A stretch of DNA of 47,510 nucleotides from the NCBI GenBank assembly GCA_018057705.1, contig JAGPDF010000008.1, positions 1 through 47,510 of the forward strand. The letters run 5' to 3'. The stretch is from Thermoanaerobaculia bacterium (GTDB lineage: Bacteria > Acidobacteriota > Thermoanaerobaculia > Multivoradales > JAGPDF01). Made by a program: the position numbers and the translations under genes. Of this stretch, positions 1 to 47,510 are shown piece after piece (within the stretch, counting starts at the first letter, position 1; the number at the start of each line of letters is the position of its first letter). Below the pieces are notes generated by a model. The model had not been told where the DNA came from. It searched no databases and worked only from the letters and a program-made list of their open reading frames with translations.

Positions 1-713
1 GCCGGGGCCGGGGTCGTGGGGTTCCTCGGGGGGGGCGGGGAGTCCCCTGCGCTCGCGGGGGGGGCGGCCGTCGCCGCATTCGCGGCGGTCCCGGGCGCTT
101 TCGCCCCGGACGCCTCTGAAGAACGCGTGGCCGCCGGTTCAGCGAAGTACTCGGCAGCTGCCGCCACGCCGCCGGGCCCGATCTGCAGGTCGACCGGGAC
201 GGAGGTTTCCACCGGCGCCAGGCACTGGCGGTCGTCGCAGGCCTGGTAACGCAGGTGCAGGACGAGCCGCACCGGGCCAGCGGCGGCGGACTGCGGCACC
301 GTCAGCCGCGCCAGGACGCGCTCGCGCCCCTCGAGCACGTCGAGCTCCTCCTCGGCGAAAGCGAACCTGTACTTGCGTGGTGCTGGATAGTCGATCTCGA
401 CCTCGACGGCCGGCCAGCCCGCGGGCGTCTCGACCGAGAGCGTCGTCGGAATCAGGTAGTCGTAAGTCGGCACGTGGGCCTGGAGGTGCCAGCCAGCGGC
501 GATCTCCAGACGGGCCGCCACCCGGATCGGCTCTCCCGGCAGATAGGCCGTGCGGTCCGCGGCGCCCGACAGGACGACTTTTTCGAGCCGGGCCGGGCCG
601 CCGTCGGCGGAGAACTGGGCGTGGCCTGTGCCGGCGCCCACCATCGCCGCCAGGGCGAAGAGAGCGAGCGGCGCGAACCCGCCGAGGTGCCTCGCCGTGC
701 GCTTCAGGAGCAC
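1..713 (-). CDS. DsbD N-terminal (cDsbD-alpha) domain protein, partial
   Basis: The visible N-terminal part matches the immunoglobulin-like periplasmic domain of the thiol:disulfide interchange protein DsbD, which passes electrons from its membrane domain to periplasmic partners such as DsbC or CcmG. The frame is open to the window edge, so the rest of the protein (membrane domain, if present) is not seen. A signal peptide of about 32 residues ends in GTGHA. The redox cysteine pair lies in YQACDDRQC (C159 and C164), followed by an Ala/Pro-rich linker. GTG at 713 is taken as start; a CTG at 707 is in frame and forms a CTGA overlap with the stop of the upstream thioredoxin-like gene, so the two are translationally coupled. 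The family is clear; the full architecture is inferred. Confidence 0.75.
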   Translation of the reverse strand, partial: MLLKRTARHLGGFAPLALFALAAMVGAGTGHAQFSADGGPARLEKVVLSGAADRTAYLPGEPIRVAARLEIAAGWHLQAHVPTYDYLIPTTLSVETPAGWPAVEVEIDYPAPRKYRFAFAEEELDVLEGRERVLARLTVPQSAAAGPVRLVLHLRYQACDDRQCLAPVETSVPVDLQIGPGGVAAAAEYFAEPAATRSSEASGAKAPGTAANAATAAPPASAGDSPPPPRNPTTPAP

Positions 714-1600
714 AGCGCCGTCGAGTCGGACTTCAGGGCCGAGTAGGCGCGCCGCGCGTCGGGCAGATAGGGGCTGCGCGGATGGCCGCGCTCGAAGGTG
801 GCGAGGGCGAAGGCGGCGCCGGCGCAGTCGCGCTCGCCACCGGCGATGAAGACCAGCAGCAGGTCGACGCGCTCGACGATCCCCTGGGCACCTTGGGTCT
901 GCTCCGACTTCGGCTGCGCGGCGAGTGCGTTGCGCAGCTCCGAGGCGGTCTTCTTCGCCTCGGCGAAGCGGCCGTCCATGCGGTAAGCGTCGGCGAGCTG
1001 CAGGCGTGTCCAGGCGAGCTCGTCGCCGGTGAGCTTGCCGTCCCGCACCAGGCGTTCGAAGAGGACGGCGGACCGGCCGCCGTCGCCCCGCGCATGGAGC
1101 TCGCGGGCGCGGCTCCGCCAGAGGAGCGGATCCGAGCTCGCGAGAGCGACATCGTAGGCCGCCAGGAAGGCGTCGTAGGTGGCGAGCTCGCCGTCGAGGC
1201 GGGCGATGAGTCGGTCGGTCTCGAGAAAGCCTTCGATCTTGCCGAGCAGGCTCTGCTTCGGATCGAGCAGCAGCAGGGTCGGCAGCGACCCGGCACGGAA
1301 GCGCCGCTGGAGCTCGCTTCCGGCGGCGCCGTCTTCGACGTCGACCCGCAGCAGCACGAAACGTTCGGCGTAGGTCTGGAACCGGGGCTGGGTGAAGACC
1401 TCACGTTCCATTGTCTTGCACCAGCCGCACCAGTCGGCGTAGAGATCGACGAGCACGGGCCTGCCGCTCTTCCTCGCCTCAGCGAACGCCTTCTCGGTGC
1501 TGTCGTGCCAGACGGAAGCGGCGCGGGCGGGGCCCGGCGAGACCATCGCCGCGAGGCCGCAGAGGACCAGGGCAGGGGCTGCGAAGAGCTGTCTTTTCAT
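704..1600 (-). CDS. Secreted thioredoxin-like protein with helical C-terminal region
   Basis: A predicted exported thioredoxin-fold protein of 298 aa. Residues 1-27 form a signal peptide ending in ARA. The thioredoxin domain (about 30-140) carries the active site WCGWCK (C58, C61) and a cis-Pro loop in GSLPTLL. This resembles the DUF255/Thioredoxin_7 group, whose members reduce or relay electrons to periplasmic disulfides. Residues 150-298 are helical and TPR-like, without a motif I can name. The gene lies directly upstream of, and overlaps, the DsbD-alpha-like gene, so both probably serve one periplasmic thiol pathway. The ATG start is well placed for the signal peptide; no strong Shine-Dalgarno sequence is seen. 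Confidence 0.82.
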   Translation of the reverse strand: MKRQLFAAPALVLCGLAAMVSPGPARAASVWHDSTEKAFAEARKSGRPVLVDLYADWCGWCKTMEREVFTQPRFQTYAERFVLLRVDVEDGAAGSELQRRFRAGSLPTLLLLDPKQSLLGKIEGFLETDRLIARLDGELATYDAFLAAYDVALASSDPLLWRSRARELHARGDGGRSAVLFERLVRDGKLTGDELAWTRLQLADAYRMDGRFAEAKKTASELRNALAAQPKSEQTQGAQGIVERVDLLLVFIAGGERDCAGAAFALATFERGHPRSPYLPDARRAYSALKSDSTALCS

Positions 1601-1647
1601 CGGGTTGGATGGCCTCTGTCGCGGTCAAAATGGCCCGCTGGCGATGA

Positions 1648-1653
1648 TAACAT
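1648..1653 (+). promoter_or_regulatory. Putative -10 element of a leaderless promoter (aminotransferase)
   Basis: TAACAT preceded by GA, with 7 nt to the ATG at 1661 and no Shine-Dalgarno sequence. It fits the GnTAnnnT pattern seen before nine other genes in this window and would place the transcript start at or next to the start codon. It overlaps the alternative ATG at 1652, which speaks for 1661 as the real start. Confidence 0.45.
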
Positions 1654-1660
1654 GCAAGCC

Positions 1661-2848
1661 ATGGACCTATCGGCCCGCGTGCGACGGATCGGCGAGTCGG
1701 CGACCCTCAGAGTCACCCGGCGTGCCATGCAGATGAAGGCACAGGGAATCGACGTCGTGGACTTCGGCGCTGGCGAGCCCGACTTCGCCTCGCCGGCGGT
1801 CGCGGTCGAAGCGGCACGCCAGGCGCTCGCCGACGGCTTCACCAAGTACACCCAGAACCAGGGGATTCCGGCCCTGCGGCAGGCACTCGCGAAGCGCTAC
1901 GCGGCACGCTACGGCGCCCCCTGGACGGCCGACCAGACCCTCATCACGGTGGGCGGCAAGGGGGCGCTCTTCGAGGTCGCGCTGGCGCTCTTCGAAGCGG
2001 GGCAGGAGGTCGTCCTCCATACGCCGGCCTGGGTCAGCATCCCGGAGCAGATCCGCTTCGCCGGCGCCGCGGTCGTCGAGGTCCCGACCTCGGGCGACGA
2101 CGGCTTCGCCGTCGATCCCGAGGCGATGCTCGCGGCGATCACCCCGCGCACCCGCGCCGTCATCGTCAACTCACCGTGCAATCCGACTGGTGGCCGGATC
2201 TCGCCCGAGGCGCTCACCGCGATCATCGAGGGCTGCGCCGCGCGCGGCGTGCTGGTGATCTCCGACGAGACCTACGAGCGCTTCGTCTACGACGGTGCGG
2301 TGCCGTTTTCGGCCGCCGCGCTCGCTGAGCGCTTTCCCGAGACCGTCGTGGTCGTCGGTTCGTTCTCGAAGACCTATGCCATGACCGGCTGGCGGCTCGG
2401 CTACCTGATGGGACCGCGGGAGCTCGTCGACGCGGCGGCGACGATCCAGAGCCACGCGACCTCGAACGCGACCTCGTTTGCCATGGTCGGTGCCCTCGCG
2501 GCGCTCGAGCACGCCGAGCCCGAGGTCGAGAAAATGATCGTCGAGTACGAGGCGCGCCGCGACCTGCTCATTCCGCACTTGAACGCCCTGCCCGGCTTCC
2601 ACTGCCTCCCTCCGGCCGGCGCCTTCTACGCCTTCCCGGACGTCTCTGCCTGTTTCCGCACCGACGACGGCGGCGAGCCCGAGGGCTCGACCCGGTTCGC
2701 CGAGCGCCTGCTCGAAGAGGCCCACGTCGCGGTCGTGGCGGGGGCTGCCTTCGGCGGCGACAACTACATCCGGATCTCGTTCGCCTGTTCGCGCGAGACC
2801 CTCAAGAAGGGTTTCGCACGGATCCAGGAGTTCCTCGCCCGGGGCTAG
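1661..2848 (+). CDS. Pyridoxal-phosphate aminotransferase, class I/II (aspartate aminotransferase type)
   Basis: A fold-type I PLP enzyme of 395 aa, the usual size for the AspC/AspB group, probably transaminating aspartate or another amino acid with 2-oxoglutarate in the cytoplasm. The N-terminus SARVRRIGESATLRVT and GAGEPDF substrate loop are typical. SPCNPTGG, SDETYERFVYDG and the Schiff-base lysine in SFSKTYAMTGWRLGY (K237) follow in the right order, and the substrate-binding arginine is in YIRISFACS. The ATG at 1661 is preferred over 1652 because a -10-like TAACAT overlaps the latter. The gene diverges from the thioredoxin-like gene. Substrate range (Asp, aromatic, prephenate) cannot be read from sequence alone. 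Confidence 0.9.
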   Translation: MDLSARVRRIGESATLRVTRRAMQMKAQGIDVVDFGAGEPDFASPAVAVEAARQALADGFTKYTQNQGIPALRQALAKRYAARYGAPWTADQTLITVGGKGALFEVALALFEAGQEVVLHTPAWVSIPEQIRFAGAAVVEVPTSGDDGFAVDPEAMLAAITPRTRAVIVNSPCNPTGGRISPEALTAIIEGCAARGVLVISDETYERFVYDGAVPFSAAALAERFPETVVVVGSFSKTYAMTGWRLGYLMGPRELVDAAATIQSHATSNATSFAMVGALAALEHAEPEVEKMIVEYEARRDLLIPHLNALPGFHCLPPAGAFYAFPDVSACFRTDDGGEPEGSTRFAERLLEEAHVAVVAGAAFGGDNYIRISFACSRETLKKGFARIQEFLARG

Positions 2849-2914
2849 AGGACCGGCCCGGGCGGCGCGGGTGCCGCAGAGGTCAGCGTCACCTTCACAG
2901 ACATGGAGAAATCG

Positions 2915-4756
<1,842 letters not shown>

Positions 4757-4804
4757 CGGCCGAACGGTGGTTGAAGTGATGCCTCCGCCTGCGGAGACGA
4801 AGCG

Positions 4805-5920
4805 GTGAGCGAGAGTCGCGCCACCGGCGGGGCGTTCCGGGTCGGCACGGCGCTGGGCATTCCGATCCGGATCCATTTCACCTTCCTGTTGATCCTGGTC
4901 TGGTTCGGAATGGCCTCGGCCGCCTCCGGAGAGGGCTTCTTCTCCGGAGTGGTCTTCATTCTGCTGCTCTTCGGGTGCGTCGTGCTGCACGAGTTGGGAC
5001 ACGCCGCGATGGCGCGCCGTTTCGGTGTCGAGACCCGCGAGATCGTGCTCTATCCGATCGGCGGCGTGGCCCGGCTCGACCGGATTCCGTCGGGCAAGGC
5101 CGAACTGTTGATCGCCCTCGCCGGGCCGCTGGTGAATCTGGTCCTGGCGGGGATGCTCGTCGCCTGGCTGGTGGTGCAGCAGGTGCAGGTGTCGTTCTCC
5201 CCGGAGGACCTGCTGGCGGGTGGCGCGCCGGTCGTCTGGCAGCTCCTGACTGCGAACCTGACCCTCTTCTTCTTCAACCTGGTGCCGGCCTTCCCGATGG
5301 ACGGCGGTCGGATCCTGCGGGCGATCCTGTCGATGTACGCCGGGCAGGAGAGAGCGACCCGCATCGCGGCCCGGGTGGGACAGGGCTTCGCTCTGCTGTT
5401 CGCGCTCTGGGCGATCGTGCCGCCGTTGAAGCCGGTCTTCCTGCTGATCGCCTTCTTCGTCTTCGTCGGCGCCGGGCAGGAGGCCGCCTACGAGCGCAGC
5501 CGGTCGGCGGTGGCGGGGCTCACCGCCCGCAACGCGATGATCACGCGCTACGAGACGATCGCGCCGCAGGAGTCTCTGGGTCGCGCAGCCGAGATGCTGC
5601 TTTCCTCCCACCAGCAGGACTTTCCGGTGGTCGATGCCTGGGGGAGAGTGGCGGGGCTCCTGCCGCGCGGCGCGTTGCTCGCGGCGCTCGCGACCCCCGG
5701 CGGCCGCGAACGCGCGGTGCTCGAAGTGATGGACCGCGAGCCCCAGACTGTTTCGGTCGACATGCCGCTCGAAGCGGTGCTGCGACATCTGCAGAGCCGC
5801 CCGCTGCAGCCGATCCTGGTCATCGGCCAGGAGGCCGGCGCCACGGGCCTCGTCGGCATGATCACCCTCGACAACCTCGGCGAGCTGATCCAGATCTCCC
5901 AGACCATGAAGCAGGCCTGA
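4805..5920 (+). CDS. M50 site-2-type membrane metalloprotease with CBS-domain region
   Basis: An integral membrane zinc protease of 371 aa from the SpoIVFB/S2P branch of family M50, which cleaves substrates within the membrane. Several transmembrane segments lie in residues 15-230. The zinc motif is HELGHAAMA (H62, E63, H66) and the distal aspartate sits in FPMDGGR (D166). Residues 240-360 form a CBS-domain region (ARNAMITRYETI, then SRPLQPILVIG), which in this subfamily binds adenine nucleotides and tunes activity. The start is GTG with GGAG 8 nt upstream. It lies 48 nt after the M2 peptidase gene and may be co-transcribed with it. No substrate such as an anti-sigma factor is visible next to it. 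Confidence 0.92.
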   Translation: MSESRATGGAFRVGTALGIPIRIHFTFLLILVWFGMASAASGEGFFSGVVFILLLFGCVVLHELGHAAMARRFGVETREIVLYPIGGVARLDRIPSGKAELLIALAGPLVNLVLAGMLVAWLVVQQVQVSFSPEDLLAGGAPVVWQLLTANLTLFFFNLVPAFPMDGGRILRAILSMYAGQERATRIAARVGQGFALLFALWAIVPPLKPVFLLIAFFVFVGAGQEAAYERSRSAVAGLTARNAMITRYETIAPQESLGRAAEMLLSSHQQDFPVVDAWGRVAGLLPRGALLAALATPGGRERAVLEVMDREPQTVSVDMPLEAVLRHLQSRPLQPILVIGQEAGATGLVGMITLDNLGELIQISQTMKQA

Positions 5921-5934
5921 CCCGACCCTCCCGA

Positions 5935-6009
5935 AAAACAGGGACAGGCACGGTTTTCGGAAAAGAGGGACAGGCACGGATTTCGAAACCCGTGCCTGTC
6001 CCTCTTTTT
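5935..6009. repeat. REP cluster A: three copies of the GGGACAGGCACG repeat, inverted pair forming a hairpin
   Basis: Two forward copies (from about 5935 and 5960) and one inverted copy (5985-6009). The last two are 25-nt arms with two mismatches meeting at TTTCGAAA, so they form one long hairpin followed by a T run. It sits just after the M50 stop and just before the RAYT gene, and could also end transcription of the peptidase genes. REP palindromes next to a RAYT gene are its usual targets. Confidence 0.8.
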
Positions 6010-6058
6010 CTTCTTCTTTCTGCCAGATTGCGGCGGCCAGTTCCGTCCTTACCTGGTA

Positions 6059-6733
6059 ATGCCACGAACAGCGCGAATCGTCGTCCCCGGCCTACCTCAC
6101 CATGTTACCCATCGCGGCAACCGCAGGGGAGAGATCTTCTTCTCAGATGCGGATCGCGATGACTATCTCCGTCGTCTGGCCCGCGCCGGCCAGCGGCACG
6201 GGCTGGAGCTCTGGACCTACTGCCTCATGACCAATCACGTGCATCTCGTGGTGTGCCCGCACGGGCACGAATCCCTGGCGCGCACAATTAGGGAGGTCCA
6301 TGGGAACTACGCCCGTGTCCTTCACCGCGCGAACGGCTGGGAGGGTCACCTCTGGGCCAACCGCTACTACTCTTCGCCGCTCGACTTGGCTCACCTCTGG
6401 GCCGCCGTGCGCTATGTCGAGCGCAATCCGGTCCGCGCTGGCCTGGTCGAGACTGCGGAGCGCTATCCCTGGTCAAGCGCCGCTGCGCACTGCGGTCTGG
6501 CCCCCGATGGTCCGCTCTCTCCCCAGCGGCCTTTTCCGGGAACCATCTCCAACTGGCAGTCTTGGCTCTCCGGCGATTGTGACGAGTCCGTAGACCGCTC
6601 GATCCGCTCGTGCACCGCCACGGGTCGGCCTACAGGGAGTCCCGAGTTCGTCGCTGAACTCGAGCAGATTCTCGGCCGCGATCTCAGTACTCGACCGCAA
6701 GGACGGCCGCGGAAGAGAGCCAGAAGCGATTGA
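6059..6733 (+). mobile_element. REP-associated tyrosine transposase (RAYT), IS200/IS605-like Y1 family
   Basis: A 224-aa single-strand DNA transposase domain protein. The N-terminus GLPHHVTHRGNRR is diagnostic of the TnpA_REP group. The HUH metal site is in MTNHVHLVV (H60, H62), the catalytic tyrosine is most likely Y84 in HGNYARVLHR, and the C-terminal GRPRKRA tail is typical of RAYTs. Such proteins are single-copy, domesticated relatives of IS200 transposases that recognise REP hairpins and are thought to have spread them. The gene is flanked by REP cluster A and cluster B, and a third cluster lies about 4 kb downstream. No insertion-sequence ends or target duplication are seen. No Shine-Dalgarno sequence precedes the ATG, so expression may be low. 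Confidence 0.9.
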
Positions 6734-6789
6734 AAGCAGCTGTTGACGGGGCTGGGGGCAACGCTTCGGAAGTCGTCCCCGTCCCCCTC

Positions 6790-6857
6790 CCGGAAACTCG
6801 TATGGAAACCCGTGCCTGTCCCTGTTTATCGAAACGCGTGCCTGTCCCTGTTTTTTG
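6790..6857. repeat. REP cluster B: two tandem copies of the GTGCCTGTCCCTG repeat
   Basis: Two reverse-orientation copies (about 6805-6828 and 6830-6856), each GAAAC(C/G)CGTGCCTGTCCC followed by T-rich DNA, plus a degenerate GGAAACTCG before them. They lie between the convergent ends of the RAYT and sigma-factor genes. The core is the same as in clusters A and C, so this is the other flank of the RAYT locus. Confidence 0.75.
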
Positions 6858-6904
6858 GTCCGGCGCTTCTGGATGGTGGACGCGGAAAGCCGACAGAGGC
6901 GGGG

Positions 6905-7489
6905 TCAGGCGTCGAGGGAAGGGCTCTCCTGAGGGCCGATCTCGGCGCGGAGCCAGGCGCGGGCGGCGAGCCAGTCGCGTTGCACGGTTTTGGTGGAGAG
7001 CGCGAGGGCTGCGGCGGTCTCTTCGAGCGACAGCCCGGCGAAGAAGCGGAGCTCGACGACCTGGTGGGCTCGCGGGCTCGCGGACCGGAGCGTTTCCAGC
7101 GCGGCGTCGAGCGCCACCAGTTCGGCGTCGGCCTCGGGCGCGGCAATACTCATGGAGAGCTCGTCCAGGGGCTCGACCGGCGCGCCGCCGCCGCGCTTCT
7201 CGGCGAGGCGCCGGCGCGCGGCGTCGACCAGCAGGCGCCGCATCGTCACTGCCGCGACTCCGAGAAAGGCTGCCCGGTCGCCGGGCGCGAGGCGGCGCGC
7301 TTCGAGCAGGCGCAGATAGGTCTCGTTGACGAGCGCAGTGGTCGAGAGGGTGTGGCCCGGGCGCTCGCCGCGCAGCAGGCGGCGCGCCACCCCGCGCAGC
7401 TCGTCGTAGAGCAGCGGCACCAGCTGGTCGAGCGCCGCTTCGTCCCCCTCGCCGAGGCGGCGCAGCCAGAGCGTGACCGCGCCGCTCAT
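6905..7489 (-). CDS. ECF-type RNA polymerase sigma factor (TIGR02999 family)
   Basis: A 194-aa sigma-70 family factor of the extracytoplasmic-function class. Region 2 is in residues about 10-95, with the family hallmark YDELRGVARRLLRGERPGHTL and TALVNETYLRLLEA. Region 4 (about 130-185) has the helix-turn-helix LSLEETAAALALSTKTVQRDW. This subgroup is common in Acidobacteriota and Planctomycetota and usually sits beside a Ser/Thr protein kinase, which is thought to control it in place of a classic anti-sigma factor. Here the ATG overlaps the kinase stop by 4 nt (ATGA), so the kinase is translated first and the two are coupled. Target promoters are unknown. Confidence 0.9.
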   Translation of the reverse strand: MSGAVTLWLRRLGEGDEAALDQLVPLLYDELRGVARRLLRGERPGHTLSTTALVNETYLRLLEARRLAPGDRAAFLGVAAVTMRRLLVDAARRRLAEKRGGGAPVEPLDELSMSIAAPEADAELVALDAALETLRSASPRAHQVVELRFFAGLSLEETAAALALSTKTVQRDWLAARAWLRAEIGPQESPSLDA

Positions 7490-9927
7490 CGCGCCTCCGC
7501 GACTGCGGGCTTCGCTGGCGCTGACGCCCGCTTGCCGAGCCGGTCGAGACAGTCGTCGAGTGCCGTCTGCGCCTCGGCAGCCTCCTTCGCCCCTGCGGCT
7601 CCGGTGGCGCGGAACGCGGCGAGCGCCCAGCGCAGCTCGACTGCGGCGTCGGCCGGGCGTTCGGCGGCGAGCAGGAGCTTGCCGAGCTCGAGCCGGTCGG
7701 TCGCGAGGTAAGGGTGACCGGGGGGCAGCCGGCGCTCGTCGATCGCCAGGGAGGCGCGCAGGGCCTCCTCGGCGCCGCGCAGGTCGCCGCTGTCTTCGAG
7801 CGCCTTGGAGAGGCCATAGAGACCGGTGGCGACGCGCGGATGATCGGCGCCGAGGCTGGCCGTCCAGGCGCGGATCGCCTCCCGGAAGAGCGGGATCGCC
7901 TCGCTCTCGCGGCCGAGGTCGTCGAGCAGGTTGGCGAGATTGTTCTCGGAGTTGGCGACCGTCGGGTGGTCTTTCCCCAGCCGTCGCCGGCGCCCCTCGA
8001 GGACCTCCTGGAGATGGACCTCGGCCTCGGCGAGGTCTTCGGGTCGACCGCGCTTCATCAGAAACACTGCGAAGTTGTTGCGACTCTGGAGGGTTTCGAG
8101 ATGGTCTTCGCCGAAGAGCTGACGTCGCAGTGCCAGGCCGCGGCGCTCCAGCTTTTCGGTCTCTCCGGCCTGGGCCGGATCGTCGCGCTCGACGAGCACG
8201 ATCGCGAGGTTGTTGACGCTCTCGGCAACGTCGGCGTGAAGCTCCGGATAAAGCGCTTCGCGTAGCGCCAGCGCTTCGCGGAAGAGGGCTTCGGCTGCAG
8301 CGAGCTCTCCCTGATCCTGGAGTACCGTGGCGAGAGTGTTGGCGCTCTCGGCGACATCGGCGCGCCGGTCGCCGGGCAGCGCCCGCCGGAGATCCAGGGA
8401 CTCCTCCGCCAGCGCGCGTGCGCGGTCGAGCCGGCCGAGGTTGCCGTGCAGTCGGGCGAGCCGCGAGAGCAGCGCTGCCTTGAGCTCCGTCCGGTCGACG
8501 AGCTCGCGGCGCACGGAGGCTTCGCTCCGATCGAGAAATTCTCCCAGGGTCGTGGTGTCGCGCAGAGCCCCGTCGTCGGCGTAGGGGTCGGCGCCGAAGA
8601 GGTCGATCAGGAAGGTCGAGAGCTCGCGCGCCTTGTCGCGCTCGGCGCGCGCCGTGTCGCGTTCGCGCGCGACCAGCGCCGATTGCCGCACGGCGAAGAG
8701 GGCAAAGACGGCGAGCAGGAGACCGATCGCCGCTCCGGCGCCGACGGCGACGCGATGCCGGCCGGCGAACTTGCGCAGCCGGTAGGCGGCGCTCTCGGGC
8801 CGGGCACGGATCGGCCGTCCAGCGCGAAAGAGCGCGACATCCTCGGCGAGGCGCTCCACGGAGGCGTAGCGGCGCTCGGGCTCCTTGCGCAGTGCTGTGG
8901 AGACGATGGTGTCGAGGTCGCCGCGCAACGCGCGGGCGAGGGCGCCGGGGCTCGAATGCCGGGCGGCAGCGGCCGACGCGTCGCCTTCAGCCGCGACCGT
9001 CTCGCTCGGCCGGCGGGGTTCGATGGTCCGGACGGCGCGCTCGAGCCCGGTCAGCGAACCTTCGTGCTCGTGGAATGGCCGACTGCCGGTCAGCAGCTCG
9101 AAGAGCAGCAGGCCGAGCGCGTAGACATCGGTCGCTGTCGTGACCGGCTCGCCGGCGAGCTGCTCGGGGCTGGCGTACTCGGGCGTCGCGAGGAGCTGTG
9201 CCGTGCGGGTCTCTCCGGCTCCGCCGAGGCCGGCCGCTTCGGGGTCGAGGAGCTTGGCGATTCCGAAGTCGAGCAGCCGTACCTCGCCGCTTTCGGTCAG
9301 CAGGATGTTGGACGGCTTCAGATCGCGATGGACGACGAGGTGGACATGGGCGTAGTGCACCGCCTCGCAGACCTGCTCGAACAGGCCCAGGCGCTGGTCG
9401 AGACCGAGTCGCCTCTCGTCGGCGGCGACGGTGAGCGGTCGGCCGTCGACATATTCGAGGGCAAGGTAGGGGATGCCGGCCTCGTCGATGCCGCCGTCGA
9501 AGAGCTGGGCGATGCCGCGGTGGGAGAGGCGGGCGAGAGCTTCGCGCTCGATCCCGAAGCGGCGCCGGAGCTCGCTGCCCTCGAGCCCCCGACGAATCCG
9601 TTTCAGCGCGACCTGGCGGCGAAAGCCGGGCTCGTCGCGCTCGGCGAGCCAGACCTCGCCCATGCCGCCCTCGCCGAGCAGACGCCCGAGGCGGTAGGGC
9701 CCGATCCACCGCGGCACGGGTGCGGGGTCGCCGGCGACCCGCTCCTCGAGCGCCAGCGGCCGGCCCGCGTGGTGCGCCTGAAGCATGCGTTCGAGCTCGC
9801 GCAGGAGATCTGCGCCGAGCTCGCGGGCGAGCACCGGGTCCGCAAGGCGCGCCCGCTGGTCGGCGTCGTTGGCCTCGACCAGGTCGCCGAAGAGCTCGGA
9901 GAGGCGCGCCCACTGCTCGGTGTTCAT
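7486..9927 (-). CDS. Transmembrane Ser/Thr protein kinase with TPR domain (PknB/Hanks type)
   Basis: An 813-aa receptor-like kinase. Residues 77-350 are a Hanks-type kinase domain with glycine loop LGEGGMGEVW, VALK lysine K109, HRDLKPSN (catalytic D202), DFG (220-222) and TPEYASPEQ, so it looks catalytically competent. One transmembrane helix (about 391-413) follows, then residues 440-790 hold tetratricopeptide-type repeats with several NNLA motifs, which would lie outside the membrane if the kinase is cytoplasmic. It overlaps the ECF sigma gene and probably phosphorylates that factor or a partner; this is inferred from gene pairing. A TAGACT box 9 nt before the ATG and the lack of a Shine-Dalgarno sequence suggest a leaderless mRNA. 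Confidence 0.93.
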   Translation of the reverse strand: MNTEQWARLSELFGDLVEANDADQRARLADPVLARELGADLLRELERMLQAHHAGRPLALEERVAGDPAPVPRWIGPYRLGRLLGEGGMGEVWLAERDEPGFRRQVALKRIRRGLEGSELRRRFGIEREALARLSHRGIAQLFDGGIDEAGIPYLALEYVDGRPLTVAADERRLGLDQRLGLFEQVCEAVHYAHVHLVVHRDLKPSNILLTESGEVRLLDFGIAKLLDPEAAGLGGAGETRTAQLLATPEYASPEQLAGEPVTTATDVYALGLLLFELLTGSRPFHEHEGSLTGLERAVRTIEPRRPSETVAAEGDASAAAARHSSPGALARALRGDLDTIVSTALRKEPERRYASVERLAEDVALFRAGRPIRARPESAAYRLRKFAGRHRVAVGAGAAIGLLLAVFALFAVRQSALVARERDTARAERDKARELSTFLIDLFGADPYADDGALRDTTTLGEFLDRSEASVRRELVDRTELKAALLSRLARLHGNLGRLDRARALAEESLDLRRALPGDRRADVAESANTLATVLQDQGELAAAEALFREALALREALYPELHADVAESVNNLAIVLVERDDPAQAGETEKLERRGLALRRQLFGEDHLETLQSRNNFAVFLMKRGRPEDLAEAEVHLQEVLEGRRRRLGKDHPTVANSENNLANLLDDLGRESEAIPLFREAIRAWTASLGADHPRVATGLYGLSKALEDSGDLRGAEEALRASLAIDERRLPPGHPYLATDRLELGKLLLAAERPADAAVELRWALAAFRATGAAGAKEAAEAQTALDDCLDRLGKRASAPAKPAVAEAR

Positions 9928-9936
9928 GAGCGGCGG

Positions 9937-9942
9937 AGTCTA
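9937..9942 (-). promoter_or_regulatory. Putative -10 element of a leaderless promoter (kinase/sigma operon)
   Basis: TAGACT preceded by GC, 9 nt before the ATG of the kinase gene; no Shine-Dalgarno sequence lies between. The same hexamer at the same distance precedes the FadL-like gene. Confidence 0.5.
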
Positions 9943-9973
9943 GCAAGGCCACGCTGCGGCGGGCCTGCTCCGC

Positions 9974-10660
9974 TTACATCTGGACGGGTTCGATGAGGTC
10001 CGGTCCTTCGTTGGCCGGGCTGTTGACGCGCCTGCTGACCGGGAGAGCCTCCATCTGTGCCGCCGGGTAGGAAATCAAGAGCTCGGTAAAGGGAGTGCCC
10101 GGCGGGGCGTCGTCGAGCCAGCGCCTCCAGGTGGTCGCCGGGAGAATCACCGGCATACGGTCGTGGACGGTGGCGGTGAGCTCGTTCGGGGTCGTGGTGA
10201 GAATGGCGCAGGTTTCCAGGGTCGCGCCGCCCTCCGGATTCTTCCACTGCGACCAGAGTCCGGCGAAGGCAAACGTCTGCGCACCTTTCATGCGCAGCAA
10301 CCAGGGCTGTTTCCCTTTGCCGAGCTTCTGCCATTCGTAGAAACCGTCGGCCGGGATGAGACATCGGCGGCGCTTCATGGCGTCGCGGAAGGAGGGCTTT
10401 TCGGCGGCGGTTTCGGCGCGGGCATTGATGAGCTGGTTGCCGATCTTGGGGTCTTTGGCCCAATGAGGGACAAGACCCCACTGCACGAGCGCGAGCTCCC
10501 GCGCCCCGCCGGCCGGCTGGCGGACGATCGGCACCGCCTGCGTCGGCGAGATGTTGTAGCGCGGCACGATGGCTTCGAGGAGTTCCTCCGGCGGTGGGGT
10601 GGTCTCGAAGACCTGCGCCAGCACCTCGCCGGGGGTGGTCAGGACGTAGCGGCCGCACAT
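9974..10660 (-). CDS. SOS response-associated peptidase (SRAP/YedK family)
   Basis: A 228-aa SRAP-domain protein, the bacterial homologue of HMCES/YedK, which crosslinks to abasic sites in single-stranded DNA and shields them. The start is fixed by the mature N-terminus MCGRYV: Cys2 becomes the N-terminal nucleophile after Met removal. Other hallmarks are RYNISPTQ (Asn in the active site), RRCLIPADGFYEWQ (catalytic Glu) and ATVHDRMPVIL (His). The length is usual. The reading frame remains open upstream through the REP repeats, but that extension is repeat DNA and not protein. A TATCGT box lies 7 nt upstream and there is no Shine-Dalgarno sequence. It is separate from the downstream kinase gene by 46 nt. 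Confidence 0.93.
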   Translation of the reverse strand: MCGRYVLTTPGEVLAQVFETTPPPEELLEAIVPRYNISPTQAVPIVRQPAGGARELALVQWGLVPHWAKDPKIGNQLINARAETAAEKPSFRDAMKRRRCLIPADGFYEWQKLGKGKQPWLLRMKGAQTFAFAGLWSQWKNPEGGATLETCAILTTTPNELTATVHDRMPVILPATTWRRWLDDAPPGTPFTELLISYPAAQMEALPVSRRVNSPANEGPDLIEPVQM

Positions 10661-10667
10661 CCGCCAG

Positions 10668-10673
10668 ACGATA
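10668..10673 (-). promoter_or_regulatory. Putative -10 element of a leaderless promoter (SRAP gene)
   Basis: TATCGT, 7 nt before the ATG. This is the only one of the ten TAnnnT boxes without G two bases before it. It directly abuts REP cluster C, so the repeats must hold the -35 region. Confidence 0.35.
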
Positions 10674-10675
10674 TG

Positions 10676-10783
10676 AGAAAAGAGGGACAGGCACGAGTTT
10701 TGGAAAAGAGGGACAGGCACGAGTTTTCGCGAAGGGCGCGAGAACCCGTGCCTGTCCCTCTTTTCGTGTCCCTCTTTTCGAGG
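10676..10783. repeat. REP cluster C: two direct and one inverted GGGACAGGCACG repeat plus a partial copy
   Basis: Forward copies at 10677-10701 and 10703-10727 (GAAAAGAGGGACAGGCACGA core), an inverted copy at 10740-10764, and a truncated inverted copy near 10766-10781 that has lost the GCAC part. The cluster fills the divergent space between the SRAP gene and the cytochrome-like secreted protein gene. Confidence 0.8.
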
Positions 10784-10902
10784 GGGATGTGGCACAGGCG
10801 GGCGTGTTTCAGCGTTCTTCCTGGTGTGCAGGAGTCCATTGGCCGGCCTCCCTCCGGATCCGAGAATCCTGCTTCGATCTGTACCCTCTGGAGGACGCTT
10901 CA

Positions 10903-13179
10903 ATGCGCAAGTCGATCTTCGCCCTGCTCTTCCTCTGCGGCAGCATCGTGGAGGCGCAGCGCCTCCATCCGATCCTCTTCGTCACCCAGACGCCGATTCC
11001 GTACGACTTCACGGCCATCGGCTCGGTCTTCGGCAACCATCGCGCCGACCTGCAGAGTACCGGGCGCGGCGGCGACCTCTATGTGCTCTACCCGAACGGC
11101 ACGCTGAAGAACCTCACCCAGCTCGGCGGCTACGGCGTGGCGAGCGGATTCCAGGGGGCGACCTCGATCGCGGTGCGCGAACCGGCGGTGCACTGGAACG
11201 GCACCAAGGCGGTCTTTTCGATGGTCATCGGCGCGCCGATCCAGCAGTACGCCTGGGGGACCTATTACTGGCAGCTCTACGAGGTGACCGGGCTCGGGAC
11301 CGGAGATCCGGTGACGATCACCAAAGTGCCGAACCAGCCGCTTCTCGCCAACAACGTCAGCCCGGTCTACGCGCCGGACGGGCGGATCCTGTTCACCTCG
11401 GACCGGCCGCGCGACGGCCGCGCCCACCTCTACCCGCAGCTCGACGAGTACGAGGAGGCGCCGGTCGTCACGGGACTCTGGAGCCTCGACGCGGCGACCG
11501 GCGACCTGAAGCTCCTCGATCACGCGCCTTCCGGGGACTTCAAGCCGACGGTCGACAGCTTCGGCCGCGTCGTCTTCACTCGCTGGGACCACCTGCAGCG
11601 CGACCAGCAGGCCGACAGCGACTACTACGATGTCGTCGCCGGCAATCCGCCGACCTACGGCACGTTCAACTGGTCGAGCGAACGTTCCGACGCGGTCGCG
11701 CTCGCCACCCGGGACGAGCAGTTCCCGGAGCCCCGCGCCGGCCGCGTCGACCTGCTGCAGCCGCATGAGGAAGGGCACAGCTTCAACCACTTCTTCCCCT
11801 GGATGGTGAATCCGGACGGGACCGGCCTCGAGACGCTGAACCACATCGGCCGCCACGAGCTGCATACCTACTTCAACCGGTCCTTCAACAACGACGGCAA
11901 TCTCGACGAGTTCATCTGCGGCGACAACGCCTGCGATCGCTTCAACGACCGCGAGATCTTCAACATGCTAGAGATCCGCGAGAGCGCGATGGTTCCCGGG
12001 CTCTACTACGCGATCGATGCGCCCGAGTTCTACACCCACGCCGCCGGCATGCTCTTCTCCCTGAACGGCGCACCGACCGACCATGCGAGCGAGATGGGAG
12101 TGACCTGGATCTCCCACCCCGACACCGCGGGCTTCACCGCGAGCCCCGGACCCTGCCATTCGGGGTTCTACCGCAACCCGCTGCCGCTCACGACGACGAC
12201 GGGCCCGGGGACGCTGATCGCCGTGCACGCCGGGGAACGAAGCGCCGGCGTGCCCGAGACCCGGCAGGCCGCGAACGACGGTTCGACTGCCGCTCCGGTG
12301 GCGCGCTACAAGTTCCGGCTGCGCAATCTGGTGGCGGCGACGGCGCCCTGCGCCGGCTACCAGAAGTACGGAGCAACCCTCACGCCGGGGATCACCAAGA
12401 CGCTCTGGTACTGGGACCCCGATACGATGGTCACCTACACCAACGTCACCCTGTGGGAGCTCGACCCGGTCGAGGTGCGGCCGCGCACGCCGCCCATCCC
12501 GGCAGTGCCGCCGCTCGAGACGCCGGAAGCGTCGGTGTTCAGCGACGAGCAGGTCGATGTCGCCGACTTCCGCGAGTTCCTCGAGAGTCGCGACCTCGCC
12601 CTGATCGTGAGCCGCGACGTCACGACTCGCGACCGCGCCGATCGCCAGCAGCCGTTCAACCTCCGCGTGCCCGGTGGCACCGCCCAGACGACCGGCGCCG
12701 GTGGAGCGATCTATGACGTGACGCACATGCAGCTGTTCCAGGCCGACCTGATCCGGGGCACGGGTGGCACGGCGAGTCCGCGTCCCGGGCGCCGGGTCCT
12801 GGCGCAGCGCATGCACGACCCGCGGGCGTTGAATCCCCCCCTGCCGCAGGGAGCGCCGGCCGCGAGCGTCGAGCTCGGCGACGATGGCTCCATGGCGGCG
12901 CTCGTGCCGGCCGAGCGCGCCCTCACCTGGCATCTGACCAACGGCACGGGATCGCCCGTGGTGCGCGAGCGCTACTGGCTGACCTTCCAGCCGGGTGAAA
13001 TCCGTGTCTGCACCTCCTGCCACGGCCTCAACACGCTCGATCAGAGCGACCCGGGGAGCGCCGCGCCGCAGAACCCGCCGGAGGCACTGCGGACCCTGCT
13101 GCAGTGGTGGAAGGGCCTGATCTTTGCCGCCCACTTCGAGGACGGCAACACCTCGGAGTGGTCGAGCGCCGCGCCGTAA
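10903..13179 (+). CDS. Secreted beta-propeller protein with C-terminal c-type heme site (hydrazine synthase alpha-like) and DGFE-type tail
   Basis: A 758-aa exported protein. A signal peptide (MRKSIFALLFLCGSIVEA) is followed by a TolB/PD40-like propeller (NNVSPVYAPDGRILFTSDRPRDG) and a C-terminal region with one heme-binding CTSCH (C703, C706, H707) inside an LTFQPGEIRVCTSCHG context. This order resembles the hydrazine synthase alpha-subunit superfamily found in many non-anammox bacteria; no hydrazine chemistry is implied. The last residues, FEDGNTSEWSSAAP, match the tails of two other secreted proteins encoded downstream. GGAGG at 10890-10894 lies 8 nt before the ATG. The gene converges on the GT2 gene with 7 nt between stops. 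The substrate is unknown. Confidence 0.8.
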   Translation: MRKSIFALLFLCGSIVEAQRLHPILFVTQTPIPYDFTAIGSVFGNHRADLQSTGRGGDLYVLYPNGTLKNLTQLGGYGVASGFQGATSIAVREPAVHWNGTKAVFSMVIGAPIQQYAWGTYYWQLYEVTGLGTGDPVTITKVPNQPLLANNVSPVYAPDGRILFTSDRPRDGRAHLYPQLDEYEEAPVVTGLWSLDAATGDLKLLDHAPSGDFKPTVDSFGRVVFTRWDHLQRDQQADSDYYDVVAGNPPTYGTFNWSSERSDAVALATRDEQFPEPRAGRVDLLQPHEEGHSFNHFFPWMVNPDGTGLETLNHIGRHELHTYFNRSFNNDGNLDEFICGDNACDRFNDREIFNMLEIRESAMVPGLYYAIDAPEFYTHAAGMLFSLNGAPTDHASEMGVTWISHPDTAGFTASPGPCHSGFYRNPLPLTTTTGPGTLIAVHAGERSAGVPETRQAANDGSTAAPVARYKFRLRNLVAATAPCAGYQKYGATLTPGITKTLWYWDPDTMVTYTNVTLWELDPVEVRPRTPPIPAVPPLETPEASVFSDEQVDVADFREFLESRDLALIVSRDVTTRDRADRQQPFNLRVPGGTAQTTGAGGAIYDVTHMQLFQADLIRGTGGTASPRPGRRVLAQRMHDPRALNPPLPQGAPAASVELGDDGSMAALVPAERALTWHLTNGTGSPVVRERYWLTFQPGEIRVCTSCHGLNTLDQSDPGSAAPQNPPEALRTLLQWWKGLIFAAHFEDGNTSEWSSAAP

Positions 13180-13186
13180 CTCGCGC

Positions 13187-13930
13187 TCAGCGCTCCGGGT
13201 GGTACCAGTACTCGCGCGCGAAATCGGCCACCGAGCCGGGATCGCGCAACAGCCTCCAGCCCACCGCCGGCATGCGGGTGAAGAAGTGCCAGTCGCCCCA
13301 GCGGTCGAACTTGCGCGTCGACACGATGGTGCGCGCACCCCAGGGGCGGGCGAGCCGCCGGCCGGTCGACTTGCCGTGGCGGCGCAGCGCGAGGAGAAAG
13401 GCGACGTCCTCAGCGTAGAGCAGGCTCTCGTCGTAGCCGCCGATGGCTTCGAAATCGGCGCGCCGGGTGTAGACGACCCCGACGTCGAAACCGGTCGCGA
13501 GGGCGAGCGGTGCAAACAGCACGAAGGTCGCGACCAGACCGGGCGACCAGCGCTCGAAGTGGCCGCCGGTCGCCCCGGCGACGATGCGGCCCGAGGCCAC
13601 CGCGGCGTCGAGAGCGAGAAAGGTCCGCGGGTGGATCCGTCCATCGGCATCGGTGAAGGCGACGATCTCGCCGCGCGCCGCGGCGGCCCCGCCGTTCCGG
13701 GCGGCGGCGATCGACCGCTTCTCGACCCGGGCGACCCGGCAGCCGCGCTGCAGTGCGATCTCCGCCGTCTCGTCGGTCGACGCGTTGTCGGCGACGATGA
13801 CCTCGACCGTTCCGCCGTACGCCGCCCGCGCGGTATCGACGCTGTCGAGCAGTCGGGGGAGGAGTTCCGCCTCGTTGTAGGCCGGAATGATCAGGCTGAT
13901 GCGCGGTGTTTCCACCTCGAGGGGCTGCAC
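13187..13930 (-). CDS. Family 2 glycosyltransferase
   Basis: A GT-A fold glycosyltransferase of about 247 aa with no transmembrane segment needed for its catalytic domain. ISLIIPAYNEAELLPRLL opens the nucleotide-sugar domain, VIVADNASTDETAEIA and the metal-binding FTDADGR follow, and GGYDESLLYAEDVAFLLALRRHG is the acceptor/catalytic region with the ED pair. Members transfer sugars from nucleotide donors to lipids or glycans; donor and acceptor cannot be read here. The GTG at 13930 is chosen because TACACT lies 6 nt upstream and the residues before it (through a repeat) look non-coding; GTG 13915 is also possible. It stands alone, not within a polysaccharide cluster. Confidence 0.87.
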   Translation of the reverse strand: MQPLEVETPRISLIIPAYNEAELLPRLLDSVDTARAAYGGTVEVIVADNASTDETAEIALQRGCRVARVEKRSIAAARNGGAAAARGEIVAFTDADGRIHPRTFLALDAAVASGRIVAGATGGHFERWSPGLVATFVLFAPLALATGFDVGVVYTRRADFEAIGGYDESLLYAEDVAFLLALRRHGKSTGRRLARPWGARTIVSTRKFDRWGDWHFFTRMPAVGWRLLRDPGSVADFAREYWYHPER

Positions 13931-13936
13931 GGCATC

Positions 13937-13942
13937 AGTGTA
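13937..13942 (-). promoter_or_regulatory. Putative -10 element of a leaderless promoter (GT2 gene)
   Basis: TACACT preceded by GC, 6 nt before the GTG start, with no Shine-Dalgarno sequence. Confidence 0.45.
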
Positions 13943-13990
13943 GCGCTGTGGCGAGCTCCCCCGGGACGCCGGTGGCGGGGCACTCCGGCA

Positions 13991-14049
13991 CTCGGGAATC
14001 CAGGGCGGGCTCCTATTTGAAGCGTGGTCGCCCACCCTGGATTCCCGAG
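13991..14049. repeat. Inverted repeat (REP-like) with 20-nt arms
   Basis: Arms CTCGGGAATCCAGGGCGGGC (13991-14010) and its reverse complement (14030-14049) with one mismatch and a 19-nt loop. The GGGAATCCAGG core is unlike the GGGACAGGCACG family, so this is a second repeat family. It lies in the divergent space between the GT2 and aconitase-family genes. No second copy is seen in this window. Confidence 0.75.
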
Positions 14050-14084
14050 CGCCGGCGCGCCCTTGGCAACGTCAGAGTGGGCTA

Positions 14085-14105
14085 AATTGGGGACAGTCCC
14101 CAATT
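14085..14105. promoter_or_regulatory. Perfect palindrome upstream of the aconitase-family gene
   Basis: Two 10-nt arms (AATTGGGGAC and its complement) around a single central A. It ends 23 nt before a TAGAAT -10-like box, so it covers or abuts the -35 region of the aconitase-family gene. It may be an operator or a minimal REP-like repeat; the GGGACAGTCCC core makes both readings possible. Confidence 0.55.
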
Positions 14106-14128
14106 CTTTTCAGGTGGGAGGGGAGGGG

Positions 14129-14134
14129 TAGAAT
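14129..14134 (+). promoter_or_regulatory. Putative -10 element of a leaderless promoter (aconitase-family gene)
   Basis: TAGAAT preceded by GG, 7 nt before the ATG at 14142. A purine-rich GGGAGGGGAGGGG tract lies upstream of the box rather than in Shine-Dalgarno position. Confidence 0.5.
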
Positions 14135-14141
14135 CCCCGCC

Positions 14142-16145
14142 ATGAAACCGCCGTCGATCGTTCGCTTGACGCCCGGGAAACGGGTCCTCTTCCTGACCAA
14201 GGATGCCGAGCTCATCCGCCGCCAGTTGCGCGGCGAGCTCGACCTGCAGATGTCCGATGTCGACCCGGCCGACCTGCTCGATGACATCAATACCGACGTC
14301 ATGACCCCCGCCTGGGTCTGTTTCAACTGGCAGCCGGAGGAGATCGCCCGCGAGGCCTACGCCGGCCTGATCGTCGACGGCCAGCGGCTCTTCGAGCGCG
14401 ACGCCCTCGCCAACGGCAATTTCGAGGTCATCGTCTCCGGGCTGCGCAAGGGCACCGGGAGCTCGCGCGAGACCGCCGCCCAGTGCGAGAAGTACGCCGG
14501 GATCAAGATCGCGATCGCCGCCTCCTTTGCTCCGATCCACGCCCGCAACAACCTCAACCTCGGCACGCTCATGGGCGGCTACGACGTGCTCGCCCGCCTG
14601 CAGAGCGGCGAAGGTGTGCCGCTCGCCGAGTTCACCGAGGGCTACGATCCGATCACCCGGCAGATCATCGAGTGGGGAGGCCTGTTCCCCTACTCGAAGG
14701 CGCTCGCCGAGGGGGCCGTCGAGCCTCCGTCCGTCGCCACGCCGCGCCGGCCGATGACCATGGCCGAGAAGATCCTGGCGCGCCATGTCGTCGGCACGCA
14801 GAAGGGCGCCGAGGTCTACGTGCAACCGGGTGACGCCGTGGTGGTCTCGGTGGACGGCGGCTACACGCACGAGTTCACCACCGCGCAGGTGCACGCTTTC
14901 CTGGTCGAGGAGTACGGCGAGGACTACCGGATTCAGGACCCCGAGCGCTTCGCGGTCTTCGAGGATCATCTGATCTACGCCGACGAGGTCGCGCGCATGC
15001 GCCCCTTCCTGTCCAAGATCGAGATCCTGCGCGAGATGCAGCGCGAGTTCCAGCGCCATACCGGCGTGCGCGACTTCTCGTCCACCGACGGCGTCTCGCC
15101 CGGCATCTGTCACGAGCTCGCCCGCACGCACATGGTCGAGCCCGGGGACTTCATCCAGGCGACCGACTCGCACACCTGCATGGGCGGGGCGAACAACGCT
15201 CTCACCTGGGGCGTCGGCGCGACCGAGTACGCGGCTCTCATTCACTCTGGCTTCACCCAGGTTGAGGTGCCGGAGTCGATCCGCTTCGAGCTCATCGGGA
15301 AGCTCGCGCCGAACGTCACGGCCAAGGACCTCATGCTCCACATCCTGCTCGCCTATGCGCGGCCGCAGGCGACCCTCAACCGGGTCATGGAGTTCACCGG
15401 CCCGGGCGTCTCCACCCTGTCGATGGACGAGCGCGCGACGCTCGCCAACATGGCGACCGAATGCACCGCGAGGAGCGGCATCGTCTCGGCCGACGCCGAG
15501 ACCTATCGCTGGCTCGCCCTCTGGCGCCCGGGAGTCGACAAAGACCGCTTGCGCGAGCGCACCGTCGAGCCCGACGCCGACGCGGTCTACGCCGGCGGCA
15601 CTCACGTCATCGATCTCGCGGCGCTCGCGCCGATGGTGGCCGACCCGGGCGATCCCGACCGCGGCATCGCCTCGGACCCGACCAATGGGGCGAAGGTCGA
15701 AGAGATCGGCGAGGTCCGCATCGACATCGCCTACGGTGGCAGCTGCACCGCAGGCAAGATCGACGATCTCGTCTTCTACCACCGGGTGGTGAAGGAGGCG
15801 GTCGACGCCGGCCGCAGGGTCGCCCCCGGAGTCGACTTCATCATCCAGTGCGGCTCGCTCGAGGTCGAGAGCTACGCCCGCGAGCACGGCTTCCTCGACG
15901 ACTTCGCGAAGGCCGGCGTGCGCCTCATCCGCCCCGGCTGCGGCGCCTGCATCGGCTGCGGCCCGGGCGTCTCGGAGACCACAGAGCAGGTCACCGTCTC
16001 GGCGATCAACCGCAACTACAAGGGCAGGAGCGGCCCCGGCAAGCTCTGGCTCGCGAGCCCCCTCACCGTCGCCGCCTCCGCCTTCACCGGCACCATCACC
16101 GCCTACACGCCCGGGATGTTCGCCCCCGTAACGGCCGCCCGTTAG
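14142..16145 (+). CDS. Aconitase-superfamily hydro-lyase, swivel domain first
   Basis: A 667-aa [4Fe-4S] dehydratase. Residues about 40-210 are the swivel (LeuD-like) domain with DDINTDVMTP and SGLRKGTGSSRETA. From about 220 comes the cluster-binding (LeuC-like) part with TDSHTCMGGANNAL. The iron-sulfur ligands are C535 (GGSCTAG) and C600/C603 (GCGACIGCG), followed by NRNYKGRSG and LASPLTVAASAFTG. AcnA and mitochondrial aconitase have the swivel last; AcnB has it before the cluster domains but also carries a HEAT-like domain, which is absent here. The substrate may be citrate/isocitrate, methylcitrate or an isopropylmalate-like acid; I cannot tell. It is monocistronic, behind a palindrome and a TAGAAT box. 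Confidence 0.85.
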   Translation: MKPPSIVRLTPGKRVLFLTKDAELIRRQLRGELDLQMSDVDPADLLDDINTDVMTPAWVCFNWQPEEIAREAYAGLIVDGQRLFERDALANGNFEVIVSGLRKGTGSSRETAAQCEKYAGIKIAIAASFAPIHARNNLNLGTLMGGYDVLARLQSGEGVPLAEFTEGYDPITRQIIEWGGLFPYSKALAEGAVEPPSVATPRRPMTMAEKILARHVVGTQKGAEVYVQPGDAVVVSVDGGYTHEFTTAQVHAFLVEEYGEDYRIQDPERFAVFEDHLIYADEVARMRPFLSKIEILREMQREFQRHTGVRDFSSTDGVSPGICHELARTHMVEPGDFIQATDSHTCMGGANNALTWGVGATEYAALIHSGFTQVEVPESIRFELIGKLAPNVTAKDLMLHILLAYARPQATLNRVMEFTGPGVSTLSMDERATLANMATECTARSGIVSADAETYRWLALWRPGVDKDRLRERTVEPDADAVYAGGTHVIDLAALAPMVADPGDPDRGIASDPTNGAKVEEIGEVRIDIAYGGSCTAGKIDDLVFYHRVVKEAVDAGRRVAPGVDFIIQCGSLEVESYAREHGFLDDFAKAGVRLIRPGCGACIGCGPGVSETTEQVTVSAINRNYKGRSGPGKLWLASPLTVAASAFTGTITAYTPGMFAPVTAAR

Positions 16146-16216
16146 CTCCCGTCCTGTGAACTGATTCGCGCCTGGACGCAGGCCGGTTCGCTAGGATGAC
16201 TTCAGGAGATTCCCCA

Positions 16217-17653
16217 ATGACTCGAGCTCCCTACGCCGCGCTGCGGTCGCTGTCGATCTGGACCTGTCTCGGCACCGTGTGCGCCTTCTCGGTGGCGCCT
16301 TCCGCACTGTTCGGCGCCACCGAGTGCTACACGGGGTCCTGCACGGCGACCTGCACTCCCGACGCGCCCGCCGCGGTGTCGACCCTCGTCTCCGGTTTCC
16401 CCGGGGTGAACGATACGCCGATCGCCTTCGTCGATCCGGCGGACAATCTGCGGCACCGCTTCGTCGCGACGCAGGAGGGCGTGATCTTCGTCTGGTCGGG
16501 CGAGACGCAGGCGCTGCTGCCTGTGCCCTTCCTCGACCTCACTTCCACGGGTCTCAACAAGGTCCTGTACGGCGGTGAGCGGGGGCTCCTCGCGATGGCC
16601 GTGGAGCCCGACTACCGGACGACCGGCCGCTTCTACGTCTATTACACGCGGGTCTCGGACGGCGACATCGTGGTCGAGCGCTATCAGCGATCGACCGGCA
16701 ATCCGGATGTCGCCGATCCCGCTTCCGGGACCGTCATCTTCCGCATCGACCATCCGGCGACCAACCACAACGGCGGCCAACTGGCGTTCGGTCCGGAAGG
16801 CTACCTGTACATCTCGACGGGCGATGGCGGACCGCAGTGCGACAACGGCGCGGGAGTCTCGGGAGACGGCCAGAGCCCGGGCACCCTGCTGGGAAAGATC
16901 CTGCGCATCGACGTGCGCGGGGTGGATCCGACTCCCGCCGCCAATGAGTGCAGCCTCGACGCCTCCAACTACACTGTCCCCTCCGACAACCCTTACGTCG
17001 GCCAGGCGAGCGCGTGCAACGAGGTCTGGGCGCTGGGCATGCGCAACCCCTTCCGCTTCACCTTCGATCGGGACACCGGCGACCTCTACCTGGGCGACGT
17101 TGGACAGAACGAGTGGGAGGAGATCAACCTCATCCGCGCTTCGACCCCGGCACCGGCGAACCTGGGCTGGGTCTGCCGCGAGGGCTGCCAGTCCTCGTTC
17201 GCCTCGTCGGGCTGCTCGAACACGGGCTGTCCGGCGGATAGCGGCAGCACCTGCGAGTTCCCGCGCGCCAGCGGATTCTGGGATCCGATTCTCTGCCACC
17301 AGAACGCCCCTTGGGTCTCGATCATGGGCGGCTACCGCTATCGCGGCCAGCAGGTACCGGTCAATGCGGGCCGGTATTTCTACGGCGACGCCGCTTGCGG
17401 ACAGGTCTGGGCGACCAACGACTTCGACGAAACGAATCCGGCAGCCATCTCCTCCTCTTGTTGGTTGAGCGGGTCGTCGAACTTCGGCTTTGGCGAAGAC
17501 CATCTGGGCGAGCTCTACATCGTGCGCGGCGCCGCCCACGTCGTCAGCTGCATTCACAACGGGCAGGGCTGCTACTGGGCGCGGTGGGGCGGTCTCTTCG
17601 AGGACGGTTTCGAGACCGAAGCCACCTCCCGCTGGAGCTCGAGCGTCCCCTGA
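16217..17653 (+). CDS. Secreted PQQ-dependent aldose sugar dehydrogenase-like protein with DGFE-type tail
   Basis: A 478-aa exported six-bladed propeller of the soluble glucose/aldose dehydrogenase (GSDH, YliI) family, which oxidises sugars using pyrroloquinoline quinone. A signal peptide of about 35 residues ends near ALFGA. Family motifs are GGERGLLAMAVEPDY, YYTRVSDGD, NHNGGQLAFGPEGYLYIST (catalytic His region), LLGKILRIDV, RNPFRFTFD and GDVGQNEWEEI. Many cysteines suggest disulfides. AGGAG at 16204-16208 lies 8 nt before ATG 16217, which decides against ATG 16196. It ends with LFEDGFETEATSRWSSSVP, the tail shared with two neighbours. Its stop overlaps the next ATG (TGATG), so the two are coupled. 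Confidence 0.88.
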   Translation: MTRAPYAALRSLSIWTCLGTVCAFSVAPSALFGATECYTGSCTATCTPDAPAAVSTLVSGFPGVNDTPIAFVDPADNLRHRFVATQEGVIFVWSGETQALLPVPFLDLTSTGLNKVLYGGERGLLAMAVEPDYRTTGRFYVYYTRVSDGDIVVERYQRSTGNPDVADPASGTVIFRIDHPATNHNGGQLAFGPEGYLYISTGDGGPQCDNGAGVSGDGQSPGTLLGKILRIDVRGVDPTPAANECSLDASNYTVPSDNPYVGQASACNEVWALGMRNPFRFTFDRDTGDLYLGDVGQNEWEEINLIRASTPAPANLGWVCREGCQSSFASSGCSNTGCPADSGSTCEFPRASGFWDPILCHQNAPWVSIMGGYRYRGQQVPVNAGRYFYGDAACGQVWATNDFDETNPAAISSSCWLSGSSNFGFGEDHLGELYIVRGAAHVVSCIHNGQGCYWARWGGLFEDGFETEATSRWSSSVP

Positions 17654-18939
17654 TGTCGGCGCGCCGGATCGGCGGCGGGTGGCTGGCGGCGGCGCTGCTC
17701 GCCCCGGCCGTGGGGGTCGCTGGCGTCGTTCCTGTCGCGACGCCGGTGCAGCTCATCGCCGCGATCGACAGTGCGGCGCCCGGCGACGTCATCACGCTCG
17801 CGGCTGGCAAGTACGACATCTCCCAGAACCTCCTCTGCGATGTCCCCGGAACGGCGAGCGCGCCGATCGTCGTGCGCTCCGCGGTGCCGCTCGGGGCGCT
17901 GATCCGTTTCGACGCTGTGGAGGGCTTCAAGGTTTCGGCGCGCCATTGGGTTTTCGAGGATCTGGACATTCAGGGCGTCTGCGCCGATCACTCCGACTGC
18001 GAGCATGCCTTTCACGTCTTCGGCGACGCCGACTTCCTGCGGATCCGCCGGTCGCGCCTGCGCGATTTCAATGCCCAGATCAAGAGCAACCGGGATCCGG
18101 ATGTCCTCGTGTTTCCCGACGACGTGGTGATCGAAGGCAACGAATTCTCCGACAGCGCGCCACGCCAGACCGGGAATCCGGTCACCAAGATCGACGTCGT
18201 CGGCGGGCGACGCTGGATCGTGCGGGCCAACGTCATCCACGACTTCGAGAAGGCCCTGGGCGACCACATCTCGTACGCCGCGTTCCTGAAGGGAAACTCG
18301 CGCGACGGGCTCTTCGAGCGCAACCTCGTGATCTGCGAGCACGACCACGCCGGCGGCGTCCGCCTGGGTCTTTCGCTCGGCGGCGGCGGGAGCGGCCCGG
18401 ACTCGATCTGCGAGGACAGCACCTGCACGCCGGAGCATCAGGACGGCACGCTGCGCAATAACCTGATCGTCAACTGCCCGGCCGATGTCGGGATCTACCT
18501 CAACGAGGCGCTCGATACCCGGATCTACGACAACACGCTGATCGCGACGACGGGCATCGACGTGCGCTTCACGGCTTCGACCGCGGATATCCGCAACAAC
18601 CTCGTCTCGGGGCAGATCCGCAACCGCGACGGCGGCACCTCGACGCAGAGCGCCAACCTCACCGGTATCACGACGCCGCAATATGAGCAGTGGTTCGCCG
18701 ACCCTCTCGCCGCCGACCTCACCCTGCTCGACGGCACCGCCTTCGTCGACCTCGCCGAGCCGCTCATCGCAGTGCCCGACGACTACTGCGGAAGATCCCG
18801 AGGAGCTACGCCTGACCGAGGCGCCGTCGAATACGGTGGGACGATCTGCGACACGACCCAAGCCGGCGGGGGAAGCGACCTGTTCCGCGACGGCTTCGCC
18901 ACGGGCGGCACCGGCCAATGGTCCGGAGTCGCCCCGTAG
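17653..18939 (+). CDS. Secreted right-handed parallel beta-helix protein with DGFE-type tail
   Basis: A 428-aa exported protein. A signal peptide (MSARRIGGGWLAAALL, ending near GVAG) precedes a parallel beta-helix of the PL6/chondroitinase-B-like type: LIAAIDSAAPGDVITLAAGKYD is the classic first coil, followed by RWIVRANVIHDF, NNLIVNCPADVGIYLNEA and IYDNTLIATTG rungs. The fold is used by polysaccharide lyases and binding proteins; the catalytic residues of PL6 are not obvious, so activity is open. The C-terminus LFRDGFATGGTGQWSGVAP matches the tails of the upstream dehydrogenase and the 10903 protein. Its ATG overlaps the previous stop by one base, so the two secreted proteins are probably made together. 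Confidence 0.85.
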   Translation: MSARRIGGGWLAAALLAPAVGVAGVVPVATPVQLIAAIDSAAPGDVITLAAGKYDISQNLLCDVPGTASAPIVVRSAVPLGALIRFDAVEGFKVSARHWVFEDLDIQGVCADHSDCEHAFHVFGDADFLRIRRSRLRDFNAQIKSNRDPDVLVFPDDVVIEGNEFSDSAPRQTGNPVTKIDVVGGRRWIVRANVIHDFEKALGDHISYAAFLKGNSRDGLFERNLVICEHDHAGGVRLGLSLGGGGSGPDSICEDSTCTPEHQDGTLRNNLIVNCPADVGIYLNEALDTRIYDNTLIATTGIDVRFTASTADIRNNLVSGQIRNRDGGTSTQSANLTGITTPQYEQWFADPLAADLTLLDGTAFVDLAEPLIAVPDDYCGRSRGATPDRGAVEYGGTICDTTQAGGGSDLFRDGFATGGTGQWSGVAP

Positions 18940-18961
18940 TGCACGCCCGCCGATGCCGTAA

Positions 18962-19059
18962 GTAGGATGCGGTAAGCGAAGCGCACCGCATCGGTCGCGT
19001 GACGGAGGAGTCCATCCGGAACGCGACCGATGCGTTTCGCTGCGCTCAACGCATCCTAC
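18962..19059. repeat. Double-hairpin inverted repeat (BIME-like) between convergent genes
   Basis: Two 38-nt arms (18962-18999 and 19022-19059) pair at 33 of 38 positions. Each arm also holds its own small hairpin (GATGCGGT/ACCGCATC on the left, GATGCGTT/AACGCATC on the right). It sits between the convergent stops of the beta-helix and FadL genes, where it could act as a two-way terminator. This is a third repeat family. Confidence 0.8.
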
Positions 19060-19095
19060 ATTTTGATCTCTTGGCGACGGCGGTGCTTCGGGCGC

Positions 19096-20376
19096 TTACC
19101 GCCGCCAGCGGGCCGAGATGGAAAAGACCTGGGCACGGGCGCTGTACGTGCCAGGGTCGGGAACGGGGTAGTTGTAGATGTTGGCATCGCGGTCGTCAGA
19201 CTGATGGAACGAGTAGCCGACGTCGAACGAGAGTCCGGGGAGATTGCAGGAAGCGCCGAAGGCCACGACGGTCGTGTCGCCCTGGGAGTAGCCGGGCTCG
19301 AGTGTTTCCTCGGGCACCGGGCTCGGCTCGAAGGCGAGGCCGCCACCCAGCGCCCACATCGGCGAGAGCTTCCATTCGGCGCCGAGCCGCAGGCTGAGCA
19401 CGTCCTTCCAGTCGCGGTCGCGTTGGATCGCTGCTGGGCAGCAGGGGGAGAACGGAAGATCGCCTGCCGTATCGATCGAGGTGCGGTCGAGCGCCGACCA
19501 ACCGCTCCAGACGACGTCTCCCTCGAGCTTCAGGCTCTCCGTGATTCCCCACCAGACGCCGATCGATGCCGTGGGCGGGAGCTCGAAGTTCATGTTTACC
19601 GCGGAGGAGGCGAACCGGCGGTTGAAAGCGGCCTCGACCGCGGGGTCGCTGATCGGTTCGCGCGGGAAGGTGTCCATGTCGCCGCCGCCGTCGAGCGAGA
19701 CTCCGGTGCCGAACACCGCTCCCCAACCCCAATTCGAGGCGCTGTACTGGACGCCGAGGTCGAAGCCGATTCCGTCGACCTGAGATGCCGCCTGCGTTTC
19801 CGCTTCCACGAAGTGCAGGTCCTCGAATCCGAAGATCTCGAGCGTGGCGAAGGAGGTCTCATAGCCGCCGCGCACGTAGCGCAGCGAGCCGCCGAGGCTC
19901 CAGCGTTCGTCGATCGCCCAGGCGAGCGTCGGGCGGAGCTCGAAGAGGGTGGTCTCCTGCCGGATCGTCTGGAAGCGCCCGGGGAAGAGCGCCGTGTCCC
20001 AGTTGGTGATCGTCCAGAACGGCGCGTCGAGGCTGAATCCGAAGGTGAGCGGAACGCCGAGCGCTTCGGGTTTCCAGGTGGCGTAGAGAGCCGGAGGAAA
20101 CTGGATGACGTGGTGGGCCAGGTCGCTCTGGCCCGCGGTGTCGAGCTGGTCCTTCGGCGCCTGAAAGTCGAGGCCGGCCTGAAACTGCAGGCCCTCGAGT
20201 CGTGCGACGCCGGCGGGGTTGTAGCGCACCGCCGAGGGGTCGTCGGCGCGCGCGACGAAGGCGCCGACCTGGGCGGCGCCGCGACCGCCGTGCTGGAAGA
20301 GACCGAAACCGGCGGCGGCGAGCGGAGCCGAGAGCGGCACGAGAACGAAGAGGAGAAGGAGGGCGCGTCGTTTCAT
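19096..20376 (-). CDS. FadL/OmpP1/TodX-family outer-membrane protein
   Basis: A 426-aa outer-membrane beta-barrel of the long-chain fatty acid transporter family, which lets hydrophobic molecules cross the outer membrane. The signal peptide is MKRRALLLLFVLVPLSAPLAAA; the mature N-terminus GFGLFQHGGRGAAQVGAFVARADDPSAV..YNPAG is the conserved hatch region of FadL. Alternating aromatic strands run to the end and the last strand finishes near QVFSISARWRR, with a less usual basic end instead of a terminal Phe. TAGACT lies 9 nt before the ATG without a Shine-Dalgarno sequence. It is divergent from the MscS gene with 46 nt between. The substrate is unknown. Confidence 0.9.
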   Translation of the reverse strand: MKRRALLLLFVLVPLSAPLAAAGFGLFQHGGRGAAQVGAFVARADDPSAVRYNPAGVARLEGLQFQAGLDFQAPKDQLDTAGQSDLAHHVIQFPPALYATWKPEALGVPLTFGFSLDAPFWTITNWDTALFPGRFQTIRQETTLFELRPTLAWAIDERWSLGGSLRYVRGGYETSFATLEIFGFEDLHFVEAETQAASQVDGIGFDLGVQYSASNWGWGAVFGTGVSLDGGGDMDTFPREPISDPAVEAAFNRRFASSAVNMNFELPPTASIGVWWGITESLKLEGDVVWSGWSALDRTSIDTAGDLPFSPCCPAAIQRDRDWKDVLSLRLGAEWKLSPMWALGGGLAFEPSPVPEETLEPGYSQGDTTVVAFGASCNLPGLSFDVGYSFHQSDDRDANIYNYPVPDPGTYSARAQVFSISARWRR

Positions 20377-20385
20377 GGTCTTCGC

Positions 20386-20391
20386 AGTCTA
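20386..20391 (-). promoter_or_regulatory. Putative -10 element of a leaderless promoter (FadL-like gene)
   Basis: TAGACT preceded by GA, 9 nt before the ATG. It faces away from a TAAGAT box for the MscS gene only 20 nt further on, so both promoters share a very short divergent region. Confidence 0.5.
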
Positions 20392-20410
20392 TCTCCTCGC
20401 ACCTGCGCGC

Positions 20411-20416
20411 TAAGAT
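20411..20416 (+). promoter_or_regulatory. Putative -10 element of a leaderless promoter (MscS-like gene)
   Basis: TAAGAT preceded by GC, 6 nt before the ATG at 20423; the intervening ACAGGG is too close to act as a normal Shine-Dalgarno sequence. Confidence 0.45.
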
Positions 20417-20422
20417 ACAGGG

Positions 20423-21406
20423 ATGTTCGCGAACCTCACGCCGCTCCAGTCGGCCGCCGAGAACGCCGAGCGCCTGAAGGACGGCCTGCGCGAGACTCCA
20501 CACAACCTGAAGGAGGTCCTCGAGTCGCTGGTCGACCGGTTCTTCGTGCATCTTCCCGGCCTCCTGACCGGGCTCGTGATCCTCGTCCTGTTCTGGGGGT
20601 TGGCGCGCCTCGCCTCCCGCCTCGTCCGGAAGCTGGCGGAACGGGCGCGCTCGGACGAGGCGCTGCGCGACATTCTGGTGTCACTGACCCGGTTCGCAGT
20701 GCTGGCAGTCGGCGTCCTCATGGCGCTCGACCAGATGGGGCTCGAGGTGAGCTCGCTCCTCGCGGGCGTCGGTATCGCGGGCTTGGCCGTCGGTCTCGCC
20801 GCGCAGGAGACGATGGCGAACATCTTCGCCGGCTTCTCCATCCTCTGGGACCATCCCTACCGCGTCGGCGACATCGTGACCATGGCGGGGAACCAGGGCC
20901 AGGTGAGTGAGATCGGCCTGCGTTCGACCCGCATCCGGACCTTCGACCAGCGCGAGGTCATCCTGCCCAACAAGGAGATCATCCACCAGCCGATCGTCAA
21001 CCATTCGCGCTCGCCGGCGATGCGCATCGACGCGCCGGTCCTGGTCGCCTATGGCATCCCGGTCGACCGGGTGCGCGAGGTTCTCCTCGCGGCGGCGCGC
21101 CGGGATCTACCGGTCCTCGACAGTCCGGAGCCGCAGGTGGTCGTGACGGCGCTCGGCGAGTCCGGGGTCGCGGTCGAGCTGCGGGTCTGGGTCGCCGACC
21201 CGCTCTCTCCGGGAAGCTCACGCTTCCTGCTGCTCGAGGTCGCCAAGCGCGCTTTGGATGAGGCCGGCATCGAGATCCCGTTCCCGCAGCGCGTGATGCG
21301 CATCCTCGGTGGCGACGACACCGCGCGCCTGCGCAGCGGTTCGGCCGCATCTCCGGATGCCCTCTCTCCCGCCGCTCCCGCCCCTCCCGAATCCTCCAGT
21401 TCCTGA
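20423..21406 (+). CDS. Small-conductance mechanosensitive channel (MscS family)
   Basis: A 327-aa inner-membrane channel that opens under membrane tension to release solutes. Three transmembrane helices: about 45-65, 85-107 and the pore-lining TM3, whose Gly/Ala packing pattern VGIAGLAVGLAAQETMANIFAG is diagnostic. The beta domain follows with DHPYRVGDIV and TRIRTFDQREVILPNKEI, then the cytoplasmic alpha/beta domain. A Pro/Ala/Ser-rich tail of about 25 residues ends the protein. The size matches E. coli MscS plus a short N-terminal extension. A 58-nt gap separates it from the STAS gene on the same strand. Confidence 0.93.
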   Translation: MFANLTPLQSAAENAERLKDGLRETPHNLKEVLESLVDRFFVHLPGLLTGLVILVLFWGLARLASRLVRKLAERARSDEALRDILVSLTRFAVLAVGVLMALDQMGLEVSSLLAGVGIAGLAVGLAAQETMANIFAGFSILWDHPYRVGDIVTMAGNQGQVSEIGLRSTRIRTFDQREVILPNKEIIHQPIVNHSRSPAMRIDAPVLVAYGIPVDRVREVLLAAARRDLPVLDSPEPQVVVTALGESGVAVELRVWVADPLSPGSSRFLLLEVAKRALDEAGIEIPFPQRVMRILGGDDTARLRSGSAASPDALSPAAPAPPESSSS

Positions 21407-21464
21407 GGGCCGAGCGTTGATCGGTCGCCGCGGTCGCTGCTAAGCTGCACTCTCTTCGAAATCC

Positions 21465-21806
21465 ATGATCGTCGAAAAGCGCCGCATCGGACCCGACACC
21501 CTCCTCGTCGTCGAGGGCGTCATCAAGCTCGGCGAGAGCGCCGTCTTCTTCTCGAAAGCGCTCGAGCGCGTCCTCGAAGAGGAGGGGCGGCACGTGCTCG
21601 TCGACATGGCGCAGATCAACCAGATGGACTCGACCGGCATCGGCGAGCTGGTGGGGTATCTCGGCCGGTTCTCCGAGGCTCGCCGCCGCCTGATCCTGGT
21701 CGCTCCGTCCGAACGCGTGCGGCGGCTCCTGCGGGTCGTCCAGCTCGACACCCTCTTCCCGATCTACGAGACGCTGGAGGCCGCCCTCGCTGCCGAGCAG
21801 GCCTGA
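21465..21806 (+). CDS. STAS-domain protein (anti-sigma factor antagonist type)
   Basis: A 113-aa single STAS domain of the SpoIIAA/RsbV type. VDMAQINQMDSTGIGELVGYL holds the DSTG motif whose serine (S56) is the usual phosphorylation site; dephosphorylated antagonists bind anti-sigma kinases and free the sigma factor. No anti-sigma kinase is adjacent; a SpoIIE-type phosphatase is encoded 13 kb away (35282-37693) and might act on it, which is only inference. A GnTAnnnT box (TAAGCT) lies 19 nt before the ATG. The 3' end holds a GGAGG that fits the start of the overlapping asparaginase gene. Confidence 0.87.
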   Translation: MIVEKRRIGPDTLLVVEGVIKLGESAVFFSKALERVLEEEGRHVLVDMAQINQMDSTGIGELVGYLGRFSEARRRLILVAPSERVRRLLRVVQLDTLFPIYETLEAALAAEQA

Positions 21807-22890
21807 GCCGACGCTCTGCCGGCTCGCCACGGTCCGCCGCGGCACGGCGGACGAGTCCTGGCACTCGGGGGCGATCGCCGTCGTCTCGCCCGGCGGAGCC
21901 CTCCTGCACTCTGCCGGCGACGCCGCCCTCCCGGTTGTCGTCCGTTCGACGGTCAAGCCGTTTCAGGCGCTGCCCCTGCTGCTCTCGGGCGGCGAGGCCG
22001 CCTACTCCCTCGCCGGCGAAGACCTGGCCCTGCTCTGTTCCTCCCACAGCGGCACCCCGGCGCACCGGGCGCGGGCGCTTTCGCTCCTCGCGCGAGGTGG
22101 CTTCACTGCGGCCGACCTGCTCTGCGGCGCCCATCGCCCGCTGGGGGAGGTGACGGCGCAGGCAGAAGAGCGAGGGGACTCGGGACAGGGCGCCCCCTGG
22201 ACGGCGCTCCACAACAACTGCTCCGGCAAGCATGCCGGGATGCTCCTCGCCTGCCGCAAACTCGGCTTCGACCCCGCCGGCTACATCGACCCGCAGCACC
22301 CGCTGCAGCAGCGCATCGCGGCCGAGCTGGGAGAGGTCCTGGGCGCAGGGGCGCCGGTCCCGCCCTGCGGCATCGACGGCTGCAGCGCGCCGACCTTCGC
22401 GGTGCCGCTCGCGGCGCTCGCGAGGGGCTTCGCGGCGCTCGCCGATCCGGCAGCGTCCGGCCTCGACGCGAAGCGCGCCGATGCTCTCGGCCGGCTCGGC
22501 TCGAGCATGGCGGCCCACCCGGAGATGGTCGCCGGACCGGGGCGATTCACCACGGCGCTCATCGCCGCGACCGCCGGCCGCGTCGTCGGCAAGGAGGGCG
22601 CAGAGGGCGTCTACGCTCTGGCGGTGCGCGGCCCGCGTCCGCTGGGGATCGCAATCAAATTCGCTGACGGCGCGGAACGTTGCCGCGACATCGTCGTCCT
22701 CGAACTGCTGCAGCGCCTCGGAGCTCTGCGCCCGGCCGAGCGGGCGGCCCTCGCCGGTTTCGACCCGCCCGTCGAGCGCAATCATCGCGGCCTCGCGGTC
22801 GGCCGCATCGAAGCCGAGTTCGAGCTCGATGGCACGGCGGCATCCGTCAGCGACCCGGCGGGTCAGGCCGTTCGCGCCCGCCCAGCGTAA
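21790..22890 (+). CDS. Asparaginase II-type (Rhizobium etli AnsA-like) L-asparaginase, probable CTG start
   Basis: Hydrolyses L-asparagine to aspartate and ammonia; the PF06089 family is unrelated to E. coli asparaginases. Taking CTG 21790 as start gives 366 aa with the family signatures: S53 and K56 in RSTVKPFQALP, S85 in CSSHSG, C144 and K147 in NNCSGKHAGML, and CGIDGCSAP. As I recall the R. etli enzyme, these correspond to its Ser-Lys pairs and zinc ligands. No ATG, GTG or TTG lies in frame between the preceding stop (21691) and GTG 22150, and a start at 22150 would lose S53, K56 and S85. GGAGG at 21776-21780 is 9 nt before CTG. The gene overlaps the STAS gene by 17 nt. Confidence 0.85.
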   Translation: MPSRPEPTLCRLATVRRGTADESWHSGAIAVVSPGGALLHSAGDAALPVVVRSTVKPFQALPLLLSGGEAAYSLAGEDLALLCSSHSGTPAHRARALSLLARGGFTAADLLCGAHRPLGEVTAQAEERGDSGQGAPWTALHNNCSGKHAGMLLACRKLGFDPAGYIDPQHPLQQRIAAELGEVLGAGAPVPPCGIDGCSAPTFAVPLAALARGFAALADPAASGLDAKRADALGRLGSSMAAHPEMVAGPGRFTTALIAATAGRVVGKEGAEGVYALAVRGPRPLGIAIKFADGAERCRDIVVLELLQRLGALRPAERAALAGFDPPVERNHRGLAVGRIEAEFELDGTAASVSDPAGQAVRARPA

Positions 22891-22928
22891 GACTTTAGAA
22901 TGTACCTGTACTTCTGCACGGAGACCCG

Positions 22929-24383
22929 ATGAAATCCGAATCGATGAACGACACCCAATTGAGAGCTGCGCTGGAGGAGTTGCAGGCCCAGCTTCCCGAC
23001 TGCATCACCTTCGAGCTTGCCGACCGGCAGCCGTTCGAAAGCGACTTCGGGCGCTGGAAGCATCGCCTGCCGGCCGCTGTGGCGCGCTGCCGCAACGCCC
23101 AGGAGCTCGCCCGGACGATCCGCTTCTGCAGCGAGCGCGGCATCCCGGTGGCGCCGCGCAGCCAGGGGCATACCCAGAGCGGACAGTCGACTACCCGCGG
23201 ACTGCTCCTCGATTCGTCGGCGATGAACCGGATTCTCGAGATCAACGAGGAGGAGCTCTGGGCCGACGTCGAGTGTGGCGTCATCTGGCGCGAGCTGGTG
23301 ATCGCCGCCACGGACCGCGGCCTCCTGCCGCCGGTGCTGACCAACAACCTCGGGGTCACGGTCGCCGGCACGACCTCGATGGCCGGTCTCGGTGTCGCGA
23401 GCTTCCGCTTCGGCACCCAGGCCGACAACGCCATCGAGCTCGAAGTCGTGACCGGTGCCGGCGACATCGTCGTCTGCTCACGCGACCGGGAGCCCGAGCT
23501 CTTCGACATGGTGCGCTGCAGTCTCGGGCAGATCGGCATGATCACCCGCGTGCGCACGCGGCTGCGCCGTTGCGCGCCGATGGTCCGCATGTACACCCTG
23601 GTCTACGACGAGCTCGGGCAGTTCATGGACGACGCCCTGAAGGTGATGCACGCGCCACCAGACGGTGCCTTCGCCGGTTTTTCTTCATTGGGAGGCATCT
23701 GCTCGCCGGCGCCGCTCGGCTTCCGCAAGGTGGGCGAGGGGCTGGAGCTCGGCAAGGGGATGATCGGCTTCGCGCAGTGGCTCTTCCCGATGTTCCTGAC
23801 CATCGAGTTCACGCCCGGCGAGGAGCCGGACGACGAGAAGGTGCTGGCCCCGCTTTCGCCCTGGCGCCGCTCCCTGATTCAGGACGTGACGCAGCTCGAG
23901 TTCTGCCGCCGCATGGAGCCGATGTTCGAAGCCTGGAAGCTCTCGGGCTACTGGGAGAAGCCGCACCCGTGGATGGAGACGACATTGCCGTGGGATTCTG
24001 CGAAGGAGTACATCGAGACGATCCTCGCGAACCTGCCGCCGGGAGCGCTCGGCGCCGGCGGCCACGTCCTCCTCTGGCCGGCGAAGACCTCGACCTCGAG
24101 CGTGCCGCTCTTCATGCATCCGGGCGGCGAGCAGGTTCTCGGCTGGGGCGTCCTCGGCGCCGTGCCGGAGTCGAAGCTCGACGAGATGCTGACCCAGCTC
24201 GACATGGCCTCGGAGCTGTCGATCGCCTACGGCGGCAAGCGCTACCTCTCGGGCTTCATCACTTTCGACACCCCGGAGCGCTGGGCTGCTCACTACGGCG
24301 ACCAGTGGCCGCGCCTGTGCGCCGCGAAGCGCCGGTGGGATCCCTCAGGAATCCTCGCCCCCGGATTCATCCAGTACGAATGA
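22929..24383 (+). CDS. FAD-linked oxidase, cytokinin dehydrogenase-like
   Basis: A 484-aa flavoprotein of the vanillyl-alcohol-oxidase superfamily. The FAD-binding_4 domain covers about 40-230: VARCRNAQELARTIRFC, PRSQGHTQSGQ and NNLGVTVAGTTSMAGLG..SFRFGTQADN. The substrate domain follows and the C-terminus DPSGILAPGFIQYE is typical. The GHT (H81) position corresponds to the GHS histidine that binds FAD covalently in plant cytokinin dehydrogenases, and the SMAGLG..FRFG block also resembles that family. There is no signal peptide. GGAG 5 nt before the ATG supports the start; MNDTQL at 22944 is an alternative. The substrate is unknown; the cytokinin link is by similarity only. Confidence 0.83.
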   Translation: MKSESMNDTQLRAALEELQAQLPDCITFELADRQPFESDFGRWKHRLPAAVARCRNAQELARTIRFCSERGIPVAPRSQGHTQSGQSTTRGLLLDSSAMNRILEINEEELWADVECGVIWRELVIAATDRGLLPPVLTNNLGVTVAGTTSMAGLGVASFRFGTQADNAIELEVVTGAGDIVVCSRDREPELFDMVRCSLGQIGMITRVRTRLRRCAPMVRMYTLVYDELGQFMDDALKVMHAPPDGAFAGFSSLGGICSPAPLGFRKVGEGLELGKGMIGFAQWLFPMFLTIEFTPGEEPDDEKVLAPLSPWRRSLIQDVTQLEFCRRMEPMFEAWKLSGYWEKPHPWMETTLPWDSAKEYIETILANLPPGALGAGGHVLLWPAKTSTSSVPLFMHPGGEQVLGWGVLGAVPESKLDEMLTQLDMASELSIAYGGKRYLSGFITFDTPERWAAHYGDQWPRLCAAKRRWDPSGILAPGFIQYE

Positions 24384-24452
24384 GCCCGAAGAGCTGGACC
24401 GCGGCCGGATTCGGAGTCGGTTTCGCGGTGGGTAGGGGAAACTGAGGCCCAA

Positions 24453-25454
24453 ATGCATCGAATCGCTCTGCTGACCGGCGGCTCCACCCCTGAACGCGAT
24501 GTCGCGCTCGCCGGCGCCGCCCAGGTGGTGAAGGCGCTGCGCACCCTCGGGCATGAGGTCACGGTCGTCGACACGGTCAGCGGCCCGCTGACGCTGGCGG
24601 CCGAAGAGGCGCTGCTCGCGCAGGACGTCCGGCGCGAGCCGCCGACCCCGGAGCGGCTCGCCGAGCTCGCGGCGCAGGAGAACCTCCCGGCGCTGGTGTC
24701 GAGCGGCGAGATGCGCGCTGCCGATCTCGTCTTCCTGGTCCTCCACGGCCTGCAGGGGGAGGGCGGCACGGTGCAGGCTCTCCTCGAGCTCGGTCGGCTG
24801 CGCTATACCGGGAGCGGCCCCCTGGGCAGCGGCATGGCGATGGACAAGGAGGTCACCAAACGCCAGCTCCAGGCGGCGGGGATCCCGACCGCCGACTGGG
24901 GGATGTGGCCGATGCTGCCCGGGGCGATTGCCGATCTCGGTCTGCCGCTCATCGTGAAGCCGTCGAACGGCGGCTCGACGGTCGGCCTGACGCTGGTGAA
25001 GGCGCCGGAGGAGGTCGACGACGCGGTCGGCCTGGCTCTCGAAACCGACCGCGACGTGATGCTCGAGCGTTTCCTGCCCGGCCGCGAGTTCACGGTCGGG
25101 ATCCTCGGCCAGCAGGCGCTCTCGGTAGGCGAGATCATCCCGCAGCACGAGATCTTCGACTACGAGTGCAAGTACACCCCCGGCCTGACGCGCGAGGTCT
25201 TCCCGGCCGAGATCCCCGACGAGTTGGCGCGCGAGATGAGGGATCTGGCGCTCGCCACCCACCGGGTCCTGAAGCTGCGCGACTTCTCGCGCGTCGATTT
25301 CCGCCTGGATGCGGCGGGCGCCCCCTACGTCCTCGAAGCCAACACCCTCCCCGGCATGACCGGCACCAGCCTCCTGCCGCAGAGCGCCGCCGCCGTCGGC
25401 ATCCCCTTCCTCGACCTCTGCGCCGAAATCTGCCGCCTCGCCCTGGCCCGCTGA
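24453..25454 (+). CDS. ddl: D-alanine--D-alanine ligase
   Basis: An ATP-grasp ligase of 333 aa that joins two D-Ala for peptidoglycan precursors. Motifs in order: LTGGSTPERDVAL (E14), LHGLQGEGGTVQALLE, MDKEVTK, IVKPSNGGSTVGL (S175), LPGREFTVGILG (E212), FDYECKYTPG (Y241) and LEANTLPGMT. S175, E212 and Y241 correspond to the S150-E187-Y216 triad of E. coli DdlB; the Tyr (not Phe) favours D-Ala-D-Ala over D-Ala-D-lactate. GAGG lies 5 nt before the ATG. It stands apart from a division/cell-wall cluster here. It is followed after 7 nt by the DUF3142 gene and may share its transcript. Confidence 0.94.
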   Translation: MHRIALLTGGSTPERDVALAGAAQVVKALRTLGHEVTVVDTVSGPLTLAAEEALLAQDVRREPPTPERLAELAAQENLPALVSSGEMRAADLVFLVLHGLQGEGGTVQALLELGRLRYTGSGPLGSGMAMDKEVTKRQLQAAGIPTADWGMWPMLPGAIADLGLPLIVKPSNGGSTVGLTLVKAPEEVDDAVGLALETDRDVMLERFLPGREFTVGILGQQALSVGEIIPQHEIFDYECKYTPGLTREVFPAEIPDELAREMRDLALATHRVLKLRDFSRVDFRLDAAGAPYVLEANTLPGMTGTSLLPQSAAAVGIPFLDLCAEICRLALAR

Positions 25455-25461
25455 GCCGCGG

Positions 25462-26784
25462 GTGACCACCGATCCAGCGCACGCCGAGTCCGCGAGCTCG
25501 AAGCGAAGAGCGTCCTGCCGCTCTGGCCTGGGCTGGCTGTTCGGAGCCGCCCTGTCCCTCGCGAGCTGCCACGCTCCGGTCGAGCGCGGGCCGATGGACC
25601 ACCGGGCCTACGTCTGGCAGCGGCAGGGAACGCCGGCGCTGCTCGAGGCGGTGCGCAACTCAGGCCGGTTCTCCCGGCTGCTCTTCCTGGCAGCCGAAAT
25701 CGACCCGAACTCCAAGGGGCGCCCGCGCTTCCTGCTCGAGAGCTTCGAGTCCGTTCGCCAGAGCCCGCGGGAGATCGGTCTCTGCATCCGCATTCGGGAG
25801 CTGCAGGGACGGTTCGCCGGACAACCCGACGCCCTGAACGCCGTCCTCGAGACGCTGCGCGAGCTTCAGGAGCGCGCCCGCAGCAGCGGCATCGTGGTCA
25901 GCGAATGGCAGCTCGACTACGACGCGCCGGAGAGCGGCCTCGAGGACTACGCCGCGCTCGTACGGGCGGCGCGCGCTGTGGTGTCGCCCCTGACCCTTAC
26001 CGCCCTCCCGACCTGGCTCAAGAGGGGTGAGGCCTTCTCCGACCTGGTCGGAGCCGCGGACGGCTTCGTGCTGCAGCTCCACGGCTGGGATTCCGAGGCG
26101 AGCGGTCCCGACGCGATGCGGGTGCTCGACCTCCGTCGCCTGGAGCGCTGGGTCGACCAGGCTGCGAAACACGGATCGCCGTTTCATGTCGCGCTGCCGA
26201 CCTATTCCTATCTGGCGGCGCTGGACTCGACGGGGAAAGCGATCGGACTCGCGGCGGAGGCGGGCCCTTCGGCCCGCTTTGCCGCAGCGCCGCAGCGCCT
26301 CGTCGGGAGCGAGGCCTCCGGCCTCGCCGGCCAGGTGGGAGCCTGGACCGAGCGCAGGTCGCCGCTTCTCGCTGGAGTCGTCTGGTTTCGCCTGCCGGTT
26401 CGCGGCGACCGGTTGAACTGGGCCCCCGAGACCCTGCTGGCGGTTGTCGAAGGCAGGGTGCCACGAGCCGAGCTGCGCGCCGCAGCCGAGGCGCGTGAAC
26501 CCGGGCTCTTCGACCTGCAGATCACCAACGTCGGCGAATCGACGGAGCCCCTCCCGAGACGACTCCTGGTCGAGCTCGCCCCCGGCCAGATTCTCGCCGC
26601 GGACGCGATTCACGGATATGTTCTGCAACAGATGCAAGACGGATCGATCACGCTCGACAGGACGACGGCCGCGCCGGAGCTCCTCTGGCCGGGCGAAGCG
26701 ATCGTGGTGGGCTGGGTGCGCACGAGCTCCGCGGCCCACGCTGGCCTCCGGGTCGAGCTTGGGCCCGCTGGAGGAGGTATCTGA
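25462..26784 (+). CDS. DUF3142 family protein, probable lipoprotein with TIM-barrel-like domain
   Basis: A 440-aa protein recognised as DUF3142 by SEWQLDYDAPESGLEDYAALV, LTLTALPTWLKRGEAFSDLV and FVLQLHGWD, a pattern resembling glycoside-hydrolase TIM barrels, although no function is established. An N-terminal LSLASC at about residues 31-36, after a hydrophobic stretch, looks like a lipobox, which would anchor it in a membrane. It starts at GTG 7 nt after ddl. Its stop overlaps a CTG that is the best start for the next, solenoid-type gene (CTGA, with GGAGGAGG upstream), so the two are probably made together. Confidence 0.75.
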   Translation: MTTDPAHAESASSKRRASCRSGLGWLFGAALSLASCHAPVERGPMDHRAYVWQRQGTPALLEAVRNSGRFSRLLFLAAEIDPNSKGRPRFLLESFESVRQSPREIGLCIRIRELQGRFAGQPDALNAVLETLRELQERARSSGIVVSEWQLDYDAPESGLEDYAALVRAARAVVSPLTLTALPTWLKRGEAFSDLVGAADGFVLQLHGWDSEASGPDAMRVLDLRRLERWVDQAAKHGSPFHVALPTYSYLAALDSTGKAIGLAAEAGPSARFAAAPQRLVGSEASGLAGQVGAWTERRSPLLAGVVWFRLPVRGDRLNWAPETLLAVVEGRVPRAELRAAAEAREPGLFDLQITNVGESTEPLPRRLLVELAPGQILAADAIHGYVLQQMQDGSITLDRTTAAPELLWPGEAIVVGWVRTSSAAHAGLRVELGPAGGGI

Positions 26785-26849
26785 GATTTCCTGAGCGAAG
26801 TGGGCACAATACCGGCCGGCCCCCAGACGGGACCAGGCTGGTTGTCACC

Positions 26850-28847
26850 GTGCTGATGGCTGCGATCTGCCTACCCTGTACGGCGGGTTTCGCCTGCTTC
26901 CCGAACTTTCCGCAACCGCTCCTCTTCGATGAGGAGGAGTTTCTTTCTCTGCCGGCCGCGAGCTTCGAGCAGGCTCTGCAAGAGATCGACCTGCCGAAGT
27001 CGGCCTTCGCTCGCAGCCTGCAACTGCCGCAGGGCGTCGACGAGTCGGAATGCGGCGCGGCTATGGCGGAACTTGGGTTTGCGCCGAGAGAGCGGTCGGG
27101 GCCGCTCGAATGGATAGCGAACTTCCGCCGCGAGTTCCCGGGGAACATGAACGCAGCGAAACTGGGTTCGTCTCCAGAGACGCTGGCGCTCGCAATTCGG
27201 GCGATTCCGATGGAGTTCCCGGCCGAGTTCCGGCTCTACTTTGCCGGCGCGCTGGCTTACTACTCCCAGGACCTCGCAGGCGCGAGACAGAGCTGGCAGG
27301 AGCTACTCGCGCTGCCGGAGAATTCCCGGCGTCAACGATCGGTCTGGGCGGAGTTCATGCTGGCGAAGACGGCGGAGGATCCGCAGGAGGCCCTCCTGCG
27401 ATTTCGTTCCGTTCGCGCCCTGGCCGAGTCGGGATTCCAGGACAGGCTCGGGCTGGCCTTCGCGAGCCTGGGCGAGGAAGCGCGGATCGAGCTATTCCGG
27501 AACGAGAACATCTCGCAGGCGATGCGGCTCTATGCTGAGCGGCACGCCAACAGTCCGGGCATCGAAACAACGAGCTCATTACGCTGGGCAGCAGCCGCAG
27601 CGCTTGGTGCGGATGAAGGTGCGCGAGCCACGTGGATCAGTGACCGCTTGGTCCGGAAAGTCGTGACGGCCTACGTGCTTTCGCGGGCGAACCATCCCTC
27701 TGGTCAGCGAGGGCTCATCGAACAGGGGAGGTTCTGGCAGGAAACGGTGGAGAAGAGCGGGCTGGACGTCCTGGAGGACGCCGATCGACTCGCCTTTGCG
27801 GCCTATCGTGGCGGCGACTTCGAGGGGGCTGCGCGATGGCTCGAGAAGGTGGGTCAGGACTCACCCTACTCATTGTGGGTGGGATCCAAGTTGGCCGCTC
27901 GCGCTGGGAACCTGGATCGCGCCAAAGAGCTCCTGGCCAGGATCGACGCAACGCGCCTGACAGGATTGATGATCTCGGGCGAAGGGCGCATCTGCGAGGA
28001 GATCGGTGCCATCGAGGTTTCGCAGGGCTACTATTCCGCTGCGCTAGAGTCCCTCGAGAGGGGTAGTTCCTGGCACACAGCGGCATATGTGGCAGAGAGC
28101 CTGATGACGGTGAGCGAGCTCCAGGCGCAGGTCGAACGACTCGAAGTCCCCACACCGCGTGAAGCGAGCTACGACGACTCGCTCGCGCGCTACTTCGACA
28201 ACCGGAGCGAAGCGGAGCACGCGGTGCACTGGCTGAGGTTGCTGCGAGATCTCCTCGCTCGACGCCTCGCCCGGGCCTCGGACTTTCAGGCGGCGGCTTC
28301 CTATTCTGAATTCCCGGACCGCTTCCGTCAGCTCCTCGATGCACTGGCGGCTTCGAAGGACCAGAAGTCGCCGCGTTCCAAGCGCGCCGAAGCGCTCTTC
28401 TCCGGGGCATGCACTCTCCGCCGCCACGGCCTGGAGCTCCTCGGCACCGAGCTCGCGCCGGACATGGCAATCTGGGGCGGGGGCTTTCCCGGCGCGCCGG
28501 CAGAGGCATTGATGGCTCGTCGCGCCGGCTTCGAGATCCTGCGTCCCGGACCGGACGAACTGGCGCGCGAGGCGAAGCACCGCGCTGTGCCTGACAAGCG
28601 GTTTCACTATCGATATGTCGCCGCGGAGATGGCGTGGAAGGCGGTCGATGTGCTCGGAAAGACCGATCCAGAGACCCGGGCGGAGTATCTCTACGCCGCT
28701 GGCAGCTGGCTCAAGCATCGCGACCCCGAGGCCGCCGACCGCTTCTACAAGCGACTCGTGCGCACCTGCCGCGGCACCGAGCTCGCGAAAGAAGCCGAGC
28801 TGCGAGGCTGGTTTCCCATCGAGCATGCTGGGCGCTGTCAGGAGTAA
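26850..28847 (+). CDS. Exported alpha-solenoid (TPR-like) protein paired with DUF3142
   Basis: A protein of about 665 aa with no named family that I recognise. Most of it is helical repeats of TPR/Sel1-like character (for example RLYFAGALAYYSQDLAGARQ, YRGGDFEGAARWLEKVGQ, AARAGNLDRAKELL, EYLYAAGSWLKHRDPEAADRFYKRLV). The canonical GTG at 26850 gives MLMAAICLPCTAGFACF, a signal peptide without a positive start. Starting instead at CTG 26781, in frame and overlapping the DUF3142 stop, adds MRFPERSGHNTGRPPDGTRLVVTV and completes the signal peptide; GGAGGAGG (26770-26777) is correctly placed for it. A solenoid protein beside DUF3142 suggests a surface complex. Base composition is less GC-rich than the neighbours. 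Confidence 0.75.
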   Translation: MLMAAICLPCTAGFACFPNFPQPLLFDEEEFLSLPAASFEQALQEIDLPKSAFARSLQLPQGVDESECGAAMAELGFAPRERSGPLEWIANFRREFPGNMNAAKLGSSPETLALAIRAIPMEFPAEFRLYFAGALAYYSQDLAGARQSWQELLALPENSRRQRSVWAEFMLAKTAEDPQEALLRFRSVRALAESGFQDRLGLAFASLGEEARIELFRNENISQAMRLYAERHANSPGIETTSSLRWAAAAALGADEGARATWISDRLVRKVVTAYVLSRANHPSGQRGLIEQGRFWQETVEKSGLDVLEDADRLAFAAYRGGDFEGAARWLEKVGQDSPYSLWVGSKLAARAGNLDRAKELLARIDATRLTGLMISGEGRICEEIGAIEVSQGYYSAALESLERGSSWHTAAYVAESLMTVSELQAQVERLEVPTPREASYDDSLARYFDNRSEAEHAVHWLRLLRDLLARRLARASDFQAAASYSEFPDRFRQLLDALAASKDQKSPRSKRAEALFSGACTLRRHGLELLGTELAPDMAIWGGGFPGAPAEALMARRAGFEILRPGPDELAREAKHRAVPDKRFHYRYVAAEMAWKAVDVLGKTDPETRAEYLYAAGSWLKHRDPEAADRFYKRLVRTCRGTELAKEAELRGWFPIEHAGRCQE

Positions 28848-28865
28848 CCAGAGAAGCTTTTCACC

Positions 28866-28905
28866 CAACAAAAAGGGCGACCTCGTGAGGTCGCCCTTTT
28901 TGTTG
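28866..28905. terminator. Bidirectional intrinsic terminator
   Basis: A 19-bp stem with a GT loop; the stem holds AAAAAGGGCGACCTC, so each strand ends in a run of five T. It sits between convergent genes and can serve both. Confidence 0.9.
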
Positions 28906-28924
28906 CTTCAGGCTGCGAAACGCC

Positions 28925-30310
28925 TCAGGGGATGAAGACCGCCCGGAGGTTGGAGAAGGTCCAGCCCGGGGTGTAGGCCTCGGGGCCTTCGGAGGCGTGC
29001 TGGTAGCCGAACTCGATGAAGAAGCGCGCGGTGGAGAAGGTCGTGCCGCGGATGTTGTAGGCGCGGGTGACGACGGTGTTGCCGCCGCCGCCGGTGATCC
29101 GGTAGAAGACGGTGTCCTCGTCGAGGTCGTACTCGTAGCGCATGTGGTAGTTGCCGCCCGGCTGCGGCGAGCCGCCGGAGGCCTGCTCCATCCAGCCGGC
29201 GCCGGTCGCGTTGACCTGGAAGACCGTCATGTTGCGCGAGCCGCGGGTGTTCACGTAGCCGAACATGTTGTTCCAGCTCGAGCCGTTGTTGAGCCAGAAG
29301 ATGCAGTGGAAGCCGGTGGTGTTGGTCCGGTCCCAGGTGCCGATGTGGAAGTCGAAGTCGACCGTGACCTTGCGGAACTCGCGGTTGCCGCTGAACGGCA
29401 TGTTGACCCGGAAGTTGGAGAGGCCGTTGTTGTTCGTCGGATAGCGCACGATCTCGCCGTTGCGGGTGAAGACGACGGAGTCGCCCGGCGGCGGATTCGG
29501 ATCGGGGCCCGGATCGGGGCCCGGATCCGGAGTCGTGCCGACCGGCTCGACGAGGGTCGAGCCGCCGATCCTCGTCGAGGCCTCGATGAACTCGACCTCG
29601 CCGGTCTGGTTGTTGCGGGTGGTGAGATAACTCCAGAAGCTCTGGTTGCAGCTGACTTCGGAGCGCGCGCCTTCCGCCACGTTGGTCAGGCCGAGCACCG
29701 CGAGGGCGTCGTCGAACTGGACCTGGGTGAGCGGCTGCAGGTTGATCGGCACGTTCTGCACGGCGAGCAGGCCGTCCTTCAGGCGGATCGTGATGGTGCA
29801 CTGCGCCGCGGTGTGCGCGAGGTTGACGACGCCGAGGCTCGAGGTCAGCGTGCTGCCGGCGCGCTCCCAGCCCTGGAGGAGGATCGTGCTTCCGGCAGGA
29901 GCGATCTCGACCTGGTCGAGCACCGGAACCTCCGACTCGGCGACCTTCGTGCCGTTGAGGTTCCGCGTCGTGAGGGCGCCGCTGAACCGCAGCATGGTCG
30001 CGCCGTCGAGCTCGAGCAGGCCGCGGAATCCGGCAGGAACGAGGTTCGTGAAGCGCTTCGATTCGCCCGGGGCCAGATAGTACGGCCCGGTCTCGTCACC
30101 GGCCACGCGAATCGTGCCGTTGCTGGTTCCGGAGATGTAGCGGACGACGAAGCCCTGAATTGCGGTGTCCGGGTTCGTCGCCCAGAGCTCGGTCACCTGG
30201 GTATAGGCGCCCTCGGTCTCGTTGATGGCCGCCGGCAGGTAGACCGGGCCGGCGAGGACGGGGGCGGCGGCGAGCGCCAGAGTGCAGAGGGCGAGGAGAG
30301 TACGCTTCAT
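28925..30310 (-). CDS. Secreted two-domain beta-rich protein of unknown function
   Basis: A 461-aa exported protein. The signal peptide is MKRTLLALCTLALAAAPVLA. An N-terminal beta-rich domain (about 20-260) is joined by a Pro/Asp/Gly linker with DPGP repeats (about 262-280) to a C-terminal domain rich in Asn, Thr and aromatic residues (FHCIFWLNNGSSWNNMFGYV, HMRYEYDLDEDTVFYRITG), which resembles a lectin or concanavalin-like sandwich. It lacks the DGFE-type tail found on other secreted proteins here. GGAGG lies 10 nt before ATG 30310; the upstream ATG at 30340 has no such site. A well-formed promoter whose -35 box lies in a palindrome drives it. Confidence 0.75.
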   Translation of the reverse strand: MKRTLLALCTLALAAAPVLAGPVYLPAAINETEGAYTQVTELWATNPDTAIQGFVVRYISGTSNGTIRVAGDETGPYYLAPGESKRFTNLVPAGFRGLLELDGATMLRFSGALTTRNLNGTKVAESEVPVLDQVEIAPAGSTILLQGWERAGSTLTSSLGVVNLAHTAAQCTITIRLKDGLLAVQNVPINLQPLTQVQFDDALAVLGLTNVAEGARSEVSCNQSFWSYLTTRNNQTGEVEFIEASTRIGGSTLVEPVGTTPDPGPDPGPDPNPPPGDSVVFTRNGEIVRYPTNNNGLSNFRVNMPFSGNREFRKVTVDFDFHIGTWDRTNTTGFHCIFWLNNGSSWNNMFGYVNTRGSRNMTVFQVNATGAGWMEQASGGSPQPGGNYHMRYEYDLDEDTVFYRITGGGGNTVVTRAYNIRGTTFSTARFFIEFGYQHASEGPEAYTPGWTFSNLRAVFIP

Positions 30311-30373
30311 CGGTTGGTGTCCTCCGGTTGTGTTCTTCATTCGATAGCGCTCGAATGAGGCTCAGAAGTGGAA

Positions 30374-30403
30374 ATTGTAAGGGAAATTGGCACAATAGTT
30401 CAA
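30374..30403 (-). promoter_or_regulatory. Sigma-70-like promoter of the secreted protein gene
   Basis: On the minus strand TTGAAC (30403-30398) and TACAAT (30379-30374) are separated by 18 nt, each close to the -35 and -10 consensus. The predicted transcript starts about 57 nt before the ATG. The surrounding AT-rich DNA stands out in this GC-rich window. Confidence 0.65.
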
Positions 30404-30421
30404 GTAAAGCTTGAACTATTG
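30393..30421. promoter_or_regulatory. Operator-like perfect palindrome overlapping the -35 box
   Basis: Arms CAATAGTTCAAG (30393-30404) and its exact complement (30410-30421) with a 5-nt centre TAAAG. It covers the -35 hexamer of the leftward promoter and lies upstream of mqnD on the other side. Symmetry and position suit a dimeric repressor; no regulator gene is adjacent. Confidence 0.6.
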
Positions 30422-30496
30422 AAAGGTGCAGCATGCCATTGTGCCGCCGGGGAAAGAGGCAGGGACGGCATCGATTTGATACCCTCCGCCCTCGCC

Positions 30497-31342
30497 ATGA
30501 GCCAACTCGTCCGCATCGCCCACAGCCCCGACTCCGACGACGCCTTCATGTTCTACGCCCTGACCCAAGGGCGGCTGGACATCTCCGGCCTCGAGATCAG
30601 CCACGTCCTGCGCGACATCGAAACGCTGAACCGCGCTGCATTCGAAGGCACTTACGAGATCTCGGCGATCTCGTTCCACGCCTACGCCCACCTCGCCGAC
30701 CGCTATGCACTCATGCCGTCGGGTGCGAGCTTCGGAGACGGCTACGGCCCCGTCGTCGTGACGAGAACCGCCCGGCGGCGCGAGGAATTCCCCGACCTCG
30801 TGACGGCCATCCCCGGTGAGCTGACCACCGCAGCGCTCGCCCTCAAGCTCTGGCAGCCCGGTGTGCGGACGATCGTCGTGCCGTTCGACCAGATCCTGGA
30901 GGAGGTCCGCTCAGGGAAGGTCGATGCCGGCGTCGTCATCCACGAGGGGCAGCTGACTTACGAAGAGGAGGGTCTGGTGGCGGTCACCGACCTCGGCGCA
31001 TGGTGGAAGGAGGAGACCGGGGATCCGCTGCCGCTGGGGGGCAACGGCATCCGCAAGGACCTCGATCCCGCGCACTCGCGCCGGCTCTGCCGGCTGCTCA
31101 CCGAGAGCATCGCCTACGGTCTCGACCACCGCCAGGAGGCGCTGGACTATGCCATGCGCTATGCGCGCGGCCTCGAGGACGACCCGGTCCGGTCCGACCG
31201 CTTCGTCGGCATGTACGTGAACGACTGGACGCGTGACTACGGTGCGATCGGCCGCCGCGCCGTGCAGCGCCTGCTCGATCGCGGACACGACGCCGGCATC
31301 CTGCCGCAGCGCGTGATCGCGGAGTGGGTCGAGGCGGAGTGA
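30497..31342 (+). CDS. mqnD: 1,4-dihydroxy-6-naphthoate synthase MqnD (futalosine pathway)
   Basis: A 281-aa protein of the MqnA/MqnD periplasmic-binding-protein-like fold. The start RIAHSPDSDDAFMFYALTQGRLD and the EISAISFHAYAHL and GPVVVTR blocks match MqnD, which converts cyclic dehypoxanthinyl futalosine to 1,4-dihydroxy-6-naphthoate in menaquinone synthesis. It indicates that the organism makes menaquinone by the futalosine route, which suits the quinone-linked cytochrome b operon at the end of the window. The other mqn genes are not here. The ATG has no Shine-Dalgarno sequence; a TACCCT box lies 11 nt upstream. Confidence 0.88.
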   Translation: MSQLVRIAHSPDSDDAFMFYALTQGRLDISGLEISHVLRDIETLNRAAFEGTYEISAISFHAYAHLADRYALMPSGASFGDGYGPVVVTRTARRREEFPDLVTAIPGELTTAALALKLWQPGVRTIVVPFDQILEEVRSGKVDAGVVIHEGQLTYEEEGLVAVTDLGAWWKEETGDPLPLGGNGIRKDLDPAHSRRLCRLLTESIAYGLDHRQEALDYAMRYARGLEDDPVRSDRFVGMYVNDWTRDYGAIGRRAVQRLLDRGHDAGILPQRVIAEWVEAE

Positions 31343-31385
31343 GCGCTCGCCGGCCTTGCGGGTTCCCCGGGCGGCGCAGCGGGCG

Positions 31386-32045
31386 ATGAGGCCGGCCGCC
31401 GTCGTCTTCGACCTCGACGGCACGCTCATCGATTCGCGCCCCGATCTCGCGCTGGCGGTCAACCGGATGCGGGGCGAGCTCGCGCTGCCGGCGCTTCCGG
31501 AGTCGGCGATCGGGGCGATGATCGGGGACGGGGCGCGGGTGCTGGTCGACCGCGCTCTGGCCGACGCCCCCAGCGAGGTCCCCCGGCCCCAGGCGCTGGA
31601 GAGCTTTCTGGCGCACTACGCGACGGTCTGCACGGTGGCCACTAGGGCCTACGACGGCGTCGAGGAGCTTCTCACCCTCTGCCACCGGCGGTGGCCGCTC
31701 GCGCTGCTGACCAACAAACCGATCGCGATGACCGTCGAGATCGTCGAACACCTGAGCTGGGCGAGGTACTTTCGTTTCCTGGTCGGCGGCGACAGCCTGC
31801 CCTTCCGCAAGCCCGATGGACGCGGTCTCGCGCATCTCGCGCAGGCGCTCGAAGTGGCCGTGGACCGGGTCGTGCTCGTCGGCGACAGCCGGATCGATGC
31901 CGAAACGGCGAACGCCGCCGGAGCGGCGTTCGTCTGGGTGGAGTGGGGCTACGCAGCGGCGGGCGACCGCCACGGGCTGGCGGGCGGTCTCTCCGCCCGC
32001 ACCCCCGCGGCGCTCGCCAGCTGGTTCGACGCGCTCCCTCAGTAG
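31386..32045 (+). CDS. HAD-superfamily phosphatase, phosphoglycolate phosphatase-like
   Basis: A 219-aa HAD hydrolase, subfamily IA. VVFDLDGTLIDSRPDL carries the nucleophile D9 and acid/base D11, LLTNKP is motif II, FRKPDGRGL supplies the lysine and VVLVGDSRIDAETANAAG the metal-binding acid. Such enzymes remove phosphate from 2-phosphoglycolate or similar small phosphates; the exact substrate is inferred. It follows mqnD by 43 nt. ATG 31386 is chosen over TTG 31356. Its end overlaps the convergent M1 aminopeptidase gene by 7 nt. Confidence 0.87.
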   Translation: MRPAAVVFDLDGTLIDSRPDLALAVNRMRGELALPALPESAIGAMIGDGARVLVDRALADAPSEVPRPQALESFLAHYATVCTVATRAYDGVEELLTLCHRRWPLALLTNKPIAMTVEIVEHLSWARYFRFLVGGDSLPFRKPDGRGLAHLAQALEVAVDRVVLVGDSRIDAETANAAGAAFVWVEWGYAAAGDRHGLAGGLSARTPAALASWFDALPQ

Positions 32046-34672
32046 GCCTTGAGGAAGGCGCTGACGCCGGCCTCCTGCTTGTCTCGCCGCCCTATGCAGA
32101 TGTTGACGACGTCCAACACCCGATCCAGGTTGTTCTGGCCGCCGGAGAGCTTCTGGACCCGCGGTCCGAAGAACGCCGCGATCTCGTCGCGATGGGCCGT
32201 GTCGCAGTAGCCGATCGCCATATAGACCAGTGCGGCCGTGTACTGCTCGGGCATGGCCGCCGCGAGCGGGTCGAACGACCGCTTCACCCAGTCGTAGGCC
32301 ATCGCGCGGCTGACCCGGTCACCCGACAGCCCCCAGGCGACGCCACCGGCTTCGCGAACGTCGAACTTCCCGGAGAGCACCAGTTGCAGGCCCTTTTCGA
32401 CCGCCGCCGGATCCCGGAACTGGCCGAGCGCGGCGAGAATCTGGCCGCGAGTCCGCCGATCCTGCTCCTTCCTCGCGGCGGCTTCGAAGCGATCGAAGAG
32501 CGCGGCGTCGCCGGTGGTCGCCGCGATGGCGAGCACCGAACCGAGCATCTCCGGCCCGATCGCCTTCGGGTCCTCGAACCAGGCTTCGGTCAGCCGGCGG
32601 GCCTCGGCGCGAGTCGCCGGATCGGCGGCGGTGATACCGAGTGCACGCTGGACGGCCGGCCGCAGAAGGGTGTCGTCGAGGCTCTCGCCGTCGCGCTTCG
32701 CGAAGCCCAGCTTCTGGCCGCGGGCGCCGAAGAGATGGACCAGATAGCGCTCGTAGTTCGGTCGCGCGGCGTCGGCGACCAGGTTGTCGTCCACCGAGGT
32801 GGCAAGGTCGAGCACCGAGTCGAGCACCAGCCGGCTCGTGCTGTCGGTGAAGCGCGGCAGGATGCCGAGCGCCGACTCCGGTGAGAGATCGCCGGCGGAG
32901 AACAGGAACCGGGTGTCGTCGAGCAAAGCCATCTGCTCGGCGATCGGCAGCGTCGTCGCGAGGGCCGAAAGCTGCTCGAGGAGCCGACCGCTGTACTGCG
33001 CGACGTAGTAGCCGAAACCGCCGTGGTTGGCCTGCACCCAGTCGGGGCAGAACGCGAGATCGGTCGACTTCGCCGCCGTGTCCAGCAGGACCTTCGCCGT
33101 CTCGCTCCTCGCCCCAGCGCCATAGCGCAGCGTCACCGGCACCTGCCAGAGCTGGCTCTTCGAGACCGGCGAGCCGAGCGGAACGTAGCGCCGTTGGGCG
33201 AGCGCGAGCTTGCCTTTGCCGCCTTCGCAGGTGACCGCAACCGAGACCACCGGCACGCCCGGCTGGTCGAGAAAGGTCGCGAAAGACCGGGCGACTTCGG
33301 GCGCGCCCTCGGCGGCCAGGGCCGCCAGGAAGTCGTCGGAGGTGGCGTTCCCCCAGGCGTGGGTCTTCATGTAGCGCTGCACCCCCTTGCGAAAGCGCTC
33401 CGGACCCATCCAGGTCTCGAACATCGAGAGCAGCGCGCCGCCCTTGGCGTAGGAGATGCCGTCGAAGGCGCTCTGGATGTCGCCCTGGTTGCGGATCGGG
33501 CGGCGCACCGGCTGCGAGGAGGCCAGGCTATCGGCGCCCATGGCGCTGCTGCGCCGGCCGGCGTTCTCGTCCTCACCGCCCCATTCGGGCTTCCACTGGG
33601 CGACGATCTTGCCGGCCATCCAGGTGGCGAAGCCCTCGTTCAGCCAGATGTCGTCCCACCACTTCATGGTGACGTAGTCGCCGAACCACATATGGGCGTT
33701 CTCGTGCGCCGCGGTTCCGGCGTAGGCGCGTTGGCGCTCGAGCGTCTGCCGGGCCGGGTCGGCGAGGATCAACCGGTCGACGTACGTGACGAGACCGGGG
33801 TTCTCCATCGCGCCGAATCCGACCGTCTGAGGCACCGCCAGGTTGTCGAGCTTGCCGAACGGGTAGGGGATCTCGAAGTACTCCTCGAGAGCCGCGAGCA
33901 GCGGTCCGGTGACCTCGGCCGCATAGCCGGTCAGCCCCTCCTTGCCCTTCGCGACGACCATGCGGACCGGCGTCTTCGAGCGTCCCCAGGTGCCGGCGTC
34001 GACGATCTTGAAGGGACCGACGCCGAGCGCGACGAGATAGGACGAGATCGGCTTCGTCGGCGCGAACTCGACCGCCTTCATCCCGTTCGCCTCCGGCCGG
34101 GAGGCGACTTGAGGGGCGTTCGAAACCGCCACGTTGCCCTCCTTGACGTGCAGCGTGAGCTGCCAGGGGGTGCGGTAGGACGGCTCGTCGAAGCAGGGGA
34201 AGGCGCGGCGCGCGAAGGTCGACTCGAACTGGCTGAAGGCGTACCAGTCTTCGCCGTCCTTCTGCCGAAAAAGGCCCTCGGTTTCGACCGCGTCGAGCTT
34301 GCCGCGATAGCGAACCGCGAGGTGGGCCTTGCCGGCGGGCAGCTCGCGGCCGAAGTCGAAGCCGGCGAAGTCGTCGCCGCCGGCGACGACGCGGACCGCG
34401 CTCTCCTTGCCACCCGCCCGCAGGGTCGCCGACTGGATCTCGAGGTGCCGTGCGTTCAGCCAGAGAAAGGAGGCAGGGCCTGCCAACTCGAGGTCGATCC
34501 CGACCTTGCCGTCGAAGGTCTCCTGCTCGGGCAGGATCGTCAGGTCGACGGTCATCAGGACGGGGCGGGCGACCTCGGGCAGGCGAAGCTCCGGCGGCTG
34601 AGGGTCTGCCGCGGCGACCAGAGTGGGCAAGGCGAGGGCGAGCAACAGGACGGCAATCAGGCGTGTCTTCAC
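32039..34672 (-). CDS. Secreted M1-family aminopeptidase
   Basis: An 877-aa zinc aminopeptidase of the aminopeptidase N family, predicted to be exported (VKTRLIAVLLLALALPTLVAA). The exopeptidase motif GAMEN (287-291) and zinc site HENAHMWFGD..NEGFATW (H323, E324, H327, E346) are complete. A C-terminal ERAP1-like helical domain covers about 530-877. The start is GTG with GGAGG 8 nt upstream; a TTG further up lacks that support. It lies 57 nt after cdd on the same strand. With the secreted M2 dipeptidase in this window, it suggests peptide use as nutrient. Confidence 0.93.
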   Translation of the reverse strand: MKTRLIAVLLLALALPTLVAAADPQPPELRLPEVARPVLMTVDLTILPEQETFDGKVGIDLELAGPASFLWLNARHLEIQSATLRAGGKESAVRVVAGGDDFAGFDFGRELPAGKAHLAVRYRGKLDAVETEGLFRQKDGEDWYAFSQFESTFARRAFPCFDEPSYRTPWQLTLHVKEGNVAVSNAPQVASRPEANGMKAVEFAPTKPISSYLVALGVGPFKIVDAGTWGRSKTPVRMVVAKGKEGLTGYAAEVTGPLLAALEEYFEIPYPFGKLDNLAVPQTVGFGAMENPGLVTYVDRLILADPARQTLERQRAYAGTAAHENAHMWFGDYVTMKWWDDIWLNEGFATWMAGKIVAQWKPEWGGEDENAGRRSSAMGADSLASSQPVRRPIRNQGDIQSAFDGISYAKGGALLSMFETWMGPERFRKGVQRYMKTHAWGNATSDDFLAALAAEGAPEVARSFATFLDQPGVPVVSVAVTCEGGKGKLALAQRRYVPLGSPVSKSQLWQVPVTLRYGAGARSETAKVLLDTAAKSTDLAFCPDWVQANHGGFGYYVAQYSGRLLEQLSALATTLPIAEQMALLDDTRFLFSAGDLSPESALGILPRFTDSTSRLVLDSVLDLATSVDDNLVADAARPNYERYLVHLFGARGQKLGFAKRDGESLDDTLLRPAVQRALGITAADPATRAEARRLTEAWFEDPKAIGPEMLGSVLAIAATTGDAALFDRFEAAARKEQDRRTRGQILAALGQFRDPAAVEKGLQLVLSGKFDVREAGGVAWGLSGDRVSRAMAYDWVKRSFDPLAAAMPEQYTAALVYMAIGYCDTAHRDEIAAFFGPRVQKLSGGQNNLDRVLDVVNICIGRRDKQEAGVSAFLKAY

Positions 34673-34729
34673 GGGAAATTCCTCCAAGGGGGGAGACCTG
34701 CAGGGCAACAGTCGCCCTGAGATACGGAA

Positions 34730-35137
34730 TCAGGCGCCGGAAGTTTCCCCGGCCGGGAACTGGAACGGCTCGGGGAAGAGCTCGCCCAGGGAGAAGATCC
34801 GGCGGTCGCCCGCGAGGTTGAAGAGCCCGACCGGCGTCGCTGCGGCGCAGAACTCGGTCATCGTCTCGCGGCAGACTCCGCAGGGGGCCGAGGGGGGCGA
34901 AGTGGCGGTGACGACAGCGACGGCCCGGAAACGGCGATGGCCGGCGGAGACAGCGGCGGCGAAGGCGGAGCGCTCGGCGCAGAGCGTGACGCCGAAGCTC
35001 CGGTTCTCGACGTTGGCGCCGCTGAAGATCTCTCCGCTCTCGGTCTCGACGGCGGCCCCCACGGCGAAGCGGCTGTAGGGGCTGTGCGAATGGCTCCGGG
35101 CCGCGAGCGCGGCGGCGAGCAGGGGCTCCCAGTTCAC
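34730..35137 (-). CDS. cdd: Cytidine deaminase
   Basis: A 135-aa homotetrameric-type cytidine deaminase converting cytidine/deoxycytidine to uridine forms. Zinc ligands and proton shuttle: C53-A-E55 in NVENRSFGVTLCAERSA and C86/C89 in PCGVCRETM, as in the small Cdd class. The start is GTG with TAGGCT 6 nt upstream and no Shine-Dalgarno sequence. The C-terminal FPEPF motif is present. It probably shares a transcript with the M1 aminopeptidase downstream. Confidence 0.94.
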   Translation of the reverse strand: MNWEPLLAAALAARSHSHSPYSRFAVGAAVETESGEIFSGANVENRSFGVTLCAERSAFAAAVSAGHRRFRAVAVVTATSPPSAPCGVCRETMTEFCAAATPVGLFNLAGDRRIFSLGELFPEPFQFPAGETSGA

Positions 35138-35143
35138 TTTTCG

Positions 35144-35149
35144 AGCCTA
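35144..35149 (-). promoter_or_regulatory. Putative -10 element of a leaderless promoter (cdd)
   Basis: TAGGCT preceded by GC, 6 nt before the GTG start. Confidence 0.45.
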
Positions 35150-35281
35150 GCATCGATCGGAGATCGGGCTGTGCTAACTTGCGCGCGCCTCCGTCGGAAA
35201 GAAGCCGCCGCACCGTGCTCCCCCGGACCTCTAAACCTCCCTGCGGGGCGTGCGTACCTTGATGGTGAGGAGTCGTCCTAC

Positions 35282-37693
35282 ATGCGAGAGTCTTACCGCA
35301 AGACGCTGACCTGGCTGGCGGTGCTCTTGTCCGGAGCGCTGGTCTGCGCCTGGGCCTTCCCGCGCGCCTTTCCGCTCTTTCCCGCCAACTGGCAGGTATC
35401 GCGGGTCGAGGCCGAAAGAATCGCGCTCGAAGAGCTGCGGCTCCTCGGCACCCTGCCGGACGACCCCTATGTCGTCGCCCAGATGGACAACGACGCCGGG
35501 CTCGAAGTCCGCCTGCTCCAGGCCTCGCGCGACGGCCAGGCGGCGCTGGTGCGCGACTCCGGAATGGAAAAGCGCGTCCTCCTCTGGGAGGTCACGGTCT
35601 ACGCCGCCGGAGCGCAGCCCCGGGATTGGGCTTACCAGGCCGAGATCGCCTGCGACGGCACGGTGCTCTCGTTGCTCAAGGGGTTCAAGGCGACCGACGC
35701 GGGCGGCACCCTCTCCGACGAGGAGGCGATCGCCCGCGCCCGCGCTCTGCTCGGCGAGCGCGGCGTCGATCTCACCCGGCTCGCGCCGCCCGAAGTGAGG
35801 AACAAGGACCTCGACAAGCGGACCGACCGCGTCGTGCGCTTCGCAGACCTCGCTTCGCCGCTCGCCAGCCGGCTGCGCTCCGGCATGGAGGTGACCTTCG
35901 CCGGCGACCAGCTCGCCGGGCTCGGCACCTTCGCCGAGGACGTGCAACCGGAAGAGATCACCCAGCTCCTGCAGCCGATCGGACTGTTCAGCAACATCGC
36001 CTTCTTCTCGACCTTTCTCGTTCTGCCCCTGGTGGCGCCGATCTTCCTCAAGCGCTACCACGAGGGGGAGCTGGGCGTTCGCCGGGGACTGCAGATCCTG
36101 CTTCTCATCCTGGGCCTGGCGGTGGTCTTCATGGTCCAGGTCTCTGCGGGCGCGACCCAGGGCACCAACTTCGGCGTCCTCTCCCGCCAGCAGACGACCT
36201 GGGTCTGGGGCGGACAGATGATCGTGCTCTTCTTCCTGCCCATGGCGGTCGCGGCGCTGCTCTCCTGGTCGGTGGGCGAGTCGCTGTGCCGCGAAGGCTG
36301 GGGCTCGAAACTTGCCGCCTTCGACGCCCTCTTTCAGCGTCAGTGGAAGAACCGCACGGTGGCGCTCGCCTCGCTGCGCGGTTACGCCGCGGGCTTCGCG
36401 ATCGCCGGCGGCATCTTCGCCTGCCTGGTGCCGCTCGCCCGGTTCGACGCCGTCGCGCCGATCTCCTACCAGTTCGGCCCGTTCTGGAACCACGCGCGCT
36501 GGCCGAGCCTGGCGCTCATCCTCTTCCTGGTCATCTTCAGTCTCTACACGACGCTGTTCGGCCGGCTCTTCCTGCTCCCCTGGCTGGTGCGCAAGCTGGG
36601 CGAGGTGGCGGGTGCGACGATCGCAGCGCTCGCCACCAGCTTCGTCTTCTTCTCGCCGGTGATCGTCCTGCCGATCTCCATTGGCGCGCCGATCTGGATT
36701 CTGAACAGCCTGGCGACGGTGCTCCTCTTCCTGTACGCCGACCTGTTGACCACCATCCTGGCCTCGTTCACCTCGGCGGCAGTGCTGTCGATCTTCCCGT
36801 TCGTCTTCGCCGCCGACCCGCAGCTTCAGCTGCACGGCTGGATCGGGGTCCTGGCGGGGGCGGTGCCGCTGCTGCTGACCGCCCGCTACCTGGTCTCGGA
36901 CCAGGTCTTCGTCTACCGCTACGAAGATGTGCCGCCGCACGTCCGGCGGATCGCCCAGCGTGAGCGCCAGCGAGTCGAGCTCGAGACCGCGAGGAACATC
37001 CAGAGCTCGATCCTTCCTCAGCTGCCGCCGCAGCTCTGCGGAGTCGAGCTCGCGCACGTCTACCTCCCGGCGACGGAGGTCGGCGGCGACTTCTACGACG
37101 TCCTGGCGCTCGAAGACGGACGCCTGGCGGTGGCGGTGGGGGATGTCGCCGGCCACGGCGTCTCCTCCGGCCTCGTCATGTCGATGGCGAAGTCGGCGCT
37201 CGCGGTCCAGGTCACTTTCGACCCGGAGGTCGCGGCGGTCTTCGCGACGCTCAATCGCATGGTCTTCCAGAGCGCCAGGAAACGCCTGCTCGCCACCCTC
37301 TGCTACGCCCTCATCGACCCGGTGCGGCGCGAGATGCGGTTCGCCAGCGCCGGCCACCTCTTTCCCTACCGGATCTCCCGGCTGGGCAAGGTGGAGAGCC
37401 TCGAGTCGGTGGCCTACCCGCTAGGTGTCCGCGAGGCGCTCGCCATCGACTCGCACACCGCGCAGCTCGAGCCCGGCGACATCATCTTTCTGTGCAGCGA
37501 TGGCGTCGTCGAAGCCCGCAAGGAGGGCTCCGACGAGCACTTCGGTTTCGACCGCCTGGAAGCGGTCCTGGCGAAGTTCGGCGGCCACGGCGCGAGTGTC
37601 GTGCGCGACAAGGTGCTCACCGCCCTGGAGACCTTCACTCAGGGCGCCGAGCGCGAAGACGACCTGACCGTCCTCGTCCTGCGCATGCCCTGA
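35282..37693 (+). CDS. Membrane protein phosphatase, SpoIIE/RsbU (PP2C-like) type
   Basis: An 803-aa protein with one N-terminal membrane helix (about 10-28), an extracytoplasmic stretch of about 220 residues, then a block of eight or so transmembrane segments (about 235-545), and a C-terminal PPM phosphatase domain (about 590-803). The phosphatase motifs EVGGDFYDVLAL, VGDVAGHGVSSGLVM, CSDGVVEA and EREDDLTVLVL contain the metal-binding aspartates. Such enzymes dephosphorylate STAS-type anti-sigma antagonists; the STAS protein at 21465 is a possible partner, without proof. GAGGAG lies about 9 nt before the ATG. The membrane block may sense a ligand or envelope state. Confidence 0.88.
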   Translation: MRESYRKTLTWLAVLLSGALVCAWAFPRAFPLFPANWQVSRVEAERIALEELRLLGTLPDDPYVVAQMDNDAGLEVRLLQASRDGQAALVRDSGMEKRVLLWEVTVYAAGAQPRDWAYQAEIACDGTVLSLLKGFKATDAGGTLSDEEAIARARALLGERGVDLTRLAPPEVRNKDLDKRTDRVVRFADLASPLASRLRSGMEVTFAGDQLAGLGTFAEDVQPEEITQLLQPIGLFSNIAFFSTFLVLPLVAPIFLKRYHEGELGVRRGLQILLLILGLAVVFMVQVSAGATQGTNFGVLSRQQTTWVWGGQMIVLFFLPMAVAALLSWSVGESLCREGWGSKLAAFDALFQRQWKNRTVALASLRGYAAGFAIAGGIFACLVPLARFDAVAPISYQFGPFWNHARWPSLALILFLVIFSLYTTLFGRLFLLPWLVRKLGEVAGATIAALATSFVFFSPVIVLPISIGAPIWILNSLATVLLFLYADLLTTILASFTSAAVLSIFPFVFAADPQLQLHGWIGVLAGAVPLLLTARYLVSDQVFVYRYEDVPPHVRRIAQRERQRVELETARNIQSSILPQLPPQLCGVELAHVYLPATEVGGDFYDVLALEDGRLAVAVGDVAGHGVSSGLVMSMAKSALAVQVTFDPEVAAVFATLNRMVFQSARKRLLATLCYALIDPVRREMRFASAGHLFPYRISRLGKVESLESVAYPLGVREALAIDSHTAQLEPGDIIFLCSDGVVEARKEGSDEHFGFDRLEAVLAKFGGHGASVVRDKVLTALETFTQGAEREDDLTVLVLRMP

Positions 37694-37773
37694 CCTTTGG
37701 GGTGGCCGTTGGGGGGGCAGGCGGTGAGATAGAATCCACAGGCTGTTCGGTAGTTTCCCAAGAGGAGCCCAAC

Positions 37774-38943
37774 TTGAAGATCCACGAGTATCAGGCGAAG
37801 GAGATCCTGCGCCGCTACGGTGTCGCCACGCCGCGCGGGAAGGTGATCGAGGATCCGGGCGAGGCCCGGGCGATCTGCGAGGAGATGGGCGGGAAGTGTG
37901 TCGTCAAGGCGCAGATCCACGCCGGCGGGCGGGGCAAGGGCGGCGGCGTCAAGGTCGCCAAGAGTCCGGCCGAGGCGACGGAGGCGGCGAACCGGATCCT
38001 CGGCATGCAGCTCGTCACCCACCAGACCGGCCCCGAAGGCCAGCAGGTGCGCAAGGTCCTCCTCGAAGAGGCGGCCGATATCGCCCAGGAGTTCTACGTC
38101 GCGGTCACCCTCGACCGGCAGTCGGGTCGGCCGGTCGTCATCTCGTCGCCGTTCGGCGGCATGGACATCGAAGCGGTCGCCGCCAAGAACCCGGAAGCGA
38201 TCCACCGCGAAGAGGTCGATCCGCAGATCGGGCTGGTGCCGTTCCAGGCGCGGCGTGTCGCGCGCGGGCTCGGTTTGAAGGGCGAGGTCGCGGCGCGAGC
38301 CGCGAAGCTGGTCTCGGCGCTGGTTGCCGCCTACCTCGACACCGACGCCTCGCTCGCCGAAGTGAACCCGCTGATGATCACCGCTCAGGGCGAGGTGATG
38401 GCGCTCGACGCCAAGATGAACTTCGACGACAACGCCCTCTTCCGGCACAAGGACATCGTCGCCATGCGCGACCTCGCCGAAGAGAACGCGCTCGAGGTCG
38501 AAGCTTCGAAGTTCAATCTCAACTACATCAAGCTCGACGGTGAGATCGGCTGCATGGTGAACGGCGCCGGCCTGGCGATGGCGACGATGGACATCATCCA
38601 GCTCGAAGGCTCGTCGCCGGCCAACTTCCTCGACGTCGGCGGCTCGGCCTCGCAGGAGGCGGTGGCCAATGCGTTCCGCATCCTGATCGCGGATCCCGAT
38701 ACCAAGGCGGTGCTGATCAACATCTTCGGTGGCATCGCGCGCACCGACCGGATCGCGAGCGGCGTCGTCGAGGCGCTGCGCGGTCTGGGAGGAGTCAAGA
38801 TTCCGGTGGTGGTGCGGCTCGAGGGCACCAACGTCGAACAGGGACGGGCGATTCTGCGCGAGAGCGAGTTCGACTTCCTGGTCGCCGATACGATGGCCGA
38901 CGCGGCGAAGAAGGTCGTGGCGTCGATTCAGGGGGGTGCGTAA
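37774..38943 (+). CDS. sucC: Succinate--CoA ligase, ADP-forming, beta subunit
   Basis: A 389-aa ATP-grasp subunit of succinyl-CoA synthetase, the TCA-cycle enzyme making ATP or GTP from succinyl-CoA. [16 protein letters not shown] is the typical N-terminus; [14 protein letters not shown] binds nucleotide, EVNPLMIT and [14 protein letters not shown] bind metal, and [15 protein letters not shown] is conserved. The start is TTG with AGGAG 6 nt upstream, giving the usual length. A TAGAAT box lies 38 nt before it. Its TAA overlaps the sucD ATG (TAATG). Confidence 0.96.
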
Positions 38944-39821
38944 TGGCGATCTGGCTCAACAAGGAGACGCGCCTCGTCGTGCAGGGGATCACCGGCAAGG
39001 AGGGCAAGTTCCACGCCCTCGGCTGCCGCGACTACGGCACGCAGGTGGTGGCCGGCGTCACTCCCGGCAAGGGCGGTGAAACGGTCGAGGGGATCCCGGT
39101 CTTCGACTCGGTCGAAGAGGCGCGCCAGGCGACCGGCGCCAACGCCGCGATGGTCTTCGTGCCGCCGCCGTTCGCGGCCGACGCCATCATGGAGGCGGCG
39201 GACGCCGGCATCGAGCTGGTGGTGGCGATCACCGAGGGCATTCCGGTCAACGACATGATCCGCGCCAAGGCGTTCCTGCGGGGGAAACCGAAGACCCGCC
39301 TCATCGGCCCGAACTGTCCCGGCATCATCAGCCCCGGGCAGGCGAAGATCGGCATCATGCCGGGCCACATTCACCGGCCCGGCAGGGTCGGCGTGGTGTC
39401 ACGCTCCGGAACGCTCACCTACGAGGCGGTCTGGCAGTTGACCGGCCTGGGTCTCGGGCAGTCGACCTGCGTCGGCATCGGCGGCGATCCGATCAACGGC
39501 ACGAACTTCCTCGACGTCATGCAGGCGTTCCGCGACGACAAGGAGACCGACGCCGTCATCCTGATCGGCGAGATCGGCGGCAGCGCCGAGGAGGAGGCCG
39601 CGGCCTGGATCCAGGCGAACTTCGACCGTCCGGTGATCGGCTTCATCGCCGGCCGCACGGCGCCGCCCGGCAGGCGGATGGGCCACGCCGGCGCGATCGT
39701 GGCCGGCGGCAAAGGCACGGCCGCCGCCAAGATGGAGGCGATGACAGCCGCCGGGATCCACGTCTGCGAATCGCCGGCCGACCTCGGCAGCGCGGTCGCC
39801 CGGGCGCTCGGGAAGTCCTGA
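38943..39821 (+). CDS. sucD: Succinate--CoA ligase, alpha subunit
   Basis: A 292-aa CoA-binding subunit. The phosphorylated histidine is H248 in [22 protein letters not shown] and [11 protein letters not shown] bind CoA, and [12 protein letters not shown] is conserved. It is coupled to sucC by a one-base overlap and has the standard length. Confidence 0.96.
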
Positions 39822-39855
39822 CGGGCGATGGGAGAGCGCCGCGGGTGATCGGAAG

Positions 39856-40539
39856 GTGAAGGGCTGGCTGGCGCTTCTCGGCGGCGGGGAGTTCACCTTC
39901 GGCGAGACCGAAGAGGCCGATCGTGCCTGGATCGAGAGATGTCCGGACGGTCCGGTCGGCTTTCTGCCGGCGGCCTCCGGGTCGATCGACTACGGCAGGC
40001 ACTTCACGGCCTACCTGAAAGAGGCCTTCGGCCGCGAGGTCGAGATCCTCCCGGTCTATCGCGATCGCGACGCCCGCCGCGGCAAGAACTGCGAGAGGAT
40101 CCGCGACTGCGCCGCGGTCTACCTGGGCGGCGGTGTCGCGGATCACCTCATCGAGGCGCTCTCCGGCTCGCCTGCCCTCGAGGCGCTCGCCGCGAAACTC
40201 GAGGCCGGGGGGGTGGTGGTGGCGATCGCCGCCGCCGCGCAAGCCTGCGGCGTCGAAGTGCGCAGCGTCTTCGGCGGGCGACTCATCCCCGGGCTCGGCC
40301 TGCTGCCGAGGGCGGTCGTCGAGACCAACTTCGACCCGGGTCACGATCGGCGGCTGCGTCAGCTCCTCGAAGGCAGCCCGGGCAAGTTCGGCCTCGGCAT
40401 CCCGGCAGAGGGTGCCCTTCTGCTGGGGCCCGAAGGGACGTTCGAGGCGGTCGGCACGGTCTTCCGGCTGAGCGGACCCGAGGCCGACATCGAGCCCCTG
40501 GTCGACGAGCCCGCCGCCGACACCTCCGCTCCCGGCTGA
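39856..40539 (+). CDS. Peptidase S51-like (class I glutamine amidotransferase-like) protein lacking the nucleophile serine
   Basis: A 227-aa protein with the S51/cyanophycinase fold signature: LALLGGGEFTFGETEEAD at the start, VGFLPAAS, AVYLGGGVADHLIEAL and LIPGLGLLP. Where active members have G-x-SAGA at the nucleophile elbow, this one reads VVAIAAAAQACG (about 121-132), so the catalytic serine is replaced by alanine. It may be a binding or structural protein, or use another residue. GTG 39856 has no clear Shine-Dalgarno sequence. It lies 34 nt after sucD and may be expressed with it. Confidence 0.7.
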   Translation: MKGWLALLGGGEFTFGETEEADRAWIERCPDGPVGFLPAASGSIDYGRHFTAYLKEAFGREVEILPVYRDRDARRGKNCERIRDCAAVYLGGGVADHLIEALSGSPALEALAAKLEAGGVVVAIAAAAQACGVEVRSVFGGRLIPGLGLLPRAVVETNFDPGHDRRLRQLLEGSPGKFGLGIPAEGALLLGPEGTFEAVGTVFRLSGPEADIEPLVDEPAADTSAPG

Positions 40540-40618
40540 GCCCGTCGGGATCGCGGCCGAACCGGCAGTCATCCTGCGCCCGGCCGTCTGGCGTAGAAGG
40601 AAGCAGAGGAGAAATGTC

Positions 40619-41161
40619 ATGAAGAAGTCCGTACTGGCAGGAGCGGCAACACTAGCGATCGGAGGTCTCATGTTCTTCAGCTTGGGCGCCAAGGCCGACG
40701 AGCTCACCCTCGGGGCGAAGATCCCGGCCGTCACCGTCAACGATCAGGACGGCCGCGCGGTCGACGTCGCGGCCGAGGGCAGCCAGGGCTGGACCCTGGT
40801 CTACTTCTACCCCAAGGCCGATACCCCCGGCTGCACCAAGCAGGCCTGCAGCCTGAGAGATTCCTACGCCTCGCTCACCGGCAAGGGGATCCGCGTCTAC
40901 GGCGTCTCGACCGACACCGAGAAGGCGCAGAAGGCGTTCCAGGACAAGTACAAGCTGCCGTTCACGCTGCTCGCCGACAACGACAAGAAGGTCGTTACGG
41001 CGTTCGGCGTGCCTTCGACGATGGGCTACGCCAAGCGCCAGGCCTTCCTGTTCCGCGACGGCGCCCTCGTCTGGAAGGATCTCGAAGCGGCGACCTCCGA
41101 GCAGGCCGCCGAGGTCCTGGCAGCGATCCAGGAGATCGAGGGCAAGGCCGGCAAGAGTTAG
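40619..41161 (+). CDS. Exported peroxiredoxin, Bcp/PrxQ type
   Basis: A 180-aa thiol peroxidase with a signal peptide (MKKSVLAGAATLAIGGLMFF..AKA). FYPKADTPGCTKQACSLRD holds the peroxidatic C72 and, five residues on, the resolving C77 of the atypical 2-Cys PrxQ class. It reduces peroxides with electrons from a thioredoxin-like donor, here presumably a periplasmic one such as the CGWC protein at 704-1600. AGAGGAG lies 7 nt before ATG 40619. Confidence 0.92.
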   Translation: MKKSVLAGAATLAIGGLMFFSLGAKADELTLGAKIPAVTVNDQDGRAVDVAAEGSQGWTLVYFYPKADTPGCTKQACSLRDSYASLTGKGIRVYGVSTDTEKAQKAFQDKYKLPFTLLADNDKKVVTAFGVPSTMGYAKRQAFLFRDGALVWKDLEAATSEQAAEVLAAIQEIEGKAGKS

Positions 41162-41228
41162 AGCCCGCGCGCGGGTCGAGGGTATTCCATCTCAACGAAG
41201 TCCCCTTTTCCTTTTGGAGGCAGTACGC

Positions 41229-41660
41229 ATGAACATGACGCTCGCCATTCTCAAGCCCGACACCGTTGCCGCCGGAAATGCCGGCAAGGTCCTCGCTCAT
41301 CTCGAAGCCAAGGGCTTCACCATCCGCGGACTGCGGGTGCTGCATCTCACGCAGGCGCAGGCCGAGGCGTTCTATGCCGTGCACCGCGAGCGCCCGTTCT
41401 TCTCGAGCCTGGTCGCCTTCATGACCGAAGGTCCGGTCATCCCGGTGGCGCTCGAGCGCGCCGACGGTGCCGACCCGGTTCCGGCGCTGCGCGAAGTCAT
41501 GGGTGCGACCGACGTCGCCAAGGCCGCGGAAGGCACCGTCCGCAAGCTCTTCGGCACCTCGATCGAGCGCAACGCCATTCACGGTTCGGACTCTCCCGAG
41601 AACGCCCGCATCGAGCTCGGCTTTTTCTTCCCGCAGGCGGATCTGGTCGCGGCCCTCTAG
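41229..41660 (+). CDS. ndk: Nucleoside diphosphate kinase
   Basis: A 143-aa enzyme moving the gamma-phosphate between nucleotides. TLAILKPDTV opens the domain and the phosphorylated histidine is H118 in RNAIHGSDS; GFFFPQADL ends it. GGAGG at 41216-41220, 8 nt before the ATG, excludes the TTG at 41214. It may use GTP or ATP made by the nearby SucCD, a link seen in other bacteria. Confidence 0.95.
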   Translation: MNMTLAILKPDTVAAGNAGKVLAHLEAKGFTIRGLRVLHLTQAQAEAFYAVHRERPFFSSLVAFMTEGPVIPVALERADGADPVPALREVMGATDVAKAAEGTVRKLFGTSIERNAIHGSDSPENARIELGFFFPQADLVAAL

Positions 41661-41706
41661 TGCTGCCGGGAGCGGCGTCCCGCTTGGCAGGCGGGCGCCG
41701 TTCCGA

Positions 41707-41712
41707 TAGCCT
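41707..41712 (+). promoter_or_regulatory. Putative -10 element of a leaderless promoter (small Cys protein)
   Basis: TAGCCT preceded by GA, 7 nt before the ATG at 41720. Confidence 0.4.
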
Positions 41713-41719
41713 CTCTGCG

Positions 41720-42001
41720 ATGAGCCGAGTCAATCCAGCCTGGGCCCCTGCATCGACGCTCCCCGAAGAACGCCGCGGCGAGGCCGTAGGTCGCTTCTGC
41801 CGAGGATGTGCGAGCTTCTACCCCCTGCACGCCGGCCGGCACAAGGGCAAGCCTTCGTTCGGCCGGGACCTCGTGAGCGCCCCCTGCACCTACGAGGGCC
41901 AACCGTTCGCCGAGGGGGCGATCTGGTGGGAATCCGCCGTCGCGCTCCTTCCGGCAGCCTCGGCAGGCCCGGCCTCCGAGCCGCTCGCCGTGCCTGCCTG
42001 A
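41720..42001 (+). CDS. Small hypothetical protein with Cys/His motif
   Basis: A 93-aa protein that I do not recognise. The middle, VGRFCRGCASFYPLHAGRHKG, has a CxxC pair and two histidines, and VSAPCTYEG adds a third cysteine, so a metal site is possible. WWES and an Ala/Pro-rich end follow. A leaderless-type box precedes the ATG. The short length makes coding status likely but not certain. Confidence 0.55.
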   Translation: MSRVNPAWAPASTLPEERRGEAVGRFCRGCASFYPLHAGRHKGKPSFGRDLVSAPCTYEGQPFAEGAIWWESAVALLPAASAGPASEPLAVPA

Positions 42002-42034
42002 CCTGCGGCGTTTCGCAGCGCCCGCGGCGAGCCT

Positions 42035-42400
42035 CTACTCGCGCAGCGCCTTCTCGAGCTCCTGCTGCACCGCTTCGATCTCGCTCTTCGAAGTTACATA
42101 CCAGCCACTCCGGAAGCGTTCGCGGAGCAGGCGGTTGAGCGCCTCGAGGTCGAGATCCCGGGTGCCTTCGACCAGCATCGCCCAGTCCGCCGCGAGCTCC
42201 TCGACGTCGTCGAGGTCGGCTTCGCCGATGAAGGAATAGGCCGCCTCGGCGGCAGAACCGAATCCGAGCCGCCAGTCTTCCTGCATGTAGCCGCCGAGAA
42301 AGCCGGCGAGGCTCGGCAGGTCCTCGGGGTTCATCCGGTCGAGGAGCTCGGCCCGGGATACGGGATCGGACGGATCGAAGCCGTCCAGTCGCCGGGTCAC
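42035..42400 (-). CDS. CdiI-like immunity protein (CdiI_2 family), partner of the RNase A-type toxin
   Basis: A 121-aa protein. LPSLAGFLGGYMQEDWRLGFG followed by AAYSFIGEADLDDVEELAADW resembles the CdiI_2 immunity family (pattern: FLGxYxxxDW, then acidic helices). Immunity proteins bind a specific toxin domain and block it in the producer's cytoplasm; no signal peptide is present, as expected. GTG 42400 overlaps the stop of the toxin gene in a GTGA junction, so toxin and immunity are translated together in the toxin-first order known from CDI loci. Assignment is by motif memory and context. Confidence 0.7.
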   Translation of the reverse strand: MTRRLDGFDPSDPVSRAELLDRMNPEDLPSLAGFLGGYMQEDWRLGFGSAAEAAYSFIGEADLDDVEELAADWAMLVEGTRDLDLEALNRLLRERFRSGWYVTSKSEIEAVQQELEKALRE

Positions 42401-42924
42401 GGTTCCACCGGGTACGAGGTGAGGACGAAGTAGCGACCATCGCGTTGGCGCAGGACGACGCGGGCATCGCTCGCCGCACGCGGCGTCGATTCGCCGCGCA
42501 GCAGGACCCAGCCGATCGTCTGCCCCACCGTGCCGCGATAGTCGAGGGTGAGGTTCGTTTTGGCGCGCCGCAGCCAGCTCGAAACCCGGTCCTGGTTGCG
42601 CGAAAGGGTGAGGCCGACGACCCGTTCGGCAGTCCTCCGGTCGAGGAAGGTCGAGGCGGCGGCGATGCCTCCTTCGCGCTCCAGACGCTCGGCAAGGTCG
42701 TTCGCGCTCCGGCCGACGTGTCGCGCCAGGGTGTGGCCCCCCTGCTGTGCATCCCAGGAGAGGTCGCGGTCCGTTGCGCCGCGACCCTCGACGATCGGAG
42801 CCGGCTCCGGACCGGAGCGGGCTGACGACCGCGGACTGCTGCGGACCTGGAGACGCCAGGCGACCAGGAGCAACAGCGCGCCGCAGGCGAGGATCGACAG
42901 CCGACTCCGGGTGCCTCTGGCCAT
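42397..42924 (-). CDS. Exported or membrane-anchored RNase A-fold toxin (CdiA-CT RNase A-like domain)
   Basis: A 175-aa protein. An N-terminal hydrophobic segment (about 9-24, after MARGTRSR) is followed by a short linker and a domain of about 120 residues with the marks of the bacterial RNase A toxin family: QQGGHTLARHVGRS (H64), AASTFLDRRTAE, SWLRRA and the final YFVLTSYPVEP (T169, Y171). As I recall, the active site of the Yersinia kristensenii CdiA toxin uses an N-terminal His and a C-terminal Thr and Tyr, which fit H64, T169 and Y171. No CdiA filament, polymorphic-toxin delivery domain or VENN motif is attached. The toxin would degrade RNA in a target cell. TAGAAT lies 8 nt before the ATG, half of it in the adjacent MITE-like element. 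Confidence 0.75.
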   Translation of the reverse strand: MARGTRSRLSILACGALLLLVAWRLQVRSSPRSSARSGPEPAPIVEGRGATDRDLSWDAQQGGHTLARHVGRSANDLAERLEREGGIAAASTFLDRRTAERVVGLTLSRNQDRVSSWLRRAKTNLTLDYRGTVGQTIGWVLLRGESTPRAASDARVVLRQRDGRYFVLTSYPVEP

Positions 42925-42932
42925 GGCGGGAG

Positions 42933-42938
42933 ATTCTA
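42933..42938 (-). promoter_or_regulatory. Putative -10 element of a leaderless promoter (toxin/immunity genes)
   Basis: TAGAAT preceded by GC, 8 nt before the toxin ATG. The first three bases (TAG) are the end of the MITE-like element and the last three (AAT) are flanking DNA, so the box exists only because of that junction. Confidence 0.5.
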
Positions 42939-43141
42939 GCCCGCATTTCTCACCAGCCCTCTGCTGCGGCGACGCATATGCCCGCGTCTGCTGCGTTGCG
43001 CTCACGACCCGTCCGCTGGACGGGTGCCCCGAGTGCTCGACGGGCCGTGAGGCCCGCCTGCGCGCTCCTCGGTCGCGACGCCTTGCAGCCGCAGGCATCT
43101 GCGACGCCTCGCGACGAAAACTGGTGAGAGATGCGGGCTAG
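42936..43141. mobile_element. MITE-like palindromic element, 206 bp
   Basis: The ends are 21-nt inverted repeats with one mismatch (42936-42956 and 43121-43141), beginning CTAGCCCGCATTTCTCACC on the left. The inner parts are also imperfectly complementary, so the element can fold almost whole. It encodes no protein. The right end supplies the TAG stop of the flavoprotein gene and the left end part of the toxin promoter. No target duplication beyond the palindromic CTAG ends can be told apart. Confidence 0.75.
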
Positions 43142-44475
43142 CCTGCGGCTGCGGACTCGTTGCCGAACACCACACCGATGCTGCGCAGGAACGGGAACGG
43201 CGGCTCGCCGCCGATGAGCACGAAGACGTAGTCGTTGGCGATCGCGATCTCGCCCTGGGCGGTGCGCAGGCGGACCTCCCCGTCTCCGATCTCGAGGACT
43301 TCCGAGCCGAGGAGAGGGCGGATCTTGCCGCGCCGGACCAGCTTGTCGAGGGTCTCGAGGTTCTTCGCCTTGACTCGGTCGAACGCCTGGCCGCGATAGG
43401 AGAGGGTGAGCTCGTTGCCGGCCTGCCGGGCGAGGCCCATCGCAGCCTCGATCGCGCTGTCGCCGCCACCGACGCAGAGGATCTTCTTGCCGCGGTATTC
43501 CTCGGCGTCGCGCACCTGATACATCACTTTCGAAAGCGCCTCGCCGCGGACTCCCAGCTTTCGCGGCGTTCCCCGGCGTCCGAGGGCCAGCAGCACGCGG
43601 CGGGCGCGCCAGGCGTTGGAGGCGGTGAGGATGTGAAAGAGACCTCCCTCCGGAATGACCTGCAGCACCTTCTGGCCGAACCGAACTTCGAGCCGGTGCT
43701 TCTCCAGCAGACCGCGGAAGAGCTCGAGCAGCTCCTCCTTGCTGTACTCCGACTTGCGCAACGGGCCGTAGATCGGCAGCTCGACCTCTTCCGTATGGGT
43801 GAGCTTGCGGCGCGGAAAGTTGTAGATCGTCCCGCCGAGGTCGCTCTGCTGCTCGAAGACGGCGTAGCGCAGGCGGCTCTCGACCGCAGTGAGGGCGGCG
43901 GCCAGTCCCGCCGGGCCGGCGCCGATGATCGCGACGTCGAGAAGCTCCGGGTCCCTGGAATCGACCACGGCGAGCTCCGCGGCGATGGCCCGCACCGTCT
44001 CCCTGCCCTGACGAACCGCGTTGCGGATCAGAGCGAGGCCCGCGAGCTCGCCGGCGACGTAGACCCCAGGGACGTTGGTCTCGCGGCGATCGGTCATCCA
44101 CGGGACGTCGGCCCGGCCGCGCAGGTCGCCGAGTGAGATCTCGATCGCCTGCACCGGGCAGGCCTTGGCGCAGGCGGCGATGCCGATGCAGCGATTGCCC
44201 TGCACAGCGACCGCCAGCCCGCCCACGATACCCAGGACCTTCTCCGGACAGGCCGCGACGCAGCCGCCGCAACCGATGCAGACCGCAGGGTCGATATAGG
44301 GGAAGGCGCCCATCGGCTGCACCGGCCCGCGGCCCTCTGTGGCTCGGGCGCGCTCGTGGTCGCGCCGGTTGCGACGGCGGAAGGAGATCAGGTAGCCGAG
44401 CACGATCGCCAACACGACGGCGAGGGCAAGGCTCCAGATCAGGGTCTCGGTGAGCGGGGCGGCCGGGGGGGTCAC
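43138..44475 (-). CDS. Membrane-anchored ferredoxin-flavoprotein (TrxR-like FAD/NAD oxidoreductase)
   Basis: A 445-aa protein with a membrane helix (about 10-30), a ferredoxin domain, and a thioredoxin-reductase-like flavoprotein domain. The first cluster motif is complete (C66, C69, C72, C76), the second lacks one cysteine (C96, I99, C102, C106). TNVPGVYVAGELAGLALIRN, normally at the end of such reductases, comes before the FAD motif VAIIGAGPAGLAAAL (about 181); CVGGGDSAIEAAMGLA binds NAD(P)H. This order I recall from related deltaproteobacterial proteins. It likely passes electrons between NAD(P)H and the cytochrome genes in the same operon. GTG overlaps the 20-heme cytochrome stop (GTGA). 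Its stop codon lies inside the MITE-like element, so the last residues may be altered. Confidence 0.82.
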   Translation of the reverse strand: MTPPAAPLTETLIWSLALAVVLAIVLGYLISFRRRNRRDHERARATEGRGPVQPMGAFPYIDPAVCIGCGGCVAACPEKVLGIVGGLAVAVQGNRCIGIAACAKACPVQAIEISLGDLRGRADVPWMTDRRETNVPGVYVAGELAGLALIRNAVRQGRETVRAIAAELAVVDSRDPELLDVAIIGAGPAGLAAALTAVESRLRYAVFEQQSDLGGTIYNFPRRKLTHTEEVELPIYGPLRKSEYSKEELLELFRGLLEKHRLEVRFGQKVLQVIPEGGLFHILTASNAWRARRVLLALGRRGTPRKLGVRGEALSKVMYQVRDAEEYRGKKILCVGGGDSAIEAAMGLARQAGNELTLSYRGQAFDRVKAKNLETLDKLVRRGKIRPLLGSEVLEIGDGEVRLRTAQGEIAIANDYVFVLIGGEPPFPFLRSIGVVFGNESAAAG

Positions 44476-46292
44476 AACGGTTGGATGGTCGACTTGTGGC
44501 AGTCGGTGCAGGCGCTTCCGAGCGGCTTCAGGCGCAGGACCTCCTTGCCGGCGGCGCGCTCCCGGAAGTGGCAGCCGATGCAGGCCACCGCGCGGTGCGC
44601 ACCCTCGAGGCGATAGGTCGAGTCCCGATTGTGGTCGAATCGTGACGGTCCCCAGCTCGTGTCGCTGTGGCACTTTTCGCAGCTGGTGCCGACCTGTGCG
44701 AGATGAGGATCGGCGTGGCAACCCGTGCACTGGAGCGGCGCCCCGGCGAGGCGGACGGCGCGGGGCGTCGCCCAGGCGCGCGCCGAAGGCGGCGCCAGGC
44801 CGCCATCGGCCTGCGTCTTGTGGCAGCCGAGGCAGGCGACCTTGAGATGCAACCCGGCGACCGGGAACCTCGTCACGCTGTGGTCGAAGCGGATCGCGCG
44901 CCAGTCGGTGAGGGCATGACAGGCGAGGCAGCCCTCCGTCCCCAGGTACCTACCCGTATCCCCGGCGTGCGGATCGCGATGGCAGTCCGCGCAGTCCGAT
45001 TTCGGGAAACGGAACTGGGTGATGGCCGGGGGTCCGGCGGCCTTGGGCGCGGGCGCGACCCGGACGAGAGCGATGCCGGCGCGTTCGAGCTCCGTGGGGG
45101 GCAGGGTGCGATGGCAGGTGGCGCACTTCGTCGTGCGATGGCTCCCCAGCAGCGGGTAGGAGGTGGCCTCGTGCAGGGCGACGGTGTAGGTCGAGGGGCG
45201 GAAACCGGAGGTCGTGTGGCACTCGCCGCACTCTCCGCCGCTCTTGCGCAGGGCGAGCTGGCCGGCGTGCGCGTCCGCGTGGCAGGAGGCACAGCGCTCG
45301 AAGCCGGCAATCTGCCTCGGCTTGCCGGGCAGGTGGCAGTCCAGGCAGTCGGTCGCCTGGTGCTTGCCGGTGAGCGGATAGCGGGTGCGGGCGTGGTCGA
45401 AGTTGGCGCGCTGGATCCGCTTCCAGTCGTCCGCCGTATGGCAGGTCTCGCACTTGCCGCCGAAGCGTCCCTGGTGCGGGTCCTTGTGGCAGCCGGCGCA
45501 GGTCGTCGGGACACCGCGAAAGTGCACATTCGGCGGCTCACTGCCGGGGCTCGCCGGGGTCGCCAGGAGCGGCGCGGACCCCGCGGCCCCTGCGCCACCT
45601 TCGGCCCCTCCTGTCGCCCCGGGGTGGCAGCGCGCGCAGGCGACCTTCTCGTGGGCGAGGGTGAGCGGGAACTTCGACGTGTCGTGGTCGAAGAGCTCGG
45701 CGGGCCGGAACTTTTTCAGCCCGTGACAGCTCGCGCAGTCGGCCGTGCCGAACTGGCCGCGATGGGCGTCCTGGTGGCAGCCCGCGCAGCGCGTCCCGAG
45801 CCCGAGATAGGTGCGGCCGAGATCGACTCCTTTCGCGAGCAGCGGCGCCGGGTCGGCGATCGACTCTTTGCGATGGCAGGCGCGGCACTCGAGGGGCGCG
45901 TGGGCGCCCTGCAGGGTGTAGCCGGCGAGCGCATGGTCGAACGCCTTCTGGCCGGCCTTGCCCCAGTAGACGAGCTCGAAGTCGCGTCCCTGATGCTCGA
46001 TGTGACAGTGCTCGCAATCGCCGTAGTCCGGCCGTGAGTGGAGCCCCAAGCCGGCGGCGATGCGCTCTCGGATCGGTGTGTGGCAGGTGAGGCAGAGCTC
46101 ACGGTCGACGCCGCGATTGGCGCTGTGGCAGTTGAGGCAGCCGTCGCTGCCGTCGAACTTCGCATGCGCACGGCTCAGCTCGCCGGGCGAGATCTGACCG
46201 CGCGCCGCCTCCGGCGAGAGGAGGGCGCACCACATGCCGGCGAGGACCCCGGCGCTGGCCAGGATGCGCCGCGATGCCCGGCCGCGCTTCAG
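44472..46292 (-). CDS. Periplasmic 20-heme c-type cytochrome
   Basis: A 606-aa protein (from CTG 46292) with 20 CxxCH heme-binding motifs, first CLNCH, last CTDCH. Many lie in a repeating module: CxxCHxDPH..G, then CxxCH, then FDH..T.(F/Y)PL.G.H..V.CxxCH, like cytochrome c3/c7 modules, suited to long-range electron transfer across the periplasm or to the outside. ATG 46235 would leave only a short hydrophobic start; CTG 46292, in frame and overlapping the stop of the cytochrome b gene (CTGA), gives MKRGRASRRILASAGVLAGMWCALLSPEAARG, a complete signal peptide, with no ATG, GTG or TTG in between. The next gene overlaps its stop by 4 nt. Confidence 0.93.
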   Translation of the reverse strand: MKRGRASRRILASAGVLAGMWCALLSPEAARGQISPGELSRAHAKFDGSDGCLNCHSANRGVDRELCLTCHTPIRERIAAGLGLHSRPDYGDCEHCHIEHQGRDFELVYWGKAGQKAFDHALAGYTLQGAHAPLECRACHRKESIADPAPLLAKGVDLGRTYLGLGTRCAGCHQDAHRGQFGTADCASCHGLKKFRPAELFDHDTSKFPLTLAHEKVACARCHPGATGGAEGGAGAAGSAPLLATPASPGSEPPNVHFRGVPTTCAGCHKDPHQGRFGGKCETCHTADDWKRIQRANFDHARTRYPLTGKHQATDCLDCHLPGKPRQIAGFERCASCHADAHAGQLALRKSGGECGECHTTSGFRPSTYTVALHEATSYPLLGSHRTTKCATCHRTLPPTELERAGIALVRVAPAPKAAGPPAITQFRFPKSDCADCHRDPHAGDTGRYLGTEGCLACHALTDWRAIRFDHSVTRFPVAGLHLKVACLGCHKTQADGGLAPPSARAWATPRAVRLAGAPLQCTGCHADPHLAQVGTSCEKCHSDTSWGPSRFDHNRDSTYRLEGAHRAVACIGCHFRERAAGKEVLRLKPLGSACTDCHKSTIQPL

Positions 46293-47158
46293 CGCCCGAT
46301 CCCCGCGTAGCCGGTCATCCAGGCGACACCGATGTGCACCACCATGAAGAGGTACATGACGACGGCGAACGGCTTGTGGAAGACATGCCAGTAGTGGAAG
46401 AGCTCGCGCACGCGCTGCCAGAGCAGGATCCGGCGGTGCAGGCGCACCTTGTGGCTCGCGAGGAGCTCGAACCGGCGGCGCAGACGGCGATCGACCGCCG
46501 GAAAGTCGCGCCGGAAACGGCGCAGCCTGAAGCGCAGCGCCAACGAATCGTAGGGAAACCGCACGACCATGCCCAGGAGCGACTCTTTGTCGCCGGTACC
46601 GATCGCCGCCACGGCATCGAGCTGGCGAATCGCATCGGCGTCGAGCCCGACTTCGTCCATCAACTGGCGGGCGAGCTCCTGATCGAGCTTTTCTACGTCG
46701 GCCAGCGACAGCTCGTCACCGGCGAGGGAGTGCGGAATCTGGCGGTAGAGGTAGCGCCCGGCGACGCCGCTCGTGGCGACCGCCACCATCGACCAGAAGG
46801 AGAGCGCGACGAGGCCCTGCACTTTGAAGGAGCTGTGGAGGAGGATGAAAAGGGGACCGCAGAGGCCGAGCAGAATGTGAAAGTCGAGCCAGTCGCTGAC
46901 CGGTCCCAGACGGCGCAGGAGGGCGAAGCGTTTGCGCACCGAATAGAGCAGCATCACGACCATCATCGTCGCGCCGATGATGCCGAAGGCGAGGCCCCAT
47001 GAGCCCCCCGGCTTGAGTTGCCAGTAGAGCGGGTGACGCGCCCGCTCGGCGAGCGGCGTCAGGTAGTAGGGCAGTCCGCGCGCCGCGAACCAGGCGAGGC
47101 TGCCCAGGAACAGCACGTAGAGGCTCGCGAGCACGAGCCTCTGCGGTGCCCGCTTCAC
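46289..47158 (-). CDS. Di-heme b-type cytochrome membrane subunit
   Basis: A 289-aa membrane protein with about five transmembrane helices (about 8-26, 56-74, 92-112, 115-135, 262-282) and a charged cytoplasmic region of about 120 residues between the fourth and fifth. Histidine pairs H94/H108 and H261/H275 are each 14 apart within helices, the spacing expected for two b hemes. Such subunits take electrons from or give them to menaquinol. GTG overlaps the upstream CcmI-like gene (GTGA) and its stop overlaps the 20-heme cytochrome start. I do not recognise a named family. Confidence 0.78.
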   Translation of the reverse strand: MKRAPQRLVLASLYVLFLGSLAWFAARGLPYYLTPLAERARHPLYWQLKPGGSWGLAFGIIGATMMVVMLLYSVRKRFALLRRLGPVSDWLDFHILLGLCGPLFILLHSSFKVQGLVALSFWSMVAVATSGVAGRYLYRQIPHSLAGDELSLADVEKLDQELARQLMDEVGLDADAIRQLDAVAAIGTGDKESLLGMVVRFPYDSLALRFRLRRFRRDFPAVDRRLRRRFELLASHKVRLHRRILLWQRVRELFHYWHVFHKPFAVVMYLFMVVHIGVAWMTGYAGIGR

Positions 47159-47510
47159 TTCGCTCCGGACTCCAGAGTGATGTGGACCGGCGTGCCGGAG
47201 TGCGCCTCGACCGCAGCCACGAGATCGCCGGGCTCCTTGGTCGAGGCGTTGCCGTCGCCGTCGAGGCTGACCGAGAGTTTGCCCTCGAGCGGCAGGGGCT
47301 GTCCCATCATGCTGTCGGAAGCGGAGAGCGTCAGATCGAGCGGGAAGGCCGGATTCACGAGGCGCTTCACGGCCGAAGGCGGCCCCGGAGCTGCGCCGCG
47401 CAGAGCGAGGAAGAGCGTCGCCGGACTGCCGTCCGCACCGCGCGGCGCGACCGTCCCCGGCGCGAGCTCGATGTGGACGCGATAGGAACCGCCGCTCTCG
47501 GCGCCGGCGG
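47155..47510 (-). CDS. CcmI/CycH-like C-terminal periplasmic domain, 5' part outside the window
   Basis: Only the C-terminal 117 residues are inside the window. LFLALRGAAPGPPSAVKRL, FPLDLTLSASDSMMGQ and KLSVSLDGDGNAST..PGDLVA match the beta-sandwich at the end of CcmI/CycH, the cytochrome c maturation factor that presents apocytochrome to the heme lyase. That job fits the 20-heme cytochrome encoded in the same operon. The frame is open to the window edge, so an internal GTG (47370) is not the start. It overlaps the cytochrome b gene by 4 nt. Confidence 0.65.
   Translation of the reverse strand, partial: AGAESGGSYRVHIELAPGTVAPRGADGSPATLFLALRGAAPGPPSAVKRLVNPAFPLDLTLSASDSMMGQPLPLEGKLSVSLDGDGNASTKEPGDLVAAVEAHSGTPVHITLESGAK

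Follow-up and report, generated by a model that had tools for sequence, protein, structure and literature searches.

A short terminal tag on secreted proteins of Thermoanaerobaculia and its apparent origin as strand 1 of a lectin-like domain

What might a common C-terminal tail be doing on secreted proteins that otherwise have nothing in common? The question arises from three genes on the forward strand of the window, the 47,510-nucleotide stretch of a Thermoanaerobaculia genome that was analyzed here. The first (10903..13179, +) is an open reading frame that begins with the signal peptide MRKSIFALLFLCGSIVEA and is assigned by Pfam to the HZS_alpha/PD40 type; the second (16217..17653, +) encodes a protein of the glucose/sorbosone dehydrogenase (GSDH) fold (PF07995, 5.8e-30), for which many genomes of the order have orthologs; and the third (17653..18939, +) encodes a right-handed beta-helix protein (PF13229, 2.9e-7). 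A signal peptide is visible by eye at the start of each. The tails, located by sequence and pattern match, read FAAHFEDGNTSEWSSAAP (13123..13179, +), FEDGFETEATSRWSSSVP (17597..17653, +; supported in addition by a shuffle control) and FRDGFATGGTGQWSGVAP (18883..18939, +), and a proline directly before the stop codon closes all three C-termini (13179, 17653 and 18939). This bears out a preliminary description of the locus, in that the sequences are as written there and the main Pfam domains of the three proteins are unrelated. A homolog of the HZS_alpha/PD40 protein (L233, 57% identity) has a tail of its own.

The pattern given in that description, F-x-D-G-x(6-9)-W-S-x(3)-P, holds up genome-wide (see below) but was set in the wrong register for the protein ending at 13179. 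The FEDG of its tail aligns with the F-E-x-G of the others, not with their F-x-D-G, and once shifted the three tails share one spacing in a frame of 18 residues, F-x(3)-F-[EA]-x(6)-W-S-x(3)-P. Two further features of the gene cluster may be mentioned. The start codon of the beta-helix gene overlaps the stop codon of the GSDH gene in the sequence TGATG (window 17651-17655), which suggests translational coupling of the two tail genes, and a gene for an OMPP1/FadL/TodX-type outer membrane protein adjoins the tail genes (19096-20376, -; PF03349, 2.6e-36).

The tail is not a chance resemblance, because a DNA pattern search of the source genome (5.08 Mb) for F-x-D-G…W-[ST]-x3-P-stop returned 103 matches, a few of them overlaps or contig-end duplicates, against 0 for the reversed pattern, and because 100 dinucleotide-shuffled versions of the window gave 0 matches to the core pattern. 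The genome-wide search of C-termini that had been proposed for this tail thus finds it in abundance. From 109 tails we derived the consensus [LI]-F-x-D-G-F-E-[ST]-G-[DN]-T-[ST]-x-W-[ST]-x3-P, in which F1, D3, F5 and W13 are conserved at 96-100% (F1 and W13 being fixed beforehand by the regular expression that gathered the tails), G4 and S14 at 92%, and P18 at 88%. A mobile element acting at the DNA level was considered as the source of the tail and dropped, as codons vary and residues are conserved. The carriers are unrelated proteins belonging to dozens of Pfam families (43 families matched by 79 carriers in total), and the expected enrichment for signal peptides is present: 92 of 114 tail genes are positive, compared with 129 of 335 neighboring genes (odds ratio 6.7), by a crude rule for which several misses, such as the third window protein, are start-codon errors of the gene caller. 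Four loci of this genome (L106, L111, L119 and L121) encode a longer variant with two cysteines, roughly GDxCxW[ST]…CP, of which FADGFEPGDACLWTAAVGGGCP and FSDGFESGDTCPWSTTVGGGDFCP are examples and which is perhaps a disulfide-closed form.

The tail is not catalogued in Pfam or NCBIfam, nor is it described in the full text of openly licensed papers searched for the motif letters, Acidobacteriota sorting signals and related terms. The closest parallels in distribution are the exosortase-dependent PEP-CTERM and IPTL-CTERM signals, GlyGly-CTERM (rhombosortase; PMC3237569) and MYXO-CTERM (myxosortase; PMC11980579), each a short tag that a genome places on many unrelated proteins with signal peptides and that is patchy in an all-or-none fashion. 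All of these combine a motif with a transmembrane helix and a basic end and are strictly C-terminal. In contrast, the stop codon directly follows the motif in the great majority of our tails, leaving no transmembrane helix and no basic end, and the LPXTG-like arrangement of motif, hydrophobic stretch and basic tail is absent as well. When 33 tails were compared with NCBIfam, no model matched, CTERM and type IX secretion (T9SS) C-terminal models included. The view that the tail is not of the PEP-CTERM/LPXTG kind therefore stands, and at the level of sequence the tag matches no catalogued sorting signal. T9SS C-terminal domains are folded domains much longer than the 18 residues of the tail, and the NCBIfam comparison gave no link to a type IX-like tag, another early suggestion. 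The two are alike in that the domains on Porphyromonas gingivalis and Tannerella forsythia cargo are also C-terminal tags without a helix, on proteins that are secreted and attached to the surface (PMC7468200).

A further difference from the CTERM signals is position. Among the loci of this genome, which were picked from pattern matches and are not a neutral sample, 131 tail copies lie at most 6 residues from the stop codon and 23 lie elsewhere. In eight proteins of the genome (L052, L055, L080, L085, L105, L109, L112 and L114), and in one from another metagenome-assembled genome (MAG; L228), the motif stands right behind the signal peptide. The proline at position 18 is kept in 6 of these 9 N-terminal copies (p about 8e-6 relative to a proline frequency of 7%), and none of the 9 proteins has a second copy at its C-terminus. 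The tag is thus position-flexible, usable at either mature end, and copies behind signal peptides are hard to reconcile with a C-terminal anchor signal that is cleaved. The original idea of a sorting or anchoring signal survives insofar as the tag is shared by secreted proteins, but not as a strictly terminal signal of the C-terminus.

Across 149 genomes of the class Thermoanaerobaculia (Acidobacteriota), the spread of the tail is nearly all-or-none: 44 genomes have at least 10 matches, up to a maximum of 124, 104 have 0-4, and one has 9, as counted with a variable-gap pattern that registers some tails more than once. Both extremes occur inside a single genus (g7), whose members G401 and G246 have 87 matches and 1 match, respectively. 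A first scan of the order found one short exosortase in the tail-rich genomes sampled and none in the tail-less genus g4, a co-distribution that would fit the tail being a substrate tag of this enzyme. The exosortase is XrtH (TIGR04177), and a small membrane gene frequently lies directly beside it. At the level of the class, XrtH fails as a required partner in both directions, draft-genome gaps aside: it was not found in nine tail-rich genomes (G417 with 85 matches, G418 with 76, G409 with 66, and six more) and is present in dozens of tail-less ones. Moreover, genomes with XrtH also encode IPTL-CTERM proteins (6 matches in the source genome), which account for the presence of the enzyme, and the tail is devoid of a hydrophobic helix and also found at N-termini. 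We regard a role as XrtH substrate as very improbable. The XrtH genes (L280-L293, e.g., L280:8256-8964), together with the gene for the small membrane protein beside them, share a recurring pyrimidine-biosynthesis/smc neighborhood.

Another possibility is that an outer-membrane translocon reads the motif, from either end, on folded periplasmic proteins. Carriers with signal peptides need a route across the outer membrane, and the all-or-none spread is consistent with specialized machinery. However, no such machine was found; among 72 genomes of the order, just 1 has GspC, a marker of the standard type II secretion system. In addition, homologs in tail-less relatives that bear surface layer homology (SLH) repeats are exported without the motif. 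An export tag consequently appears doubtful to us.

The same SLH-bearing homologs point instead toward retention at the surface. In the tail-poor genomes G446-G448, GSDH homologs carry SLH repeats at the C-terminus, in the same open frame, at the place where tail-rich genomes have the tail. The SLH domain (PF00395) differs in being a repeat module of about 44 residues, and by genome the two are mutually exclusive: at least 3 SLH matches are found in 0 of 44 tail-rich but 19 of 104 tail-poor genomes (Fisher p 0.0009, kinship not corrected for), and in family f10 tails and SLH alternate by genus. This exclusion at the genome level supports a role in retention, and the tag probably holds proteins at the cell surface.

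Insight into where the tag comes from was provided by the window GSDH protein, with which we searched 72 genomes. Its close homologs in tail-rich genomes, mostly 55-63% identical, keep the tail or a variant. The ortholog from G415 (62% identical) has the motif, as FGDGFESGDTSAWS, at the same place and then continues for about 235 more residues, and in six other genomes (G430, G423, G414, G412, G413 and G420) a C-terminal domain of some 195 residues starts with the motif or with a sequence close to it. A hidden Markov model (HMM) built from three full domains also recognizes ordinary tails, which align to its positions 1-18 (E about 0.001-0.1). In a structure model of the full domain the body forms a beta-sandwich, with a mean pLDDT of 73.6 and blocks that reach 96, the motif region (residues 1-33) stays below pLDDT 50, and Foldseek searches with this model returned ConA-like lectin and lyase folds. 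The domain sequence profile matches the two CBM22 repeats of 4xup at E 0.0047 and places the motif on the N-terminal segment of each, an alignment that favors the motif as strand 1 of the fold. In CBM22/CBM4_9 and ConA-like jelly-rolls (4xup; alginate lyases), an N-terminal segment F..xFE.G....W resembles the tag, and the full-length domain of the relatives is predicted to have a fold like that of ConA-like lectins and lyases; the difference here is that the segment stands alone. By these sequence comparisons, the tail and the opening segment of a C-terminal ConA/CBM-like jelly-roll of tail-poor relatives are homologous, and the tag appears to be strand 1 of a lectin-like domain, detached from the rest. 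The short adhesive fold first suggested for the tail is thereby better read as an apparent detached strand of a lectin-like fold. The early caveat that the pattern might belong to a known domain applies only in part, the domain in question having no significant Pfam match and no recognition by NCBIfam. Two matches obtained along the way were set aside: PDB matches of the tail profile alone are trivial repeats reading EWSLVAP, and a Pfam GPS match on one tail (E 0.027) was taken as chance. The GSDH homolog L332, from the nearly tail-free congener G246, ends differently, and its C-terminal module (…FWFFRPANPEIFIKILDACKDPFNTYWIFAAGLTDL…) is perhaps a further domain that is missing from the catalogues.

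That the tail is homologous to the opening segment of a complete domain is also what one would expect of a relic, that is, a truncated domain stump, or of a peptide that caps the last strand of its carrier, in either case with no partner. Against this stand about a hundred copies on unrelated folds, all in the same 18-residue frame, as well as conservation of the tail in orthologs, its occurrence at N-termini and its all-or-none presence by genome; we consider a relic or structural cap improbable.

A partner is suggested by two genomes of the SLH type with few tails, G447 and G446. In each, a tail-bearing gene for an M12B-type protease ends in …IFSDGFELGTTNAWQ-stop (G447) or …IFSDGFEGGAVPGLWSGKTP-stop (G446), and 13 or 34 nucleotides downstream, respectively, after a gap containing a Shine-Dalgarno-like sequence, there follows a gene for a signal peptide, a jelly-roll without the motif and three SLH repeats. 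In these genomes, then, the two halves of the domain belong to different proteins that are secreted separately, and one of the two proteins is anchored. Such acceptor-like genes (L337 and L338) adjoin tail genes only in these two genomes. We propose that the tag is an 18-residue, position-flexible docking tag that would keep exported proteins at the cell surface; that it descends from the N-terminal segment (F-x-D-G-F-E-x-G…W, strand 1) of the C-terminal ConA/CBM-like jelly-roll; and that it would insert, in trans, into an acceptor jelly-roll from which strand 1 is missing, the inserted strand retaining the tagged protein at the surface. One or a few anchored acceptors might then be enough for all of the roughly one hundred tagged proteins that a genome encodes. 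The main ground for strand donation is the split gene pair. Donor-strand complementation is known from chaperone-usher pili, and split-domain peptide tags are established as well. The likeness lies in a peptide strand that, as we propose, completes the beta-sandwich of a partner in trans; there is no sequence relation to either, and strand completion is here a proposal read from sequence. Taken whole, with surface docking, jelly-roll descent and donation in trans, this is our preferred but tentative explanation, to which we would assign slightly less than an even chance. Its most specific form, a split lectin fold for surface display in which anchored acceptors without strand 1 capture about a hundred unrelated exported proteins by an 18-residue end tag, is possible but on balance unlikely.

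Alternatively, the tag could serve surface retention or matrix binding while being read by an unrelated receptor, be it a protein, a polysaccharide or an LPS-linked molecule, with the jelly-roll reflecting ancestry only. The distribution and the SLH evidence fit this reading equally, the motif region is not confidently part of the modeled fold, and no motif-less jelly-roll acceptor was found in the roughly 0.86 Mb (17%) of the source genome that was covered. An unrelated receptor nevertheless leaves the split gene pair of G446 and G447 unexplained, and we rate it as rather unlikely. A helix-free sorting or docking tag from a little-cultured class of Acidobacteriota would join the catalogue of bacterial terminal signals. 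With the tag as a marker, about a hundred secreted proteins per genome, most of them unannotated, can be recognized at once, and as a peptide tag it is a natural candidate for use at either terminus of a protein.

Named records in which the tail occurs include MAGs of Acidobacteriota, Thermoanaerobaculia and Holophagae, two MAGs labeled Deltaproteobacteria, and the gammaproteobacterium Marinicella litoralis. One of the Deltaproteobacteria-labeled MAGs, P_S1_bin.14, is the same genome as G380 from the window's own order, the two agreeing in contig coordinates and in sequence. Six IMG/VR contigs, filed as viral, encode host-type tail proteins (L247-L252), among them a small signal-peptide protein ending in IFADGFETGNVSRWSAVKP (L252) and a tail open reading frame downstream of an amidase-like gene (L250). 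A search of phages and plasmids with the consensus returned only halovirus proteins, at E about 2; in one of these the motif is internal, at the apparent start of a jelly-roll, and this was the first hint of an origin within a domain. In Marinicella, a looser pattern gave 87 matches compared with 5 for the control. Shorter endings, VIFVDGFDN or IFLDGFEGDVIFKNGYD, occur in two loci of 44% GC that were assigned to Marinicella by G+C content (L257 and L278), and IFxDGF[ED] alone may be the core of the tag in Gammaproteobacteria.
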